DNA of 64,000 bases from Dactylococcopsis salina PCC 8305. Its GTDB lineage: Bacteria > Cyanobacteriota > Cyanobacteriia > Cyanobacteriales > Rubidibacteraceae. Shown in pieces: positions 1 to 64,000 of the stretch. Numbering within the stretch: the stretch's first letter is position 1; each line of letters opens with the position of its first letter. The stretch is taken from positions 682,001 through 746,000 of the forward strand of contig NC_019780.1 of assembly GCF_000317615.1 (NCBI RefSeq), in the 5' to 3' direction. Below the pieces are notes generated by a model, which saw only the letters and a list, made by a program, of their open reading frames with translations, searched no databases and was not told the origin of the DNA. The translations under genes and the position numbers were made by a program.

Positions 1-163
1 AATTTTAGTATCAACTCGTTGTGGATCAAACGCTTGTCCATGAGTTAGAAGCAATATCGACATCAACTTCTAGCAGTCCATTTTTGCTTTTTGAAACAGT
101 AGCAGAGTTTCCTATTATTCTGGATTATGAACACCACTACAGAAAAACTATGCTATTGAAGCT
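1..163. other. Unassigned left edge
   Basis: No complete gene is seen. The plus strand holds an open stretch of about 50 codons from position 9 to a stop near 170, and the minus strand a stretch of about 36 codons. I recognise neither as a family. It may be the eroded end of a gene lying outside the window. Confidence 0.3.
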
Positions 164-438
164 CTAATTCTCCCTTTGCTGTAATAGTTTGAGAATTTCG
201 ACAATATCACCCTGACGGCGAGAAAAGTTCTCCATGCGTCGGTAAAAGTCAGCTTGAGCGTTGCTTAAATTGGCAATTGAGGTAGAAAGATTTGCCATTG
301 AGTTGGAGAGATTCGCCATTTCTTGATAAAGACGAGCGCGATCGCGTTCACTTTCTCTGCGATCTTCACTTAAGGCTTCAATCGACTTGGCATTAGATTC
401 AATCAGCTTTTCGATTCGACTTAGGCGATCTTCACTAT
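164..438 (-). pseudogene. Small coiled-coil protein, 5' end lost at IS edge
   Basis: About 90 codons survive, beginning at Ser-Glu-Asp-Arg-Leu-Ser-Arg and ending at a TAG at 164-166. The sequence is a long amphipathic helix with heptad-like repeats of Asn-Leu-Ser (MANLSNSMANLS), rich in Glu and Arg, so it should form a coiled coil. It resembles small cyanobacterial coiled-coil proteins of unknown function. The open frame continues upstream to 514, but those 25 codons are antisense of the IS element that begins at 439, so the native start has been removed. Only a few native residues need be missing. It was divergent from the diguanylate cyclase on the other side of the IS. Confidence 0.6.
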
Positions 439-1232
439 GGTAGTGCTGAATAGTAATGATACAATATATTGAGAGATTGAAGTTAACGAAAAACATGAGT
501 AATGAATTGCCCAAAATGTCACTCTTCCAAATTTGTCAAAAATGGACATACGCATTATGGAAAACAGCGCTTTCGCTGTCAACATTGTGGGCGACAATTT
601 GTTAATAATCCTTCTCGTCAACCGATTTCCCAAGACAAGCGTGATTTAATTGATAAATTGTTAAAGGAACGCTTAGCTTTAGCAGCGATCGCGCGAGTTG
701 CTGAGGTTTCAGAGCGTTGGTTGCAAGACTATGTTAATCAAAAATATTATCTGACTCCTAAAGAAGCTAAAATTACTGAAAAAAAAAGAGGAAGGTTAAT
801 TCTTGAAATTGATGAAATGTGGTCATTCGTTGGTTCTAAGCGAAATAAAGTATGGATTTGGTTAGCTATTGATAGTTTAACTTGCATAAATTGTCGGTGT
901 TTAAGAAGCGCGATCGCGATCGCGCCGCCGCCCGAAAATTATGGGATTCTTTGCCACCAGTTTACCGTCAATGTGCAACTTGTTATACAGATTTTTGGGA
1001 AGCCTATCAAGGAATTTTACCGACTAAGAGACATCAAGCAGTTGGCAAAGAAACTGGTCAGACTAATCATATAGAAAGATTTAATAATACACTTAGACAA
1101 CGAGTTGGTAGATTAGTTAGAAAGAGTCTTTCTTTCTCTAAAAAATTCCAGAATCATTTAGGGGCTATTTGGGACTTTATACATTACTACAAGGCAAGCC
1201 TGCAACATTGATCATTACTATGCAGGACTACC
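439..1232 (+). mobile_element. IS1-family insertion sequence, 794 bp, degenerate
   Basis: The ends are 22-bp inverted repeats at 439-460 and 1211-1232 (GGTAGT...TAGTAATGAT against its complement), matching at 20 of 22 positions. Between them is one IS1-type transposase reading frame in two pieces. The flanks 431-438 and 1233-1240 show no target-site duplication. Both neighbouring genes lose their 5' codons exactly at the element's edges. This suggests a deletion next to the element, or recombination between two copies, rather than a simple insertion. Confidence 0.85.
502..1211 (+). pseudogene. IS1-family transposase, frameshifted
   Basis: The N-terminal part is the InsA-like region: a zinc finger with CPKC at residues 3-6 and CQHCG near residue 27, then a helix-turn-helix. 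The DDE part follows, starting with EIDEMWSF, then FWEAYQ and the C-terminal TNHIERFNNTLRQR block. The product is split: codons from 502 are correct to about 880, and the correct continuation lies in the frame read from 882 to 1211. Between them a short stretch resembling Ile-Val-Gly-Val sits in the third frame, so at least two indels are present. A programmed frameshift is possible, but two frame changes argue for decay. Confidence 0.8.
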
Positions 1233-1268
1233 CCTTTTACCTTACAAGTTCTTGGCATTGTCGGGTTA

Positions 1269-3476
1269 GTGGGTTATTTGTCTTATCGTAGCGGACAGCA
1301 AACCGTACAAGACTTAACGGATCAATTACTGGTAAAAACAGAAAACCAAGTCGTCCAAGAGCTTGATCATCACCTCAGTCTCCCCCATGAAATCAATCAG
1401 TTTAATATCGCGATGGTTGAGTCTGGGGTCATCGATTTAGAGAATTTAGACCAACTCCATAACTATCTGATTGCAGAACATCAAAAATTTCCACAAGTTA
1501 CCAGTGTTCTTTTTGGTAATCCGCAAGGGGCGTTTTTATTCGTTAACGATACTGAGCTTCCAAAAGGTAACACAGCAGCCCAAGAGTTACAGGTTGAGGT
1601 GGGACGTTTTGATCTTGATAATCCAAGTCGAATCAATCTTTACGCCCTTAATGTAGGGGGAACAATTGGTTGCTATTTCAAGACGATTAAAAATGTTGAT
1701 GTTCGTGAGCGTCCTTGGTATCGTCGCGCCGTGACAACCCAAACTTCAGGCTGGAGTGATTTGTTTCAGATTGGGACAGGTAATGTATTAGCAATTAATG
1801 CTTATGCTCCTTTTTACAACGCATCCCAAGAGTTGGAAGGGGTTTTCTCGATTAATTTGAGTTTAGAAGCCCTGAATCACTTTCTCGCAAATCTAACACT
1901 ACGGAGTAAGGCGGGAGAGGTGTTTATTATAGAACGGAATGGCTTGTTAGTTGCTAACTCGGCGGGTGAACTCCCCTATCGGACTTCTCGTCGTCAAAAG
2001 GGTAAAATTCTCGAACCTGGCAAGGTTGAATTTCGTCGGATTCCTGCTCAAAAAAGTTCTAATCAGGTGATTGCCAAAGCGACAGCAGCCTTAACGGAAG
2101 AGTTTAATGATCTCAATACAATTCAATCACCGCAATTCATCGAGTTTGCCATGGAAGCTGGCAAAAAAGACCCCTATTTTTTGCGGGTGTTTTCCTATCA
2201 GGATGATTATGGGTTAGATTGGCTCGTTGTAACGGTTGTGCCAAAATCTGAGTTTACGGGGGCGATTGAGGCAAATGTCCGACGAACTATTGCTTTATCT
2301 GGAGTCGCATTATTAGCATCATTGGGGTTAGGGTGGTGGACTTCTCGACGGATTGCGCGATCGCTGCTTCGTTTGTCTCAAGCGAGCAAAAGTGTTGCAC
2401 AAGGTAAGTTTAACGACTCTTTTTCCACCAGTCGCATCCGAGAAGTGGATACCTTATCGGAATCATTTTCTCAAATGGCGCGATCGTTACAAGAAGCGGA
2501 ACAGTTTCGCGATCATTATCAAGCAAAATTAGAACAAGAAGTAACAGAAAAAACCCTTGCTTTATCAGAAAGTTATGCTGAATTACAACTGATTACAGAT
2601 TCTATCTCTGGCTGTATTTCTTTTATTGATTCGTCTCTGCGTTATCAGTTTGTGAATCACACCTATGAAGTGTGGTTTAATTGTCGCAAAGAAGACATGA
2701 TCGGGCGTACCGTTGAGGAAGTGATTGGTGCAGAAGCCTACCAAAAAGCCTTACCCGATATTCAGCGAGTGTTAGCAGGGGAAACCGTTACTTATGAGAA
2801 AGAATTGACTTATCAAGGGGGAAAAACTCGCCATGTGTCTGCGGTGTTAACGCCAAAATTGGATGCGAAGAATCAGGTTTTAGGATATTATGCTCTGATT
2901 ACCGATATCAGCGATCGCAAGCAACTGGAATTAGAATTAAAAAAAGCGAATCAAGACCTCGAACAATTAGCAACCGTTGATGGGTTAACCCAACTAGCGA
3001 ATCGTAGAACATTTGACAAACATTTACAAGAAGAATGGAATCGCGCTTACAGAGAATCTCTTCCCTTGAGTATTCTTTTCTGTGATGTTGATTATTTCAA
3101 AAAATATAATGATTATTACGGACACCAAGCAGGAGATGATTGTTTGCAGAAAGTCGCCTTGATTATTAAGGAAAACTGCAAACGAGCCGAAGATTTTCCT
3201 GCTCGATATGGCGGAGAAGAGTTTGTGATTATTTGTGCGGGAATCAATGCAGACAATGCTAAAAACTTAGCAGAAAATATTCGGAAACGGCTTTTTCATC
3301 GTGCCATTCCTCATGAGAGAAATCCTGATCAAAATCGAGTGACTTTAAGTATTGGAATCGCAAGTGTGATTCCCCGACCATGCGATAATCCTAATGATTT
3401 GTTAAGGGAAGCCGATCGCGCTTTATATTTAGCGAAAAAACAGGGGCGCGATCGTGTGATTAGTTTTCAATTCTGA
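1269..3476 (+). CDS. Membrane diguanylate cyclase (Cache-HAMP-PAS-GGDEF), 5'-truncated
   Basis: Predicted to make cyclic di-GMP from two GTP in response to an extracytoplasmic signal. Numbering from the GTG at 1269: the end of a first membrane helix, a Cache-type sensor to about 330, a second helix at 340-361, HAMP at about 358-411, PAS at 434-555 and GGDEF at 570-735. The active site reads GGEEF at 648-652, with an inhibitory-site RxxD (RAED) five residues before it, so catalysis and product inhibition both look intact. The frame is open back to the IS edge at 1233 and already reads a hydrophobic segment there (PFTLQVLGIVGLVG), so the first 10-25 native codons and the promoter are missing. 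Expression would need a start such as GTG 1269 and IS-borne transcription. Confidence 0.85.
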   Translation: MGYLSYRSGQQTVQDLTDQLLVKTENQVVQELDHHLSLPHEINQFNIAMVESGVIDLENLDQLHNYLIAEHQKFPQVTSVLFGNPQGAFLFVNDTELPKGNTAAQELQVEVGRFDLDNPSRINLYALNVGGTIGCYFKTIKNVDVRERPWYRRAVTTQTSGWSDLFQIGTGNVLAINAYAPFYNASQELEGVFSINLSLEALNHFLANLTLRSKAGEVFIIERNGLLVANSAGELPYRTSRRQKGKILEPGKVEFRRIPAQKSSNQVIAKATAALTEEFNDLNTIQSPQFIEFAMEAGKKDPYFLRVFSYQDDYGLDWLVVTVVPKSEFTGAIEANVRRTIALSGVALLASLGLGWWTSRRIARSLLRLSQASKSVAQGKFNDSFSTSRIREVDTLSESFSQMARSLQEAEQFRDHYQAKLEQEVTEKTLALSESYAELQLITDSISGCISFIDSSLRYQFVNHTYEVWFNCRKEDMIGRTVEEVIGAEAYQKALPDIQRVLAGETVTYEKELTYQGGKTRHVSAVLTPKLDAKNQVLGYYALITDISDRKQLELELKKANQDLEQLATVDGLTQLANRRTFDKHLQEEWNRAYRESLPLSILFCDVDYFKKYNDYYGHQAGDDCLQKVALIIKENCKRAEDFPARYGGEEFVIICAGINADNAKNLAENIRKRLFHRAIPHERNPDQNRVTLSIGIASVIPRPCDNPNDLLREADRALYLAKKQGRDRVISFQF

Positions 3477-3956
3477 GAAATTCCTTAGTAGTAAATAGGG
3501 GTTGCTGAAAAAGTCCATTGGTTGGTTAAGTAAGGCAAGAGGCAAAAGGCAAGAGGCAAGATGGGGAAGATGGGGGAAGATGGGGGAAGATGGGGAAGAT
3601 GGGGGAGAAAAATCGCTCCCTTGTCCCCCTTGTCTCCCTTGTCTCCCTTGTCCCCCTTGTCTCCCTTGTCTCCCTTGTCTCCCTTGTCTCCCATTGCTCC
3701 CTTGTCTCCCATTTCTCCCTTGCACTTTTTGGGAAGGTTCATCAATCCATTCATAGAACTCAATTGCATGGAGATTGCAGAAGCTACAGCCCTCACAATG
3801 TTCTGGAATCGGTAACTGGCGGACTCTTCCTTTTTGGACTAATTTCATCAGCATTTGTCGCAGCGCATCTCCATCCATCTGAAAATGCAATTCAATTTCT
3901 GCCAAAGAAACCCGATGATGTTTGAGGACAAAATTTTGTAGTTCCTTTAAAATCAT
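3429..3956 (-). CDS. feoC: FeoC-like regulator with repeat-derived C-terminal tail
   Basis: Residues 1 to about 79 are a FeoC-type winged helix with a small cysteine cluster, C54-x2-C57-x2-C60 (CEGCSFC), expected to bind an Fe-S cluster. FeoC proteins are about 80 residues and act with the FeoB ferrous-iron transporter. The gene lies 60 bp downstream of feoB on the same strand. After residue 79 the frame runs into a 9-bp tandem repeat and reads Gly-Arg-Gln-Gly over and over, then a dispersed repeat. It even overlaps the last 48 bp of the convergent cyclase gene. The tail is best seen as repeat DNA that has replaced the native stop. The true functional domain is roughly 3720-3956. Confidence 0.7.
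3495..3722. repeat. Dispersed repeat with 9-bp microsatellite
   Basis: From 3505 there is a GTTGCTGAAAAAGTCC-type segment, then purine-rich GGCAAGAGGCAAAAG units, GGGGAAGAT units, and from about 3621 a tract of TTGTCTCCC (9 bp, with CCCCC and CATT variants) repeated about a dozen times. The same building blocks recur at 26685-26720, 27375-27440 and 40010-40130. Confidence 0.85.
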
Positions 3957-4016
3957 TAGTCTAGCCTACTCTAAATTAGCAACAATTTTTAAATGCTTCT
4001 CCCACATTCCAACCAC

Positions 4017-6368
4017 TTAAGCACGAGTAGTGGTTTGAGTTTTTGGTTGAGAACGCGATCGCGCTAGGTGAGAATTTCGTGATATTTTCAGTAAGAAAAT
4101 TGCTCCTCCCATGACAACAACACCACCGATGATCCAAGCTAGAGAAAAACCAGGATGCTGAGAAAAGGTAGCAATTTGATAAAACATACTCGCCACCCAG
4201 TAGCCTAAACCCGTTGTCCAACCAGCAGCTAAAAGCGTCCAACCGAGGTTCGTTTCACGGTAGATTGCGCCTGTTGCCGCCACACAAGGGAAGTACATCA
4301 ACACAAACAGTAAATAAGCAAAAGCCGCAGCATTCGTATTAAAACGTTGTGACATTTGTCCAAACGTTCTCACTGCGATTCCTTGTTCAGCAGCAGCCGT
4401 GGTGGAATCTTGAACTTCACCGACACTTAAACCCAAAGGATCAAGCAATTGATTGCCCAAATCCGCTAAATTAGCAGGAATACTGGCAAAAGCTGCACCA
4501 ATTCCAGCCCAGAAGCGAAAAGGCTCTTCGGCGGTTTCTGATGCTGCTGCCTCTTCTTGTGCAAGCTGACCATACAGGGAATCAAGAGAACCCACCATGG
4601 CTTCTTTCGCAAATACCCCTGTAAAAATGCCAACGGTTGCGGGCCAATTTTCTTGAGTAACGCCCATGGGAGAAAAGATCGGGGTGACAGCTTGGCTAGT
4701 GGCGGAGAGAACAGAATCTTTACTATCTTGTTGACCAAAAGAGCCATCAGTGCCAACGGAATTTAAGAAGCTCAAAACCAGCACCATCAGCACAATCACT
4801 TTACCCGCTCTCACCAAAAATCCTTTCAGTCTATCCCAAGCGCGGATCATTACCCCTTTTGGCTTCGGAATGTGATAAGGGGGTAATTCCATGACAAAGG
4901 GCGCAGCTTCCCCTTGCATAATCGTATTTTTCATTACCAGCCCCGTAAAGACCGCTGCTGCAATCCCAATGAGATAAAGACCAAACACCAGATTTTGTCC
5001 GTTACGAGGGAAGAAGGCAGCAGCAAATAGCGCATACACTGGCAATCTTGCGCCACAAGACATAAACGGGTTCATCATAATCGTCATCAACCGATCGCGC
5101 TTATTTTCTAAGGTTCGGGTTGCCATAATTGCGGGAACATTACAGCCGAATCCGACTAACATCGGCACAAACGCTTTCCCTGGTAAACCGACAAAACGCA
5201 TTAACTTATCCATCACAAACGCGGCTCTTGCCATATAGCCCGAGTCTTCCAAAATGGAAAGAATGACAAAGAGTAAGCCAATTTGGGGGATAAATGTTGC
5301 TACCGTTTGCACACCACCCCCGAAAGCGGTAACAAAGCCAATGAGCAAACCAGGCGCACCGAGACCTTCTAACCAGGCTTGCGGCGCATCCACAAAGACT
5401 GTTCCCACGGAAATATCAAAGAAATCAATAAACGTCCCCCCGATATTAATGGCAATGAAAAACATTAAATACATCACCACTAAAAACAAAGGAATGCCAA
5501 TCCAACGGTTAAGCACAAATTGGTCAATTTGATCCGATTTGGTATTACTGACCTGCCGTTTCTGTTTCACCGCATTTTGAATTAAACTGCGAATAAAGCC
5601 ATAGCGACTATCAGCAACAATGATGTCGATGTCTTCGTGTAAGAGTCGGTGAATCTTGCGTCGATTTTCAACGACAATTTGATCCAGTTCTTTGCCTTTG
5701 AGTTCTGGGGCGACCCGATCTTCGTATTCTAAAAGATTCAGCGCGACCCAGCGTGTAGAAATCTTACGATTTTTTCCTTTTGCTTCCACTAACGGCTCGA
5801 TTTGGTTGAGGGTATCTTCAATGACAGCCGGGTAAGCGACCACAGTGGGTAAGTTTCCTGGATTATCGACGAACTCGTTAATCCGACTTCTGAGGAGATT
5901 AATTCCTTCTCCTAAAAAGGCACTGATGGGAATGACATAACAGCCTAACCGTTGGGAAAGAATGTCTGTATCAATATCGAGTTCGCGATCGCGCGCTACA
6001 TCCATCATATTCAGGGAGATGACCATCGGAACGCGCATTTCCATAATCTGCGTCGTTAGATAAAGATTCCGTTCTAAGTTCGACGCATCAACAATATTAA
6101 TCACCAAATCCGCTTCTCCCGACATGAGATAATCTCGGGCGATCATCTCATCGAGTCCAGAGCCTTCGTCTTCGCCATCGAGAGCATAAACCCCTGGTAA
6201 ATCAATGACAGTCACTTCCGCGCCATCATATTCATATTTCCCTTCTTTGCGGTCAACAGTGACCCCTGGCCAATTGCCAGTCCGCTGGTTCGTACCTGTG
6301 AGATCGTTAAAGAGAGTGGTTTTGCCGCAATTGGGATTACCAATTAAGGCAATGGTTTGTTGGTTCAT
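4017..6368 (-). CDS. feoB: Ferrous iron transport protein B
   Basis: FeoB imports Fe2+ across the plasma membrane using an N-terminal G-protein domain. Visible motifs: P-loop GNPNCGKT at 10-17, G3 DLPG at 56-59 and G4 NMMD at 120-123, then a helical linker and a polytopic membrane part from about residue 290. The membrane part has the conserved gate-type segments GFGCNVPAI and the paired NFE/gate repeats typical of the family. At 783 residues the length is normal. It sits between the tandem FeoA protein (45 bp upstream) and feoC (60 bp downstream), so the three form one minus-strand operon. The short C-terminal tail is basic and polar. Confidence 0.96.
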   Translation of the reverse strand: MNQQTIALIGNPNCGKTTLFNDLTGTNQRTGNWPGVTVDRKEGKYEYDGAEVTVIDLPGVYALDGEDEGSGLDEMIARDYLMSGEADLVINIVDASNLERNLYLTTQIMEMRVPMVISLNMMDVARDRELDIDTDILSQRLGCYVIPISAFLGEGINLLRSRINEFVDNPGNLPTVVAYPAVIEDTLNQIEPLVEAKGKNRKISTRWVALNLLEYEDRVAPELKGKELDQIVVENRRKIHRLLHEDIDIIVADSRYGFIRSLIQNAVKQKRQVSNTKSDQIDQFVLNRWIGIPLFLVVMYLMFFIAINIGGTFIDFFDISVGTVFVDAPQAWLEGLGAPGLLIGFVTAFGGGVQTVATFIPQIGLLFVILSILEDSGYMARAAFVMDKLMRFVGLPGKAFVPMLVGFGCNVPAIMATRTLENKRDRLMTIMMNPFMSCGARLPVYALFAAAFFPRNGQNLVFGLYLIGIAAAVFTGLVMKNTIMQGEAAPFVMELPPYHIPKPKGVMIRAWDRLKGFLVRAGKVIVLMVLVLSFLNSVGTDGSFGQQDSKDSVLSATSQAVTPIFSPMGVTQENWPATVGIFTGVFAKEAMVGSLDSLYGQLAQEEAAASETAEEPFRFWAGIGAAFASIPANLADLGNQLLDPLGLSVGEVQDSTTAAAEQGIAVRTFGQMSQRFNTNAAAFAYLLFVLMYFPCVAATGAIYRETNLGWTLLAAGWTTGLGYWVASMFYQIATFSQHPGFSLAWIIGGVVVMGGAIFLLKISRNSHLARSRSQPKTQTTTRA

Positions 6369-6413
6369 GGTTTTATTCCTTAGTCATGTAGTTAATAATC
6401 AAATAAAGACATT

Positions 6414-7016
6414 CTATCCAGCTTCTTGAGACAATGCTTCGACGATCAGCGCTGCGGCTTCATCTTTTCGCAGACTTAATTTAAAGCCTCGCACCAGAAT
6501 TTCTACGGGATCACCCAGAGGGGCAACATGAGTCACGGTAAACTCTGTGCCTGGGGTGAGTCCCATTGCCAATAATTTCTTTTTGTAGGCTTTCTTGGTT
6601 GCATCATCCATTTGTTCAAAGCGAGCCACTTTGCCTTGCTGATGAACCTGCAAATCTTTTAATGTTGTTTTTTGCGACTGCATATCATTTACCTCTTGTA
6701 CTTCTACGAGATAATCAAAGGGTTGATCTGAGATGAGAATCCGTTTTGCCATGCCACCATCAATGGCAATACGGGTGTCTCCAACTCCAACGACCATATT
6801 TCCCGCCAGATTCTGTAAGATTTGAATTTTCATGCCAGGGGCTAACCCCATCCCCACTAGGCGATTCACCCCATCTTTGCTTTCATAGCCTGCAATCCAA
6901 AGCTGTTCCCCCACTTGCGCTTTCGCCAGTGGCATGATCGCGCGATCGCAATGCTGGTTTTGCTGTCGGTGGTGATGACGGTGTCGTCGTTGTCGATGGT
7001 GCGGTTGGTTAGCCAT
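6414..7016 (-). CDS. feoA: Tandem FeoA-FeoA protein with His-rich N-terminus
   Basis: Two SH3-like FeoA domains lie in one chain. The first spans about residues 28-105 (MPLAKAQVGEQLWIAG ... MGLAPG) and the second about 113-196 (KLLAMGLTPGTEF ... LSLRKDEAAAL). FeoA is normally about 75-90 residues and supports FeoB, so this is a fusion of two copies. The first 23 residues are packed with His and Arg (for example RRHRHHHRQ), which could bind metal. That part may also be a start-codon artefact, since a shorter start at Met-28 would leave both domains intact. It is first in the feo operon. No convincing Fur box was found in 7017-7294. Confidence 0.88.
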   Translation of the reverse strand: MANQPHHRQRRHRHHHRQQNQHCDRAIMPLAKAQVGEQLWIAGYESKDGVNRLVGMGLAPGMKIQILQNLAGNMVVGVGDTRIAIDGGMAKRILISDQPFDYLVEVQEVNDMQSQKTTLKDLQVHQQGKVARFEQMDDATKKAYKKKLLAMGLTPGTEFTVTHVAPLGDPVEILVRGFKLSLRKDEAAALIVEALSQEAG

Positions 7017-7294
7017 TATTAACTTTTTACCTTTGATTTAGAATGCTTTACTGGCTCAGGTGATTGCTCTAGGTATTGAAGCCGCTCTATAAAGCATCTC
7101 TTCATTATTGACAGTAATTTTTATTTGTTTACCTAAATTAGTGATAGCATAATCCACTTAATCACTTCTGATGAGTTAAGGAAAACTTAACCTTTCACTA
7201 TGAAACACGGATGATTCCGAAGATCAAGGTTGGAAAACGTTATATTTAGGTTAGGTAATCCCCTTGCTGGTTTGATAAAAATAACTTTGACCTT

Positions 7295-7957
7295 ATGACT
7301 CAAAAAATTGGCTTTATTCTGCTTTGGTTAGGATTTCTTTCCTACGGATTTATTTTTGCTCCTCCTGAAGACCCCAATACTTTTAATCTGATTCAAAAGT
7401 TATCTGCATTTGAAATCGAAGGAATCAATCCTTTAATTGTTTCCCTATTTAATTTAATGGGAGTCTTACCTTTAATGTATGCTCCGTTATTATTAATTGA
7501 TGGCAAAGGACAAAAACTGGTTGCGTTTCCTTTTGTGATTTTATCGTTTGCTGTGGGAGCATTTGCGCTTTTGCCTTATTTTGCTTTTCGAGAACCACAA
7601 TTAGAGTTTAAGGGCGAAAAAAGTTGGTTACTTAAAGTTTTAGATTCTCGTGTTTTTGGTATTTTTATCACGGGTCTTTTCTTATTACTTTTTATTTCTG
7701 GATTGCAAACAGGAAACTGGAATGATTTTGTTTTAAAGTGGCAAAACAGTCGTTTTATTCATGTGATGAGTTTAGATTTCTGTATGTTGGTCTTATTATT
7801 TCCCGCAATTTTAAGGGATGATTTAAAGCGGCGGAAAATTGCTGAATCAAGATTTTTTCAAACTCTAATTTGGCTGCCAATTTTAGGAACATTAACTTAT
7901 TTTTGTGTTCGTCCAGCTTTACCCGCAACCAGTAAACAATTAAGCAGTTTCTCTTAA
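7295..7957 (+). CDS. Conserved cyanobacterial membrane protein, unknown function
   Basis: A 220-residue polytopic protein with about six membrane helices: near residues 5-22, 44-66, 75-100, 120-142, 155-172 and 190-206. Short loops such as FAPPEDPNTFNLI follow the first helix. I recall similar proteins in other cyanobacteria and plastid-bearing plants but cannot name a function. It is transcribed away from feoA, and its last 18 bp overlap the end of murD convergently. No cofactor or catalytic motif is visible. Confidence 0.7.
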   Translation: MTQKIGFILLWLGFLSYGFIFAPPEDPNTFNLIQKLSAFEIEGINPLIVSLFNLMGVLPLMYAPLLLIDGKGQKLVAFPFVILSFAVGAFALLPYFAFREPQLEFKGEKSWLLKVLDSRVFGIFITGLFLLLFISGLQTGNWNDFVLKWQNSRFIHVMSLDFCMLVLLFPAILRDDLKRRKIAESRFFQTLIWLPILGTLTYFCVRPALPATSKQLSSFS

Positions 7958-9292
7958 ACATAATTCACGGAAATGATCGCCGCGCTGTTCAAAGTTATCG
8001 TATTGATCAAAACTAGCGCAAGCTGGAGACAATAAAACAGTTTTTGCTTCTTGTTTCTTCGTTGCTTCGATCGATGCGGTAACAGCGTTTTCCATTGTTT
8101 CTACAATTTTATAAGATTGAAAACCGATTTCTTTTAACCGTTGAGCAAATTTCGGCGCAGCTTCTCCAATTAATAAAACCCAACTGGCTTTTTCTTTAAT
8201 CAATTGTAACCAATTCTGATCATTTCCTGTTTTTCCTTGTCCCCCTGCAATTAAAATCACTGGACTAGAAACTGATGATAATCCCACCCATGCTGCTTCG
8301 TAATTGGTGGCTTTACTATCATTAATAAAGGGGATACCGTTGATTTCACAAACGGGTTCGAGACGATGAGGAACTCCTTTAAAGTTGATTAAACTTTGCT
8401 CGATCGAGCTTTTTTCGACACCTGCTAAACGCGCCGCCCCGACTGCTAATAAAAGATTTTGCAGATTGTGTTCTCCCACCATCGGAAAATGTTTTACTGA
8501 CAGCACTTTTTCGCCAAATGCAATAATTTCTTCATCCTCAATATAAATTCCAGCGCTGGGTTTTCCTAACAGTTGACTCTTTCCTTTAATGCTAGTCCAA
8601 TGGACTTGTGACCAGTTGATCTCTCCTAAACTGCGTAGATAAGGATCATCACCATTAATAATTTTTAATTGCGAGCGATCGAGCAGCGACTTTTTAATCT
8701 GAAAATAATTTTCTAAAGTGTAGTGACGTTCGAGATGATCGGGACTAAATGTTGTCCAAATCCCAATTTCTGGGGCGAGTTTTTGTGAAGATTCGATCTG
8801 ATAACTACTAATCTCGGCGATAATCCAATCTAACCGTTCTGTTTTCAAACCTAACTCACAAGCTGCCTTACCAATATTCCCACAAGCAGGCGCATTTAAA
8901 CCCGCACCTTGAAATAAAGCCTCACATAAGGCGGTTGTTGTCGTTTTGCCATTCGTTCCTGTAATTCCCAGCCAGGGCGTTTCTTGTAAAGTGCGCCAAG
9001 CGAGTTCGATTTCTCCATACATGGGAATCTTATTTTCTCTGGCGCGGACTAAAATCGGAACATCCCAAGGCACACCAGGGCTAACAATAACCACATCAAC
9101 CGTTTTCAGAACATCTAAACTCGGTGTATCTTCTAATATCACCGTAATTCCTTCTTCACTCAGGGAACGTTGATGGTTTTCTAATTCTGGAGATGTGCCT
9201 CGATCGCTGATCACCACCTCCCAACCCTGTTGTTTTAATAAACGGGCGGCAGCGATTCCAGAACGTCCCAATCCAATCACATAGGCATTCAT
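7940..9292 (-). CDS. murD: UDP-N-acetylmuramoyl-L-alanine--D-glutamate ligase
   Basis: Cytoplasmic peptidoglycan precursor enzyme that adds D-Glu to UDP-MurNAc-L-Ala with ATP. The N-terminal Rossmann-like domain begins VIGLGRSGIAAARLL. The ATP loop TGTNGKTTTT lies at 111-120, followed by the central Mur ligase domain and the C-terminal domain with HRLEPV, DSKATN and the closing LLSPACASFDQYDNFEQRG block diagnostic of MurD. At 450 residues the length is normal. It is alone on its strand, with a repeat array between it and clpC, so it is probably transcribed alone. Confidence 0.97.
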   Translation of the reverse strand: MNAYVIGLGRSGIAAARLLKQQGWEVVISDRGTSPELENHQRSLSEEGITVILEDTPSLDVLKTVDVVIVSPGVPWDVPILVRARENKIPMYGEIELAWRTLQETPWLGITGTNGKTTTTALCEALFQGAGLNAPACGNIGKAACELGLKTERLDWIIAEISSYQIESSQKLAPEIGIWTTFSPDHLERHYTLENYFQIKKSLLDRSQLKIINGDDPYLRSLGEINWSQVHWTSIKGKSQLLGKPSAGIYIEDEEIIAFGEKVLSVKHFPMVGEHNLQNLLLAVGAARLAGVEKSSIEQSLINFKGVPHRLEPVCEINGIPFINDSKATNYEAAWVGLSSVSSPVILIAGGQGKTGNDQNWLQLIKEKASWVLLIGEAAPKFAQRLKEIGFQSYKIVETMENAVTASIEATKKQEAKTVLLSPACASFDQYDNFEQRGDHFRELCLRETA

Positions 9293-9375
9293 ATTGCAAT
9301 CATAAATCGTTAACAGTTGACTATCCTATTATTGGTCTGCTTTGCTTCAGTGTCAAAATTTCCCTTAAAAAACCA

Positions 9376-9711
9376 TGTAGGTTGGGTGGAGGGAAGCGAA
9401 ACCCAACATCAATCAGTCATTAGGACAAAAATGTAGGTTGGGTGGAGGGAAGCGAAACCCAACACCAATCAGTCATAAGGACAAAAATGTAGGTTGGGTG
9501 GAGGGAAGCGAAACCCAACACCAATCAGTCATAAGGACAAAAATGTAGGTTGGGTGGAGGGAAGCGAAACCCAACACCAATCAGTCATAAGGACAAAAAT
9601 GTAGGTTGGGTGGAGGGAAGCGAAACCCAACATCAATCAGTCATAAGGACAAAAATGTAGGTTGGGTGGAGGGAAGCGAAACCCAACATCAATCAGTCAT
9701 TAGGTAGAGAC
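9376..9711. repeat. Six tandem copies of a 56-bp repeat
   Basis: Copies start at 9376, 9432, 9488, 9544, 9600 and 9656, exactly 56 bp apart and nearly identical. Each begins TGTAGGTTGGGTGG, contains AGCGAAACCCAACA, and ends CAATCAGTCATAAGGACAAA. GTTGGGT and ACCCAAC form a hairpin in every copy. The unit belongs to the GTTGGGTTTCGC dispersed family found throughout the window. It fills most of the gap between murD and clpC. Confidence 0.95.
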
Positions 9712-9840
9712 GTTCCATGGCACGTCTCCACGCGAAATCCAACATCAATTATAAGGAATTACCTGAACCTGATATAATCTACGGTTTTTAGAAGGAAATG
9801 TTGGGTTACGTTATCACTTCACCCAACCTACTCTGTCTTG
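9712..9840. repeat. Remnants of dispersed repeats
   Basis: Contains GAGACGTTCCATGG joined to CACGTCTCC, a near-palindrome, then a degenerate copy of the GTTGGGT...ACCCAACCTAC unit running up to the clpC stop codon. No gene is seen. Confidence 0.7.
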
Positions 9841-12222
9841 CTAACCGACGGGTTGCAATTGTTTTTTCTTCGCCGCGTCAGTGATCAGAATGTTACCGTC
9901 TTCATCCGTATCCACATAGGCGGTATCGCCTTCACTGAGTTCTCCAGAGAGAATCGCCTGTGCTAAGTTATCCTCTAAAAGACGCATTAAGACTCGTCTG
10001 AGGGGACGAGCGCCATAACTGGCATCATAGCCTTCATTAATGACGCGATCTTTAAAGCCATCACTGACTTTTAACTCGACACCTTGCTGATCTTGGAGAC
10101 GAGTGGAAATTTCTTTCAGGAGTAAATCGGCGATTTCGCCCACTTCTTCTTTCTGTAATTGACGGAAGACAATCACTTCATCCACTCGATTGAGAAACTC
10201 AGGACGGAAATAGTTCTTCATTTCTTCTTGGACACGGTTTCGGATGCGAGTATAGCTTCCTTCTCCTTCTTCGTTTAACTCAAAACCAAGTCCACCGCCA
10301 CCTTTTTCGATCGCTTTAGAACCGATGTTAGAGGTCATAATGAGCAAGGTATTTTTGAAGTCAACTTGTCGCCCTTTCGCATCGGTAAGATGACCTTCAT
10401 CCAAAATCTGCAGCATGGAGTTAAACACATCAGGATGAGCTTTTTCAATCTCATCAAACAGTACCACTGTATAAGGACGACGGCGGATTTGTTCCGTGAG
10501 TTGTCCGCCTTCCTCGTAGCCAACAAATCCTGGTGGCGAACCGATTAACTTCGAGACACTTTGGGGGTCCATATATTCGGACATATCGAGACGAATCATG
10601 GCTTCTTCGTCGCCGAAGAGATATTGAGCTAGAGCCTTGGTTAATTCCGTTTTTCCGACTCCTGTGGGACCGGAAAAGATAAAGCTGGCGATCGGGCGAT
10701 CGCGATCTTTCATTCCCACACGAGCGCGACGAATTGCTCGTGAAACCGCACTCACTGCTTCACTTTGTCCAATAATCCGTTCATGGAGCGTTCCCTCTAG
10801 ATTTAACAGCACTTCTGACTCAGCTTGGGTCATTTTCGTGACGGGAACGCCTGTCCAAGAAGACACGATCGCCGCCACTTCTTCTAATCCGACAACAGGG
10901 GTTTCGGCGCTGAGTTTGGCTTTTTCGGTTTCATCACTGGATTTTTCCGCTAGGGAGTGATTTAAGTGTAATCTTGATCCGGCTTCATCAATTAAATCAA
11001 TGGCTTTGTCGGGAAGCTGTCGATCGTTAATGTATCGATCGGAAAGTTTCGCCGCCGCTTCTAACGCTTCTGGGGAGATGGTTACTTTGTGGTACTCCTC
11101 ATAAGGCTTGCGGATGCCCTCTAAAATCTCGATCGTCTGTTCTACGGAGGGTTCATCGACCATCACGGGTTGAAACCGTCGCTCTAACGCCGCATCTTTT
11201 TCAATGTATTGACGATACTCATCCATGGTGGTTGTTCCCACACATTGTAATTCCCCACGAGCTAAAGCAGGTTTTAGCAAGTTAGCGGCATCCATACCGC
11301 CTTCCATTGCGCCACCGCCGATCAGGGTGTGAATTTCATCAATAACCAAGATGATATTCCCTGCTTCTTGGACTTCTTTGACAATGCCTTTGAGGCGTTC
11401 TTCAAATTCGCCTCGGAAACGAGTCCCCGCAATTAATAACCCCATGTCTAAGCTGTAAACTTGCTTGTCGTGTAGGGTTTCTGGAACGTCTTTCCGTGCG
11501 ATTCGTTGTGCTAATCCTTCCGCGATCGCGGTTTTTCCCACCCCCGGTTCTCCCACCAATACAGGATTATTTTTGGTGCGACGACCTAAAATTTGGATGG
11601 TACGCTCTACTTCTTGATCCCGTCCGATAATGGGGTCGATTTCGTCATTTTGAGCGCGATCGGTGAGATTCACCGCATAGGATTTTAAGCCTCCTTCTCC
11701 CTGTTGCTGAGGATTGAAGCCAAATCCACGTTGACGACGTTCTCCCATACTAGCGGTTGCGGGTGCGGCGGGTTCATCATCTCCAGAACTGGGATTATCG
11801 AGAGATTCCTCTAAACCATTCGCCACCTGTTTCGGATCAACCCCAAGCTGGCTTAAAACTTTGGTGGCGACTCCCTCTTCACGAGTCATGGCAAGCAAAA
11901 TGTGTTCGGGTAAAATTGACTCATGGGAGCGTTGACGAGCAATTTCCAGCGCTTGCTCAAAAATTCGTTTGGCGCGTGGGGTGAAAGGGATATTCGAGGG
12001 AACATTCCCTGATCCTGATCCCACTAATCCTTCTACCACTTGACGAGCATCTTTCAGCTTGACTCCCATTTGATTTAGCAGTTTTGCTGCGTCGCTGCTT
12101 GCTTCCGCAATTAAACCTAATAGCACTTGTTCGCTTCCCACTAGGTTTTGTTTCATACGACGAGCTTCCTCTTGTGCGAGAACCACTGCTTTAATCGCTT
12201 TATCTGTAAAATATTCAAACAT
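9841..12222 (-). CDS. clpC: ClpC-type AAA+ chaperone, middle domain missing
   Basis: Hexameric unfoldase that should feed substrates to ClpP. The double Clp_N domain is at 1-145. AAA-1 has Walker A GEPGVGKT at 224-231 and Walker B VIDEIH near 293. AAA-2 has Walker A GPTGVGKT at 518-525 and the ClpP-docking tripeptide LGF at 645-647, followed by the C-terminal D2-small domain. The linker between [12 protein letters not shown] (about 409-420) and [13 protein letters not shown] is only some 28 residues. Canonical ClpC has a UVR-bearing middle domain there and is about 820-840 residues, against 793 here. This is probably a second ClpC paralogue rather than the housekeeping copy. Confidence 0.9.
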
Positions 12223-12454
12223 AGTTAGACTGGATTGATTGACTGCTTTCTTAACTTTTCTTATCTATTAGTTACACTTTATCCTTTATTGTTAAGCATT
12301 CACAATGGGAATAGCCGTAACCCTAGGGAGGAATTTTACGATTAATCTTGATTTTTCTCCTATTTTAAGGGGGATTCATTGGATTTCAATTTTTGCTTGA
12401 TGTCGCAATGTTATCTGTAATTCAAACCACATTTTGACGAACCATAAGTTAAGG

Positions 12455-13387
12455 ATGAAAGCGACACAACAACAAAAAAACTGCACAATTGCAGTGGTGG
12501 GAGATGTTCATGATCAATGGGATTGGCAAGATCATATTTGTTTATCGGTTTTGGGAGCGGATTTAGCACTCTTTGTTGGTGATTTTGGCAATGAAGCGAT
12601 CGCGCTGGTGAAACGAGTGGCGGCGTTAAACTTACCAAAAGCCGTAATTTTGGGCAACCATGATGCTCATTACAGTGCGTCTAAACGAGGACGGAAAAAG
12701 TGTCCCTATGATCGGACGATCGAAGATCGCGTGCAACAACAACTGGATGATCTCGGTGAGAGTCATGTGGGCTACTCTAAACAAGATTTTGATTTTCTGG
12801 GGCTTTCGGTGGTGGGAAGTCGTCCGTTTAGTTGGGGGGGATCAAAATGGCGCAATAAGGAGTTTTATCAACAACGCTTTGGTGTGAGTGGGTTTGAGGC
12901 TTCTACGGAACGGATTTTAAGTGCAGTGGCGACCACTCGCTATCCGACTACTATTTTTTTAGCACATAATGGACCAAAAGGCTTGGGGGGAAATCCTCAC
13001 GATATTTGCGGACGGGATTGGAAACCCGCAGGGGGAGATTACGGTGATCCTGATCTGACGAGCGCGATTGAGCAAACGCGCCAATTAGGAAAACAGATTC
13101 CTCTTGTCACCTTTGGTCATATGCACCACCGCCTCCGCCATACCAATAACTATCAACGAACGGCAATTGTCATCGACGAATACGATACCGTTTATTTTAA
13201 TGCGGCTCTTGTCCCTCGCATCCTCAAAACCGAAGAGCAAACCTGGCGTCACTTTTTCTTAGTTTCTCTTTCTCCTTACGGGGTGACTGAAATCTGTAGT
13301 TATTGGGTAGGAGAAGCATGGGCGATCGTTAAGGATCAAATTTTCGTTGCTCCAATGGGACAAAATGCGAATAAATTGTTATCATAG
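12455..13387 (+). CDS. Calcineurin-like metallophosphoesterase (TIGR04168-like)
   Basis: A 310-residue phosphoesterase of a cyanobacterial family whose substrate I do not know. Metal-binding motifs follow the usual order: GDVHD at 16-20, GDFG at 42-45, GNHD at 67-70, and a late GHMHH. I chose ATG 12455 because the family signature begins a few residues later. An upstream in-frame TTG at 12434 is possible. The gene runs divergently from clpC and is followed 11 bp later by tRNA-Ser. Confidence 0.8.
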   Translation: MKATQQQKNCTIAVVGDVHDQWDWQDHICLSVLGADLALFVGDFGNEAIALVKRVAALNLPKAVILGNHDAHYSASKRGRKKCPYDRTIEDRVQQQLDDLGESHVGYSKQDFDFLGLSVVGSRPFSWGGSKWRNKEFYQQRFGVSGFEASTERILSAVATTRYPTTIFLAHNGPKGLGGNPHDICGRDWKPAGGDYGDPDLTSAIEQTRQLGKQIPLVTFGHMHHRLRHTNNYQRTAIVIDEYDTVYFNAALVPRILKTEEQTWRHFFLVSLSPYGVTEICSYWVGEAWAIVKDQIFVAPMGQNANKLLS

Positions 13388-13398
13388 TTTTTGGTCTT

Positions 13399-13483
13399 GG
13401 AGAGGTGGCAGAGTGGTCGATTGCGGCCGACTTGAAATCGGCTGAGCCGAAAGGCTCCGGGAGTTCGAATCTCCCCCTCTCCG
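13399..13483 (+). tRNA. tRNA-Ser(TGA)
   Basis: A class II tRNA of 85 nt. The 7-bp acceptor stem is GGAGAGG/CCTCTCC, the anticodon loop CTTGAAA gives anticodon TGA, and there is a long variable arm (GAGCCGAAAGGCTC) and a T-loop GTTCGAATC. CCA is not encoded. The variable arm and anticodon identify serine. Confidence 0.95.
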
Positions 13484-13670
13484 TTAACGTTCGATCAATG
13501 GTGATGATTGCTTTAGATAAAAAAGACTGGGAACAAGAAGAGAAAGTTCCCGTGATTGAAGCACTGAACGAACAATTTGGTCAAGTTAGTGAACCAAAAA
13601 CGTTGATTCAAGAGTCAGAAACGTTTTTCACTCTACTACCAAGTTACTTGAAAATAATAGAATACGTCCT

Positions 13671-13898
13671 TTATTTCCGCCTTAGTGTACTAGGTGATGA
13701 AAAAACTCTACCAAAATTATTTCTTGACCAAATTTTTAGTTCTGTGGTCAAGTTAGCGATAATATCTTGATTTTTCCAATGAGGAACGCTACTCACAAAT
13801 AATTCTCCTGCGATAATTTCACGACGAATCCATTCATTTTCAGGTAAGGCGTCTAAATCGTGGATTGTCCAGCGAATTGGGAAAATAATGGGATTCAT
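13671..13898 (-). pseudogene. Uma2-family nuclease, N-terminal fragment (copy A)
   Basis: Encodes only the first 75 residues of a Uma2 (DUF820, PD-(D/E)XK-like) protein: MNPIIFPIRWTIHDLDALPEN, then the start of the core with EIIAGELFVSSVPHW. It stops before the catalytic ILxIEVLS region, and full Uma2 proteins are about 190 residues. About 175 bp of this copy, including its upstream flank, are repeated near 15970-16147 (copy B), so it arose by duplication. Confidence 0.75.
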
Positions 13899-14085
13899 TA
13901 GTTTAAGCTCGATCGCGCGTCATTAAATAGGAATTAATAATTTAATCGTAACATTATCCATTAATCGAGATGAGATAAGTTTCCCGAAAAAAGTCCGTTC
14001 TTGTAAGCAAACGATCGCGTTGATGAAATCATCATAATAAAGATTATAATAAGTAGAAGTTGACCTCATTTGAGGAGGTGTCTGA

Positions 14086-14733
14086 ATGAAACGCTTAAAC
14101 AACACGCAACTCCCTACAGAAACTTGGGTTTCCGCAAGCTGGGATGAGTATCTAAAAGTGCTAGATAATCACATCGGTGAAAAAGCGAAAACCTACTACA
14201 ATAACGGTCAGTTGAGAATTGAAATGTCACCCATTGGAAATGATCATTCACGAGATCACTCTATTATCATTCATGCCATTCATTTATTTGCTGGTATTCA
14301 TGGAATTGACTTAAACGGTCAAGATAATTGTACCTATCGCCGCGTCGGAACAAAAGACGTACAACCCGATGTCTCTTTTTATATTGGAAAAATCGCCGAA
14401 ACCATTCCTTGGGGAACAGGAATTGTCAATTTAGATCAGTATCCGCCTCCTAACTTGGTGATTGAAGTCGCCAATACCTCTCTAGAAGATGATAAAGGTG
14501 CTAAACGCTTACTCTACGAAGAATTAGGGGTAGATGAATATTGGATTGTTGATGTGCAAAATGTGGAAGTCCTAGCGTTTACTGTGGAAAATAAAGGGAG
14601 TCGTCGTATTAGACAATCACAAGTTCTACCAGAATTAGAGATTTCCTTGCTAGAACAAGCATTTCAACGCACTCGCCTTATGAATCATGGCAAAGTCAGC
14701 GCATGGTTGTTAACCGAATTTCAAAATCGCTAA
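14086..14733 (+). CDS. Uma2-family restriction-endonuclease-like protein
   Basis: A 215-residue Uma2 (DUF820) protein with a PD-(D/E)XK-like fold. Visible core: VQPDVSFYIG (catalytic Asp), then PPPNLVIEVANTSLEDDKGAKRLLYEELGVDEYWIVD, which holds the Glu and Lys of the active-site set and the closing YWIVD. Uma2 proteins are abundant in cyanobacteria and their biological role is unsettled. A good ribosome site (GAGGAGG) lies 9 bp before the ATG. Its TAA overlaps the ATG of the next gene by one base, so the two are cotranscribed. Confidence 0.85.
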   Translation: MKRLNNTQLPTETWVSASWDEYLKVLDNHIGEKAKTYYNNGQLRIEMSPIGNDHSRDHSIIIHAIHLFAGIHGIDLNGQDNCTYRRVGTKDVQPDVSFYIGKIAETIPWGTGIVNLDQYPPPNLVIEVANTSLEDDKGAKRLLYEELGVDEYWIVDVQNVEVLAFTVENKGSRRIRQSQVLPELEISLLEQAFQRTRLMNHGKVSAWLLTEFQNR

Positions 14734-15290
14734 TGAATCTAAGTTTCACCAAACCAATCAGCCTCGATGAATTTCTCAAGCGACCAGAAGACCGTTGTGA
14801 ACTGGTTAATGGAACTTTAAAGCCGAAAGTGTCACCAAAATTTAAACACGCACAAACTCAAGGTTACTTGTATCGACTTCTACATAACTGGTGTGAAGAA
14901 CAACAAATCGGTCAGGTTTTGCCAGAATGGGGGATGATCTTAAAGCGTAATAACACCGATTGGGTGCCAATTCCAGATTTAACTTATGTTTCTTATCAAC
15001 GCCTTGCTGCAGAATGGGATGAGGATGCAATGTGTCCTGTTATTCCTGAATTGGTGATTGAAATTATCTCTCCAGGACAAACATTTGGCGAATTAACGGA
15101 AAAAGCCGAGAATTACATGAAAAATGGGATCGATCGGGTTTGGATTGTTGATCCGCAAGCGCAAACGGTAACTGTTTTCCGAAAAGAGGAAGGGTTTAAT
15201 ACCTTGACAAAGGAAAAATCTCTTACTGATCCTTTATTTCCTGAATTAGAGTTGTCCATTTCTGATTTATTTGCAAAGAAAAAGGGGTAA
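14733..15290 (+). CDS. Uma2-family protein, second tandem gene
   Basis: A 185-residue Uma2 protein from ATG 14733, which overlaps the previous stop (TAATG). I prefer this start over the in-frame one 30 bp upstream because the family begins LSFTKPISLDEFL. Core motifs: CELVNGTLKPK, WVPIPDLTYVS (catalytic Asp), CPVIPELVIEIISPGQ, KAENYMKNGIDRVWIVDP. It is clearly diverged from its neighbour, so the pair is not a recent duplication. Confidence 0.87.
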   Translation: MNLSFTKPISLDEFLKRPEDRCELVNGTLKPKVSPKFKHAQTQGYLYRLLHNWCEEQQIGQVLPEWGMILKRNNTDWVPIPDLTYVSYQRLAAEWDEDAMCPVIPELVIEIISPGQTFGELTEKAENYMKNGIDRVWIVDPQAQTVTVFRKEEGFNTLTKEKSLTDPLFPELELSISDLFAKKKG

Positions 15291-15339
15291 AGGCTTTTGG
15301 GGTTAAGTTTAAACATTAACCAATTCTATAACTTCAACC

Positions 15340-15760
15340 AACTACATTGTAGGGTGGGCATCGCCCACCATCAAGTAACTTTGCGCTTATTACTGTAACT
15401 TTACTTTTCCAAAATGGTATAAGATGGTGTTGGGTTTCGCTTCCCTCTTTTCAGTGATCAGTGACCAGTGATCAGTGACCAATGATCAGTGAATTAATAA
15501 TCTAAGTAGTCAATTTGTAGCACTAATTGTTCACGCATGGTATTACTAATTAAGTTGGAAAACTACTGGTCACTGGTCACTGCTTAACTGGTCACTGATT
15601 AGTGTTGGGTTTCGCTTCTCTACACCCAACCTACTTTGCTAAAAATTTCGGCAATAGTGTTGGGTTTCGCTTCTCTACACCCAACCTACTTTTTTCGGCA
15701 ATAGTGTTGGGTTTCGCTTCTCTACACCCAACCTACTTTTTTCGGCAATAGATAAAGAGA
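15340..15760. repeat. Cluster of dispersed repeats
   Basis: From left to right: GTAGGGTGGGCATCGCCCACC hairpin near 15350; the end of a MITE-like unit (GTAACTTTACTTTTCC... AAAATGGTAT) at about 15390-15420; CAGTGATCAGTGACCAGTGA units at 15455-15500 and again in inverted form at 15560-15600; then three copies of GTGTTGGGTTTCGCTTCTC plus CACCCAACCTACTTT starting at 15602, 15657 and 15704. The last copies run into the 3' end of the Uma2 pseudogene. No intact gene lies in 15291-15739. Confidence 0.85.
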
Positions 15761-16095
15761 AATTGGGTAATAAGGGGGAAGTTGCGAGATCGCGATCGGT
15801 TAGCGTTTCAACTAACATCAATTGTCCCTTTTCTGGGCGATAAATTTCTAATTCTTTGCGAAAACGATCGACAATCCAGTATTCTTGCACCCCACCTTGA
15901 GAATAGAGTTTTAATTTGGCTTGTTTATCCCGATAAATGTTTTTTTCTCCAGAGGAAAGCACTTCTACAATTCCAATGAGGGGCGCGAGTCACAAATAAT
16001 TCTCCTGCGATAATTTCACGACGAATTCATTTGTTTTCAGGTAAGGCGTCTAAATCGTGGATTGTCCAGCGAATGGGGGAAATAATTCGATTCAT
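15740..16095 (-). pseudogene. Uma2-family gene, broken copy B
   Basis: Three lesions are visible. The N-terminal part from ATG 16095 matches copy A, but its ENEW motif has become Glu-Asn-Lys-stop (TGG to TGA). After PHW near 15970 the frame jumps: the middle third of the gene is deleted and the frame re-enters at PLIGIVEVLSSGEKN, with CCTCATTGGA shared at the junction. The C-terminal part (QEYWIVDRFRKELEIY, then SPLLPNFSLSI) then runs into a GTTGGGTTTCGC repeat instead of a native end. Confidence 0.8.
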
Positions 16096-16131
16096 TAGTT
16101 TAAGTTCGATCGCGCGTCATCAAATAGCAAT

Positions 16132-16908
16132 TTATAATCTAATCCTAACCTGATCCACCTCTTTGAGGATGGCTTCAGTAATGGCGATTAAAAGCAGACG
16201 AATAATTGCAATATCTGGAAAATTAGGCTGTTTTCGGTCGAATATTTGGCAGTGGCGATGAAATTCTAGAAATTCTTTGCTGAGACGATTCGCGCTCTTT
16301 TCTAATTCTTGGGAAGGGGAAACTTTTTCTAAAGCATCAGTTGTCGCTATCAGTTGATACATAAATTCCCAGTCTTTGGCTGCTAGAATATTCAGGGAAA
16401 AATTAGATAAATCATGCCACTGTCTATTGTCAGAAATAATGTTTTCTTCGCTTCCTAATTCCCAAATTGTACAGCATCGATCGCGCACATATCGAGAAAG
16501 AGATCTAGAGTTTAATTCGGTTTCCAATTCAGAAGGAAAACACACGGTTGTTAAGCGATTAACCCACCCCTGTAACCATCCCTGAATGGCAGCTTCTCTC
16601 AGGTGAAACTGAATCCAAGCTGGGGAAATTAATTCAATTTCGGCAAAATCAGAGGAAATTTGCTCTTTTAAGCAATCAATAAGTTGTTTCGCTCGGTTTT
16701 GTGCCAGATTAGGCTGTTTTCCCGCAATAGAGAGCGCGATCGCACTCCGATAAGTGAGTTGATGATCTAAGAAGCGAAACGTTAACGGAATGACATCACT
16801 CCGAGTTGAGCTTTTCCCATCCAGTTGAAACAGGGCGCTCTCCACTTCTGAGGTGATTATCCTCTCGATAGAGATAAAATAGTCTTGCTCTCTTGACGAA
16901 TCACTCAT
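16132..16908 (-). CDS. DALR anticodon-binding-domain protein (ArgRS-like, no catalytic core)
   Basis: A 258-residue protein. Its first about 120 residues resemble the N-terminal tRNA-recognition domain of arginyl-tRNA synthetase (YRSAIALSIAGKQPNLAQNRAKQLIDCL ... ISPAWIQFHL). Its last about 110 residues resemble a DALR anticodon-binding domain (FHRHCQIF ... RLLLIAITEAIL). The HIGH/KMSKS aminoacylation core is absent. Similar proteins exist in cyanobacteria. A tRNA-binding or regulatory role is inference. It is divergent from the Crp-type regulator, 160 bp away. Confidence 0.65.
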   Translation of the reverse strand: MSDSSREQDYFISIERIITSEVESALFQLDGKSSTRSDVIPLTFRFLDHQLTYRSAIALSIAGKQPNLAQNRAKQLIDCLKEQISSDFAEIELISPAWIQFHLREAAIQGWLQGWVNRLTTVCFPSELETELNSRSLSRYVRDRCCTIWELGSEENIISDNRQWHDLSNFSLNILAAKDWEFMYQLIATTDALEKVSPSQELEKSANRLSKEFLEFHRHCQIFDRKQPNFPDIAIIRLLLIAITEAILKEVDQVRIRL

Positions 16909-17068
16909 TACTAATGTATATTTTTATACTTGCATTCTGTAATCTGAACAGCCATGATCATAAGAAAGAAATCAAGATGAGCAAGCGATCAATGACCGTA
17001 AATTCTCGGAAAACTGTTCCCCCAAAAGCACATTTTATTCTAACTCACAGCACTTAAACTCAACACTC

Positions 17069-17755
17069 ATGGATTCCCTTCCCACCTCCAACATCACAAG
17101 CTCATCTGCAATTTGGCAACAGGTTTCCGATTGGGCAACAAATCGTTATCGGAAACGCACGTTTAATAAAGATGAGCGCATTCCGGCACGTCCTGGGTTA
17201 TTATATATCGTGGAACAGGGAGTGATCCGTTTAGGAGGAGTCTCGCAAGACGATCGCAACAAAGGAAAAAAGGCTTCTGAAGGAATCGAAACTTTTTTAG
17301 GTTTTGTGAGTGCGGGTCAACCGTTTGAAATCGTTACTCAATCTCCCTACACTTTAGAAGCATACGCCCATGTGGAAAAAACGTCTGTCATCTGGCTTTA
17401 TTGGCAAGATTTGGATAACTGGCATGATTTTCGTTGGGAAGTTTTAGAAGCATTCCGCGCTCAACATCAGCGAAAATTGATTTGGTTGAGTACCTTTGGA
17501 CAAAGACAAACGATCGATCGACTCTTGGGGTTTATTACCCTTCTCGTAGAAGAACATGGCAAACCTCACCCGAAAGGCTATGTTTTGCCCTTCTCTCTCA
17601 CTCATGCTCAAATCGCCAGCGCGATCGGCTCTACTCGTGTCACAATCACTCGTCTCATGGGGAAATTACGCCAACAAGGACGCATTATGATCATTGAAGA
17701 AAGTTTAATCGGTTTACCCACTTCCCCTCATCCCGTCACCAGTGGAGAAGAGTAA
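17069..17755 (+). CDS. Crp/Fnr-family transcriptional regulator
   Basis: A 228-residue cytoplasmic regulator with an N-terminal cyclic-nucleotide-binding-type beta barrel (about 25-125), a dimerisation helix and a C-terminal winged helix. The recognition segment LTHAQIASAIGSTRVTITRL is very like that of NtcA and other cyanobacterial Crp proteins. The effector domain differs from NtcA, so I do not call it ntcA. No Fnr-type cysteine cluster is visible. A similar regulator is known in Synechocystis. Its targets are unknown. Confidence 0.85.
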   Translation: MDSLPTSNITSSSAIWQQVSDWATNRYRKRTFNKDERIPARPGLLYIVEQGVIRLGGVSQDDRNKGKKASEGIETFLGFVSAGQPFEIVTQSPYTLEAYAHVEKTSVIWLYWQDLDNWHDFRWEVLEAFRAQHQRKLIWLSTFGQRQTIDRLLGFITLLVEEHGKPHPKGYVLPFSLTHAQIASAIGSTRVTITRLMGKLRQQGRIMIIEESLIGLPTSPHPVTSGEE

Positions 17756-17757
17756 AC

Positions 17758-18144
17758 CTACTTTTCTTTTTTCTGATACGTCCAGAAGTTTTGAAAAGCC
17801 CCGATCGTTTTAAACTCATAACTGGGTAAACCTGCGGTTAGGGATAATTCTGTTTTATAGATGCTAAACAAAATATAATTTTGTCTGTCGGTCGATCGAG
17901 CAATCCAATCCGCCATCGGTTTTTTTCCGCCATCGACAAGGTTATTGCATTGTTTCTGTAGAATACCTCCAAACGCATCGGGTGCGTCGGCGCAAACCTC
18001 TTCTTTCAGATAATCCCCCATTCTTTTCGCCGCATAGGTTTGGTATTCTCTACGGGGAGGGTTTGTCATTGCCATCGCACTTCCGACACCAAGAACAGCG
18101 ATGCTACTCACGATAACACTAATTTTCCAAGTTCTAAGTTTCAT
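17758..18144 (-). CDS. DUF4359 protein, exported
   Basis: A 128-residue protein with an N-terminal hydrophobic segment (residues 8-26, ending AMA) that looks like a signal peptide or membrane anchor. A small domain follows with two conserved cysteines (EEVCAD and KQCNN) that may form a disulfide. The RREYQTYAAKRMGDYL opening is typical of DUF4359. Function unknown. It is convergent with the Crp gene, with 2 bp between the stops, and reads away from tRNA-His. Confidence 0.75.
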   Translation of the reverse strand: MKLRTWKISVIVSSIAVLGVGSAMAMTNPPRREYQTYAAKRMGDYLKEEVCADAPDAFGGILQKQCNNLVDGGKKPMADWIARSTDRQNYILFSIYKTELSLTAGLPSYEFKTIGAFQNFWTYQKKEK

Positions 18145-18216
18145 AAAAAAGCACGATCGGGGTTGACGCTTACTGCGTCTCCCATGTTATATTATTTTAT
18201 GGTGTTAAAACATCGT

Positions 18217-18290
18217 GGCGAGCGTAGCCAAGTGGTTAAGGCAGCGGTTTGTGGTTCCGCCATTCGTGGGTTCGAGTCCCATCGTTCGCC
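18217..18290 (+). tRNA. tRNA-His(GTG)
   Basis: Acceptor stem GCGAGCG/CGTTCGC with the extra G at -1 (18217) facing C73 (18290), the hallmark of tRNA-His. The anticodon loop TTGTGGT gives GTG, and the T-arm is GTGGGTTCGAGTCCCAT. CCA is not encoded. Confidence 0.94.
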
Positions 18291-18346
18291 CTTTCTTCCA
18301 TCGGAAAATCATCGAATGGGTGGGTGAGACCCACCCGCAAGTGATT

Positions 18347-19255
18347 TTATTCCTCGGAGTTACCAGCTTGTTGGACTCGTGACTCAGCTTTTGCCATGAC
18401 TTCTGCTTTACTATCCAACATTTGACCTGGATAATGCTCTAATTCCTTTGTAGAAAGCGCAATACGTCCTTGATGTTCGTCCACATCGACAATCATCACT
18501 TTCAAAGTTTCTCCCACCGAAAAGAGAGACTCTAGAGAATCAACTCGTTTTTGACTGATTTGTTTAATATGGAGTAAACCCGTTACGCCAGCGGCGAGTT
18601 CCACAAAAGCACCATAGGGCTTGAGATTAACGATTTTCCCTTCAATGAGACTACCCGCAATAATTTGACCCATGGCATCAGCTTTCGCCGCTTCCCGTTG
18701 GGATAAAACCAGCCGTTTGTCTTCGGGATTGACTTCAATCAAGATTCCTGTCACGGTTTGACCGATTAAGTCATCTAAATTATCGGAAGCGAGAATATGC
18801 GATCGAGGGACAAACGCCCGTAACCCCATAATTTCTCCCTTAACACCGCCGCGATTACTTCCTGTTACCACAATTTCTACAGGTTTTTTATCTGCTTGGT
18901 ATTCTTCTAAGGTTTCCCAGACTCGTTGTTCCTGTAACTGTTTTCGAGAAAGGGTAACTTGTCCATCCGCATCTTGTTCGCGAATCACTAAGAGTTCGAT
19001 TTCTTCATCGAGGGGAATTGCTTCCTCGAAAGATGCGATCGATCCTAAATTGGCTTCAGCGAAAGGAAGCAGTCCTGGAGACTTCCCTCCGATATCAACA
19101 TAAGCATAATTACTATCATAGTTAATGGCTTTCCCGCGCACGATCTGACCTTTCTGGAAGTGATAATCATACTCTGGGAGTGCTTTTTCAAAATCGTCCT
19201 GAGAGAAAGGAACGTTGGCTTGAGATTGGGAAGAGGGGGTGAAATCAGAGGTCAT
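18347..19255 (-). CDS. 30S ribosomal protein S1 (three S1 domains)
   Basis: Cyanobacterial S1 is shorter than the six-domain enterobacterial form. Three S1 OB-fold repeats are visible: about residues 31-100 (GQIVRGKAINYDSNYAYVDIGGKSPG), 118-185 (KPVEIVVTGSNRGGVKGEIMGLRAFVPRS) and 200-270 (IEGKIVNLKPYGAFVELAAGVTGLLHIKQIS). The role is binding mRNA and helping start-site recognition. At 302 residues it is closer in length to the second cyanobacterial paralogue (Rps1b, about 305) than to Rps1a (about 328). That assignment is inference. Confidence 0.9.
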   Translation of the reverse strand: MTSDFTPSSQSQANVPFSQDDFEKALPEYDYHFQKGQIVRGKAINYDSNYAYVDIGGKSPGLLPFAEANLGSIASFEEAIPLDEEIELLVIREQDADGQVTLSRKQLQEQRVWETLEEYQADKKPVEIVVTGSNRGGVKGEIMGLRAFVPRSHILASDNLDDLIGQTVTGILIEVNPEDKRLVLSQREAAKADAMGQIIAGSLIEGKIVNLKPYGAFVELAAGVTGLLHIKQISQKRVDSLESLFSVGETLKVMIVDVDEHQGRIALSTKELEHYPGQMLDSKAEVMAKAESRVQQAGNSEE

Positions 19256-19342
19256 CTTAAAGTTAAAAGGTATTCGTAAAAAATGGGAATGGGAAAGAAC
19301 TAGAATTAGGTTCTAGAGTTTCCCGATCGTTATCTCACTAGC

Positions 19343-20083
19343 TTACTGCTTCAGTATCTCTTGAAATAGTCCTTTGACTCTTTCCCAAGCATCTTGAGCA
19401 GCAGTAGGATGATAACTGGCTCGTTGATCACAGAAAAACCCATGATCGGCTCTATCATAGCGAAAGATACGATGAGGGATGTTCTGTTTCTTAAGCTCGG
19501 CTTCAATTTGATCCACTTGTTCTAAAGGAATCAATGGGTCTTCTGTACCAAAAAAGGCGTAAATTGTTCCCTTAATGTCTTTGGTGCGAGTAATGGTCGG
19601 TTCACCACCACCTGGGGTTTCCGTGGCAATACCAGCGCCATAGAAGGACGCGGTGGCGCTAATATCATCTAATGTCGCCGCGAGATACGCCACATGACCG
19701 CCGAAACAAAACCCGATGCAACCCAACCCGTTTCCTTGACAGTTGGGGAGGGATTTTAAGTGGTCGATCGCGCTTTGAATGTCGTTGAGGAGTTCGCTGG
19801 CTTTGGTTTGTTCTTTATATTTTCTTCCGATTTCTAAATCTTCGGCGGTATAACCCGCGGTGAAACCTGGGGCTTGTCGTTGATAAATGGCTGGCGCGAT
19901 CGCGATGTATCCTTCTTTAGCCAAGCGTTGAGTCACATCTTTAATATGATCATTAACGCCAAACACTTCCTGAATCACAATCACACCAGGATAAGTTCCC
20001 GAAGTAGTCGGTTGAGCAAGATGAGCATCGACTTGTACATCTCCCGCATTGAGTTTAATTTCTTCAGTTTTGATTTCAGACAT
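19343..20083 (-). CDS. Dienelactone hydrolase family protein
   Basis: A 246-residue alpha/beta hydrolase, soluble, with the DLH signature: nucleophile C126 in GFCFGGH, acid in GTEDPLIPL and His in DHGFFCD, forming the Cys-Asp-His triad. The family hydrolyses dienelactones. In cyanobacteria the substrate is unknown and is probably a general ester or lactone. It is 87 bp upstream of rps1 on the same strand, and cotranscription is not obvious. Confidence 0.9.
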   Translation of the reverse strand: MSEIKTEEIKLNAGDVQVDAHLAQPTTSGTYPGVIVIQEVFGVNDHIKDVTQRLAKEGYIAIAPAIYQRQAPGFTAGYTAEDLEIGRKYKEQTKASELLNDIQSAIDHLKSLPNCQGNGLGCIGFCFGGHVAYLAATLDDISATASFYGAGIATETPGGGEPTITRTKDIKGTIYAFFGTEDPLIPLEQVDQIEAELKKQNIPHRIFRYDRADHGFFCDQRASYHPTAAQDAWERVKGLFQEILKQ

Positions 20084-20179
20084 AATAATAACTGGTTATA
20101 ACGTTGTCTCAAGACAATGATCTCCCCACAGTAGGGGGCTGATTCATTTTAGCAAGAGGAAACGCTTTTGAACCCATCA

Positions 20180-20290
20180 AAAGTAGGTTCTGTGGAGAGT
20201 AGCGAAACTTAACATAAATTAGCTAATTGACCGTAGGGTGGGCAATGCTTAATTGACCGTAGGGTGGGCATTGCCCACCCTACAAGATGT
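20180..20290. repeat. Dispersed hairpin repeats
   Basis: Contains a degenerate GTAGGTT...GAAACTTAACAT unit, a half copy of GTAGGGTGGGCA, then a perfect inverted repeat at 20259-20283 (arms GTAGGGTGGGCA and TGCCCACCCTAC around one T). This DNA replaces the 5' end of the following DUF2887 pseudogene. Confidence 0.85.
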
Positions 20291-20311
20291 AACATCTACT
20301 TTTTAAATTGG

Positions 20312-20836
20312 TATGAGTTAATGGGAGAAACGCCTCCCTGTGAGTACCAGTTTCGCGCTCAAGAAGTAAAAGCCTTTGGGTTTCGTACTGATGGTTTAAT
20401 GTTTCCGCGATCGACCGACCCGAATCACCCAATTATTCTTCTCGAAGCACAAACAAAGGCTAAAGCATTATTACAACGTAGTCAACAGGAATTATCAGAA
20501 CCCTCTCAACGAGATAATTTTGTAGAATTATTAATAGAGTTAATCACTCGGATTTTCCCAGAACAAAGTAAGGAAGAGGTAAAAAGAATGTTAGAGTTAG
20601 TCCCTGTCAAGCAAACTAGATTTTATCGAGAGGTTCAAGAAGAAGCAACGCGATCGCTGGTCATACGATTATTATCTCGTCGCTTCGGAGAGATTCCTTC
20701 CACAACACAAACCCAAATTGAACAATTGAATCTCGAACAAACCGAATCCTTAGCGGAAGCATTGCTCGATTTTACTTCTCTTGATGATTTAACCAACTGG
20801 CTAGAACAATCAGGTAATGATAATGTTGAGCGGTGA
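20312..20836 (+). pseudogene. DUF2887/Rpn-family nuclease, truncated tandem copy
   Basis: Nearly identical to the intact gene that follows, but without the first about 20 residues (replaced by repeat DNA), without an internal block of about 80 residues after LLEAQ (the joint reads ILLEAQTKAKALL), and without the REGREEGLEE segment. The catalytic start (FRTDGLMFP ... IILLEAQ) remains, but the rest of the nuclease core is gone. The open frame extends upstream to 20264 through the hairpin repeat. Confidence 0.8.
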
Positions 20837-20851
20837 CAAGACACTCAAGAC

Positions 20852-21697
20852 ATGAAAACCGACGACATCTTCTATCAAATCTTTCAAAAATCCCCAGGAT
20901 TAGCCTTTGAGTTAATGGGAGAAACGCCTCCCTGTGAGTATCAGTTTCGCGCTCAGGAAGTAAAATCCTTTGGGTTTCGTACAGATGGTTTAATGTTTCC
21001 TCGCTCAACTAACCCAAATCACCCGATTATTCTACTCGAAGCACAGATGCAACCTGACCCACAGTTGTATTATCGGATATTAAACGAACTAACCACTTAT
21101 CTGCGTCAATATCAACCGCCAAATCCTTGGCGAGTGATTGTCCTGTATCCAGAACGATCGGTAGAACGGGTGATTCCACAGATGGATCAGATTTTAGCAT
21201 TTTGTCGCCTGCAACGATTTTACCTGAATGAACTTCCAGAACAGGTGTCGTTAGGTCAAGAGATTCTGAAACTGATTGTTACGCCACAAACGGAAGCGGA
21301 AACGAAAGCGAAAGCGTTATTACAGCGTAGTCAACAGGAATTATCAGAACCCTCTCAACGAGATAATTTTGTAGAATTACTAATAGAGTTAATCACTCGG
21401 ATTTTCCCAGAACAAAGTAAGGAAGAGGTCAGAAGAATGTTAGAGTTAGTCCCTGTCAAGCAAACTAGATTTTATCGAGAAGTTAAACAAGAAGGTCGAG
21501 AAGAAGGTCTTGAAGAGGAAGCGCGATCGCTGGTCATACGATTATTATCTCGTCGCTTCGGAGAGATTCCTTCCACAACACAAACCCAAATTGAACAATT
21601 GAATCTCGAACAAACAGAATCCCTAGCTGAAGCATTGCTCGATTTTACTTCTCTTGATGATTTAATCAACTGGCTAGAACAATCAAATCAAAATTGA
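20852..21697 (+). CDS. DUF2887/Rpn-family PD-(D/E)XK nuclease-like protein
   Basis: A 281-residue member of the Rpn/DUF2887 group (recombination-promoting nuclease or putative transposase). It opens MKTDDIFYQIFQKSPGLAFEL. The active-site set appears as FRTDGLMFPRS (Asp), then PIILLEAQMQ (Glu-x-Gln), YRILNELTTYLRQY, and a C-terminal helix rich in Glu-Gly-Arg repeats. These genes multiply in cyanobacterial genomes, and DNA cleavage has been shown for Rpn relatives in E. coli. The broken sister copy lies 15 bp upstream. Confidence 0.83.
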   Translation: MKTDDIFYQIFQKSPGLAFELMGETPPCEYQFRAQEVKSFGFRTDGLMFPRSTNPNHPIILLEAQMQPDPQLYYRILNELTTYLRQYQPPNPWRVIVLYPERSVERVIPQMDQILAFCRLQRFYLNELPEQVSLGQEILKLIVTPQTEAETKAKALLQRSQQELSEPSQRDNFVELLIELITRIFPEQSKEEVRRMLELVPVKQTRFYREVKQEGREEGLEEEARSLVIRLLSRRFGEIPSTTQTQIEQLNLEQTESLAEALLDFTSLDDLINWLEQSNQN

Positions 21698-21718
21698 AAG
21701 CGCGGACGATCGAGGCGT

Positions 21719-22453
21719 TTAAGTTTTCGGTTTAATTAATCCATCTTCGAGATCAGTAATCTGATCCGCAACATCTCTAATTCTAGGATCATGGGTGACG
21801 ATTAAAACCGTACAACTATTTTCTTTTGCTAAACGTCGCAATAATTCTGTTACCTGATGTCCACTTTTAGAGTCGAGAGCGGCGGTGGGTTCATCTGCCA
21901 TAATTAAAGGAGGATTTCCCGCTAAAGCTCTAGCGACAGCAACTCGCTGTTTTTGTCCCCCAGATAAGTCTCTTGGTTTCTGATTAGCATATAATTCTAA
22001 GCCCACTTGTTCTAGCAACAATTGTGCTTCATAACGGGCTTTTTTCCCTTGTATTCCTTTCACATTGAGAATAATTTCTACATTTTCAGCAGCCGTTAAA
22101 GCAGGGAAAAGATTAAAGTTTTGGAAGATAAAACCAATGTGACGACGGCGAAACGCAGTTCTTTTTTTTCGAGACAGTTTGGTGATTTCTTGTCCTAATA
22201 AATAAACGTTTCCTTGACTGGGCGTTAGTAATCCTGCCAAAATCGAAATAAAGGTGGTTTTTCCAGAGCCAGAAGGCCCCATCAATAGTTGAATACTTCC
22301 TTTATTTGCTTCCCAATTAATCCCTTTTAGAATGGGAATTTCTTGTCGTCCTGACTGGAAAAACATCGTAATGTCTTCGGCGCAAATCGACGTATTAATT
22401 GATAAATTAGATTGCGGAAAAGGATTCGATCGAGCGCTGGTTTTGAATAACAC
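21719..22453 (-). CDS. devA: ABC exporter ATP-binding protein, DevA-like
   Basis: A 244-residue MacB/DevA-type ATPase. Walker A GPSGSGKTTF lies at about 59-68, signature LSGGQKQRVAVARAL near 143-157, and Walker B LIMADEPTAALD directly after. It energises the DevC-type permease encoded 14 bp upstream in the same operon. In heterocyst formers DevBCA exports glycolipid, while paralogues in unicellular strains have other roles. The first 25 residues before the ABC fold are poorly conserved, and the GTG start is only the longest choice. Confidence 0.88.
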   Translation of the reverse strand: MLFKTSARSNPFPQSNLSINTSICAEDITMFFQSGRQEIPILKGINWEANKGSIQLLMGPSGSGKTTFISILAGLLTPSQGNVYLLGQEITKLSRKKRTAFRRRHIGFIFQNFNLFPALTAAENVEIILNVKGIQGKKARYEAQLLLEQVGLELYANQKPRDLSGGQKQRVAVARALAGNPPLIMADEPTAALDSKSGHQVTELLRRLAKENSCTVLIVTHDPRIRDVADQITDLEDGLIKPKT

Positions 22454-22467
22454 AATGAAATTTTAAA

Positions 22468-23724
22468 CTAGGCCTTAAAGACAATAGCAGGATCAACACG
22501 GTTAACTTTTTGAATGGCAACAATTGCCGAACCTATACACATAATAATCGTAATAATAAAGATTGCGATCGCGCTTTCGGGAGTAATTACCAGCAATGTC
22601 CCTTGATTAGAATTAATTAAACGAGCTAATCCCAAACAAATCATCATCGCGGGTAGATAGCCTAAAATTGCCATCCATAACGCTTGTTCGATAATCACAC
22701 GATAAATCATCTCTGCCGAAGCGCCCATCGCTTTCAATGTACCAAATTCTTTTAAATGATCAGAAACCGAAGAATATAAAATCTGACTCACTACCACTGT
22801 TCCCACAATAATTCCCACCACTGTTCCTAAACCTAAGATAAAACCAATTCCCGTGCGTTGCTGCCAATAATTTTGGGTTTTCTGGCTTAATTCTTTCTGA
22901 GTATAAACGGTGACTTGATTTAATTCTTGTTCCAAACGTTCCTTCAGCGTAGAAAGTTCCACCCCCACTTCTGGCTTCACTAAAATAAAAGTAATTACAT
23001 CTGATGCGACTACTTCCCTCGGATCACTTGGCGACTGAATATCTTGTTCTCCTTCCTCCGCCGGTTGAAAGCGATTAATACATTCTAACTGGGATGAACC
23101 TTGAGGTAAACTACAGTTTAACTGTGATTTTCCTCCTGCTTGTAAGTAAGCTGTGGCATTTTGCAGGGAGGTTAAAACAAACGGATTAGAAATCATCGAC
23201 GCATTTCCCTCCGTTATCCCCACCACTTTCGCGGGTAAAGCGTTCATTTGCGCTTCTATCCCTGTTTTTTCCACATTCAGGCTATCTTTATCGGTTCGAT
23301 CGATCATCACCGTGTAAGGGTCACGAAGCGTCTCTAAATCCCCTTTTAGCACTTTTGGAGGACGATATAATTGACCATTGGGATTAAAACCAACAATTCT
23401 CGCTCTCGCCATCTGTCCTTCTGGAGGATACCATTGCACCCCCGAAAAAAGTAACCCCTCCGCGCGATCGACTCCTGACACTTGACGCGCTTTAATCAAT
23501 TCGGAAACAGGAATCGGTAAGGTTAATTCTAATTGTACAAGGGAATCAGAGGACACCCAAAGCGCGGCGGAAGCATTATCAATTAAGGCGACAGTAGAGA
23601 AACTAAACCCTGTAAAAATACCTGTTTGTAGGGTAACTAAGCTAACCGCAAATAAAATTCCTGCTTGTGCGACGATAAAACGAGGGATATCTTCAAGGAG
23701 ATTTTTACGAGCAAGAGATACCAT
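22468..23724 (-). CDS. devC: ABC exporter permease, DevC/FtsX-like
   Basis: A 418-residue permease with one N-terminal helix (about 16-38), a large periplasmic domain (about 40-290) and three C-terminal helices (about 298-320, 345-370 and 385-408), the MacB/FtsX layout. MVSLARKNLLEDIPRF is the typical DevC opening. No DevB (HlyD-type membrane fusion protein) gene is adjacent, although DevB usually comes first in the operon, so the partner must be encoded elsewhere or be absent. Confidence 0.87.
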   Translation of the reverse strand: MVSLARKNLLEDIPRFIVAQAGILFAVSLVTLQTGIFTGFSFSTVALIDNASAALWVSSDSLVQLELTLPIPVSELIKARQVSGVDRAEGLLFSGVQWYPPEGQMARARIVGFNPNGQLYRPPKVLKGDLETLRDPYTVMIDRTDKDSLNVEKTGIEAQMNALPAKVVGITEGNASMISNPFVLTSLQNATAYLQAGGKSQLNCSLPQGSSQLECINRFQPAEEGEQDIQSPSDPREVVASDVITFILVKPEVGVELSTLKERLEQELNQVTVYTQKELSQKTQNYWQQRTGIGFILGLGTVVGIIVGTVVVSQILYSSVSDHLKEFGTLKAMGASAEMIYRVIIEQALWMAILGYLPAMMICLGLARLINSNQGTLLVITPESAIAIFIITIIMCIGSAIVAIQKVNRVDPAIVFKA

Positions 23725-23844
23725 TATAATTACTTTTTAGAATTAACTTCAGTTATTGTTTTCTGCGGAGATTTAAAATTATCTTTTCCTGATTAACGTT
23801 ATCATTCTATCATATAGCGATCCCATATCATTTGTAAAAAGTTG

Positions 23845-23935
23845 ACTCACGAAAGCCCCCCAGAATTGGGCCGGAGCGAAGGTGAGGATTGGGGGGCGAA
23901 TAATTTACAATTCATTTAGGATTGCTATAGCGCTA
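23845..23935. repeat. GCCCCCC-type dispersed repeat
   Basis: AAGCCCCCCAGAATTGGG at about 23857 faces ATTGGGGGGCGAAT at about 23890, forming an imperfect hairpin, and is followed by a CTATAGCGCTATAA palindrome at 23926. Related units occur near 24560, 27115, 29250, 51230, 58110 and 59980. Confidence 0.7.
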
Positions 23936-23960
23936 TAATTTCAACCTAAATTGGTGATTT

Positions 23961-24522
23961 TTGATAATGTTATCGGTACTCAGTGAAATTTTATTTCTGT
24001 TTTTACTCATCATCTTAAATGGTCTTTTTGCGATGTCAGAAATTACGATCGTTTCCGATCGTAAAACTCATTTAGAAAAACTTAGCGCCAGAGGCGATCG
24101 AGCTGCTAAAATGGCTTTAAAGTTAGCGAATAACCCCAATCGGATTCTTTCTACCGTCAAGAGTGGGAATTACTTTGGTTGGAATTTTTTTAGTGGAACA
24201 ATGTACAGAATCAGGAACGATCGAAGCGGTAGAACAAGATATGGTGCAAAAAGTTTTACAATTGAATGATCAAAGCATCAGTCAATTAATGAGTCCTCGA
24301 TCAAAAATGATTGGGTTAGACTTGAATGCAAATCTCGAAGAAAACCACCGTAAAATCATTGCAAGTCATCTCAATTATTGTGTTGTTTATAAGGGTTAGA
24401 AGTTTTAAAGTTGTTGAAAGAAACGAAAAAAAAATTCGCTTTAGTTTGTAATCAATCAGGACAGATTAAAGGGATGGTTACACTAAACCAAATCTTAGAA
24501 GCTATCATGGATAATTCCTAAT
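23961..24522 (+). pseudogene. HlyC/CorC-family (DUF21-CBS) protein, wrecked
   Basis: The pieces appear in order but in different frames. The DUF21 start (LILNGLFAMSEITIVSDRKTHLEKL ... NPNRILSTV) is read from 23961. The frame then changes near 24160 at the GITLVGIF helix, and most of the membrane domain is missing. The linker resumes at GTIEAVEQDMVQKVLQLND with the CBS-1 start LMSPRSKMIGLDLNA. After VYKG there is a stop and another deletion. The end (KKFALVCNQSGQIKGMVTLNQILEAIM) is CBS-2. The intact family is about 340-440 residues, and here fewer than 190 are left. Confidence 0.8.
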
Positions 24523-24527
24523 ACCAT

Positions 24528-24640
24528 GTGTGAATAATTGGCGCTACACATCATCCCATTGTTCCCCCCTTTCAAAGGGGGGTTAGGGGGGATATACTGT
24601 TACCTGACTTTTTGAAAATGGGATAACCTTAATCATCGAA
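24528..24640. repeat. Dispersed repeat, MITE-like
   Basis: Begins ATACCATGTGTG near 24530, has TTGGCGCTACA, then CCCCCCTTTCAAAGGGGGG (inverted repeat) and GGGGGGATAT, and ends with ACTTTTTGAAAATGGGAT. The layout resembles the 103-bp element at 29211-29313. Confidence 0.65.
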
Positions 24641-24646
24641 TTAACC

Positions 24647-25276
24647 ATGAAAAGAAAACAACCGCGTCGAGTCGCCCGTGAATTGGTGCTTCTGAGTCAA
24701 GGTCAAATGGGAAAAGACCCCGAAAAAATCTCAAATCAAGCATTAGATCAGATTGTATTGGCGGCGGTACGGACGTTAACCCACGAAGTAGAAGAGACGA
24801 TCGAAAATGCGGCCCAAGAATTAAAACGAGGACAAGAACGTTTACTTAGTAGCGAAACCCGTGCTACCAGTTTGAATAGTGCGAAAACAATGGTTTCGGA
24901 AGCAGTAGAATTGACAGAAACAGCGATGAATCGTTTAGGATACGCGATCGAGCTACCAGAGTTTCTCTATATTGCCAACTTGCAGGAAGTACGAGACTAT
25001 ACGGTGCAGTTGTTAACCACAATTGTCGAACATCGGGAAAAAATTGATGATCTGATTCGTGCTTCTTTGGTGGATTGGAATTTCGATCGATTACCAAAAA
25101 TCGATCGCTCGGTGTTACGCATTGCTGTCGCGGAGATGGTCTTTCTAGACACGCCGCTGCAAATTGCCATTAATGAAGCAGTGGAACTAGGGAAACGCTA
25201 TTCTGATGAGGAAGGATATCGTTTTCTTAATGGCGTACTCCGTCGCGTTAGTAAACAATTAACAATCAATAAGTAA
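24647..25276 (+). CDS. nusB: Transcription antitermination factor NusB
   Basis: An RNA-binding antitermination factor for rRNA operons. The typical start RRVARELVLLSQGQ and the C-terminal core (LPKIDRSVLRIAVAEM, DTPLQIAINEAVELGKRYSDEEGYRFLNGVLRRV) are present. At 209 residues it is longer than E. coli NusB (about 139) because of a middle helical insert (about residues 40-105), which is usual in cyanobacteria. It is followed 15 bp later by ftsY, a common cyanobacterial pairing that suggests one transcript. Confidence 0.95.
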   Translation: MKRKQPRRVARELVLLSQGQMGKDPEKISNQALDQIVLAAVRTLTHEVEETIENAAQELKRGQERLLSSETRATSLNSAKTMVSEAVELTETAMNRLGYAIELPEFLYIANLQEVRDYTVQLLTTIVEHREKIDDLIRASLVDWNFDRLPKIDRSVLRIAVAEMVFLDTPLQIAINEAVELGKRYSDEEGYRFLNGVLRRVSKQLTINK

Positions 25277-25291
25277 GTAAGAATTAAGACC

Positions 25292-26614
25292 ATGGTTTTT
25301 AACTGGTTTCATCGTCAATTTAACGAAAAAGAGGAAAAGCAAGATTCAGGGGTTTCCCCCGACACCGTAACCGAGGAAACTCAATCGGAAACCGAAGTTT
25401 CTCCTGATACCAAAACTGAGGAAACTCCTGTTGTCGCAGAAACAACTTCATCGGAAACCGAAGAAACTCAACCCGAAACCCTATCGGTAGAAGAGGAAGT
25501 TGTGACTCCGACTTGGATGCAAAAATCAAGCGGATTAGATAAATTAAAAGAAAGCGCGATCGATGATCTTCCCGAACCCGAACCAGAAGCAACCGTCACT
25601 CCCAGCGAGGAGGAGGAAGAATCCGCTTGGTCAGCGCAAGTTTTAGCGAATCAAGGACGAAAACCAGAGGAAATCTCGGAAGAAGAAATCAGTTGGTTAA
25701 AACAGTTGCGCCGAGGGTTAGGAAAAACCCGCCGTAACTTCCTGAATCAGTTAAAAGCTGTGGTGGGGAAAGGTCCGCTTAATGAAGATGCGGTGATGGA
25801 AATCGAAGCATTGCTGTTACAAGCAGATGTGGGGATTGAAGCCACAGATTACATCATCGAAACCTTACAAGCAAAAATGCGCGAGGAAGCCTTACCCTTA
25901 GAAAGCGCGATCGCCTACTTAAAAGAAATTGTCCAAGAGATTTTAGAACGTCCTTTCCAAGATAAAAATACGCCAGTTACATTCGCACCAGAAAAAGATC
26001 AACTGAATATTTGGTTAATTACTGGGGTGAATGGAGCGGGAAAAACCACTACAATTGGAAAACTGGCGCATCTTGGTCAAAAGTCCGACTATCGCTGTTT
26101 AATTGCGGCAGCGGATACCTTTCGCGCGGCGGCGGTGGAACAAGTAAAAACCTGGGGCGATCGCGCGAACACCGAAGTTGTGGCGAATCCCAGTCAAAAC
26201 AGCGATCCCGCAGCAGTGGTTTATGATGCCATTACCAAAGCCCAAAGTAAAGGAACAGAACTGTTATTAGTCGATACCGCAGGACGATTACAGAACAAGA
26301 AAAACCTAATGGAAGAATTGGGAAAAATCCGTAAAGTTATTGATAAAAAAGCACCAGATGCGAAAATAGAATCCTTATTAGTGATTGATGCCAGTTTAGG
26401 ACAAAATGGGCTAAAACAAGCCGAAGCCTTTACCAAAGTTGCTCGTTTGAGTGGGGTTGTCTTGACGAAACTGGATGGAAGTTCTAGAGGCGGCGTGGCT
26501 TTAGCGATTTCTAAACAACTTAATCTCCCCATTCGTTTTGTTGGCGCTGGCGAAGGAATTGAAGATTTACGTCCCTTTTCCAGTTATGAGTTTGCGGAGG
26601 CTTTATTAAGTTAA
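25292..26614 (+). CDS. ftsY: Signal recognition particle receptor FtsY
   Basis: Docks SRP-ribosome complexes at the plasma and thylakoid membranes. An acidic, Glu/Thr/Pro-rich N-terminal region (about 15-130) is followed by the four-helix N domain (about 140-225) and the SRP GTPase G domain: P-loop GVNGAGKT at 245-252, AADTFRAAA, DTAGRLQNK, TKLDGSSRGG and the closing GEGIEDLRPF. At 440 residues the length is normal. The acidic tract is low complexity (EETQSETEVS). Confidence 0.96.
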   Translation: MVFNWFHRQFNEKEEKQDSGVSPDTVTEETQSETEVSPDTKTEETPVVAETTSSETEETQPETLSVEEEVVTPTWMQKSSGLDKLKESAIDDLPEPEPEATVTPSEEEEESAWSAQVLANQGRKPEEISEEEISWLKQLRRGLGKTRRNFLNQLKAVVGKGPLNEDAVMEIEALLLQADVGIEATDYIIETLQAKMREEALPLESAIAYLKEIVQEILERPFQDKNTPVTFAPEKDQLNIWLITGVNGAGKTTTIGKLAHLGQKSDYRCLIAAADTFRAAAVEQVKTWGDRANTEVVANPSQNSDPAAVVYDAITKAQSKGTELLLVDTAGRLQNKKNLMEELGKIRKVIDKKAPDAKIESLLVIDASLGQNGLKQAEAFTKVARLSGVVLTKLDGSSRGGVALAISKQLNLPIRFVGAGEGIEDLRPFSSYEFAEALLS

Positions 26615-26654
26615 TAATAACATCTCAGTTCCCCCAGAATTGGGCAGGGCTGTT

Positions 26655-26848
26655 TCATTATGAATGAAATCAAGGGAGGTAGGGAGATGGGGGAGACAAG
26701 GGAGACAAGGGAGATGGGGGAGATTTCAGAACTCTTTTTTCTTATGAATAAGCCAAAAAGTAGGAAAAACATCTCGATGTGGCGAAGCCACCGCCCTTCG
26801 GGTATCGGTCGGCGTAAAATGAAAGTGAAGCGTATTTTGGACTAAAGT
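26655..26848. repeat. 9-bp GGGAGACAA repeat and linked unit
   Basis: Three GGGAGACAA/GGGAGATGG units near 26684-26720 match those at 3621-3722 and 40011-40037. A GC-rich segment, ATGTGGCGAAGCCACCGCCC plus TTCGGGTATCGGTCGG, follows near 26775-26810 and could fold. The spanning open frame (61 codons) has no protein-like character. Confidence 0.6.
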
Positions 26849-26850
26849 TA

Positions 26851-27087
26851 ATGAATCAAGCAGAGTTAAACGTTCAATTTGCAATCTGTATTTCAGGTGA
26901 AGAAGAGGGAGATTTGGAACTCTGGAAACTTTATCGCATTTTGCCTGATTCCAAAGCTAATGAAGTAGAATGTCTCCGTATCATTGATGAATCTGGAGAA
27001 GATTATCTCTATCCTAAAAATCAATTTATCTTCGTAGAATTCCCGATCGCGGTTCAAGAAAAATTACTCTCAGCTATCGAATCATAA
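26851..27087 (+). CDS. Small conserved hypothetical protein
   Basis: A 78-residue acidic, soluble protein (LNVQFAICISGEEEGDLELWKLYRILPD ... GEDYLYPKNQFIFVEFP) with no membrane segment and no motif I can name. Its composition and codon use are normal for the genome and its ends are clean, so I take it as real. It stands alone between repeat clusters, which suggests its own promoter. Confidence 0.6.
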   Translation: MNQAELNVQFAICISGEEEGDLELWKLYRILPDSKANEVECLRIIDESGEDYLYPKNQFIFVEFPIAVQEKLLSAIES

Positions 27088-27448
27088 AGATATTGATAAT
27101 TCTTATTGGTTCAGTTCCCCCAGAATTGAGGAGCGACCCCGCGGAACGCGGGTTCCGCAAGGGAACGCGCGACGATGAGGGCTAGGGGGCAAATCTCCGC
27201 TAATAACATCATTTTTGTCCTTTGTCTTTCGTCCTTCGTCCTTTGTTTTCTAATGACTAATGACTAATTTATGTTGGGTTTCGCGTGGAGACGTTCCATG
27301 GAACGTCTCTACCCAACCTACTTTTTTGTCCTTTGTCTCTTTCTGCATCAAAACCTTGAAATCTTACCGATCAATCAACCCTCTTGCCTAAGGCAACTTG
27401 CCTCTTGCCTTACTAAACCAACCAATGGACTTTTTCAGGAGGCACCAA
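27088..27448. repeat. Gap filled by dispersed repeats
   Basis: Successive units: CAGTTCCCCCAGAATTGAGG with a GAACGCGGGTTCCGC hairpin near 27135-27165; TTTGTCCTTTGTCTTTCGTCC near 27212; GTTGGGTTTCGCGTGG, then a perfect 22-bp palindrome with arms GAGACGTTCCA and TGGAACGTCTC at about 27288-27309, and ACCCAACCTAC; then CTTGCCTAAGGCAACTTGCC and GGACTTTTTCAGG at 27384-27440. No gene is seen. Confidence 0.8.
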
Positions 27449-29056
27449 TTACTGATTGCGTTTTTCTGAGAGTTGTAAACAGATTTGCTGGTGAACGTCT
27501 TTCGTTAGAGGATAAAAATAGGCAAGAATCAAGCCACCAATCAGACTTAACATCGGTAGCGGACCGATCGCGATCCGAATTGCAAGTAACGCACTATCTG
27601 GCTGTGGTGGCGGCGCTTGACCTGGAATCGACTCCACAAACCCAGCCCATTCTAAACTTTGACCGACTAAAAATAAACCCAATGCTAAACCAATTTTTTG
27701 TAATAAAACCATAAACCCATAAAAAATTCCTTCCCGTCTTTGTCCAGTTTCCAACTCATCTAATTCAATCACATCAGGAACCATCGACCAAGGAATCAAA
27801 TAAGCGACAGACACCCCAAAACCCGCTAAAATTGCCAACGCATACATTCCCATCACCTGACCAGGTTGGAGAAATATTAGACCAATTTGTGCAATCATCC
27901 AAATGCCAATTCCTAAACCATAAACGACCTTTTTTTCTACTCGTTTACTAATTGCTCCCCAAACAAATAACATCACTAATGCTGTTCCTTGTACCCCTAA
28001 CGCAACATTCGGAAAATCACTGTCTGGTAAGCCCATCCAATTCACAACAAAATAGGGAAGAATGGAAGCAGTTAGCTGTACCGCTAACCAAGAAAAAAGA
28101 TAAATCCCAATCACAAACCGAAAAGGACGGTTGTTAAAAACGATTTTTAATTGTTCCCGAAAAGGGAGCGCCATTGTCTGTTGTTTCGGTAAGGAAACGG
28201 GTGATTGTGGAATCGGATATTTTTTACGATGAGCGATTAAAGTAATAGCAAATATTGCAAGTAAAACCATGATTAATCCTCCCATCACGAAGAAGAAAAT
28301 ATTGCTATCTTGAATAAATTTTAAGATGCCATATCCTCCTGAAATTAACGCAAGCGGGAATAATATCCAGACGAATTGTTGTTTTCTTTTTGCAGATAAA
28401 AGGGGTTTTCGATCGCGCTCTTGGAGGCTTAAACTACACCAAAAAATCGGAATCGTTGATAAAATCGCCATGGCAATTCCGAGAATAAAATACTGTTGTT
28501 GTTGATTGTCTGGATAAGCACTAAAAATAATTCCCGCCAGAATTAAAGAGAGAATACTTCCCCCTAAAGAAAACGCAAAACGAAAACTATTTAAGCTGGT
28601 GCGTTCGTTATAATCCTGTGTCAGTTCTGGCGTGAGTGCTGTATAGGGTAAATTAACCGCCGTGTAAGCAATATTAAATAAAATGCCAATGAGGACATAA
28701 TAGCCAAAAAGTAACCAATTATTAAGCGTGTCGTTGGTGCTGAATTCAGGAACAATCCATTGTAAAATAAACAGGAGTGCAAACGGAATCGCGCCGAAAA
28801 AGAGCCAAGGCAATCGTCTTCCCCAACGGCTGTCCGTGCGATCGCTAAACATGCCAATAATCGGATCATTAATGGCATCAGCAATTTTGCCAATCATCAA
28901 AATGCCTCCCGCTAATCCTGGGGGGAGTCCCGCCACTTGAGTAAAAAAATACAGTAGGAAAAAGACTAGAACATTCGCTGTAATCGCCGGACCCAAATCT
29001 CCCGCACCGTAGGCAAGTTTAGTAATCAATCTTAACTTTTCAGAAGAATTAGACAT
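27449..29056 (-). CDS. MFS transporter, GPH (glycoside-pentoside-hexuronide:cation symporter) type
   Basis: A 535-residue transporter with about twelve membrane helices and a long cytoplasmic loop near residue 280. The opening LITKLAYGAGDLGPAITANVLVFFLLYF and the loop MIGKIADAINDPIIGMFSDRTDSRWGRRLPW are the GPH-family signature, and VPDVIELDELETGQRREGIFYG is the matching C-half motif. The family usually imports sugars with Na+ or H+. The substrate is unknown. It is alone on its strand between repeat-filled gaps. Confidence 0.88.
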   Translation of the reverse strand: MSNSSEKLRLITKLAYGAGDLGPAITANVLVFFLLYFFTQVAGLPPGLAGGILMIGKIADAINDPIIGMFSDRTDSRWGRRLPWLFFGAIPFALLFILQWIVPEFSTNDTLNNWLLFGYYVLIGILFNIAYTAVNLPYTALTPELTQDYNERTSLNSFRFAFSLGGSILSLILAGIIFSAYPDNQQQQYFILGIAMAILSTIPIFWCSLSLQERDRKPLLSAKRKQQFVWILFPLALISGGYGILKFIQDSNIFFFVMGGLIMVLLAIFAITLIAHRKKYPIPQSPVSLPKQQTMALPFREQLKIVFNNRPFRFVIGIYLFSWLAVQLTASILPYFVVNWMGLPDSDFPNVALGVQGTALVMLFVWGAISKRVEKKVVYGLGIGIWMIAQIGLIFLQPGQVMGMYALAILAGFGVSVAYLIPWSMVPDVIELDELETGQRREGIFYGFMVLLQKIGLALGLFLVGQSLEWAGFVESIPGQAPPPQPDSALLAIRIAIGPLPMLSLIGGLILAYFYPLTKDVHQQICLQLSEKRNQ

Positions 29057-29210
29057 AACAAAAATAATACTTAAGTAATTTAATCAATCAGGCTGTAATT
29101 TGACCCAAGATCACTTTAGAATAAAGAGGTAGGGAAACTTATAAGTGACAGAAATCACTTTTAGAATTTTCTGTATCAACTTCCACCAAATTTTTAAGAC
29201 CTCTATTGTT

Positions 29211-29313
29211 ATACCATTTTGAAGAGTTGGTGCTACGGTATCGACTACTTAAGCCCCCCCAACCCCCCAAGTTTGGGGGGCTTAAATGTAACTTTACTTT
29301 TCCAAAATGGTAT
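29211..29313. mobile_element. MITE-like element, 103 bp
   Basis: Terminal inverted repeats ATACCATTTTGAAGAG and the complement of CTTTTCCAAAATGGTAT match at 14 of 16 positions. Inside is a GC-rich hairpin, AAGCCCCCC ... GGGGGGCTT. There is no coding capacity. A related copy lies at about 58090-58188 inside hsp20 debris, and an end fragment lies at about 15395-15421. Confidence 0.7.
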
Positions 29314-29317
29314 TAGT

Positions 29318-29521
29318 ATGAGTGATTATCAATCGTTAAACCATCGCCACCTGTTCTCAAAACTAAGCAAATACGCTCGTAATAGCTTTACAGGGCGTTT
29401 GAGCATCAAAATCGACAATTCCCCCTCATGGCCTATTTATTTCAACAGTGAATGTGATGGAAAACTTAGTTGCGATCGAAGTGGAAAAACAACTCAAAAG
29501 TTTTCCCCAAAAGAGAATTGA
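29318..29521 (+). pseudogene. PatA-type response-regulator N-terminal fragment
   Basis: From ATG 29318 about 43 codons read MSDYQSLNHRHLF, then SKLSKYARNSFTGRLSIKI, the start of the DUF4388/PatA N-terminal domain that precedes a receiver domain in cyanobacterial proteins. Similarity ends near 29446 in SWPIYFN, where the sequence joins the start of comFB. The remaining codons are comFB out of frame. Confidence 0.6.
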
Positions 29522-29765
29522 AAACATCAGCAAGTTAGATGTGATCACTTATGCCCTCAACCGACTTCCTCCTCTCTATGCTGCGAGTAAAGAAGGCATG
29601 GCAAAGCAAACCGAAGAAGGTAAAGAAAATTACCAAGAAAAAATTAAACTCACGGTTCAACTTGCCATTGCTCAAGTGAGACGAGACCCGATTCGTAAAG
29701 CGACTCGCATCACTTCGCCTTCTTATTTAGGTAAAATGTCTGTAGAGGGGAGTGATGGAGTTTGA
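29457..29765 (+). CDS. ComFB-family protein
   Basis: A 102-residue ComFB protein (late competence development domain): MENLVAIEVEKQLKSF ... ISKLDVITYALNRLPPLYAASKEGM. ComFB-type proteins in cyanobacteria have been linked to cyclic-nucleotide binding and to competence. I chose ATG 29457 over GTG 29448. The last residues (GKMSVEGSDGV) are not ComFB-like: they are encoded by the leader of the BrnT cassette that begins near 29732, and the frame ends inside brnT. Confidence 0.8.
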   Translation: MENLVAIEVEKQLKSFPQKRIENISKLDVITYALNRLPPLYAASKEGMAKQTEEGKENYQEKIKLTVQLAIAQVRRDPIRKATRITSPSYLGKMSVEGSDGV

Positions 29766-30057
29766 ATGGGACGAAGGCAAACGAGAAAGCAACTGGCAAA
29801 AGCACGGTGTAGATTTTGAAGACATCACACCTATATTTGAAACAGACCCCGTGCAATGGATTGATAATCGCAAAAATTACGGTGAGGAACGGGTTAATGT
29901 TTTAGGAGAAGTTGAAGGTGATATATTTTTTGTCACCTACACTAAACGAAATACAAAATACCGTCTAATTAGCGCAAGGAGGGCAAATAGCCGTGAAAGA
30001 AGAAAATATTACCAGAGTCTCTTGGGAAGAATGGAAACAGATGAAGGGCAAAACTGA
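29755..30057 (+). CDS. brnT: BrnT-family ribonuclease toxin
   Basis: A 100-residue type II toxin with an RelE-like RNase fold. Family marks: FEWDEGKRESNWQKHGVDFED at the start, WIDNRKNYGEERVNVLGEV in the middle and RLISARRANSRERRKYY near the end. ATG 29755 is preceded by GAGGGGAGT. The GTG three bases upstream is less likely. It overlaps the stop of comFB by 11 bp and the start of brnA by 65 bp, so translation is probably coupled. The toxin is expected to be neutralised by the BrnA-like partner that follows. Confidence 0.87.
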   Translation: MEFEWDEGKRESNWQKHGVDFEDITPIFETDPVQWIDNRKNYGEERVNVLGEVEGDIFFVTYTKRNTKYRLISARRANSRERRKYYQSLLGRMETDEGQN

Positions 30058-30214
30058 CTGGGAAAAAGTGCATAACATGACCGAGGAAGAAATCGAACAA
30101 AATGCACTCAACGATCCAGACAGCTATCCCTATACCGAGGAAGAATTAGAGCAGATTGAACCCGTAGTCTATCATGGTTTTGAGGAATGGAGAAAAGCCC
30201 ATAAAAAGACATAA
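29993..30214 (+). CDS. brnA: BrnA-type antitoxin
   Basis: A 73-residue acidic protein beginning at GTG 29993 inside brnT, with a strong ribosome site (AAGGAGGG) 9 bp upstream. The sequence (KEENITRVSWEEWKQMKGKTDWEKVHNMTEEEIEQNA ... DDPDSYPYT-like) matches the short antitoxins that follow BrnT. They bind the toxin and autorepress the operon through a ribbon-helix-helix part, which is reduced here. Relics of a similar gene form the N-terminus of the gene at 46219-46461. Confidence 0.8.
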   Translation: MKEENITRVSWEEWKQMKGKTDWEKVHNMTEEEIEQNALNDPDSYPYTEEELEQIEPVVYHGFEEWRKAHKKT

Positions 30215-30303
30215 CAAAGATTGTGGATGGGGGATTCCCGCTTATTCTACTAAAAACGACTAAAGCCCCTTGCTTCCTTGTAAGAAAGAGGGGCTTCAAC
30301 TTA

Positions 30304-30376
30304 TGCCAGGACGCAGATTTGAACTGCGGACACGGGGATTTTCAGTCCCCTGCTCTACCAACTGAGCTATCCCGGC
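30304..30376 (-). tRNA. tRNA-Phe(GAA)
   Basis: A 73-nt cloverleaf on the minus strand: acceptor GCCGGGA/TCCTGGC with discriminator A, anticodon loop CTGAAAA (anticodon GAA), T-loop TTCAAAT. CCA is not encoded. Confidence 0.95.
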
Positions 30377-30517
30377 TCGCGCTCTTTTGTTTTGCGCTTT
30401 ACTAATGTAGCAAATAATTTTAAGGGTGGCAAGTGTCGAGAGAAAATTTATTTTCTACTGGTTTCGCGTTACAGTAGATGAGAAAATCGAAGCGTTTGGT
30501 ATGTTTTTCCGCGATTT

Positions 30518-31153
30518 ATGAGCCAATCCTCGGCAAATGTCATGAGTAATGAAGCGCCCTCAACTCAATCTCCGAAACCCTGGTTGTGGGACAATCTTCC
30601 CAATTATCCTGTTTCTGTGCGGGGGTGTTCATCTCGTACCGCTCAGGAGATTGATCTGTTGTTGCTGGCTCTGGAAGCACTGGAATTAGGAAGTTCGGAG
30701 CAAATGTTGGCGACTGCAAAAAATCTGAATTTAACTGATTTGATTCCGAATCGAGTCGCCTTGTGGCGCTTGCGTTGTACAAATCCCTGGCGACGCTCTT
30801 ATCTGCGACGGTATCTGGAGTTAGAACCAGCAAAGGCTCTCACAATTATTGCCGCGAATCGATCGCGCCAACTAACCTTTTTAATCCGCCAACTGCTACT
30901 GGTAGAACAACAACTGCGAGAAAAAGACTTGCCGCTACAACAGAATTTCCGACTAAACTGGTATCTCGAACGATTTCGCACTCATTTTCGCAGTCGCATG
31001 AATCCTCGCCGCGCTAGAATCGCTGAATATCTCGCTTCTCTAGACCAATTAGACGAGTTGGCTTTATCCTTACTAAGAAAACTTCTATTCGCTACAGGAA
31101 GCGCAGGAACTCAACGTTTGTGGTGTAGTTTATTTGATGGAGAGGTAAGATGA
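30518..31153 (+). CDS. DUF3038 protein
   Basis: A 211-residue soluble, helix-rich protein of a cyanobacteria-restricted family. Marks: EIDLLLLALEALELGSSEQML, then RRSYLRRYLELEPAKAL, and a Leu/Arg-rich C-terminal half. Function unknown. Its stop overlaps the start of the DUF4335 gene by 4 bp (ATGA), the usual partner order in cyanobacteria, so the two products probably act together. A second in-frame ATG at 30542 is possible. Confidence 0.78.
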   Translation: MSQSSANVMSNEAPSTQSPKPWLWDNLPNYPVSVRGCSSRTAQEIDLLLLALEALELGSSEQMLATAKNLNLTDLIPNRVALWRLRCTNPWRRSYLRRYLELEPAKALTIIAANRSRQLTFLIRQLLLVEQQLREKDLPLQQNFRLNWYLERFRTHFRSRMNPRRARIAEYLASLDQLDELALSLLRKLLFATGSAGTQRLWCSLFDGEVR

Positions 31154-32136
31154 CCATTCGCCGCCAATATAGTTTACCGAATTGTTCTTTAACGCTAGAG
31201 GGTTGGACAGGAGAAACGAATCCGAATGATGGGGGAAATGGGCGACCTTTGATGTCAATTTTGGTTAACGCTGAATGTCGTTTTACTGACCCCAAACACC
31301 AGTCTTCTGTACTACAAGGAGACAAAAATTTTCTCGAAAGTTTGGTGCGAGTAGTGAATAATTACGCACAATCGGTTTTAAGTGGTATTATTGCTCAACC
31401 GACTCAAGATTGGGTGGGAGAATCGTTTTCGATTAAGCCCCTTCCAGAGCAGAATCGACACCAGTTGCAGTTTATTCGCACCGAAGAAGGAAAGACAGAA
31501 GAGATTATCAAGATTGATTTAACGACGGTTGAGTTATTCGATTTAGTAGAGGCGATCGATCAACTTTTAAGTGATGGAACAACCCTACCTGAACTTACCT
31601 TAAGCCTACAACCTCGTTCTCGGAAAATTCGCGGTCAAAATGAACCCTTAGCGAAAAAAGCAAAACCCGCGATGGTGGGTGTCGCTAGTTTAGCCGTCGC
31701 TTCGATCGCGCTGTTATTTGCTCCCATCCCAGAAATCAGAGAACCAGAAACCCAAAACTCGCAACAAGAAGAAACCAGCACCAATAACACAGCAGTTCCT
31801 TCTGGCATTACAGGAATTCTAGCGGATACTCCCAGAATCACCAACTCCCAACAATTAGCATCTTTAGCAGATATCCTCGAAGCCAACATTGATGAAAACT
31901 GGCAACAGCGAGGATTAGTAGAACAATCACTCACTTATCGCGTGTGGGTCAATCCCAGTGGTGATATTATCGGTTATGAACAACTTTCTGGAAGCGATCG
32001 CAACCTGAGCGAAACCCCAGTGTTACCGAACCTGCTTTCCCTTTCTTCCCCTGGAGAATCCCCTCAACCGCAAGCCGTCGCTGAATTAGAAGTCACCTTC
32101 AATCCCAATGGAGTCGTCAACGTGGAAACGCAATAA
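31150..32136 (+). CDS. DUF4335 protein
   Basis: A 328-residue protein. The N-terminal domain (about 1-165) opens RRQYSLPNCSLTLEGW. A single membrane helix lies near 176-193 (MVGVASLAVASIALLFAP), a polar linker follows (about 195-225), and the C-terminal part reads YRVWVNPSGDIIGYEQL ... VAELEVTF. So it is a membrane-anchored protein with one domain on each side. The family is cyanobacterial and uncharacterised, and is translationally coupled to DUF3038. Its last 51 bp overlap the convergent helicase-like gene. Confidence 0.78.
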   Translation: MTIRRQYSLPNCSLTLEGWTGETNPNDGGNGRPLMSILVNAECRFTDPKHQSSVLQGDKNFLESLVRVVNNYAQSVLSGIIAQPTQDWVGESFSIKPLPEQNRHQLQFIRTEEGKTEEIIKIDLTTVELFDLVEAIDQLLSDGTTLPELTLSLQPRSRKIRGQNEPLAKKAKPAMVGVASLAVASIALLFAPIPEIREPETQNSQQEETSTNNTAVPSGITGILADTPRITNSQQLASLADILEANIDENWQQRGLVEQSLTYRVWVNPSGDIIGYEQLSGSDRNLSETPVLPNLLSLSSPGESPQPQAVAELEVTFNPNGVVNVETQ

Positions 32137-33645
32137 CTGACAGACTCCGTTCCAATTTCCCACTCGCGCATAAGGCTCTAACGCCGCCAGAATCGTTTTC
32201 CCATAACTACGATGACTGACACGGCTATCTAATAACGCAGTCACCCCTTGATTGTTTCGTAAAGGTTCTACGGCTCTTTGTAATTCTCGTAGAGCCGTCG
32301 GTAACAAATAAAGACGAAACCAATCTTGGCGCTTTTGTTTATAGTACGCCACTTGTCCCGCAACCACAGGATTTTCTAAAGAAGGTAGCGGAATTGTTGT
32401 CATTACTAACAGTTGTGGCGTTGCTAAGTCTTGTTGATGTTTTCGCCAAAACTCCCAACCACAAACTAAAATCCCATTTTCTTTAACCGCAGTGGTTTCT
32501 AAGCGCACTCGTGAGCCAAATTTGCCCGCTAAATCCGTTGTGACTTGGGTTTTCAATGGCACATCACTGACTAAAATCACGGTGAGACTTTGTTCAAAAT
32601 CGGCTTCCGTAATCAAATGGCGTAATTTTTCTAAAAGTGCTGGCTGAAACTGCTCTGTATTGGGCATAGGAATGCGATCGGGAATATATAAATGAATTGC
32701 ATTGTGATCGCGATCGGGCGAGAATCTTAAACAAGTCATCTCTCCCAAACCCAACTTTTGACGATACACGGGAGCATCTTTTTCCCAGTCTAGAAACCCA
32801 CCAATAAACACAGTCGCCTGTTGTTGCCAAATCGGAGCGAGTTTTTCCGCCAGAGAAACTGGAGAAGAGGCGATCGTAAATTCTCCTCTTTCGCGATGAA
32901 TATCCGCCCAAAATAATTGATTTGCTTCCTTTGTTTGCTGGAAAAACTGACAAAAGTGATGATGCGGTGAAATGTTCTGTAATACCCGAAATAATCTCTG
33001 TAAAATCTCTTGTTCGGGTTGATTCAACAATAAACACTCATAGGGATTTTGAGGGCGGTTATAAAGCATTTTCGTCAACTCAACGCGCACATCTCGAATG
33101 ATTTCCCGTTGTTGAGGATAATCATTAAGTAATTGATTCCAATCACGGGGAGTAAAACGCAATGTCAACGCTTCTCGCGCCCAACTTTCTAAATCATCCG
33201 CTTCATCAAAAATTGTCGGAATCCCTGTGGGAAAGCATCCTTGCTGTAAAAGTCGATCGCGCAACCATTCTTGAGGAGAAACGAGAATTAGGCTCGAATA
33301 AGCCGCTAAATCCTGAGCAGCTGGCTGTTTAAGTTGATCCCAAACCATAACCGATGTCTTAGCATCCAACCATTCTTTCAACTGAGGAATCGCACTGTCT
33401 AACAATTGCTTTTGTTTCGTCTTGGGAGCAACTACAATAACAGGACGAGCAAACAACAAGCCTGGCGTCAGATAGCTAAAGCAGTAGCCATCCGCAGTTC
33501 CCGTTTGCATCAAGGCTGGGCGTTTTAAGCGCAACGCTCTCGCCACCAAACGCGCCATCGTGAGATGATGAGGCCAGGTGAGATGGGGTTGATTGCGGAG
33601 AAAACTACGGAGATAGGTATGGACTTCTGCTTCAATAACTGTCAC
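32086..33645 (-). CDS. DinG/XPD-like helicase-family protein with degenerate Walker A
   Basis: A 519-residue protein laid out like a DinG-type superfamily 2 helicase. The first motor region has QTGTADGY at 47-54 where Walker A (GxGKS/T) should be: the conserved Lys and Ser/Thr are missing. The DEAD box is kept at 147-150. The C-terminal region contains the QAxGR-like segment replaced by DSRVSHRSYGKTILAAL. ATP hydrolysis is therefore doubtful, and a structural or binding role is my inference. No Fe-S cysteine set is obvious. It is convergent with DUF4335. Confidence 0.65.
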   Translation of the reverse strand: MTVIEAEVHTYLRSFLRNQPHLTWPHHLTMARLVARALRLKRPALMQTGTADGYCFSYLTPGLLFARPVIVVAPKTKQKQLLDSAIPQLKEWLDAKTSVMVWDQLKQPAAQDLAAYSSLILVSPQEWLRDRLLQQGCFPTGIPTIFDEADDLESWAREALTLRFTPRDWNQLLNDYPQQREIIRDVRVELTKMLYNRPQNPYECLLLNQPEQEILQRLFRVLQNISPHHHFCQFFQQTKEANQLFWADIHRERGEFTIASSPVSLAEKLAPIWQQQATVFIGGFLDWEKDAPVYRQKLGLGEMTCLRFSPDRDHNAIHLYIPDRIPMPNTEQFQPALLEKLRHLITEADFEQSLTVILVSDVPLKTQVTTDLAGKFGSRVRLETTAVKENGILVCGWEFWRKHQQDLATPQLLVMTTIPLPSLENPVVAGQVAYYKQKRQDWFRLYLLPTALRELQRAVEPLRNNQGVTALLDSRVSHRSYGKTILAALEPYARVGNWNGVCQLLRFHVDDSIGIEGDF

Positions 33646-33698
33646 GAGAACACTTTGTTTTAATTTAGAGACACTCCCATCATTATAAAAAAGGATTT

Positions 33699-34544
33699 AT
33701 GAAGCTCGGAATTATTGGGTTAGGATTAATTGGTGGTTCTTTAGGATTGGCGTTGCGTTCGCGATCGCATTATGTCATCGGAATTTCCCGCCATGAGGAA
33801 ACTTGCGCTCTAGCGATCCAAAAAGGAATCGTTGATGAGGCTAGTGTTGATTTCTCGGTTTTGAGTGCTGTCGAGGTAATTTTTATTTGTACCCCGATCG
33901 GAGCAATTATCCCCACTGTAGAGCAATTGAAACCGATTTTATCTCCTGATACCATTTTGACGGATGTGGGTTCAGTCAAAGCCCCGATCGTGGAAGCGAT
34001 GACCCCGTTATGGTCAAATTTTATCGGCGGACATCCCATGGCGGGAACCGCACAACAAGGAATAGAAGCCGCGCAACTGGATTTATTTACGGGAACGAAG
34101 TATGTCCTCACCCCCACAGAAAACACCCCTGTAGAAGCGCAAAAAACCCTAACCGCGATCGTTCAAGATTTAGGCACAGAATTAATCACTTGTTCACCTG
34201 AAACCCATGATCAAACAGTGGCTTGGATTTCTCATTTACCCGTTTTTGTGAGCAGCAGTTTGATCGCTTCCTGTGTTCAAGAAACTGATCGCGAGGTGGT
34301 GACATTAGCACAAAAATTAGCAAGTTCAGGATTTCGAGATACCAGTCGCGTCGGGGGAGGGAATCCTGAATTAGGGGTAATGATGGCGAAATCTAATCAA
34401 AAAGCCGTGTTGCGATCGTTGCGAATCTATCGTCAACAATTGGATAAAATGATCCATGCTATTGAGGAAGAAGACTGGGAGCAAGTCGAGAGGATGTTAG
34501 GGGAGACGAGGGAAGCGCGATCGCTTTTTACCACTAAAAAGTAG
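33699..34544 (+). CDS. tyrA: Prephenate/arogenate dehydrogenase
   Basis: Tyrosine biosynthesis enzyme. The NAD(P) loop GLGLIGGSLGLAL lies at 7-19, followed by a Rossmann domain with TDVGSVKAPI and GGHPMAGT (catalytic His), and a helical C-terminal domain (about 165-281) with WISHLPVFVSSSL and SGFRDTSRVGGGNPELG. Cyanobacterial TyrA enzymes prefer arogenate and NADP+. That preference is knowledge of the family, not shown here. It is 53 bp divergent from the helicase-like gene and is followed by repeats. Confidence 0.94.
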   Translation: MKLGIIGLGLIGGSLGLALRSRSHYVIGISRHEETCALAIQKGIVDEASVDFSVLSAVEVIFICTPIGAIIPTVEQLKPILSPDTILTDVGSVKAPIVEAMTPLWSNFIGGHPMAGTAQQGIEAAQLDLFTGTKYVLTPTENTPVEAQKTLTAIVQDLGTELITCSPETHDQTVAWISHLPVFVSSSLIASCVQETDREVVTLAQKLASSGFRDTSRVGGGNPELGVMMAKSNQKAVLRSLRIYRQQLDKMIHAIEEEDWEQVERMLGETREARSLFTTKK

Positions 34545-35123
34545 GTTGCGTAGAGACGTTCCATGGAACGTCTCCACCCATGGAATGTCTCCACCCATGG
34601 AACGTCTCCACGCGAAACCCAACATCGATCAGTGACCAATTAATTGATGAACCTGGTGCGGGAAAAACCACTCAATTTTATTTTGGTCATTCGCGTCAAC
34701 AAGCAAGACAAAATCGAAATTCTGGACAGGCTGTTGGTCGTGATTTTCTCAGTTAGCGTTCGATCGCGCTCTTTCCCAAAAGCCCTGATCAACTTCATCC
34801 TGAAATCGCGTTTCACAGTGGTTGGAAAAGCTCTCCCGCCGCGATCGCTGCATCGATTGTCGCGTTGGGACACGACTTCACTTCGGTTACAAGAAGGGAA
34901 AGAGAGCCGTCTGGAATCAGTCATCAAAATATTAATGTATTATTGCATTTTGTAACAAATAAAAACAGAATCCTTGACTTTGGCGAGGCTGTAAAGGCAA
35001 TTTACTGTTGATTTGAGAAACTTTCAGTCATATTTTAAGTATTGTTAAGTCCCCTCAACAGTTGTGGAAATCAACCACTATTATTGACAGGTAAGGTACA
35101 ACAGAGAATCGTAAAAAGGATCG
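34545..35123. other. tyrA-psaA spacer: repeats and unassigned DNA
   Basis: 34535-34632 holds a GTAGGTTGCGTAGAGACG unit with three variants of the CCATGGAACGTCTCC palindrome and a CGAAACCCAACATCGATCAG end. 34640-34960 is open in parts of several frames. One reads a P-loop-like stretch (DEPGAGKTTQFYFG) for about 35 codons, another ASIVALGHDFTSV, but none is a continuous gene, so it may be an old pseudogene. 34960-35123 is AT-rich and should contain the psaA promoter. Confidence 0.5.
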
Positions 35124-35147
35124 ATTGTTGTATCGAAAGACAACAAT
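35124..35147 (+). promoter_or_regulatory. Hairpin in the psaA upstream region
   Basis: An 8-bp perfect stem, ATTGTTGT/ACAACAAT, around the loop ATCGAAAG, 91 bp before psaA. It may lie in the 5' leader and affect transcript stability, or be an operator. Position relative to the transcription start is unknown. Confidence 0.4.
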
Positions 35148-35237
35148 AGTGATCATAAATTTACAAAATGATTGTTCTTTAAAGGTTATTCCAAAATAGG
35201 AAATAGCCCTTAAACCTGTCTAGAGAGGAGATCCCCA

Positions 35238-37490
35238 ATGACAATAAGTCCTCCGGAAAATGAGGAAAAAGTCAGGGTAGCAGTGGATAAAGACCCGGTT
35301 CCAACTTCATTCGAGAAGTGGGGCAAACCTGGTCATTTTGACCGCACCCTGTCCAAAGGACCCAAAACCACAACTTGGATTTGGAATTTACACGCAGACG
35401 CACACGACTTTGATAGTCAAGGCAATTTAGAAGACGTTTCGCGCAAAATCTTCAGCGCACACTTCGGTCACTTAGCCATTATCTTTTTGTGGTTAAGTGG
35501 AATGTATTTTCACGGCGCTCGTTTTTCCAACTATGAGGCTTGGTTAGGCGACCCCACCAACATTAAACCTAGCGCCCAAGTGGTTTGGCCCATTGTTGGT
35601 CAAGAAATCTTGAACGCCGATGTCGGCGGTGGTTTCCAAGGGATTCAGATTACATCTGGATTCTTCTACCTCTGGCGAGCATCTGGCTTTACCAATAGTT
35701 ATCAGCTTTATTGCACTGCCATTGGCGGTTTAGTCATGGCGGCGCTGATGCTATTTGCAGGTTGGTTCCACTATCACAAACGCGCTCCGAAACTGGAATG
35801 GTTCCAGAATGTGGAGTCGATGTTGAACCACCACCTCGCCGGTTTGCTAGGGTTAGGCTGTTTATCTTGGGCAGGTCACCAAATTCACGTTTCTTTACCC
35901 GTGAATAAGCTCTTGGATTCAGGAGTAGCTGCGAAAGATATTCCCTTGCCGCACCAATTTATTTTGGATAGAAGTTTGATGGCGGAACTCTATCCCAGTT
36001 TTGAACAAGGTTTAAAGCCATTCTTTACCTTGAACTGGGGAGAATACGCGGACTTCTTGACCTTCAAAGGGGGATTAAACCCAACTACAGGTGGCTTGTG
36101 GTTATCTGATACGGCTCACCACCACTTAGCATTAGCGGTGTTGTTCATTATTGCTGGTCATATGTACCGCACCAACTGGCGCATTGGTCACAGCATTAAA
36201 GAAATTTTAGAAGCGCATAAAGGTCCGTTAACCGGTGAAGGTCACAAAGGGCTTTATGAAATCCTCACAACTTCTTGGCACGCTCAGTTAGCCATCAACT
36301 TGGCAATGTTGGGTTCAGTGACAATTATTGTGGCGCAGCATATGTACGCGATGCCTCCGTATCCTTACATTGCGACGGATTACGCAACTCAATTGTCTCT
36401 GTTTACTCACCATATGTGGATCGGTGGCTTCTTGGTTGTCGGTGCGGGAGCGCACGCGGCGATCTTTATGGTGCGAGATTATGATCCAGCGAAAAATGTG
36501 AATAATTTGCTCGATCGGGTCTTGCGTCAAAGAGATGCGTTAATTTCCCACCTGAACTGGGTTTGCATCTTCTTAGGCTTCCACAGCTTCGGATTATATG
36601 TCCACAACGACACGATGCGTGCATTAGGTCGTCCCCAAGATATGTTCTCCGATAGCGCGATTCAACTACAGCCGATTTTTGCCCAGTGGGTACAAAATCT
36701 GCACACCCTTGCTCCTGGCGGCACCGCTCCCAACGCGATCGAGCCAGCAAGTTACGCCTTCGGTGGAGAAACGATCGCCGTCGGTGGTAAAGTCGCCATG
36801 ATGCCCATTGAACTCGGCACGGCGGACTTTATGGTGCATCATATTCACGCTTTCACCATTCACGTCACCGTACTGATCCTCCTGAAAGGGGTCTTGTACG
36901 CTCGGAACTCCCGTCTGATTCCAGATAAATCAGAACTCGGATTCCGTTTCCCCTGTGATGGTCCAGGTCGTGGCGGTACTTGCCAGGTTTCCGGTTGGGA
37001 CCATGTGTTCCTCGGTTTATTCTGGATGTATAACGCCCTCTCGATCGTCATCTTCCACTTCAGTTGGAAAATGCAATCGGACGTTTGGGGAACGGTCTCA
37101 CCAGATGGCACGGTCTCTCACATCACCTCTGGTAACTTTGCCACCAGCGCGATTACCATTAACGGTTGGTTGCGTGACTTCCTCTGGGGGCAATCCGCGA
37201 ACGTGATTAACTCCTACGGTTCGGCTCTGTCTGCCTATGGTTTAATCTTCTTGGGAGCGCACTTTGTCTGGGCATTTAGCTTGATGTTCTTATTCAGTGG
37301 TCGTGGCTACTGGCAAGAATTAATCGAGTCGATCGTCTGGGCGCATAATAAGCTCAGAGTTGCTCCAGCAATCCAACCCCGCGCTCTCAGCATTGTGCAA
37401 GGACGTGCAGTAGGAGTGGCTCACTTCCTACTAGGCGGCATTGGTACAACCTGGGCGTTCTTTATCGCCAGAATCATCGCCGTCGGTTGA
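35238..37490 (+). CDS. psaA: Photosystem I P700 apoprotein A1
   Basis: Core thylakoid reaction-centre protein that binds P700, A0, A1 and the FX cluster with PsaB. It is 750 residues with eleven membrane helices. The FX-binding loop reads [13 protein letters not shown], giving the two ligand cysteines. Many conserved His residues bind chlorophyll (for example [21 protein letters not shown]). The start follows AGAGAGGAGATCCCCA, a strong ribosome site. It is first in the psaA-psaB operon and high expression is expected, which agrees with its fewer rare codons and its more C-rich third positions compared with its neighbours. Confidence 0.99.
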
Positions 37491-37540
37491 CGGTAAGCAA
37501 GAAAAACGGTAACACTGGTATAAAAATCAGTGAAACCACC

Positions 37541-37572
37541 CTGACCCCGAAAACTTCGGTTCAAGGGGTCAG
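37541..37572 (+). other. Stem-loop in psaA-psaB spacer
   Basis: CTGACCCC and GGGGTCAG form an 8-bp stem with an inner CCGAA/TTCGG pairing. There is no T-run after it, so it is more likely an mRNA processing or stability element in the operon than a strong terminator. Confidence 0.5.
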
Positions 37573-37640
37573 ACACTCCAAGAATCAACGAATAAACTGA
37601 TTTATTCATTCATTTGTAAAGAGGATTTCCAACAAAGGCT

Positions 37641-39857
37641 ATGGCAACCAAATTTCCAAAATTTAGCCAAGACCTTGCTCAAGATCCAACAACTCGTCGG
37701 ATTTGGTACGGGATTGCAACCGCTCACGACTTTGAAAGCCATGATGGGATGACAGAGGAGAATCTTTACCAAAAGATTTTTGCCTCTCACTTTGGACACA
37801 TTGCCATCATCTTCCTGTGGACTTCCGGTACCCTATTCCACGTTGCTTGGCAAGGTAATTTTGAACAGTGGATTAAAGACCCTTTAAACGTCCGTCCCAT
37901 TGCCCACGCAATTTGGGACCCTCACTTTGGCGAAGCTGCGGTCGATGCGTTTACGCAAGCTGGTGCTTCTAACCCTGTAAACATTGCTTACTCTGGTGTT
38001 TACCACTGGTTCTACACCATTGGCATGACCACCAACAGTGAACTTTACCAAGGCGCAGTGTTCTTGTTATTGCTGTCTGCTGTGTTCCTGTTTGCAGGAT
38101 GGCTACACTTACAACCGAAGTTCCGTCCCAGTCTTTCTTGGTTCAAAAACGCTGAATCTCGTTTAAACCACCACTTAGCAGGTTTATTCGGCGTGAGTTC
38201 CTTAGCTTGGGCAGGTCACTTGGTTCACGTCGCAATTCCTGAATCTCGGGGTCAGCACGTGGGTTGGGATAACTTCCTGCAAGTGAAACCTCACCCTGCT
38301 GGTTTAGGACCTTTCTTTAGTGGGAACTGGGGTGTGTATGCAGAAAATCCTGATACTGCTAACCACATATTTGGCACTTCCGAAGGCGCTGGATCAGCCA
38401 TCTTAACTTTCCTCGGTGGCTTCCATCCCCAAACCGAATCGCTGTGGTTAACTGATATGGCTCACCACCACCTCGCGATCGCGGTAATCTTCATTATTGC
38501 GGGTCATATGTACCGTACCAACTTCGGTATTGGTCACAGCATCCGCGAAATGCTCGATGCCAAAGAAGGGCTTTTCGGCTCTAAGGTAGAAGGACAGTTT
38601 AACCTGCCTCACCAAGGGCTTTATGACACCTTAAATAACTCCTTACACTTCCAGTTAGCATTAGCACTGGCAGCGTTAGGAACTGTTACCTCTTTGGTAG
38701 CACAACATATGTATTCCCTGCCGCCTTATGCGTTTATCGCACGGGATTACACCACGCAAGCGGCGCTTTATACTCACCACCAGTACATTGCGGGCTTCAT
38801 TATGGTGGGTGCATTTGCTCACGGTGCGATTTTCTTAATCCGTGACTACGATCCCGAACAAAATAAAGGAAACGTACTCGATCGCGTTCTTCAGCACAAA
38901 GAAGCGATTATCTCTCACTTAAGTTGGGTTTCTCTGTTCTTAGGATTCCACACTTTAGGACTCTATGTTCACAACGACGTAGTAGTTGCCTTTGGTACTC
39001 CTGAGAAACAAATTCTCATCGAACCTGTGTTCGCTCAATTTGTACAAAGCGCACACGGAAAAGCCCTGTATGGTATGGATGCGTTGTTATCTAACGCTGA
39101 CAGTGTTGCCTCTAACGCAGGAGCCGCTTGGCTCCCGGGTTGGCTTGATGCCATCAACAGTGGCGATAACTCCCTGTTCCTCACCATTGGACCTGGAGAC
39201 TTCTTAGTTCACCACGCGATCGCGCTCGGACTGCACACTACAACCTTAATTCTGGTGAAAGGTGCATTAGACGCTCGTGGTTCTAAATTAATGCCGGACA
39301 AAAAAGACTTCGGTTATAGCTTCCCCTGCGACGGTCCAGGTCGTGGCGGTACTTGCGACATCTCAGCTTGGGATGCGTTCTACCTCGCCGTCTTCTGGAT
39401 GTTGAACACATTAGGCTGGATTACCTTCTACTGGCACTGGAAACACCTCGGTGTCTGGCAAGGTAACGTTGCTCAGTTCAACGAATCTTCTACCTACCTC
39501 ATGGGATGGTTACGGGATTATCTGTGGCTCAACTCAGCGCAGTTAATCAACGGTTATAACACCTTTGGCATGAATAACTTGTCCGTTTGGGCTTGGATGT
39601 TCCTCTTTGGACACCTCGTCTGGGCGACTGGATTTATGTTCCTCATCTCCTGGCGTGGTTACTGGCAAGAATTGATCGAAACCATTGTTTGGGCACACGA
39701 GCGCACTCCTCTAGCGAACCTCGTTCGTTGGAAAGACAAGCCCGTTGCTCTCTCCATTGTGCAAGCACGTTTAGTGGGATTAGCTCACTTCAGTGTTGGC
39801 TATATTCTCACCTACGCCGCCTTCCTCATTGCCTCAACCTCATCTCTGTTTGGTTGA
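37641..39857 (+). CDS. psaB: Photosystem I P700 apoprotein A2
   Basis: Partner of PsaA in the photosystem I heterodimer. It is 738 residues, opening [20 protein letters not shown], with eleven membrane helices and the FX loop [13 protein letters not shown]. Its chlorophyll-binding His pattern parallels PsaA. A ribosome site, AAAGAGGA, lies 13 bp upstream. It is 150 bp downstream of psaA on the same strand and is followed by a clear terminator. Confidence 0.99.
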
Positions 39858-39893
39858 CGCGGGTTAAGGTCATCTGGCTAGATTAAACTGAAC

Positions 39894-39935
39894 AATCCCC
39901 TACCGCTACGGTGGGGGATTTTTAATTTTTTTGCT
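39894..39935 (+). terminator. Rho-independent terminator after psaB
   Basis: AATCCCCTACCG pairs with CGGTGGGGGATT around a CTA loop (39894-39921), followed by a T-rich run (TTTAATTTTTTTG). It ends the psaAB transcript. Confidence 0.88.
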
Positions 39936-39989
39936 TAATTTGGGTTTCCTGAATAAAACTGAAACCTTTACCCAATGAGGCTTTAAGGC

Positions 39990-40130
39990 TCTTAACTCCT
40001 CAAAAAAGTGCAAGGGAGACAAGGGAGACAAGGGAGCGATTTTTCTTCCCCATCTTACCTCTTGCCTAAGGCAACTTGCCTTTTGCCTTACTACACCAAA
40101 AACATGAACTTTTTCAGCAAACCCTAATTT
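39990..40130. repeat. 9-bp microsatellite and linked dispersed repeat
   Basis: GGGAGACAAGGGAGACAAGG near 40014, then CTTGCCTAAGGCAACTTGCC and TTTTTCAGCAAACCC at the right edge. This is the reverse-oriented relative of 3495-3722. It touches the stop codon of the next gene at 40114. Confidence 0.8.
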
Positions 40131-40668
40131 GCCAACGAAAACGAGAGGTTGCTGTTTTAATTACCGCTTTAATCATTTCTGGATGCGCCGAAGATAACAT
40201 CACACTGGGATAAACCGCTTCTCCCCATTGCGGATGAATCATACAGGTACAATCTCCAGGAGTCGTTTCTAATCCCAGTAAAGTCGAAACCACCTTCACA
40301 TCATCATGGTTGAGTACACCTGGATGAGAGAGTAAAGGTTGTCCACTACGAGGATCAATTAAATCCGCAAGTTCACCCTTTTCTTTTAAGTCAAACGCAA
40401 CTTCTACCCCAAAGCGCATAAATTGTTCTCGCAACCTTTGTTTTTCTTGCTCTACAATGTTTGAGCAAGTGGATAAAGGAAACTGTGCTTTTTGGAGAAT
40501 AATCACAACCCAGGTACTGGGGAGCGTCCAATCTGGAAGCATTTTCTCCAAATTCTCTTTAACGAAAGGAGTAGGCTGACAAATGTAAACTTCTAAAGGG
40601 ATTTTTGAGGCCGCTAACAAGGTAAAAACTGGAGCAATTTTTGGCAGTTGAACTGAGGGATAAACCAT
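40114..40668 (-). CDS. MMADHC-like (methylmalonic aciduria type D) family protein
   Basis: A 184-residue soluble protein that I match to the cyanobacterial proteins annotated as methylmalonic aciduria and homocystinuria type D. The features are the central HDDVKVVSTLLGLETTPGDCTCMIHPQWGEAVYPSVML, with cysteines in a DCTCMIHP motif, and the C-terminal SRFRWQIRVC. In animals MMADHC helps route cobalamin. The cyanobacterial role is unknown. A cobM gene occurs at the far end of the window but is too distant to imply linkage. The last few codons abut a dispersed repeat. Confidence 0.55.
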   Translation of the reverse strand: MVYPSVQLPKIAPVFTLLAASKIPLEVYICQPTPFVKENLEKMLPDWTLPSTWVVIILQKAQFPLSTCSNIVEQEKQRLREQFMRFGVEVAFDLKEKGELADLIDPRSGQPLLSHPGVLNHDDVKVVSTLLGLETTPGDCTCMIHPQWGEAVYPSVMLSSAHPEMIKAVIKTATSRFRWQIRVC

Positions 40669-40802
40669 ATTCTTAACTGCAATGAATAGAGGATTGCTTA
40701 TAGTTTTACATTCTCTGGGAAAAATGGCTAGGAAAATTAAAAAATTATGGGGATAATTTACATCTCGAAAGATATAAATCGATCGTTATTTGAGGATATT
40801 GA

Positions 40803-41549
40803 ATGAGAAATGCCAAAATCAAGTTAATCATTGGGGGAATTATTCTCCTGATGGCTCTAATTTTCTTTGCTCAGAATCGTTCCCCCACTGTGGCTTTAGT
40901 CATTTTTGGTAGTGAGACGATCGCGCTCCCTGTGGCACTTTGGTTAATTATCGGGGTAATTTTTGGTTTCCTAACCAGTCTTTTATTACAGTTACTCTTC
41001 CGAGTGTCTTTTTCTCCCAAGAAACCCCGCCGAGAATGGGATGAGGAAGAAGGCGATTTTGAGTTTCCAGAAGCGGAAGAAGAAGCAAGGGAGCGTTTTA
41101 CTACAGAAAATCGTTCCAGTTATCAAGAAACCACTGAAAATAACAGGAGAAAACAAGATTTATCCTTTGATGAATCAGAAGCTGATTGGGAATCCCCTCC
41201 CCGAAGAGAAGACTGGAATCAGATTGATGATGACTGGAATATTGAAGAACCACCGCCATCCAATTTTCAGCGTAAAGGTGATTCTGATTACAGCATTTAT
41301 GAAATCCAAAGCGAACCCGAAAAAACGTCTCAAACGGGATCAGTGTATTCCTATCGCTATCGAGAGGCGAATCGGGAGTTTTACAATCCAGAAGAGGAGA
41401 ATTATGATCAGGAAGATGATGATGATGAAGAAGAAGACAATCCAACGCCAAAATCCTCTCAAATTTATGAAGCTAATTATCGCGTAATTCGTCCTCCTTT
41501 ATGGAATTTATCGAAAGAAGAAAACAATGATGATGAAGACAAAGACTAA
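40803..41549 (+). CDS. LapA-domain membrane protein with acidic tail
   Basis: Two N-terminal membrane helices (about residues 6-23 and 37-66) form a LapA/DUF1049 hairpin (AQNRSPTVALVIFGSETIALPVALWLIIGVIFGF). The remaining about 175 residues are highly charged and acidic with Asp/Glu runs (NYDQEDDDDEEEDNP) and look disordered. LapA in proteobacteria assists lipopolysaccharide assembly. In cyanobacteria the role is unknown. Its last 23 bp overlap the start of aroK, so the two are coupled. Confidence 0.8.
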   Translation: MRNAKIKLIIGGIILLMALIFFAQNRSPTVALVIFGSETIALPVALWLIIGVIFGFLTSLLLQLLFRVSFSPKKPRREWDEEEGDFEFPEAEEEARERFTTENRSSYQETTENNRRKQDLSFDESEADWESPPRREDWNQIDDDWNIEEPPPSNFQRKGDSDYSIYEIQSEPEKTSQTGSVYSYRYREANREFYNPEEENYDQEDDDDEEEDNPTPKSSQIYEANYRVIRPPLWNLSKEENNDDEDKD

Positions 41550-42087
41550 TTTATTACAAGGATTAAATATTTATCTGGTTGGTTTAATGGGAGTGGGGAA
41601 AACTGCGGTTGGGAAAGAAATTGCTCAACAACTAAATTATCGCTTTTTTGATACAGATGATTTAATTATCCGAGTGGAAGGAAAAGCAATCACTGATATT
41701 TTTGCTCAGAAGGGAGAAACCTATTTTCGAGAGTTAGAAACGAAAGTTTTACAGGAATTATCCGTTTGTACTCGGAGTGTAATTGCGACGGGTGGCGGGA
41801 TTATTATGAAAAAGGAAAATTGGAGTTTTTTACAACAAGGATTAGTGGTTTGGTTGGATGCAAAAACGGATTTAATTATGGAACGACTTGCTGAAGATAA
41901 TACTCGCCCTTTATTAAAAACAGAAAATCCGAAACAAACTTTAGACGATTTATGGTGGAAACGTCGTTCTCGTTATGCACAATCGGATTTACAAATCTCG
42001 ATCGAGCGCTCTCAATCTCCCAGTGAAATTGCTTCTGAAGTTTTGATGCAAATTCCCGAGGTAATTAAGCAAGCATCTGATCAATAG
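41527..42087 (+). CDS. aroK: Shikimate kinase
   Basis: Phosphorylates shikimate with ATP in the aromatic amino acid pathway. P-loop GLMGVGKT lies at 19-26, shikimate-binding DTDD at about 42-45 with the following GETYFRELE, GGG at ATGGGII, and the lid TRPLLKT. There are three consecutive ATG codons (41527, 41530, 41533), any of which may be used. The start lies inside the end of the LapA-like gene. The 186-residue length is normal. Confidence 0.95.
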   Translation: MMMKTKTNLLQGLNIYLVGLMGVGKTAVGKEIAQQLNYRFFDTDDLIIRVEGKAITDIFAQKGETYFRELETKVLQELSVCTRSVIATGGGIIMKKENWSFLQQGLVVWLDAKTDLIMERLAEDNTRPLLKTENPKQTLDDLWWKRRSRYAQSDLQISIERSQSPSEIASEVLMQIPEVIKQASDQ

Positions 42088-42157
42088 TTTTAAAATTCTA
42101 CTATAAAATATCGGTAGGGGGAATCGCCCCTGTAATAAATTCAATTTTAGAAAACAA

Positions 42158-43339
42158 ATGCTTTATCGTCGTTTTGGTCGTACTGAATTACAAATCCCCG
42201 TTTTTTCTTGTGGAGGAATGCGATATCAACACAAATGGCAAGATATTCCGCTTCAGGATGTTCCCGATGAAAATCAACAGAATTTAGAAGCAACAATTAA
42301 ACGTTCTCTTGCGTTAGGAATTAATCATATTGAAACCGCGAGAGGATATGGAAGTTCGGAAATGCAGTTGGGTCAAGTTTTACCGAAATTCGATCGATCT
42401 CAATTAATTATTCAAACAAAAGTCGCACCAAAAGATGATCCGAAAGAATTTAGACGACAGTTTAATCAATCCTTACATTTTCTCAATTTAGATTATGTGG
42501 ATTTATTGGGGATTCATGGAATTAATACCGAAGAATTATTAGAACAAACGGTTCGTCCTGGCGGTTGTTTAGATGAAGTGAGAAAATTACAAAAAGCAGG
42601 AAAAGTCAGGTTTGTTGGCTTTTCCACTCATGGGACACCCGAAGTCATTACGAAAACCATTGAAACTGATCAATTTGATTATGTAAACCTTCATTGGTAT
42701 TATATCAATCAGGCGAATTGGAGCGCGATCGAAGCCGCAAATCGTCACGATATGGGGGTATTTATTATTAGTCCTTCTGATAAAGGGGGACAACTTTATA
42801 AACCGCCTCAAAAGCTGGTAGAATTATGTCAACCGTTAAGTCCAATGGTGTTTAATGACTTATTTTGTTTGAGTCATCCCCAGGTTCATACTTTATCTTT
42901 AGGTGCATCTAATCCGAGTGATTTTGATGAACATTTGAAGGTTTTATCCCTTATTGAAAAAGCCGATCAGATTTTACCGCCAATTTTAGAACGTTTAGAA
43001 AAAACCGCGATCGAGCAGTTAGGAGAAAACTGGTATCAAACCTGGCATTTCGGTTTACCTCGCGCGGAAGAAACGCCCAATAATATTAATATTCCTGTCA
43101 TTTTATGGCTGCAAAATCTCGCTCGATCGTATGACTTAATTGATTATGCCAAAATGCGCTATAACTTGTTAGGAAAAGCAGGTCACTGGTTTCCTGGAGA
43201 AAAAGCAGAAAATGTGGAATCATTAAACTTAAAAGACTGTTTAAAAAATAGTCCTCACGCTGCTAAAATTCCCAGCCTTTTAGCAGAAGCACATCAAGCG
43301 TTTAATGGGGAAGCAGTGAAGCGTTTATCACAACAATAA
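42158..43339 (+). CDS. Aldo/keto reductase
   Basis: A 393-residue NAD(P)H-dependent oxidoreductase. The N-terminal TIM barrel (about 1-270) has the expected catalytic set: HIETARGYG (Glu in place of Asp, then Tyr), IQTKV (Lys), and LLGIHG (His). A long C-terminal helical extension (about 280-393) is found in the cyanobacterial subfamily. No cysteine cluster is present in it. It is 2 bp before recF, so the two are cotranscribed. Confidence 0.87.
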   Translation: MLYRRFGRTELQIPVFSCGGMRYQHKWQDIPLQDVPDENQQNLEATIKRSLALGINHIETARGYGSSEMQLGQVLPKFDRSQLIIQTKVAPKDDPKEFRRQFNQSLHFLNLDYVDLLGIHGINTEELLEQTVRPGGCLDEVRKLQKAGKVRFVGFSTHGTPEVITKTIETDQFDYVNLHWYYINQANWSAIEAANRHDMGVFIISPSDKGGQLYKPPQKLVELCQPLSPMVFNDLFCLSHPQVHTLSLGASNPSDFDEHLKVLSLIEKADQILPPILERLEKTAIEQLGENWYQTWHFGLPRAEETPNNINIPVILWLQNLARSYDLIDYAKMRYNLLGKAGHWFPGEKAENVESLNLKDCLKNSPHAAKIPSLLAEAHQAFNGEAVKRLSQQ

Positions 43340-43341
43340 GA

Positions 43342-44481
43342 ATGTATTTAAGAGAATTACATCTAACTCGCTTCCGAAATTATCAGAATTGCTTGATCGA
43401 ATTTGAGACCCAAAAAACGATTTTGCTGGGAAATAATGCTCAAGGAAAATCGAATCTTTTAGAAGCAGTGGAACTCTTGGCGACTTTGAAAAGTCATCGG
43501 ACAAGTAAAGATCAAGATTTGGTTTTTCAAAAAGCAGAAGTAGGACAAATAAAAGCCATTGTTAAACGATTGTATAGTGAAACTGAGCTAACTTTAACCT
43601 TACGTCAAAAAGGACGGCGCACCGTTGCGGTTAACCATGAATCGTTACGGCGACAAATTGATTTCTTGGGAAGATTAAACGCCGTTGAATTTTCTAGTTT
43701 AGATTTAGATTTAGTGCGCGGTTCTCCCGAAAAACGTCGCCATTGGATTGATGCTTTATTAATTCAAATTGAGCCAGTTTATGCCTACATTTTACAGGAA
43801 TATAATAAAGTTTTACGCCAAAGAAATGCCCTCTTAAAAACCATTCGTAAATCTCTTGATGAGGGTGAAGTTAATTCTGAAGAATCCACTTGGGAACAAT
43901 TGGCGTTGTGGGATTCACAACTCGCCGCCAATGGATCACGGGTGATGCGTCGTCGTGCGAGAGTAATGGCAAGATTAGCACCGATCGCGCAACAATGGCA
44001 TCGTAAAATTAGTAAGGAAACTGAACAATTAAACATTGAATATGCGCCGAATGTGAATTGGTTGGAAGATAATCCGCAAGTTGTCCAACAAGCGATTTTA
44101 GATCGGATTAAATTACGAAAAGTAGCAGAAGAGAACTTAGGAACAACGGTAGTCGGACCCCATCGAGATGAAGTCGAGTTTACAATTAATGAAACACCCG
44201 CGCGGTCTTATGGGTCATCAGGACAGCAACGCACCTTAGTTTTAGCGTTAAAATTAGCAGAGTTAGAATTAATTGAAACGGTAGTCGGAGAACCGCCGTT
44301 ATTACTCCTAGATGATGTTTTAGCAGAACTTGACCTCGATCGACAAAATCAATTATTAAGCGCGATCGCCGATCGATTTCAAACCCTAATTACCACCACT
44401 CATTTAAGTTCCTTTGATCAGCAATGGGTCAAATCTTCACAGATTCTAACCATAGACAATGGCACAATCAACAAAAAGTAG
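43342..44481 (+). CDS. recF: DNA replication and repair protein RecF
   Basis: SMC-like ATPase for recombinational repair of gapped DNA with RecO and RecR. Walker A GNNAQGKS lies at 30-37, the ABC-type signature is SSGQQRTLVLALKL, and Walker B is LLLLDDVLAELD, then TTTHL. At 379 residues the length is normal. It follows the aldo/keto reductase by 2 bp. Confidence 0.96.
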   Translation: MYLRELHLTRFRNYQNCLIEFETQKTILLGNNAQGKSNLLEAVELLATLKSHRTSKDQDLVFQKAEVGQIKAIVKRLYSETELTLTLRQKGRRTVAVNHESLRRQIDFLGRLNAVEFSSLDLDLVRGSPEKRRHWIDALLIQIEPVYAYILQEYNKVLRQRNALLKTIRKSLDEGEVNSEESTWEQLALWDSQLAANGSRVMRRRARVMARLAPIAQQWHRKISKETEQLNIEYAPNVNWLEDNPQVVQQAILDRIKLRKVAEENLGTTVVGPHRDEVEFTINETPARSYGSSGQQRTLVLALKLAELELIETVVGEPPLLLLDDVLAELDLDRQNQLLSAIADRFQTLITTTHLSSFDQQWVKSSQILTIDNGTINKK

Positions 44482-44637
44482 GGTGGGTGTAGCGAAGCGA
44501 AACCCAACACCAATCAGGTTCTTCACCCCACCTACACCTGTTGGGTTTCGTAAACTTCACCCAACCTACACCTGTTGGGTTTCGTAAACTTCACCCAACC
44601 TACACCTGTTGGGTTTCGTAAACTCCACCCAACCTAC
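44482..44637. repeat. Tandem 34-bp hairpin repeats
   Basis: A GTAGGGTGGGTGTAGCGAAG unit is followed by three 34-bp copies starting at 44535, 44569 and 44603, each CACCTGTTGGGTTTCG plus TAAACTTCACCCAACCTA. GTTGGGT and ACCCAAC pair in each. The last copy supplies the stop codon of glgA (44634-44636). Confidence 0.9.
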
Positions 44638-46049
44638 TTTGATTCTGGAGAGGTGACAGACGGTAAGGTTTCCGCAGTTGGGGAGAGAATATCTTGATAG
44701 AGTTGAATATATTTCCGCGCCGATCGTTCCCAACTAAAATCCTGAGACATTCCTCGGATTTGTAACTCTTTCCAAGTCTCTCGATACAGATAACTTTCCG
44801 AAGCACGAATCAGAGAGGTGTATAAATCTAAGGATTCATAAAGATTGAAACAATATCCCGTTCCTGTTTTTTCAATGGGATTATGAGGAGAAACAGTATC
44901 CACTAAACCGCCAGTATGACGAACAATGGGAACGCAACCATAGCGCATCGCCATCATTTGACTAATCCCACAAGGTTCAAACCGTGACGGCATTAAAAAG
45001 GCATCACTACCGCCATAAATGCGTCGGGATAGTCCATCATTATAAAGCAGTTGCACCGACATTCGCCCTGGATACCGTTCTGATATCTCTCGCAGTTGAG
45101 TTTCGTATCGTTCTTCCCCTGTGCCTAAAACTAAGAACTGATCGCCTGTATAGCTTAAATACTGCTCAAGAATCGGTAAGACAATATCTAACCCCTTTTG
45201 TTCCACCAACCGCGTCACCATACTAACCAAAAACGCGCCACTATTCACTTCTAATCCCACTTGTTTCTGTAGGGCGATCTTATTCGTTACTCGCTGATCA
45301 AGGGTTTCGATCGAAAACGGTTGATCTAAATTGCTATCCGTCGCGGGATTATATTGATCGGGATCAATCCCGTTAACCACACCAACAATTTTATCCTTTT
45401 TCAAAGCCAAGAGTGCGTCTAACGCTTCCCCATACTCTGGGGTTTGAATTTGTTTCGCATAAGTAGGAGAAACGGTATTAACACAGTCAGCAAACTGAAT
45501 CGCACCCGCCATAACATTATTTTCCTGCATATACGGCGGACACCAAGCCATCTCTTCCACGTGCGATCGAGCAGGCCCCTGGTAAGCTAGATTATGGATG
45601 GTAAACACCGTTTTAATCTCAGGGGTTTTGTACATCCAAACGGGAATCATCCCCGTATGCCAATCATGGCAATGAATCACATTGGGCTGCCAATAATTCA
45701 AAGCAAATTGCGCCCCCCCATTGGCAAAAAATGTAAACCGCCATGGTTCATCATCCCCCTGATAAATGCGACGGGGTGCAAAGGCAGCGTGTCCTAACAA
45801 ATAAAGCGGCACATCAGTTCCAGGTAAAACTGTCTCGAAAATATCAAAGGTTTGAAACATGGCGCTACCTTGCCAAACCGACTTTTCTGGAATTTCCAAC
45901 TTATCTGGCAAAAACCCATAGTAAGGCATTAAAATTCTGACATCGTGACCCATTTTCCGCAAAATTGGGGTCAGTGTTCCCACCACATCTCCCATTCCCC
46001 CAACTTTCGCAATGGGCGCCGCTTCCGCCGCTACAAATAAAATTTTCAT
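44634..46049 (-). CDS. glgA: Glycogen synthase, ADP-glucose dependent
   Basis: GT5 glucosyltransferase that extends glycogen. The N-terminal ADP-glucose loop KVGGMGDVVG lies at 15-24. The C-terminal GT-B domain has MVTRLVEQKGLDIV and PSRFEPCGISQMMAMRYGCVPIVRHTGGLVDTV. At 471 residues the length is normal. The last codons and the stop at 44634-44636 come from a repeat unit (…CCTACTTTGATT), so the native C-terminus has been altered slightly. No neighbours in the glycogen pathway are seen. Confidence 0.95.
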   Translation of the reverse strand: MKILFVAAEAAPIAKVGGMGDVVGTLTPILRKMGHDVRILMPYYGFLPDKLEIPEKSVWQGSAMFQTFDIFETVLPGTDVPLYLLGHAAFAPRRIYQGDDEPWRFTFFANGGAQFALNYWQPNVIHCHDWHTGMIPVWMYKTPEIKTVFTIHNLAYQGPARSHVEEMAWCPPYMQENNVMAGAIQFADCVNTVSPTYAKQIQTPEYGEALDALLALKKDKIVGVVNGIDPDQYNPATDSNLDQPFSIETLDQRVTNKIALQKQVGLEVNSGAFLVSMVTRLVEQKGLDIVLPILEQYLSYTGDQFLVLGTGEERYETQLREISERYPGRMSVQLLYNDGLSRRIYGGSDAFLMPSRFEPCGISQMMAMRYGCVPIVRHTGGLVDTVSPHNPIEKTGTGYCFNLYESLDLYTSLIRASESYLYRETWKELQIRGMSQDFSWERSARKYIQLYQDILSPTAETLPSVTSPESK

Positions 46050-46088
46050 GATCGATTTATTTAAATAACCCTTTCCTAGCTGAGTCTA

Positions 46089-46229
46089 TTATGATCTGAC
46101 CCCATAATCCTGACGATCGTCAACCCATTTCACTGTTTCCCGTTGAAAGATACGAGTAACAGCTACAAAGTCAACATCGTGTTTTTTGCGGTTGCTTTGC
46201 CGTTTGCCCTCGTCCCATTCAAACTCCAT
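46089..46229 (-). pseudogene. BrnT toxin, N-terminal fragment
   Basis: From ATG 46229, 46 codons match the start of BrnT (FEWDEGKRQSNRKKHDVDFVAVTRIF ... WVDDRQDYG), aligned with the intact brnT at 29755. It breaks off just after Tyr-Gly, with VRS and a stop. The leader before its ATG is nearly identical to that of the intact gene (TAAAATGTATGTAGAGGAG). It overlaps the end of the gene upstream. Confidence 0.8.
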
Positions 46230-46461
46230 TACTCTCCTCTACATACATTTTACTTCCTTCATTAAACACCCACGCCTTGCCGTCAGGGTCCCGATCGCGC
46301 GTTCTCTCAATCAGAATTTCATTCCCCTTTTCCTTCCAACGGGTTAAGGTTTTTCTATCGACCCCTAACCGCTTGGACAAACTTCGCGCTGAAAGACCAG
46401 ACGGAGCTGTTGTTTTTCCCCCATTCTTCCCAAGAGACTCTGGTAATATTTTTTCTTTCAC
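46219..46461 (-). CDS. Small HTH protein, chimeric
   Basis: An 80-residue protein with a helix-turn-helix core (SGLSARSLSKRLGVDRKTLTRWKEKGNEILIERTRDRDPDGKAWVF). Its first codons from GTG 46461 match the start of brnA at 29993 (GTGAAAGAA ... ATTACCAGAGTCTCTTGGG), shifted by one base so that a different peptide is read. Its last residues (SKMYVEESNGV) come from the BrnT leader. So the centre is one domain and both ends are remnants of toxin-antitoxin cassettes. It may still be functional as a DNA-binding protein. Confidence 0.6.
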   Translation of the reverse strand: MKEKILPESLGKNGGKTTAPSGLSARSLSKRLGVDRKTLTRWKEKGNEILIERTRDRDPDGKAWVFNEGSKMYVEESNGV

Positions 46462-46640
46462 GGCTGTTCGCCCTCCTTGTCTAACCTTTTATAAGGGAAA
46501 TGCTGAACTGGCTGCATTTGCTCCAAAATATCATCCCCCAAACAATGATTGTCCCAAAAGGCTTGCTCTTCTTCTTCAGTTTCAAATTCTGGTATAGACT
46601 CCCAATTGGTAATTTCTTCTCGGTTTTGTGCTTGAGTCAT
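46458..46640 (-). CDS. Antitoxin-like short acidic protein
   Basis: 60 residues, Glu-rich (ITNWESIPEFETEEEEQAFWDNHCLGDDIL), of the CopG/BrnA-like antitoxin type that follows BrnT-like toxins. Its start overlaps the toxin stop by 4 bp and its end overlaps the next gene by 4 bp, so the module is translationally coupled. Confidence 0.7.
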   Translation of the reverse strand: MTQAQNREEITNWESIPEFETEEEEQAFWDNHCLGDDILEQMQPVQHFPYKRLDKEGEQP

Positions 46641-46909
46641 AATCCCTCCTGATAGCGTCTTTGTTCTTTTCGTGTTGCTCTGTAAGCTGTAATGGTTCGG
46701 ATTTTGCCGTTTCGGATAGTGTAAATGATTGTGAGTATGCGTCCTGCTTCTGTTTGTCCAAGCGTTGCAAATCTTTGCTCTTCTCTTACACTGTAGGCTT
46801 TAGCTTCCAATCGGTTTGGATCGCTAAAAATTTGCTCTACTTCATCAGCACTCACCTGATGCTCTGCAATATGATCAAGGTTAGCTTTATCCCAGTCGAA
46901 CTCAAGCAT
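46637..46909 (-). CDS. BrnT-like toxin
   Basis: About 90 residues from ATG 46909 (FDWDKANLDHIAEHQVSADEVEQIFSDP ... ILTIIYTIRNGKIRTITAYRATRKEQRRY), a diverged BrnT-type RNase. I prefer this ATG over the one 15 bp upstream because AGGAGAG lies 5 bp before it and the leader matches those of the other two brnT starts. It shares the coupled-gene layout with the antitoxin at 46458-46640. Confidence 0.75.
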   Translation of the reverse strand: MLEFDWDKANLDHIAEHQVSADEVEQIFSDPNRLEAKAYSVREEQRFATLGQTEAGRILTIIYTIRNGKIRTITAYRATRKEQRRYQEGL

Positions 46910-46939
46910 TACTCTCCTGTACATACATTTTATATCAGG

Positions 46940-47132
46940 TTCGGGTAATTCCTTATAATTGGTGTTGGGTTTCGCGTGGAGACGTTCTCATCCTAATCAC
47001 AAAGCTATAGCGCTACGCGCTAGGCAAGAGGCTTGCATGCAAAAGGCAAAAGTAAGTTATAGGTGAGTTTCAACATTTTGGAATGTCCTAACCTGATTTT
47101 GTAGCGCTATAACAAGAGACCGAAATGTGAGC
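46940..47132. repeat. Dispersed repeat fragments before the TA locus
   Basis: CGGGTAATTCCTTATAATTGG plus GTTGGGTTTCGCGTGG at 46942-46978, CTATAGCGCTACGCGC with GGCAAGAGG near 47008-47035, and TAGCGCTATAAC near 47105. No gene is seen. Confidence 0.65.
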
Positions 47133-47795
47133 TTAAAGCAATCCCCGATAACGAATAAAAAGTAAAATAGCAGCCCAAGAACCCAGCGTAACTTTAATCG
47201 CAACTAAGGTATTAAGTAGAGGAATCACGCCGCCACTCAAGAACATTCCCAACTCCCCTTTAGGTAATTCCCAACCCACCAACGTCATCACTGCGACTGC
47301 AATAAAAATTAGCACCGAGACTTTTTCTATAATTGCAGCGTGCCATTTTTTATAAATCGCCTCCATCCACTCAGAATTGGAGGTAATCGCAATTAAACCA
47401 ATCGCTGTTCCCCCAGCAACCCCTGCGGCAAATCCCCCACCTGGACTCAAATGACCGCGAATGGCAAGTTCAATACTCACTAAAGCAGCAATGGTCGCTC
47501 CCAGACGTGCTAACACGATCGAAGGGTGATCGCTAAACTGATAAACCGTCTCTGTTGGTTGCTCATTTGCCAAGAGAAAACGCACGCCTAAAATGGCAAT
47601 GGTAAACACTACCACTTCAAAAATCGTATCGTAAAGGCGATTTCTAAAAATAATTCCAGATACAGAATTTGAGACTCCACTCTCAGCAACAATGGATTCC
47701 ACGATCGCAATTTCTTCCCAATCCGCTGCGGGATTCGGCAAGACCACCATTTTAACCAACAAAGCAAACCCAGCGATCGCGTACACCCATTTCAT
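47133..47795 (-). CDS. mrpB: Mrp Na+/H+ antiporter subunit B
   Basis: A 220-residue membrane protein whose core is the MnhB domain (VLARLGATIAALVSIELAIRGHLSPGGGFAAG), with GHLSPGGGF as the family signature, plus an N-terminal extension with one or two helices. It is a subunit of the multi-protein Mrp complex in the plasma membrane, which expels Na+ in exchange for H+. Its ATG overlaps the stop of the gene before it. It is the last gene of the operon. Confidence 0.85.
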   Translation of the reverse strand: MKWVYAIAGFALLVKMVVLPNPAADWEEIAIVESIVAESGVSNSVSGIIFRNRLYDTIFEVVVFTIAILGVRFLLANEQPTETVYQFSDHPSIVLARLGATIAALVSIELAIRGHLSPGGGFAAGVAGGTAIGLIAITSNSEWMEAIYKKWHAAIIEKVSVLIFIAVAVMTLVGWELPKGELGMFLSGGVIPLLNTLVAIKVTLGSWAAILLFIRYRGLL

Positions 47796-48394
47796 CAGTG
47801 TTTCTCCCCTTCATTAACAGTAGCGACATAGGTAACAGTTGTGTCTGGAAAAACCAACTCCTTTTCCATAATTTCATAGAGGCGAGAGACTCGAATCGCA
47901 GTGTGATAAGTTGGTTCTGGATCAGCAACCGCAGTCTGATTTTGAGACAGATTTTCTTCTTTGTGAGTGGTACAGGTAGCATGAATTTCTTTTTCCTGTA
48001 ACGCCCCTTTTAAGGCTTCGAGATGGGGATATTCAACAATCTCTAAACGCAAATGATATTGATGAATCACCTTTCTGATTTGCGCGATGAGTTCTTGCAA
48101 AGAATCGTTGGTTTCCGTCTCAGTTGGCAACACTCCCAAACGCATCACTAAAGAAGAACGCACTGCCACCACATAAAGGGTAATCGCCAACATTGTCCCC
48201 ACTAAGGCTTCTGTTAACGCCACATCAGCCGCCCCTAACACCGCATAGACTAAGGCGGCGATCGCGCCTAAAATCGCCCGCAACACCAACGCCTGATAGG
48301 GATTGGCTTGTAACACTGAGGTTAAAGCGGCTAAGGGTAACAGGGCAACAATGATATAAACATAGTTATCCATCCTGCTCCTCCTCCTCATCAC
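47795..48394 (-). CDS. Mrp subunit: MbhD/DUF4040 domain (MrpA C-terminal part)
   Basis: A 199-residue protein. The N-terminal half (about 8-85) contains the DUF4040/MbhD membrane domain (ALVLRAILGAIAALVYAVLGAADVALTEALVGTMLAITLYVVAVRSS), which in full MrpA sits at the C-terminus. The second half is soluble and forms a cytoplasmic domain not seen in classical MrpA. It starts 29 bp inside the mrpG gene. Confidence 0.8.
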   Translation of the reverse strand: MMRRRSRMDNYVYIIVALLPLAALTSVLQANPYQALVLRAILGAIAALVYAVLGAADVALTEALVGTMLAITLYVVAVRSSLVMRLGVLPTETETNDSLQELIAQIRKVIHQYHLRLEIVEYPHLEALKGALQEKEIHATCTTHKEENLSQNQTAVADPEPTYHTAIRVSRLYEIMEKELVFPDTTVTYVATVNEGEKH

Positions 48395-48650
48395 TTGAAC
48401 AGTACGCTAAAACATATCCTAATACAGTATTCCAGATTGCTAAAGAAATAATAGCAAGGAGTAATAGCGTCCATTCACTGGGAATTTTGAGGAGTAAACC
48501 GATAATGATACTCATTGAGCCTAGGGTATCTGCCACAGAAAGACTGTGCAGTTTAAACAAAACTGAGCGATTTCCAATTAGGGGTAATGTTCCCCAAAAC
48601 CAGAAAATAATGCCCACTACAATCAAGCCATAACTTAAACCATCAATCAT
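48366..48650 (-). CDS. mrpG: Mrp Na+/H+ antiporter subunit G
   Basis: A 94-residue MnhG protein with three membrane helices (about 5-23, 40-56 and 65-85) and the usual KLHSLSVADTLGSMSIIIGLLL segment. Its start overlaps the end of mrpF by 4 bp. The acidic tail (SSDEEEEQDG) is unusual and overlaps the next gene. Confidence 0.86.
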   Translation of the reverse strand: MIDGLSYGLIVVGIIFWFWGTLPLIGNRSVLFKLHSLSVADTLGSMSIIIGLLLKIPSEWTLLLLAIISLAIWNTVLGYVLAYCSSDEEEEQDG

Positions 48651-48898
48651 ACTCTATCCAACCGTTTAATTAAATGAGCAAGAAGCATTAATCCCGCATT
48701 ACCAACACTGAGGATAATGACAGCAACAACGCCAATCCACCAATCATCACGCAAAACCGAAATCAACAGCATGATAATCGAAGTTTTAGTAGCAATACTG
48801 GCAAAAGCAAGCATTTTCTGCCAGATATCTTGATCTTGACAGGCTTCATAAATCGGAATAAGTAAAGCTGCAACCATAGCAATTAAAATTGAGTCCAT
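48647..48898 (-). CDS. mrpF: Mrp Na+/H+ antiporter subunit F
   Basis: An 83-residue three-helix protein in the MnhF position, overlapping mrpG by 4 bp. The sequence is diverged (KMLAFASIATKTSIIMLLISVLRDD), so the call rests on size, topology and gene order. Confidence 0.75.
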   Translation of the reverse strand: MDSILIAMVAALLIPIYEACQDQDIWQKMLAFASIATKTSIIMLLISVLRDDWWIGVVAVIILSVGNAGLMLLAHLIKRLDRV

Positions 48899-49020
48899 TT
48901 TTCCTCCTTATATCAGGTTTAGATAATTACTTATTATTTGTGTTGGGTTACGCTTCACTCCACCCAACCTACTTTTGACTGGTCACTGGTCACTGGTCAC
49001 TGATCACTGATCACTGATTT
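48899..49020. repeat. Repeat insertion between mrpE and mrpF
   Basis: TATATCAGGTTTAGATAATT and GTTGGGTTACGCTTCACTCC ... CCAACCTACTTTTGAC at 48910-48976, then ACTGGTCACTGGTCACTG and GATCACTGATCACTGATTTT up to about 49020. Elsewhere the operon genes overlap, so this has been inserted. It supplies the end of mrpE. Confidence 0.85.
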
Positions 49021-49402
49021 TCCGTCGAACGCGGTGGACTTTATACCAACCTTGTTCCTCATATTTCAAAACAATCGTTTTCGGAGTAAAGGTAATTAAA
49101 AAGATATCCAAAAAAATTAGTCCTGGTGTCCGTTTTGGTTTAACTCTTTCTCTGACGATTTCTTCTTCATCATGGGGACGCAGCATGATTTGGATTGCTT
49201 CTAAATAGGCTTGGGGAATGGCAATAATAATTTCCCACAAGACTCGCATCCACTCTCGCAAAGGTTCTGGGGAGGCAAAGTGACGGGGTAATAAGAAAGC
49301 AATGCTGATGCCAATGATAATATTTGCCACACTCAGATCAGCAGTGAGCAAAAACCAAATGGTGAGACGTAAAATGATATTCAGATAGGGGATTGCGTCC
49401 AT
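49004..49402 (-). CDS. mrpE: Mrp Na+/H+ antiporter subunit E
   Basis: A 132-residue MnhE protein: two N-terminal helices (LRLTIWFLLTADLSVANIIIGISIAFLL), then a cytoplasmic domain with VLWEIIIAIPQAYLEAIQIMLRP and TPGLIFLDIFLITFTPKTIVLKYE. The last residues (KISDQ) and the stop fall in the CAGTGATCAGTGA repeat, so the native C-terminus has been replaced. MnhE is usually about 150-160 residues. It overlaps the end of mrpD by 22 bp. Confidence 0.87.
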   Translation of the reverse strand: MDAIPYLNIILRLTIWFLLTADLSVANIIIGISIAFLLPRHFASPEPLREWMRVLWEIIIAIPQAYLEAIQIMLRPHDEEEIVRERVKPKRTPGLIFLDIFLITFTPKTIVLKYEEQGWYKVHRVRRKISDQ

Positions 49403-50829
49403 ACACTCCAGAATAATAAGATTAACATCACGGTCATCATCCCGATGAGATGATCAAATTCCTCGATCGCACGGGATGGCTTAATTGCTAATTTTTTAAA
49501 TATAAAAAGATAGGCTAACCAGCCGATAACAATCGTTGCTAGGGGTTTAATAATGTTATTGATTGTATAGGCTTCATAATAAAAAATGTTCGCTGCGACT
49601 AACCCACCGAGCAAAATGACCATTGCTGACCAAAACCCCAGTTTTAAGGGCAGTTTCTCCGTTGTCTTTTGATGGGGTAAAAAGATAAATTTGGCGAAAG
49701 AAATGGCAGTTCCCAAAGCAGCGATATTCATAGCAACCACTTGCCAAGGTAATAAATTTTTACTGGTTAAAACTTTCGCCCCAAATCCAGACAGCAACGG
49801 AAAGCCAGAAATTGAAAAACTCGCAATCACTAACGCTATCCAAATCTCAGTACGAATCGGTTGATGCTGTAATTCTTTAAAGTTACGACTGGGTAAACCC
49901 CCCGTAATTAAAAATAAAGCAGACTTGACTAATCCGTGAGTTAGGGCATAAAATCCGCCGACCACTGGCGCTGCGAGAACAAAACCTAATTGGGAAATGG
50001 TATGAAAAGCCAGCATCCGTTTCGCGTCTTTTTCAAAAACAGCATAACCTACCCCTAAAAGGGCGGTTCCCACGCCAAAAAAGCGAACAATCGGATCAAG
50101 TTCCTCGATCATCAGCGCACACCGCACGAGGGGAAATACCCCTGCTTTTACCACTACTCCCGATAGCATCGCTGAAACAGGAGTTTGTGATTCAGAGTGG
50201 GTGAGGGGTAGCCATAACCCAGAGATAAAAATGCCTCCTTTTGCTAAAAGTCCCAAGAAAATGAGGGCAACTGCATCGGGAGGAGCTCCCTGCAAACTTG
50301 CAAAACTGAAGGAATTATCGACTTGATAGACTAGCACTGTCCCTACTAAGTAGAATAGCATAGCCGTATTGCTCACAAAAAGATAGCGTAATCCCACCCA
50401 GATCGCGCGATCGGTGCGAGGATAAGAAATTAACAAAAACGAAGCAATACTGATCACCTCTAGCGCCACATAGAGACTGATAAAATCAGCACAAATAAAG
50501 GTCGAATTGACACTCCCATGCAGAATTATTAACTGCATGAAAAAGAAAGCTGATTTCTCACTTTGCCAACAGTAAAAAATAACTGCAAGGGTGACAAGGG
50601 CATTGGTTAGAATAAAAAAACTACTGAGTTGATCAGCAATTAAAGTCACGCCGAAACTATCCAACACTTGAATATTGATCGGCGAAGGTTCAAGAAATAG
50701 TAACCCAGAATAAACAACTGAAGTGAGAGCAATTCCTAAAGCTAACCAGCGAGACAACTTAGGAACAAGATAGCTGAAAAACCCAATAAAAAAGGATAAA
50801 GCAATCCAAGCGATGGTTGTCTGCGTCAT
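49381..50829 (-). CDS. mrpD: Mrp Na+/H+ antiporter subunit D (complex I-like)
   Basis: A 482-residue proton-translocating subunit of the NuoL/M/N-type family, with about fourteen helices. Marks: ALEVISIASFLLISYP, GLLAKGGIFISGLWLPLTHSESQTPVSAMLSGVVVKAGVFPLVR (the conserved quinone-antiporter module) and HGLVKSALFLITGG. It is the only ND5/ND2-like subunit in the operon. Its start overlaps mrpC by 4 bp. Confidence 0.9.
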   Translation of the reverse strand: MTQTTIAWIALSFFIGFFSYLVPKLSRWLALGIALTSVVYSGLLFLEPSPINIQVLDSFGVTLIADQLSSFFILTNALVTLAVIFYCWQSEKSAFFFMQLIILHGSVNSTFICADFISLYVALEVISIASFLLISYPRTDRAIWVGLRYLFVSNTAMLFYLVGTVLVYQVDNSFSFASLQGAPPDAVALIFLGLLAKGGIFISGLWLPLTHSESQTPVSAMLSGVVVKAGVFPLVRCALMIEELDPIVRFFGVGTALLGVGYAVFEKDAKRMLAFHTISQLGFVLAAPVVGGFYALTHGLVKSALFLITGGLPSRNFKELQHQPIRTEIWIALVIASFSISGFPLLSGFGAKVLTSKNLLPWQVVAMNIAALGTAISFAKFIFLPHQKTTEKLPLKLGFWSAMVILLGGLVAANIFYYEAYTINNIIKPLATIVIGWLAYLFIFKKLAIKPSRAIEEFDHLIGMMTVMLILLFWSVWTQSPI

Positions 50830-51167
50830 GGTTGATTACTTTCCTCAATTGCTTTGGTTTCCAGTGTGGGGTTATTTTTTGCCAATTTTATTACCCCCAC
50901 CAGCATTAAGGCTTGAATGGAAAAGCCGATAACAATCGCTGTTAAAATAACCGCTTGTGGAACGGGATCAGCATAAGCAACTTTTTCGGTATTGGTATTG
51001 GTGATAATAGGAGTAAACAAACCGCTTCGGGAGGCGACAAGAACGTAGTAAGCAATCACTCCCGTACTCATAATATCCATTGAGATAATTTTCATCACCA
51101 GATTTCTCTTAAAGATGATGCCAAAAAAACCACAGAAAACAGTGGCAAATACAAAAGTTTCTAACAT
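50826..51167 (-). CDS. mrpC: Mrp Na+/H+ antiporter subunit C
   Basis: A 113-residue NuoK-like protein with three helices (about 4-24, 30-50 and 72-96). The motif VAYADPVPQAVILTAIVIGFSIQALML is the MnhC signature. First gene of the operon, so the promoter should lie in 51168-51362, which also carries GGGGGG-type and GTAGGGTGGGC repeats. Confidence 0.92.
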   Translation of the reverse strand: MLETFVFATVFCGFFGIIFKRNLVMKIISMDIMSTGVIAYYVLVASRSGLFTPIITNTNTEKVAYADPVPQAVILTAIVIGFSIQALMLVGVIKLAKNNPTLETKAIEESNQP

Positions 51168-51194
51168 CTTATTTCACCTTCTTAATCATCAAGG

Positions 51195-51362
51195 CTGGTT
51201 TCAATTAGCTCTAATTGGTTATCCCCCCAATCCTCACTTCGCTCCGGCCCTTTGAAAGGGGGGCTTTGGACAGCTATGATCTGTTATCACTCTAAGATTC
51301 TAACCTATCACATCTGGCTAAGTCTTGGTAGGGTGGGCTAATGCCCACCTTAACTGTAACTT
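51195..51362. repeat. Dispersed repeats between the mrp operon and the phosphatase gene
   Basis: TATCCCCCCAATCCTCACTTC with GAAAGGGGGGCTTTGG near 51222-51270, and GGTAGGGTGGGCTAATGCCC near 51329, ending TAACTGTAACTTTTATACGG close to the stop of the large gene. No terminator is clear. Confidence 0.65.
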
Positions 51363-54300
51363 TTATACGGCTTCTATTTCGGATTGAATCACAAATTGGT
51401 TTGCGTTTAAGTCACTTTCATTAATCCCCAACAACCGCGCTAATTCGTTGTCACCAGCAGCAACGATCGTGGCGGCCCCATCAAGAGTCAGGGTTAAATC
51501 GGCAAACTCACTGATGCTGTCAATCCCACCGATACCGAGAACATCTTCATCAGGGGTAAAGTCTGTAATTTCGTTGGTGCTTGTTGGGAATTGGGCGTTG
51601 GCAATCCAGAATTGATCTGCACCGTTACCGCCAGTAAAGACGTTGTTTCCGCCTTCAGGGGTGAAGAAACGGTCATCTCCGTCACCGCCGATCGCGCGAT
51701 CGTTGCTACCAGCAAGGAGGATATCATCACCGCTACCGCCATAGAGACGATTGTCACCACTGCCCACAGACGCATCGAGAACATCATTACCCGCGCCACC
51801 AAACGCGCGATCGTTGCTGCTAACGAGTAACTCATCAGCATCGCTACCGCCATAGAGACGGTTACCACCGCCACCGACAGACGCATCTACCACATCATCA
51901 CCGCTACCAGCAAAAGTTAATTCATTGGTTGTCGGTTCAATCTCATCATCGCCCAAACTGCCAAAACGCGGTTGAGGTAGCGTTTCAGGTTGAGAGAAGT
52001 TAGCAGGATTAACCGTAAACTGACTGACAATTTCAGGGGTGCGATCGGTAATCGCTTCGGGATTCGCTAACAACTCTTCCTCTGTGTAAGCATCAACACC
52101 ATAAGTGGTTACTGTCAGTTGTTGGCTATTGGGATTAATATCAAACTCTGTCCAGCCAAACGTATGCGCTGCCACATAATCCCCCTGAATCAGGTTCGCA
52201 TCAACCAATCCATCCGCTTGAGGCAGATTATCATCTAAACCGACGGGGTCTAACCCTAACGGACTAATTGCAGCATCATTAAAGGCTTGCTTCAGAAAAT
52301 CATCCTTATCATTCACCTCGCTGTCTAAGTCAGAGGCGACAGGTAAAGAATCATAAAACGCTCGTTGTTCAGGAGGAATCACTCCTGTCTGCGTTGCCAC
52401 ATCAATCACCACTTCACCAAAAGGCGGATCATAAGCAACAGACCCCGTCGTAATCTCAAAGGTACTGGTAGGAATGCGTTCCCCAAAAGGTTCTTCCTGA
52501 TAGGTTAAATTATTAACGAACGTCCCATGAATATCCGCAGCCACAAACACCACATTATCAATTCCATTATCCTCAACAAACTTGAGAATCTCAGTCCGTT
52601 CCGCCAAATATCCCTCATAGCTATCCGCATTAAACAAACCTAACTCTTGGATTGGTTCAGGAACCATCACAAACTTCCAAGTCACTCCCGACTCTTCTGC
52701 TTCTAACAAGTCAGCTTTCAAGTCTTCTAGTTGCGGTTCTCCCAACATGGTACGAGTTGGATCAAATGCCTCATTAAAGAAACGGGCGACTTCCTCTGTA
52801 TCAGTTGTATCAGTAACACCATCAATCTGATCATCGCGGAAAGAACGGTTATCTAAGATCATCACTGCTGCATCATCGCCGTAGGTTTGAGAACGATACA
52901 ACTCCCGTTCGTTCGCCGTGCGTTCGTCTCCCGTTTCCCCGTAGAAGCGATCTTCAATGGGATTATACTCTTGGAAGGCTTGCAATCCATCTTCAAAGAG
53001 TTGAGTATCATTGATCAATCCTTCTGTTTCTGCAAAGCGAGAATCACTGTCAGCACTTGCACCACCAGCAAAATCATTAACGACTTCATGGTCATCAATC
53101 GTGGCAAAAACAGAAGTAGATTCCCGTAAATCAGCCCATGTATTTTCCCCAAAGCGGTTTCCATAGACTTCTTGATGTTTCAGTCGAAACTCAGCTAGGT
53201 TTTCCGCTTGTTCTTTTTGCGTCCCATCAGGATTCAGTAATGCGGGAGAAGTATCATCCGCATAGATGGTGTCCCCATGTTCCACAAAGAATTTTAAGTT
53301 TGCTTCGGGAACATTATTAATCGCGGGATAGGGGGCGAGTTCACCGCGCCAGTCTCCAGACACCCCAAAGGTTAAACCATTGTTGCCCGACTCTGCTGCG
53401 GTTTCAAATTCTCCTACTTTGGAAGTTCCCGCCGCATCAGTAACCCGATAATAATACTCAGTGTCAGCGTTTAACGCTTCTGCTTTCACCTTCACGGGTT
53501 GATTGATATCTGTAACCGTTGCGGTTAAGGTTTGAACAATGGTATTAAATTCGGCACTGGTTGCCAGTTCAAATGTCACTTCCCCCGGAACTGTGCTTCT
53601 TGTCCACAACATCGCCGTTTCTTGGCTAACATCACCACTAGCAATTCCATTGGGTAAGGTATTGGCTTCAGGGTTACGCGGATCAAAGCTAGTCGGATCA
53701 ATATCTAAAGGATTCTCGAAACGGTTAGCGATATTATCCCAGGGAACAAACTTAAAGTTCGTGCTATTGTTTTCTAATTCCTCCTCATCGGGAACAGCAT
53801 TTTGTGGATCATTTGCCCCATCTTGGAATACGGCTAACCCATTGGGGAAAGCGGAACCGAGGTTAACGTTAATTACATCTAAGCCATCGCTTTCGTTGAC
53901 TTGATCAATCTCGCCATTATCTCCAATGACGAAGCTACCGAGATACTCATTGTTTCCTTCCCGACTATAAACCGCATAAGAAGAATCTCCCTGAGAACTC
54001 GCTAAGAGATACCCTTTACCATCAGCGCCATAATAGAGGTCTAGCCCTTCAATATCAGGAACAAGGGGAGACGGTTCACCAGAAACCAATTGATCTGTTC
54101 CTTGGGGAATCACTTCTAAGGCATCTTGGGCGATAATTTCTCCAACCTTTTCGGTGGGGTGAATGTCATCCCAGAATAAAAACTCATTGGGATTATCAAC
54201 CGCCTCTCCTGTTTCTGTATTTAAAGCCTGATCTGTAACATTCGTAATCTCAAACGCGGCGGGATCATCAATAATGTTTTGGAGACTCACATCAAGATCA

Positions 54301-57300
54301 AGTTCATAGATTTCGACATCTAAACTGTCCTCTAGGGTATCGAGTTCAGTATCAAGCAGCGTGTTATATTCGCTAATTGCGCTGTTAACTGCGGTTGCAT
54401 CTTCTGGGGAGGTAATGAGAGGGGCGTTTCCGAGGGGAGGAATATTCGCCACAGCAAAGTTTTCCGCGCCAGCATTGGCTAAAGTGGTGAGGTGTGAGGT
54501 TAATAAACTCACGACCTCAGCAGGGTTGGGGAGATTATCCGCATCTTGGAAGTTATTGTTACTTCCTGCAGAAATGAAGATTAAATCGTCTTCTGTGGGA
54601 GTGTTTCCAGCTAAATAGGAATTGATTTGTTCTCCGATGTTGGGAGTATTATCGGTAGATGTTCCGTCACCTAATTCCGCACCGCTAAACGCATAGTTAT
54701 CACCACCCGCCAGAGAGGGAGTAGAAGCAGATAATCCCAACTCTTCAGCGATGAGTTCCACAAAAACTCGCCCGTTGGAGAAACGTCCTTCAAAATAAGG
54801 CGGTGAGGGGGGAAAGGTTCGATCGTTTCCTAAGAAGACATTTCCCACATCAACGCTACTATCACCAAAGGTGACAAATTTGGAGAACGGTTCTGGGGTG
54901 AGTTCTGATGGTTCGGTTAAGGGTTGGATAACTTGGAGATCATTTCCAGTATCGGGTTCGGCGGAGAATTTGAGAATCCCCACTCGTTCTTCTAAGGCGA
55001 CATAGCCAAAACCCAGTTCTTCGTCAATGACTAAACCTTCCGATTGCGAATCTTCAGGATCACCTGTGGGAACAGGAAGTTCTAAGGTACGAACAATTTC
55101 TGCGTCAACTGTACCATTTCCCGTGTCGTTAAGTTGCAATTGGGCGACTAAATTACCGTCTGCTTGGGTGACGAAGGCGTAAGACGCACCAGAAACGGGG
55201 CTGGTGTAGGTGGCTAACCCGTAGGCGGTGGCTTCTCCGTCATCCACGCCGAAGATAGTTTCTAAGATGCCATCGGCGGTAATATCGCTTAATTCTCCTG
55301 TGTTGGGGTCGATTTGGAAGATGTTTAGGGTGTCGTTTTCGCGATCGCTGAACACGGCTAAATCAACGCTTTCTCCTCCTAAATCAAAGCCATACACCAG
55401 ATCAACGTTGTTGTAGCGAATCTCCCCAAATCCTGCTTCTGGATCAACATCACTGGGGGTGATAGTTTGTTGCACTTCTCCTTGTAGATTAAAGACAACC
55501 GCACCGCCATCTTTGAGAGTTGCCATCACTAAGCTATCATCAGGATTATTGGGATTTACCCAAATCGCTGGATCATCAGAGTCTCCCTGTAACGGCGTTG
55601 CTGCATCTTCGCTGTCTTCGGTGAGAGGGGTTTCTACTGTTGGTTGCGCGATCGGTGTTCCCTCTAAATCAACAGCAAGGGTGATAAATTGGTTGGTTTG
55701 ACCCTCACTAAAGTTATTATCACTAGCAATGATCAAACTCTGACGACCATCTTCTAAAGTCGGCCCAAATGCCAACGCTTCTAAGTTATCTGGCGCGATC
55801 CCTAAATCCGCTTCCAAGTCTAAAAGTTCGGTTTTAATCACTGCGGGATCAATCACAAACGGCGCTGCTTCTACCGTTTCCCCATCATCGGTAAACGGTT
55901 CTTCTCGGAACAGATCAGCCTCACTGCTGACATCTAACGCCCCTTGCGTCTTCACTTCATACAGTTTAACGGTATTGCCCACACCCTGAGAAAACGCCCG
56001 TTCTAACGCCAACAGCGTGCCGTTATTATCCACAGCCAAGAGTTCCACTAACCCATTCGTTGCCAAACCATCAGTAGGGTTGGGAACATCGGGAACCGCC
56101 GCCACATTGTAACCAAATTCGGCAACTACTTCTCCTGTCGTCAGGTCATATTTAATAATACGAGAAATACTTTCGTTTTCTGGCGTTGCGGGGGGACTAT
56201 CTTGGGCTAAAGCGTTTTCTGTTGCCGTATAGAGGAAGCGTCCATCTGGGGAAATGGTAGCACTTTCAAAGGCGAGATTGTTCCGAATACCAAAAGTTCC
56301 CTCAGCGTTGGGGGTGTATTTCTCATCAACAGGAAGTTCGCTGATTTGTTCTCCATCGAGAGAAAATTCATTTACAAACGGGGGAATCTGTTGACTCGCA
56401 TCTCCTTCTGAGGAAATGTAGAGAGTGTTATTATCGCTTAAAGCAATTCCTTCTGGATCAATGCTTCCTGATGCAAAAGGGTTTCCGTCAGCATCGAGGA
56501 GGGTTGTGACATCAGTAAAAGTGATGTCTCCATTTTCCACATTGATTTCGAGGGTGTAGAAGCGAGAGTTACTGGTTTCGGAACCGCGATCGTCCGATAT
56601 GGCATAATAAACGCCATTAGCCGCATCATAAACCAGTCCAGATAAACCACCGATTTCGGTTTCTTCAAAGGTGGTTGCAGTGGAAATTGTCACTTCTTCT
56701 AGTAACTCAATGGCGGTAACTGTATTTCGCATGGGAATTTCCTTGTTTGTATTATTCGTAGCGATATCAACGGAAACGAGACGATGATCGGAACTAGGGA
56801 ACGGAAAATTTCCCACTAGATCAAACAAAGGTTCTCCCTGTTCGGGCCAAAAAACCGAGGCTTCCTGAATCTCAAGATTAGCAGAAGGGAGGGCATAATC
56901 TACTCTTAAGTTTCCCGTTTGATCATCGGGACCGAAATCGGCGGTATCATAAGCAGGATTTCCCTGATGGGTTTCGTTTAATTCTCCTTGACGTTGGGAA
57001 GCATCCACTCCGCCTTCGCTACTGGGAATTACGGAGTTATTAATCAGAGGATTTTCGGTCAATTGAAGCGCCGCATCATTGCTACTATCGCCATCAAAGG
57101 GATCAGCGTTATAATCCCCTAAAATGACAAATTTCTCCCCTGCTTCTAAACCGCCAAAGTTGCCGTTATCATCATAAATATAATCGCTTTCGTTGGGGTT
57201 AATATAGTCAGCAAAAAGACGAATTTCATCGTGATTTCTTAACCCGTTGCGATCCTCTTCTCCGTCAAAAACTGGCGGTGTGGGATGGGCAGCTAAAGCA

Positions 57301-57884
57301 TGAATAATCTCACCATTGATGTTAATGGGAATATCCCAATGATTTTTAGAGGAAAGACGAAATGCTTCTAATTCTTCTTCGGAATACCAGTCGTTTGGTT
57401 CGGGGGTATCTGGGTTATCAGGAAGGAGTGCGCCTGGCATATCTTTCCAGAGAAAGTTCTGAAAAGTGCGGACTTCTTCTTCTACAATGGGGTGTTTTGA
57501 TAAAAGAAGCATTCCGAATTGTCCAGGGAAGTTACCAAAGCCAAAGGCATCATTACCACCACCAATTTCGCCGTTATTATCTAAGTCGAAACCCGAGGGG
57601 ATTCCTGTGTTGGAGGGGGCGAAAAAAACATGAGGATAGTTAACAGGATTGAGTCCTTCACTTTGAGGAATACTTAAATAATTGTCTTGGAAAAGTTGCG
57701 CGGCTTCTCCTTCCGAGTCATCATCAAATTCATTGATTAAAATAACGTCAGGATTGTTACGCTGGATAATTTCCGCGATCGTTTGCGCTTGTTCATTGTC
57801 AGGAGTTGATAAATCGGTGATTAATTCTCCTTCGGAGTCACGATTGAGAGAGGCGTTAAAGCTGGCGAAACGTAGAGAGTCCAT
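51363..57884 (-). CDS. Giant secreted multi-enzyme phosphatase with RTX C-terminus
   Basis: A 2173-residue single protein, probably about 240 kDa. Modules in order: EEP nuclease/phosphatase at about 1-378 (E52 in NEFDD, GDYNADP, D366-H367 in SSDHR); an esterase-like phytase propeller at about 388-750; beta-propeller phytase at about 755-980 (D770-D771-P in DDPAIWVNP) and about 1263-1400 (E1279 in EGLDLYYG, then SQGDSSYAVYS); an SGNH/GDSL esterase inserted between them at about 1000-1258 (GDSS at 1007-1010, D1240/H1242 in DDIHP); PhoD alkaline phosphatase at about 1407-1960 (GDTIYADD from 1537, DDHE at 1597-1600, AADIHG); and Ca2+-binding RTX repeats at about 1990-2100. No N-terminal signal peptide, so type I secretion is expected. 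An independent call of each domain needs a profile search. Confidence 0.85.
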   Translation of the reverse strand: MDSLRFASFNASLNRDSEGELITDLSTPDNEQAQTIAEIIQRNNPDVILINEFDDDSEGEAAQLFQDNYLSIPQSEGLNPVNYPHVFFAPSNTGIPSGFDLDNNGEIGGGNDAFGFGNFPGQFGMLLLSKHPIVEEEVRTFQNFLWKDMPGALLPDNPDTPEPNDWYSEEELEAFRLSSKNHWDIPININGEIIHALAAHPTPPVFDGEEDRNGLRNHDEIRLFADYINPNESDYIYDDNGNFGGLEAGEKFVILGDYNADPFDGDSSNDAALQLTENPLINNSVIPSSEGGVDASQRQGELNETHQGNPAYDTADFGPDDQTGNLRVDYALPSANLEIQEASVFWPEQGEPLFDLVGNFPFPSSDHRLVSVDIATNNTNKEIPMRNTVTAIELLEEVTISTATTFEETEIGGLSGLVYDAANGVYYAISDDRGSETSNSRFYTLEINVENGDITFTDVTTLLDADGNPFASGSIDPEGIALSDNNTLYISSEGDASQQIPPFVNEFSLDGEQISELPVDEKYTPNAEGTFGIRNNLAFESATISPDGRFLYTATENALAQDSPPATPENESISRIIKYDLTTGEVVAEFGYNVAAVPDVPNPTDGLATNGLVELLAVDNNGTLLALERAFSQGVGNTVKLYEVKTQGALDVSSEADLFREEPFTDDGETVEAAPFVIDPAVIKTELLDLEADLGIAPDNLEALAFGPTLEDGRQSLIIASDNNFSEGQTNQFITLAVDLEGTPIAQPTVETPLTEDSEDAATPLQGDSDDPAIWVNPNNPDDSLVMATLKDGGAVVFNLQGEVQQTITPSDVDPEAGFGEIRYNNVDLVYGFDLGGESVDLAVFSDRENDTLNIFQIDPNTGELSDITADGILETIFGVDDGEATAYGLATYTSPVSGASYAFVTQADGNLVAQLQLNDTGNGTVDAEIVRTLELPVPTGDPEDSQSEGLVIDEELGFGYVALEERVGILKFSAEPDTGNDLQVIQPLTEPSELTPEPFSKFVTFGDSSVDVGNVFLGNDRTFPPSPPYFEGRFSNGRVFVELIAEELGLSASTPSLAGGDNYAFSGAELGDGTSTDNTPNIGEQINSYLAGNTPTEDDLIFISAGSNNNFQDADNLPNPAEVVSLLTSHLTTLANAGAENFAVANIPPLGNAPLITSPEDATAVNSAISEYNTLLDTELDTLEDSLDVEIYELDLDVSLQNIIDDPAAFEITNVTDQALNTETGEAVDNPNEFLFWDDIHPTEKVGEIIAQDALEVIPQGTDQLVSGEPSPLVPDIEGLDLYYGADGKGYLLASSQGDSSYAVYSREGNNEYLGSFVIGDNGEIDQVNESDGLDVINVNLGSAFPNGLAVFQDGANDPQNAVPDEEELENNSTNFKFVPWDNIANRFENPLDIDPTSFDPRNPEANTLPNGIASGDVSQETAMLWTRSTVPGEVTFELATSAEFNTIVQTLTATVTDINQPVKVKAEALNADTEYYYRVTDAAGTSKVGEFETAAESGNNGLTFGVSGDWRGELAPYPAINNVPEANLKFFVEHGDTIYADDTSPALLNPDGTQKEQAENLAEFRLKHQEVYGNRFGENTWADLRESTSVFATIDDHEVVNDFAGGASADSDSRFAETEGLINDTQLFEDGLQAFQEYNPIEDRFYGETGDERTANERELYRSQTYGDDAAVMILDNRSFRDDQIDGVTDTTDTEEVARFFNEAFDPTRTMLGEPQLEDLKADLLEAEESGVTWKFVMVPEPIQELGLFNADSYEGYLAERTEILKFVEDNGIDNVVFVAADIHGTFVNNLTYQEEPFGERIPTSTFEITTGSVAYDPPFGEVVIDVATQTGVIPPEQRAFYDSLPVASDLDSEVNDKDDFLKQAFNDAAISPLGLDPVGLDDNLPQADGLVDANLIQGDYVAAHTFGWTEFDINPNSQQLTVTTYGVDAYTEEELLANPEAITDRTPEIVSQFTVNPANFSQPETLPQPRFGSLGDDEIEPTTNELTFAGSGDDVVDASVGGGGNRLYGGSDADELLVSSNDRAFGGAGNDVLDASVGSGDNRLYGGSGDDILLAGSNDRAIGGDGDDRFFTPEGGNNVFTGGNGADQFWIANAQFPTSTNEITDFTPDEDVLGIGGIDSISEFADLTLTLDGAATIVAAGDNELARLLGINESDLNANQFVIQSEIEAV

Positions 57885-57932
57885 TTGATAATTCTAAATC
57901 CGAGAAAGATTTTTACGAAATACGATCGCGCT

Positions 57933-57980
57933 CATTATGTCACATTTGCGATCGGTGCTTCGTTAATGATTTTTTAAGAA
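57933..57980 (-). promoter_or_regulatory. Candidate Pho box and -10 box
   Basis: On the minus strand, TTCTTAAAAAATCATTAACG (57961-57980) has two TTAA cores exactly 11 bp apart, the spacing of cyanobacterial Pho boxes (consensus CTTAACC repeated). A possible -10 box, CATAAT, lies at 57934-57939. The start codon is at 57884. The sites fit activation of the phosphatase gene by SphR/PhoB under phosphate starvation. Confidence 0.5.
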
Positions 57981-58089
57981 CAAGTAAAATTTTGCTCAGA
58001 TCATCTCTAGGATTCGCCTCGGTGAAGACCGATCGATGCTACCTGAAAAGACTAATGCCCAACATTTAGAAACCGCGATCGCCGAATAT

Positions 58090-58188
58090 AAAGTCAAGTT
58101 ACCTTAAAGCCCCCCAACCCCCCAAGTTTGGGGGGCTTAAGTCGTCGATACTGTAGCGCCAATTCTCCAAAATGGTATTAGATTGACC
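58090..58188. mobile_element. Second MITE-like copy, degenerate
   Basis: Reverse-oriented relative of 29211-29313: on the minus strand it begins AATACCATTTTGGAGAAT, has GGCGCTACAGTATCGACGACTT, and the AAGCCCCCC/GGGGGGCTT hairpin, ending near GTAACTTGACTTTA. It interrupts the 3' end of the hsp20 pseudogene. Confidence 0.65.
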
Positions 58189-58189
58189 G

Positions 58190-58470
58190 CCTAAATTGAT
58201 TTTGACGCTTCGATTAACTGCGTCTTCCACTTTCGGGAGTCGCAGACTGAGAATGCCATCACTGTAGTCCGCTTCTACCTGATCTTGTTTGATTCCCACT
58301 GGTAAACTGATAGTACGACTGAACTTACCATATCGGAACTCAGACCCATAGCTTTAGTTCGCGATCGCTTTCGTGACGATATTCGCCACTGATGGTTACT
58401 GAGTCACGGGTAGCAGTGACATAAATGTCATCTTGTTTGAGACCTGGTAGTTGCGCTTTCAGCATTAGGT
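58190..58470 (-). pseudogene. Hsp20 small heat-shock protein, broken
   Basis: The upstream piece reads LKAQLPGLKQDDIYVTATRDSVTISGEYRHES, the alpha-crystallin core. A frameshift near 58350 separates it from the continuation YGSEFRYGKFSRTISLPVGIKQDQVEADYSDGILSLRLPKVE, the second half of the same domain. The N-terminal arm is missing. The 3' end runs into the MITE (SNTILENWRYSIDD). Intact Hsp20 proteins are about 145-150 residues. Confidence 0.78.
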
Positions 58471-58649
58471 TTCCCCAGCATCGTTAAGCTCGATCGCGTA
58501 CTTTTTCAGCAGACCCTACGTTAGATTTTTAGTAAATAGGGCGCGATCGCGCTTGTCTTTTAGATTTTCTTTAGCCGTTAACGCCTTGTTGGTTTGGCTG
58601 CATGATGCCGATCGAGGGTCGATCGCGCGGTAGGGGTAAATAACACTAA

Positions 58650-58979
58650 TTATTGTCCACAGCATCGATCGTAACCGAGACTGTCTAAAATTAGATCACT
58701 GACGGCGTTAGCAATGGCAAATTCTCCATAAAAACTTTCACTAAAATCAAAGGCTTGCATTTCGGTAATAATGGCGACGACTAATGCTCCTAAATCGTTT
58801 TCTCCTTCTAAGCGTTGACGGACAAAAATTTGAGCGGCTTGTCGAGCAATGTCATGGTTGACTTTTTCGGGGATAAATTCCGCATCTAACCAGTGTTTTA
58901 ATCCTTGTTTGAGCCATTCTCTTTCTTGTTCGGGGTTTTCGATCGCGGGGAGATAAATGGGTTTAACTGGATCAGTCAT
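58650..58979 (-). CDS. Conserved hypothetical protein
   Basis: A 109-residue soluble, mostly helical protein (EREWLKQGLKHWLDAEFIPEKVNHDIARQAAQIFVRQRLEGENDLGALVVAIITEMQAFDF) with no motif I can name. The C-terminal CCGQ is cysteine-rich. Codon use and clean ends look normal. It resembles small cyanobacterial proteins of unknown function. Neighbours are pseudogenes and repeats, so it gives no context. Confidence 0.65.
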   Translation of the reverse strand: MTDPVKPIYLPAIENPEQEREWLKQGLKHWLDAEFIPEKVNHDIARQAAQIFVRQRLEGENDLGALVVAIITEMQAFDFSESFYGEFAIANAVSDLILDSLGYDRCCGQ

Positions 58980-59029
58980 TGCTTTTTAGTTTGTTTAACA
59001 TACTGTCCTTACATTTTAATGGGTGCGGT

Positions 59030-59145
59030 TAATTAATGTTGGGTTTTGTCTCCATCTACATGATTGATGTTGGGTTTCCACCCAACCTACAGGTAACTGA
59101 TTGATGTTGGGTTTCCACCCAACCTACAGGTAACTACAGGTAACT
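59030..59145. repeat. Dispersed GTTGGGTTT repeats
   Basis: Three units of GATTGATGTTGGGTTTCCACC with CCAACCTACAGGTAACT, near 59036, 59060 and 59100, the last followed by a TAACTACAGGTAACT duplication. Confidence 0.8.
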
Positions 59146-59625
59146 ATTCCCTGGCTAATAAGGTTAAACCGATCGCGATCGGGATCATCAGAGAACAAGC
59201 ATATAAACCTGATTGATAAGAACCAAATGTGTCCTTAAATAAAGCCAATAAGGAAGGACCGATCGCGCTTCCAACGACTAAACTGGTCATTTGCATTCCC
59301 CCGATCGCCCCTAAATGGGTGCGCCCAAATCAACGCGGTAAAGCAACTGTGGTTAAGGTAGCAAAAAAACCGCCACTGCTTCCCAATCCCAGAATCGCTA
59401 CAATTCGCCAAGGTAATAACTCTAAATTTGCCATCCCCACAAACCCCGATAATTGCAACAAGAGATCGACCAAATTAAACGTGATACCAGTGAGGGTTAA
59501 GGAATGAATGGAAAGCGCGATCGTCACGCTCCAAAATTCAATGGTTTTAATCGCTTCGGTTTGGGTGATCTCGATAAAATAACCAGCCCAGAAATGACAT
59601 TCCGACACCGACACAAATCGATCAT
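59146..59625 (-). pseudogene. MFS transporter, C-terminal fragment
   Basis: The upstream part reads ITQTEAIKTIEFWSVTIALSIHSLTLTGITFNLV ... LLPWRIVAILGLGSSGGFFATLTTVALP, two or three membrane helices of an MFS permease. A stop (TGA near 59333) then interrupts the frame, and FGRTHLGAIGGMQMTSLVVGSAIGPSLLALFKD follows in the same direction, the last helices. The N-terminal half of the transporter is gone. The fragment is fused in frame to a vapC remnant through a repeat. Confidence 0.75.
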
Positions 59626-59696
59626 AAAAAGTAGGTTGGGTGGAGAGAAACGAAACCCAACACCCATTATAAGCAATTACCCGAACTTGATATAAC
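59626..59696. repeat. GTAGGTTGGGTGG-type repeat joining two pseudogenes
   Basis: AAGTAGGTTGGGTGGAGAG with CGAAACCCAACACCCATTA and TAAGCAATTACCCGAAC at 59628-59693. It is the joint of the chimeric open frame. Confidence 0.85.
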
Positions 59697-59890
59697 CTAG
59701 CATCGTGAACGTTAACTCCCTTGACTTCATAAGTTTTGACGAGTTTTTCCCATTGTTCAAAGATGGCAGGAGTCTCTGGAAGCAGAGGCAATAGCAAAAT
59801 CTCTATGGCATTAGTTGCGCTTGTCGAACTCGGATGCGATCGATCGGCACTTCTGAGTAAAATGTTGGTATCTACTAAATAAGAAGACAT
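59697..59890 (-). pseudogene. VapC-type PIN toxin, broken
   Basis: Starts MSSYLVDTNILLRSADRSHPSS (Asp of the PIN active site), then lacks about 40 residues after AIEIL, resuming at LLPLLPETPAIFEQWEKLVKTYEVKGVNVHDARL, where it is cut off by a repeat. PIN toxins are about 130-140 residues. The second and third acidic residues are lost or displaced. Confidence 0.75.
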
Positions 59891-59897
59891 TTACTGT

Positions 59898-59970
59898 TTA
59901 ACGCCCTCGTTCTCCATAAATGCTTTCTCGACTAATTGCTTCATCTGATAGTACAGGGCTTTCAGTGATT
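59898..59970 (-). pseudogene. Antitoxin C-terminal remnant
   Basis: About 24 codons (ESPVLSDEAISRESIYGERGR, stop at 59898) end 7 bp before the vapC start, the usual antitoxin position. The rest is replaced by repeat DNA. Which antitoxin family is unclear. Confidence 0.45.
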
Positions 59971-60046
59971 GCCCCCTAAATCCCCCAAGTGTGGGGGACT
60001 TTAATTTTTACCCCCAAAATTGGGGGGTCAGGGGGGCGATTTTCCA
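59965..60046. repeat. CCCCC-type dispersed repeat
   Basis: GATTGCCCCCTAAATCCCCC, TGGGGGACTTTAA, TTTTTACCCCCAAAATTGGGGGG and TCAGGGGGGCGATTT form overlapping hairpins right at the end of mnmA. Confidence 0.75.
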
Positions 60047-61102
60047 TTAAAACCGTTCAATAACACCGCCACCGAGGACAACTTCCCCATCATATAAAAC
60101 CGCTGCTTGTCCTGGGGTAACGCCGAATTGCGGTTCATCAAACATTAGCTTCACGCGACCGCTTTCTAAAGGAATAACACTCACTTTCGCTGGACGCGAT
60201 CGATAACGGATTTGAACTTCTGCTTGAATGGGCGTTTTCGGTTCAGGAATCCCCAACCAGTTGATATGTCCCACCGTACACTCATTACGAGTGCCACTGT
60301 CACGGTTTCCCACCACCACTTGATTCATCGCCGCATCCAGTTTAATCACATATAGCGGTTCTGGCGCAGAAATGCCTAATCCTTTCCGTTGTCCGATCGT
60401 GTAGTGATGAATGCCCTCATGGTAGCCTAAAACCTTACCGTCTTCGTTGACAATTTCCCCTTGTTTTTCGTTGATATATTGGTCTAAGAAAGTCCGCATT
60501 GAGCCATGAGCTTCCACTAAACACAAGTCTTGGCTTTCGGGTTTATCAGCAGTGTGAAGCGCGTATTCTTGGGCAATTTGACGAGTTTCGCTTTTTTCCT
60601 TTTCACCGAGGGGAAAAATCGTGTGAGCAAGAAGGTCTTGGGGAAGATCATACAGAAAATAGGATTGATCTTTTGCGCGATCGACCGCTCTCAGAAGTTG
60701 ATATCGATCGCGCTCTTGATCATAGCGAATCCTTGCATAATGTCCTGTCGCCACACAATCAATCCCTAGCTTTTCCCTAGCATAAGTGAGCATAGGCGCA
60801 AACTTCACCGTTTTATTACATTGTGAACAAGGTAAAGGAGTAATTCCCGACTCGTACCCTGAGATGAGATAATCTACCACATTACTCTGAAATTGCTCCC
60901 GACTATCGACAATATGATGAGCAATCCCCAACTGCTCACAAATCGACGCAGCATCCACCATTCCTTCGGAACAACATTGACCTTTCCCTTTCATCAACCA
61001 TAACGTCAAGCCTTCCACTTCATAGCCTTGATGATGTAGAATAGCCGCAGCAGTGGAACTATCAACGCCTCCCGATAAACCGACAACAACTTTTTTATTC
61101 AT
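60047..61102 (-). CDS. mnmA: tRNA-specific 2-thiouridylase MnmA
   Basis: Adds sulfur to U34 of the tRNAs for Lys, Glu and Gln with ATP. Numbering from ATG 61102: PP-loop GLSGGVDSS at 8-16, the catalytic cysteine region PCSQCN at 91-96, SQDLCLVE for the second cysteine, and a C-terminal beta-barrel with GQRKGLGIS and [21 protein letters not shown]. An alternative start 30 bp upstream adds a non-conserved hydrophobic leader, so I reject it. 352 residues is a normal length. Confidence 0.95.
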
Positions 61103-61230
61103 AGCCCGATCACAAAGTAATAAAACCAACACTCTCCTAGGCTAGCACTGTTTACGAAGTGCTTGTTATTATTCTTTCAGATGTTTCCTGCTCCTCATTC
61201 CCATGCCTAAAATCCACCCAATTCTGAACT

Positions 61231-62031
61231 ATGCTGAAAACTATCAATTGTTTCGGACGTTCTTTCCTTTTCGCTAACTCTGTTGTTCTTGTCACTGCTA
61301 GTAGTAGTCTCGCCCAATTTGTTCCTCCCCCTCCTCCGATGGTAGAAACTAGGGAACAAAACCAAGAGGTTTACCAATTTGAAGCCCCCAGAAATTCCCC
61401 TTCTCCGCTTCCCAAACCTCGTCAGAGTTCCCCTTCTAATGCAAATACGCTGTTTCGGGTACAAATCTGTGGAAGTAGTGAACAATTACTGTCTTTAGTG
61501 CGTCGTGTCGAGCCAGATGCGTTTGTTCGTGATGGCAAAGATGCGATTCAAGCGGGATTATTTTCCGATGCGGTGAATGCCATTCAATTAGTTCAATCCC
61601 TTTCCGAACAAGGCATTGAAGCGGATATTATTAAAATCCGTAAACCACAGGATCGCTCGTCTCGATCGAATTCTTCTCCCAGAGAATATATTTCCCTATC
61701 TTCCACTTCTTCCCCAGAACCACCAGAACCAAGCAATAGTGATTTTGTTCCGATCGCCGTCGAATCTGCTTCTCCCACACCAGAAACACCAGTAGAAGAA
61801 GAGGACGAAAGCGGTTACTATGTGGTTATTCCCACTCGTGAGGAAAAGTTAGCAGCAACAGCGCAAAAGGTGAAAAAAGCAGGAGTGAATCAGAATTTAA
61901 TTGAACAACGCAATGCTCCACGAGGAAATCATGTCGCAGTGGGACCCTTCCCTCGTCGCGGTGAGGCGAATCGTTGGAGTAGTCACCTGCAAAATGAGGG
62001 CTTGAACGCGAGGGTTTATTTTAGTCGATGA
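61231..62031 (+). CDS. Exported SPOR-like protein, Pro/Ser-rich
   Basis: A 266-residue protein with a signal peptide (about 1-29, ending SSLAQ). A proline-rich stretch (VPPPPPMVE) is followed by two domain-like parts, about 74-135 (FRVQICGSSEQLLSLVRRVEPDAFVRDGKDAIQAGLF) and about 198-264 (YYVVIPTREEKLAATAQKVKKAGVNQNLIEQRNAPRGNHVAVGPFPRRGEANRWSSHL). The latter reads like a SPOR peptidoglycan-binding fold. A disordered Ser/Pro linker lies between. A cell-envelope role is inferred. It overlaps the next gene by 4 bp (ATGA). Confidence 0.7.
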   Translation: MLKTINCFGRSFLFANSVVLVTASSSLAQFVPPPPPMVETREQNQEVYQFEAPRNSPSPLPKPRQSSPSNANTLFRVQICGSSEQLLSLVRRVEPDAFVRDGKDAIQAGLFSDAVNAIQLVQSLSEQGIEADIIKIRKPQDRSSRSNSSPREYISLSSTSSPEPPEPSNSDFVPIAVESASPTPETPVEEEDESGYYVVIPTREEKLAATAQKVKKAGVNQNLIEQRNAPRGNHVAVGPFPRRGEANRWSSHLQNEGLNARVYFSR

Positions 62032-62651
62032 GAGAAAAACAATTTGCTCCTGCTACGGAGAGAAACCGTGAGCCAATTTTAGCGGTTCTCAAACAGATTT
62101 TACCGCCGACGGGAACAGTCCTCGAAATTGCCAGTGGAACAGGGGAACACGCGGTATATTTTGCGCCCCGTTTATCTCCCCGTCACTGGCTTCCTTCCGA
62201 AACCAATCCGATTTTACAGGAGAGCATTCTCGCTTGGAGAGAGGAGTTTCCCTCAGATGTGCTTTCTCCTCCCCTTGATCTCGATGTTATGGATGAGAAT
62301 TGGTGGGAGAAAGTGAAACATCAAGACTTGTGCGCTGTTGTCTGCATTAATCTGATTCATATTGCTCCTTGGGCGGCGTGTGAAGGGTTAATGAAAGGGG
62401 CTGAGGCGTTACTTCCGCAAGGGGGAATTTTATACTTGTATGGTCCTTTTAAGCAACAGGGAGTCCACACCTCAGAAAGTAATGTTAGCTTTGATGAAAG
62501 TCTCCAACAACAAAATCCAGAATGGGGAGTGCGAAATTTAGAGGATGTGGTTTCTTTAGGTAAGGTTCATCAATTAGAATTACAAGATGTAATTGCAATG
62601 CCAGCGAATAATTTCTCTGTGGTGTTTCGTCGTGGAATTAATAACAAATAA
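62028..62651 (+). CDS. DUF938 SAM-dependent methyltransferase-like protein
   Basis: A 207-residue soluble protein. The SAM-binding start [17 protein letters not shown] is at about residues 37-53, then [11 protein letters not shown], and [36 protein letters not shown], the DUF938 signature. The substrate is unknown. The start overlaps the SPOR-like gene by 4 bp and lgt follows after 1 bp, so these are one transcript. Confidence 0.88.
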
Positions 62652-62652
62652 A

Positions 62653-63507
62653 ATGCTTTCTTTACTTGCGTTTCGCTTTCAATCCCCCGGTCCGATTTTA
62701 ATTGACTTTGGATCAATTAGTATTCGTTGGTATGGTTTATTAATTGCCAGTGCGGTTATTATTGGCTTATTTTTGTCTCAAAATTTAGCAAAACGTCGTC
62801 AAGTTGACCCTGAATTATTAAGTGATTTATCAATTTGGTTAGTGTTATCTGCAATTCCAGGAGCGCGGTTATATTATGTTGCTTTTCAATGGGAAAATTA
62901 TGCCCAACGTCCGCAAGATATTATTGCGATTTGGCAAGGGGGAATTGCCATTCATGGCGCAATTATTGGCGGCGTAATTGGAGCGTTAATTTTTGCTCGG
63001 ATTAATCGCGTTTCTTTTTGGCAATTAGCCGATTTAGTCAGTCCTTCTTTGATTTTAGGACAAGCCATTGGACGCTGGGGAAACTTCTTTAATTCCGAAG
63101 CGTTTGGTACGCCCACTGATTTACCCTGGAAACTTTATATTCCACCCGCTAATCGTCCACCACAATATGCTGATGAAGCCTTTTTTCATCCAACTTTTCT
63201 TTATGAATCAGTCTGGAATATTGGCGTTTTTATCTTACTAATTTATTTGTTTTTCTGGGGATTACGTCATCCGCAACGATATCGAGTGGGAACATTGGTT
63301 TTTGTTTATATGGCTGCCTACAGTTCTGGTCGAATTTGGATTGAAGATTTACGAACAGACAGTTTAATGTTAGGCTCGATCGAAGTGGCGCAACTAATTA
63401 GTTTAATAGAAATCATCATCGGTTTGTTAGGATTAGTTTGGCTGTATCGGATGAGACGATCTCTTCCCGATGTTGTGCCTCAACAACAAATAACAAACCA
63501 GAAATAA
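62653..63507 (+). CDS. lgt: Prolipoprotein diacylglyceryl transferase
   Basis: First enzyme of lipoprotein maturation, in the plasma membrane. About seven helices, with the Lgt signature [13 protein letters not shown] and the conserved [15 protein letters not shown] and HPTFLYES segments. I start at ATG 62653 because Lgt proteins begin at about [20 protein letters not shown]. The longer frame adds a non-conserved leader. 284 residues is a normal length. Confidence 0.95.
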
Positions 63508-63517
63508 ACCATTAATT

Positions 63518-64000
63518 ATGCTCAATCCTGCTGTTTATATCGTTGGTGCGGGGCCAGGTGATCCCGATTTACTCACCATCAAAGCGAAGAAAATTCTTGA
63601 CCAAGCTGATGTTATTTTATATGCTAATTCCCTCGTTCCGAAACAAGTTTTAAAAGATGTTCGTCCAGATGCTGAGTTAATTCCCACTGGGAGTAAAACT
63701 CTAGAAGATATCATTCCCTTAATGATTCAAAAAGTAAGAGAAAATTGTTCTGTAGTGCGTCTTCATTCTGGAGATTTAACCCTTTATAGTGCCATCCATG
63801 AACAAATGCAAGCATTAGCAGAAGCAAATATTCCAGTGGAATTAGTGCCTGGTATTAGTACGTTTCAAGATGCGGCGGCAAAATTAGGAGTCGAATTAAC
63901 CGTTCCCGGATTAGTGCAAACAATTATTCTAGCGAGAATTAGCGGTCGTGCGTCTTCTGTTCCCGAAGCGGAGGAATTAGCGTCTCTAGCGTCCCATAAA
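63518..64000 (+). CDS. cobM: Precorrin-4 C11-methyltransferase, cut by window edge
   Basis: A partial gene of at least 161 residues beginning at ATG 63518, 10 bp after lgt, open to the right edge. The tetrapyrrole methylase start VYIVGAGPGDPDLLTIKAKKIL, then ILYANSLVP, RLHSGDLTLYSAIHEQM and VPGISTFQDAAAKLG match CobM/CbiF. It methylates C11 of precorrin-4 in cobalamin synthesis with SAM. Confidence 0.92.
   Translation, partial: MLNPAVYIVGAGPGDPDLLTIKAKKILDQADVILYANSLVPKQVLKDVRPDAELIPTGSKTLEDIIPLMIQKVRENCSVVRLHSGDLTLYSAIHEQMQALAEANIPVELVPGISTFQDAAAKLGVELTVPGLVQTIILARISGRASSVPEAEELASLASHK

Follow-up and report, generated by a model that had tools for sequence, protein, structure and literature searches.

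Whether a BrnT toxin cassette captures the genes that lie upstream of it is the question raised by two open reading frames (ORFs) in a 64,000 nt stretch of the Dactylococcopsis salina genome (hereafter, the window), both of which end in a peptide translated from the DNA preceding a brnT start codon. The first-pass annotation had read the two tails as GKMSVEGSDGV, in a ComFB-type ORF, and SKMYVEESNGV, in an HTH ORF, and both readings were confirmed: ORF 29448-29765 (+) ends in ...SPSYLGKMSVEGSDGV and ORF 46461-46219 (-) in ...NEGSKMYVEESNGV, each followed by a stop codon. The tail does come from the brnT leader, although this portion is translated as AAA ATG TCT GTA GAG, beginning with the second base of the motif TAAAATG quoted there; read from its first T, the initial codon is a stop. 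A third copy of the leader and the fragmentary nature of the ComFB ORF were both absent from that annotation. No publication dealing with this locus turned up in a literature search.

Three copies of the shared DNA, AAAATGTMTGTASAGGRGAGTRATG, are present in the window, compared to a mean of 0.00 in 100 shuffled sequences, and each copy of the 25-nt leader ends on the start codon of a brnT gene (Table 1). Its first 20 nt were found with zero mismatches at just three sites of the 3.78 Mb single-contig genome, which are the three leaders; a fourth genomic match of the leader, with two mismatches, has no brnT behind it, and a reversed control pattern likewise gave one match. Leader copies 2 and 3 share 24 of the 25 positions, copies 1 and 2 share 22, and copies 1 and 3 share 21. 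The left edge of the similarity is sharp, with 5/30 (copies 2-3), 7/30 (copies 1-2) and 4/30 (copies 1-3) identical positions in the 30 nt 5′ of the leaders, and the ca. 10 nt 5′ of copy 1 matched nothing that we found. When we searched for the ends of a mobile cassette, the comparisons within the window gave no shared right end (copies 2 and 3 have 12 of 60 identical positions, ungapped, 3′ of the leader), and neither element ends nor a transposase accounting for movement of the leader were found.

Table 1. Features around the ComFB-brnT junction and around the second brnT site of the window, with positions numbered from the first nucleotide of the window.
Feature	Position	Strand	Remarks
N-terminal remnant of DUF4388/PATAN-ComFB gene	29318-29521	+	ca. 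43 codons alike (MSDYQSLNHRHLFSKLSKYARN...WPIYFN), then out of frame
ComFB-domain ORF, C-terminal piece of DUF4388/PATAN-ComFB gene	29448-29765	+	PF10719, E 2.6e-20
Leader copy 1	29733-29757	+	Ends on ATG of brnT copy 1
brnT copy 1, full length	29755-30057	+	PF04365, E 2.1e-25, 89.3 bits vs cutoff 34.5, profile 1-77/77
60-nt block, end of brnT1 and start of partner ORF	29975-30034	+	95% identical to 46479-46421 (-)
Putative antitoxin partner of brnT1, 73 aa	29993-30214	+	Overlaps brnT1
tRNA-Phe	30304-30376	-	3′ flank unlike the window in 4/4 congeners compared
brnT copy 2, truncated, 46 aa	46089-46229	-	PF04365, 34.9 bits vs cutoff 34.5, profile 1-39/77
HTH ORF	46461-46219	-	HTH domain, family-like end; N-terminus translated from the 60-nt block in a third frame
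Leader copy 2	46251-46227	-	Ends on ATG of brnT copy 2; doubles as last codons of HTH ORF
60-nt block, second copy (59 nt)	46421-46479	-	Also last codons (KEGEQP and stop) of short CopG-like ORF, by eye
CopG-like antitoxin of brnT3, short, 60 aa	46458-46640	-	PF12441, E 2.6e-4, profile 2-35/79
brnT copy 3, full length	46637-46909	-	PF04365, E 3.5e-19, 69.3 bits, profile 1-77/77
Leader copy 3	46931-46907	-	Ends on ATG of brnT copy 3; frame B has no ORF upstream
Dispersed repeat abutting leader copy 3	46933-46985		Further copies at 9722-9774 and 59651-59692

The capture proposal holds that a BrnT cassette takes up upstream genes in a fixed frame and couples toxin translation to them through a stop/start overlap of 11 nt, and that two ORFs end through the same leader in the same frame speaks in its favor. 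Of the three frames at copies 1 and 2, A is closed by the leader's TAA and C by its TAG, or earlier, and B, that of the two tails, is the sole one open through the leader, ending at a TGA within the codons for MEFEW, the conserved start of BrnT. Because only frame B reaches past the leader into brnT, both the shared frame and the near-identical tail are forced on the two ORFs, so that their "same frame" is close to forced and is weak evidence. Even with random upstream frames, the second case would agree with the first one time in three, by simple arithmetic. Copy 3 also argues against capture, having no upstream gene in frame B, which is closed by a TGA two codons before the AAA. Its leader has TAC, and frame C, which is the brnT frame itself, is open there.

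Further brnT loci were examined, since the first-pass annotation had proposed to check whether the upstream frame is always the same. The gene is abundant, being present, at a threshold of E 1e-10, in at least 187 of the order's 291 genomes and also in 6/9 genomes of the family, with that of D. salina counted in the former. We fetched 76 brnT loci, the best-scoring of a much longer list together with two from the D. salina genome, and kept 71 after dropping four duplicates and one partial match. Twenty upstream ORFs of at least 60 codons were found at 19 of these best-scoring 71 loci, with frames distributed 8/6/6; three of the 20 overlap the brnT start, and none does so by 11 nt. The expected constancy thus failed both at these loci and at copy 3, which, along with the truncation of the brnT gene behind the HTH ORF, makes capture in a fixed frame quite improbable. 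A stop in frame B occurs within 14 nt in 40 of the 71 other brnT genes. The leader itself precedes none of the best-scoring 71 other brnT loci, the nearest case being a Chroococcidiopsidaceae brnT (L053) with three mismatches in a 16-nt core. In the 290 other genomes of the order, a 21-nt pattern with at most one mismatch gave three matches, none of them before brnT, and the leader as an exact pattern was absent from GTDB and viral contigs. Taken together, the genome, order, GTDB/viral and brnT-locus searches led us to reject the idea that the leader is a widespread element.

The second point in favor of capture is the ComFB ORF, because comparison with congeners shows an ORF that has lost its native end, with the brnT leader/start junction in its place. 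In the congeners G082, G063 and G012, ComFB is the C-terminal part of a single long open frame, which spans 428 aa in G082, and the proteins end in ...SPNDVSAEHPH, ...SRDQV and ...SKEQNSH, respectively. The undivided gene of G082 is flanked by an MFS gene and ispG; G063 and G012 also have the MFS gene nearby, and after the stop comes the same ispG-end DNA. The window retains the MFS gene and, from 29318, the first codons of the long gene, starting as the G082 protein does (MSDYQTLNHRYLFTKLSKYARN) and with a 71% match to G012 DNA over 29318-29450, and the ComFB domain then follows in another frame, from which it follows that the middle of the gene is gone. Accordingly, the two domains do not share one open frame here, as they do in a DUF4388-ComFB gene, since the parts lie in different frames and the middle is missing; in Pfam, the G082 protein matches both domains and the N-terminal part by itself had no match. 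A protein search with ComFB found matches in 5/9 genomes of the family, including that of D. salina. The ComFB ORF starts at GTG 29448 or ATG 29457, its final 10-11 residues are supplied by the brnT leader and start and differ from the tails of its relatives, and its stop is the TGA situated 11 nt inside brnT copy 1. To the right of it lie brnT, tRNA-Phe and then a block located elsewhere in the congeners. Gene ispG is at 3.09 Mb in the D. salina genome, and no ComFB end was seen beside it by eye in the 500 nt read there. Separating the MFS gene from the ComFB remnant is a hairpin-bearing repeat (29211-29316), similar copies of which are found near 58090-58181 and 15394-15423.

The ComFB domain has not decayed, given that its pN to G082 (0.23) is like that between the undivided copies of G082 and G063 (0.24) and that there are no stops in its 105 codons, so that the product may still be made and used; this counts against plain decay. 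Its 11-nt overlap with brnT makes it possible that translation of the toxin gene is coupled to that of ComFB. The breakpoint beside the BrnT cassette is not special, because genes are only loosely ordered in these genomes, as seen for the 3′ flank of the mnh gene, which differs in 4/4 relatives compared (see also tRNA-Phe in Table 1). The flanks of the ComFB-brnT site were compared with few congeners.

The HTH ORF was said to end by the same mechanism, and this part of the claim was not supported, because its end fits its family; the ComFB ORF did acquire its closing codons and stop from the leader and start of brnT. With an E threshold of 1e-3, HTH homologs were found in 45 of the 386 genomes of the phylum, D. 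salina included. As the first queries included the tail, the search was redone without it, which returned 21/386 genomes, again counting D. salina. The tail comparison started from 20 loci, 18 of them distinct, of which four near-identical rows were excluded and 14 used, some pairs still being close. An aromatic residue is found nine positions after a conserved W in 10 of these 14 homologs (counting from the second W in L165), as is the Y of KMYV here, and at positions 7, 8, 8 and 12 in the other four; among random tails, 73 of 5000 (ca. 1.5%) equalled or exceeded the score of the real tail. The HTH ORF thus probably has its own, not a captured, end, and the leader would double there as HTH coding sequence, which argues further against capture. 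The start of the ORF is not native-like, since it consists of the 60-nt block, which a 1-nt indel has put into a third frame.

This raises the alternative that the leader derives from the 3′ end of an HTH gene. An initial overlap of HTH and brnT would then have been followed by movement of brnT copies together with the last 25 nt of that gene. That KMYV suits the usual end of the HTH family agrees with such an origin, and one homolog lies in an open frame of 103 aa, so small HTH ORFs can exist, but the 29 other homologs read are all at the end of open frames of at least 195 aa (taken from stop to stop, starts not determined). Moreover, the D. salina genome has just one HTH match, and the Chroococcidiopsidaceae brnT mentioned above has TAAAATGTATATACA in front with no upstream ORF running into it. 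We therefore regard this origin of the leader as unlikely.

Both brnT sites of the window appear to carry recombined modules. PF04365 scored above its cutoff over the whole domain in brnT copies 1 and 3, as befits BrnT toxins; copy 2 is a truncated gene. In a BrnT/BrnA module the toxin gene is followed by an antitoxin with a DNA-binding domain, and such an antitoxin was recognized behind neither copy 1 nor copy 3: the partner of brnT1 has no RHH domain and no Pfam family above cutoff, and that of brnT3 scored 22.1 bits, under the PF12441 cutoff of 28; an NCBIfam search gave no useful name. The brnT1 partner resembles a Stanieria plasmid protein encoded near an integrase gene. The DNA of cassette copy 1 gave one partial match among plasmids, in a Stanieria plasmid, and a DNA search of plasmids and phages with the array cassettes gave no match. 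Elsewhere in the genome, positions 1501-1710 of locus L007 contain a 5′-truncated brnT and a partner related to copy 1 (72% over 209 nt). Two cyanobacterial plasmids have, near a tyrosine recombinase gene, either a BrnT gene with its small partner (L180) or a gene resembling such a partner (L187).

The second site, ca. 16 kb away, comprises a full-length brnT, a truncated brnT, a shortened antitoxin, the HTH ORF, the leader and the 60-nt block, and there the leader and the block are also read in other frames. A dispersed repeat, GTTGGGTTTCG...AGACGTTC (46958-46987), lies just 5′ of brnT3, and another copy (L007 1399-1428) is near the truncated brnT of L007; such dispersed repeats may help break brnT modules. 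A further repeat of ca. 110 bp (47005-47116) is 87% identical to another stretch of the genome (L048) and, over 54 bp, 98% identical to a stretch of congener G082; it looks like a small mobile element.

The resemblance among leaders could also have a regulatory cause, the leader serving brnT as its promoter/operator and ribosome-binding region, with a shared autoregulator or gene conversion maintaining the likeness of the copies. In Brucella, BrnA, which has an RHH domain, is reported to regulate brnTA transcription (PMC11980606). Here, the leader ends at the ATG with AGGAG, and copy 3 has the motif TGTA-TG-TACA; perfect TGTA(0-4)TACA repeats occur upstream of 9/57 brnT genes versus 0/565 control stretches. 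Nevertheless, some upstream sequences had been viewed before the pattern was picked, so that this first test was not blind; of the nine loci, at least three (L112, L116 and L119) are near-alike, and a fresh plasmid set yielded 1/12 versus 1/142. A BrnA-like operator was thus suggestive in the first set and unconfirmed in the fresh one. In addition, the repeat is not intact in leader copies 1 and 2, and a complete DNA-binding domain was found in neither partner. A sigma-70 promoter was discarded, as none of the three leaders gave a sigma-70-like hit, and RNA structure across the leaders was inconsistent (z of -1.06, +2.25 and -1.58). On balance, a regulatory region kept alike in this way is a tentative and rather doubtful explanation.

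A different role is suggested by the axe-txe operon, where a minigene inside the operon has been reported to affect Txe toxin translation (PMC8708949). The leader would then be a minigene, M(S/Y)V(E/Q)(G/E)S(D/N)(G/A)(V), controlling toxin translation, with which the upstream ORFs merged accidentally. Its ATG and stop are retained in all three copies, but copy 3 lacks a Shine-Dalgarno-like sequence before the minigene ATG, and each of the four base differences among the 25-nt leaders is nonsynonymous in frame B, which means that the peptide of the tail has no sign of constraint; a minigene is thus very improbable. Equally hard to credit is that the leader is a functional unit, either minigene or coupling site, exchanged among unrelated BrnT toxins, with the freed ComFB domain driving toxin translation. 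If this were true, ComFB-driven brnT would tie the toxin to competence or second-messenger signalling.

We consider it likely that the two tails arose by accidental fusion of ORFs at rearrangement junctions beside recombined BrnT toxin-antitoxin modules. The comparison with congeners shows that the DUF4388/PATAN-ComFB gene lost its middle and that a junction to the BrnT cassette stands in place of its last codons and stop; with no other frame open there, the ComFB domain now continues into the brnT leader and halts at the TGA of the BrnT start codons. The leader itself would be the ribosome-binding and translation-start region of brnT, with AGGAG or GGGGAG before the ATG, and the shared tails a by-product of it. 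The leader and the 60-nt block may have spread by recombination or gene conversion between modules, instead of by a defined mobile element. As a whole, the locus looks like a local graveyard of recombined toxin-antitoxin modules with common short blocks, which is the best reading of it, and not like a gene-capture device. As a claim of gene capture the locus is weak, and it is ordinary in kind. It nonetheless illustrates that broken genes can acquire codons and stops from adjacent toxin-antitoxin debris, which misleads annotation, and it provides a small natural case of leaders that are alike (24/25 bases) in front of very different toxins.

Compared to known systems, copies 1 and 3 resemble BrnT of type II BrnT/BrnA toxin-antitoxin modules (PF04365), with scores far over the cutoff, and the gene order is the usual one at copy 1, where a partner ORF lies downstream and overlaps the toxin gene; the array differs in that the partners lack a complete RHH domain, copy 2 is truncated and three copies have a common 25-nt leader. 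With the congener DUF4388/PATAN-ComFB protein (PF14332 plus PF10719), the broken gene shares the MFS neighbor, the N-terminal start and the C-terminal ComFB domain, whereas here the middle is missing, the frame has changed and the native tail and ispG neighbor are lost. Finally, the leader is similar to the minigene reported for axe-txe (PMC8708949) in being a short ORF in a toxin-antitoxin operon, located here just before and across the toxin start, and differs from it in that the peptide has no sign of selection and the Shine-Dalgarno sequence is not constant.
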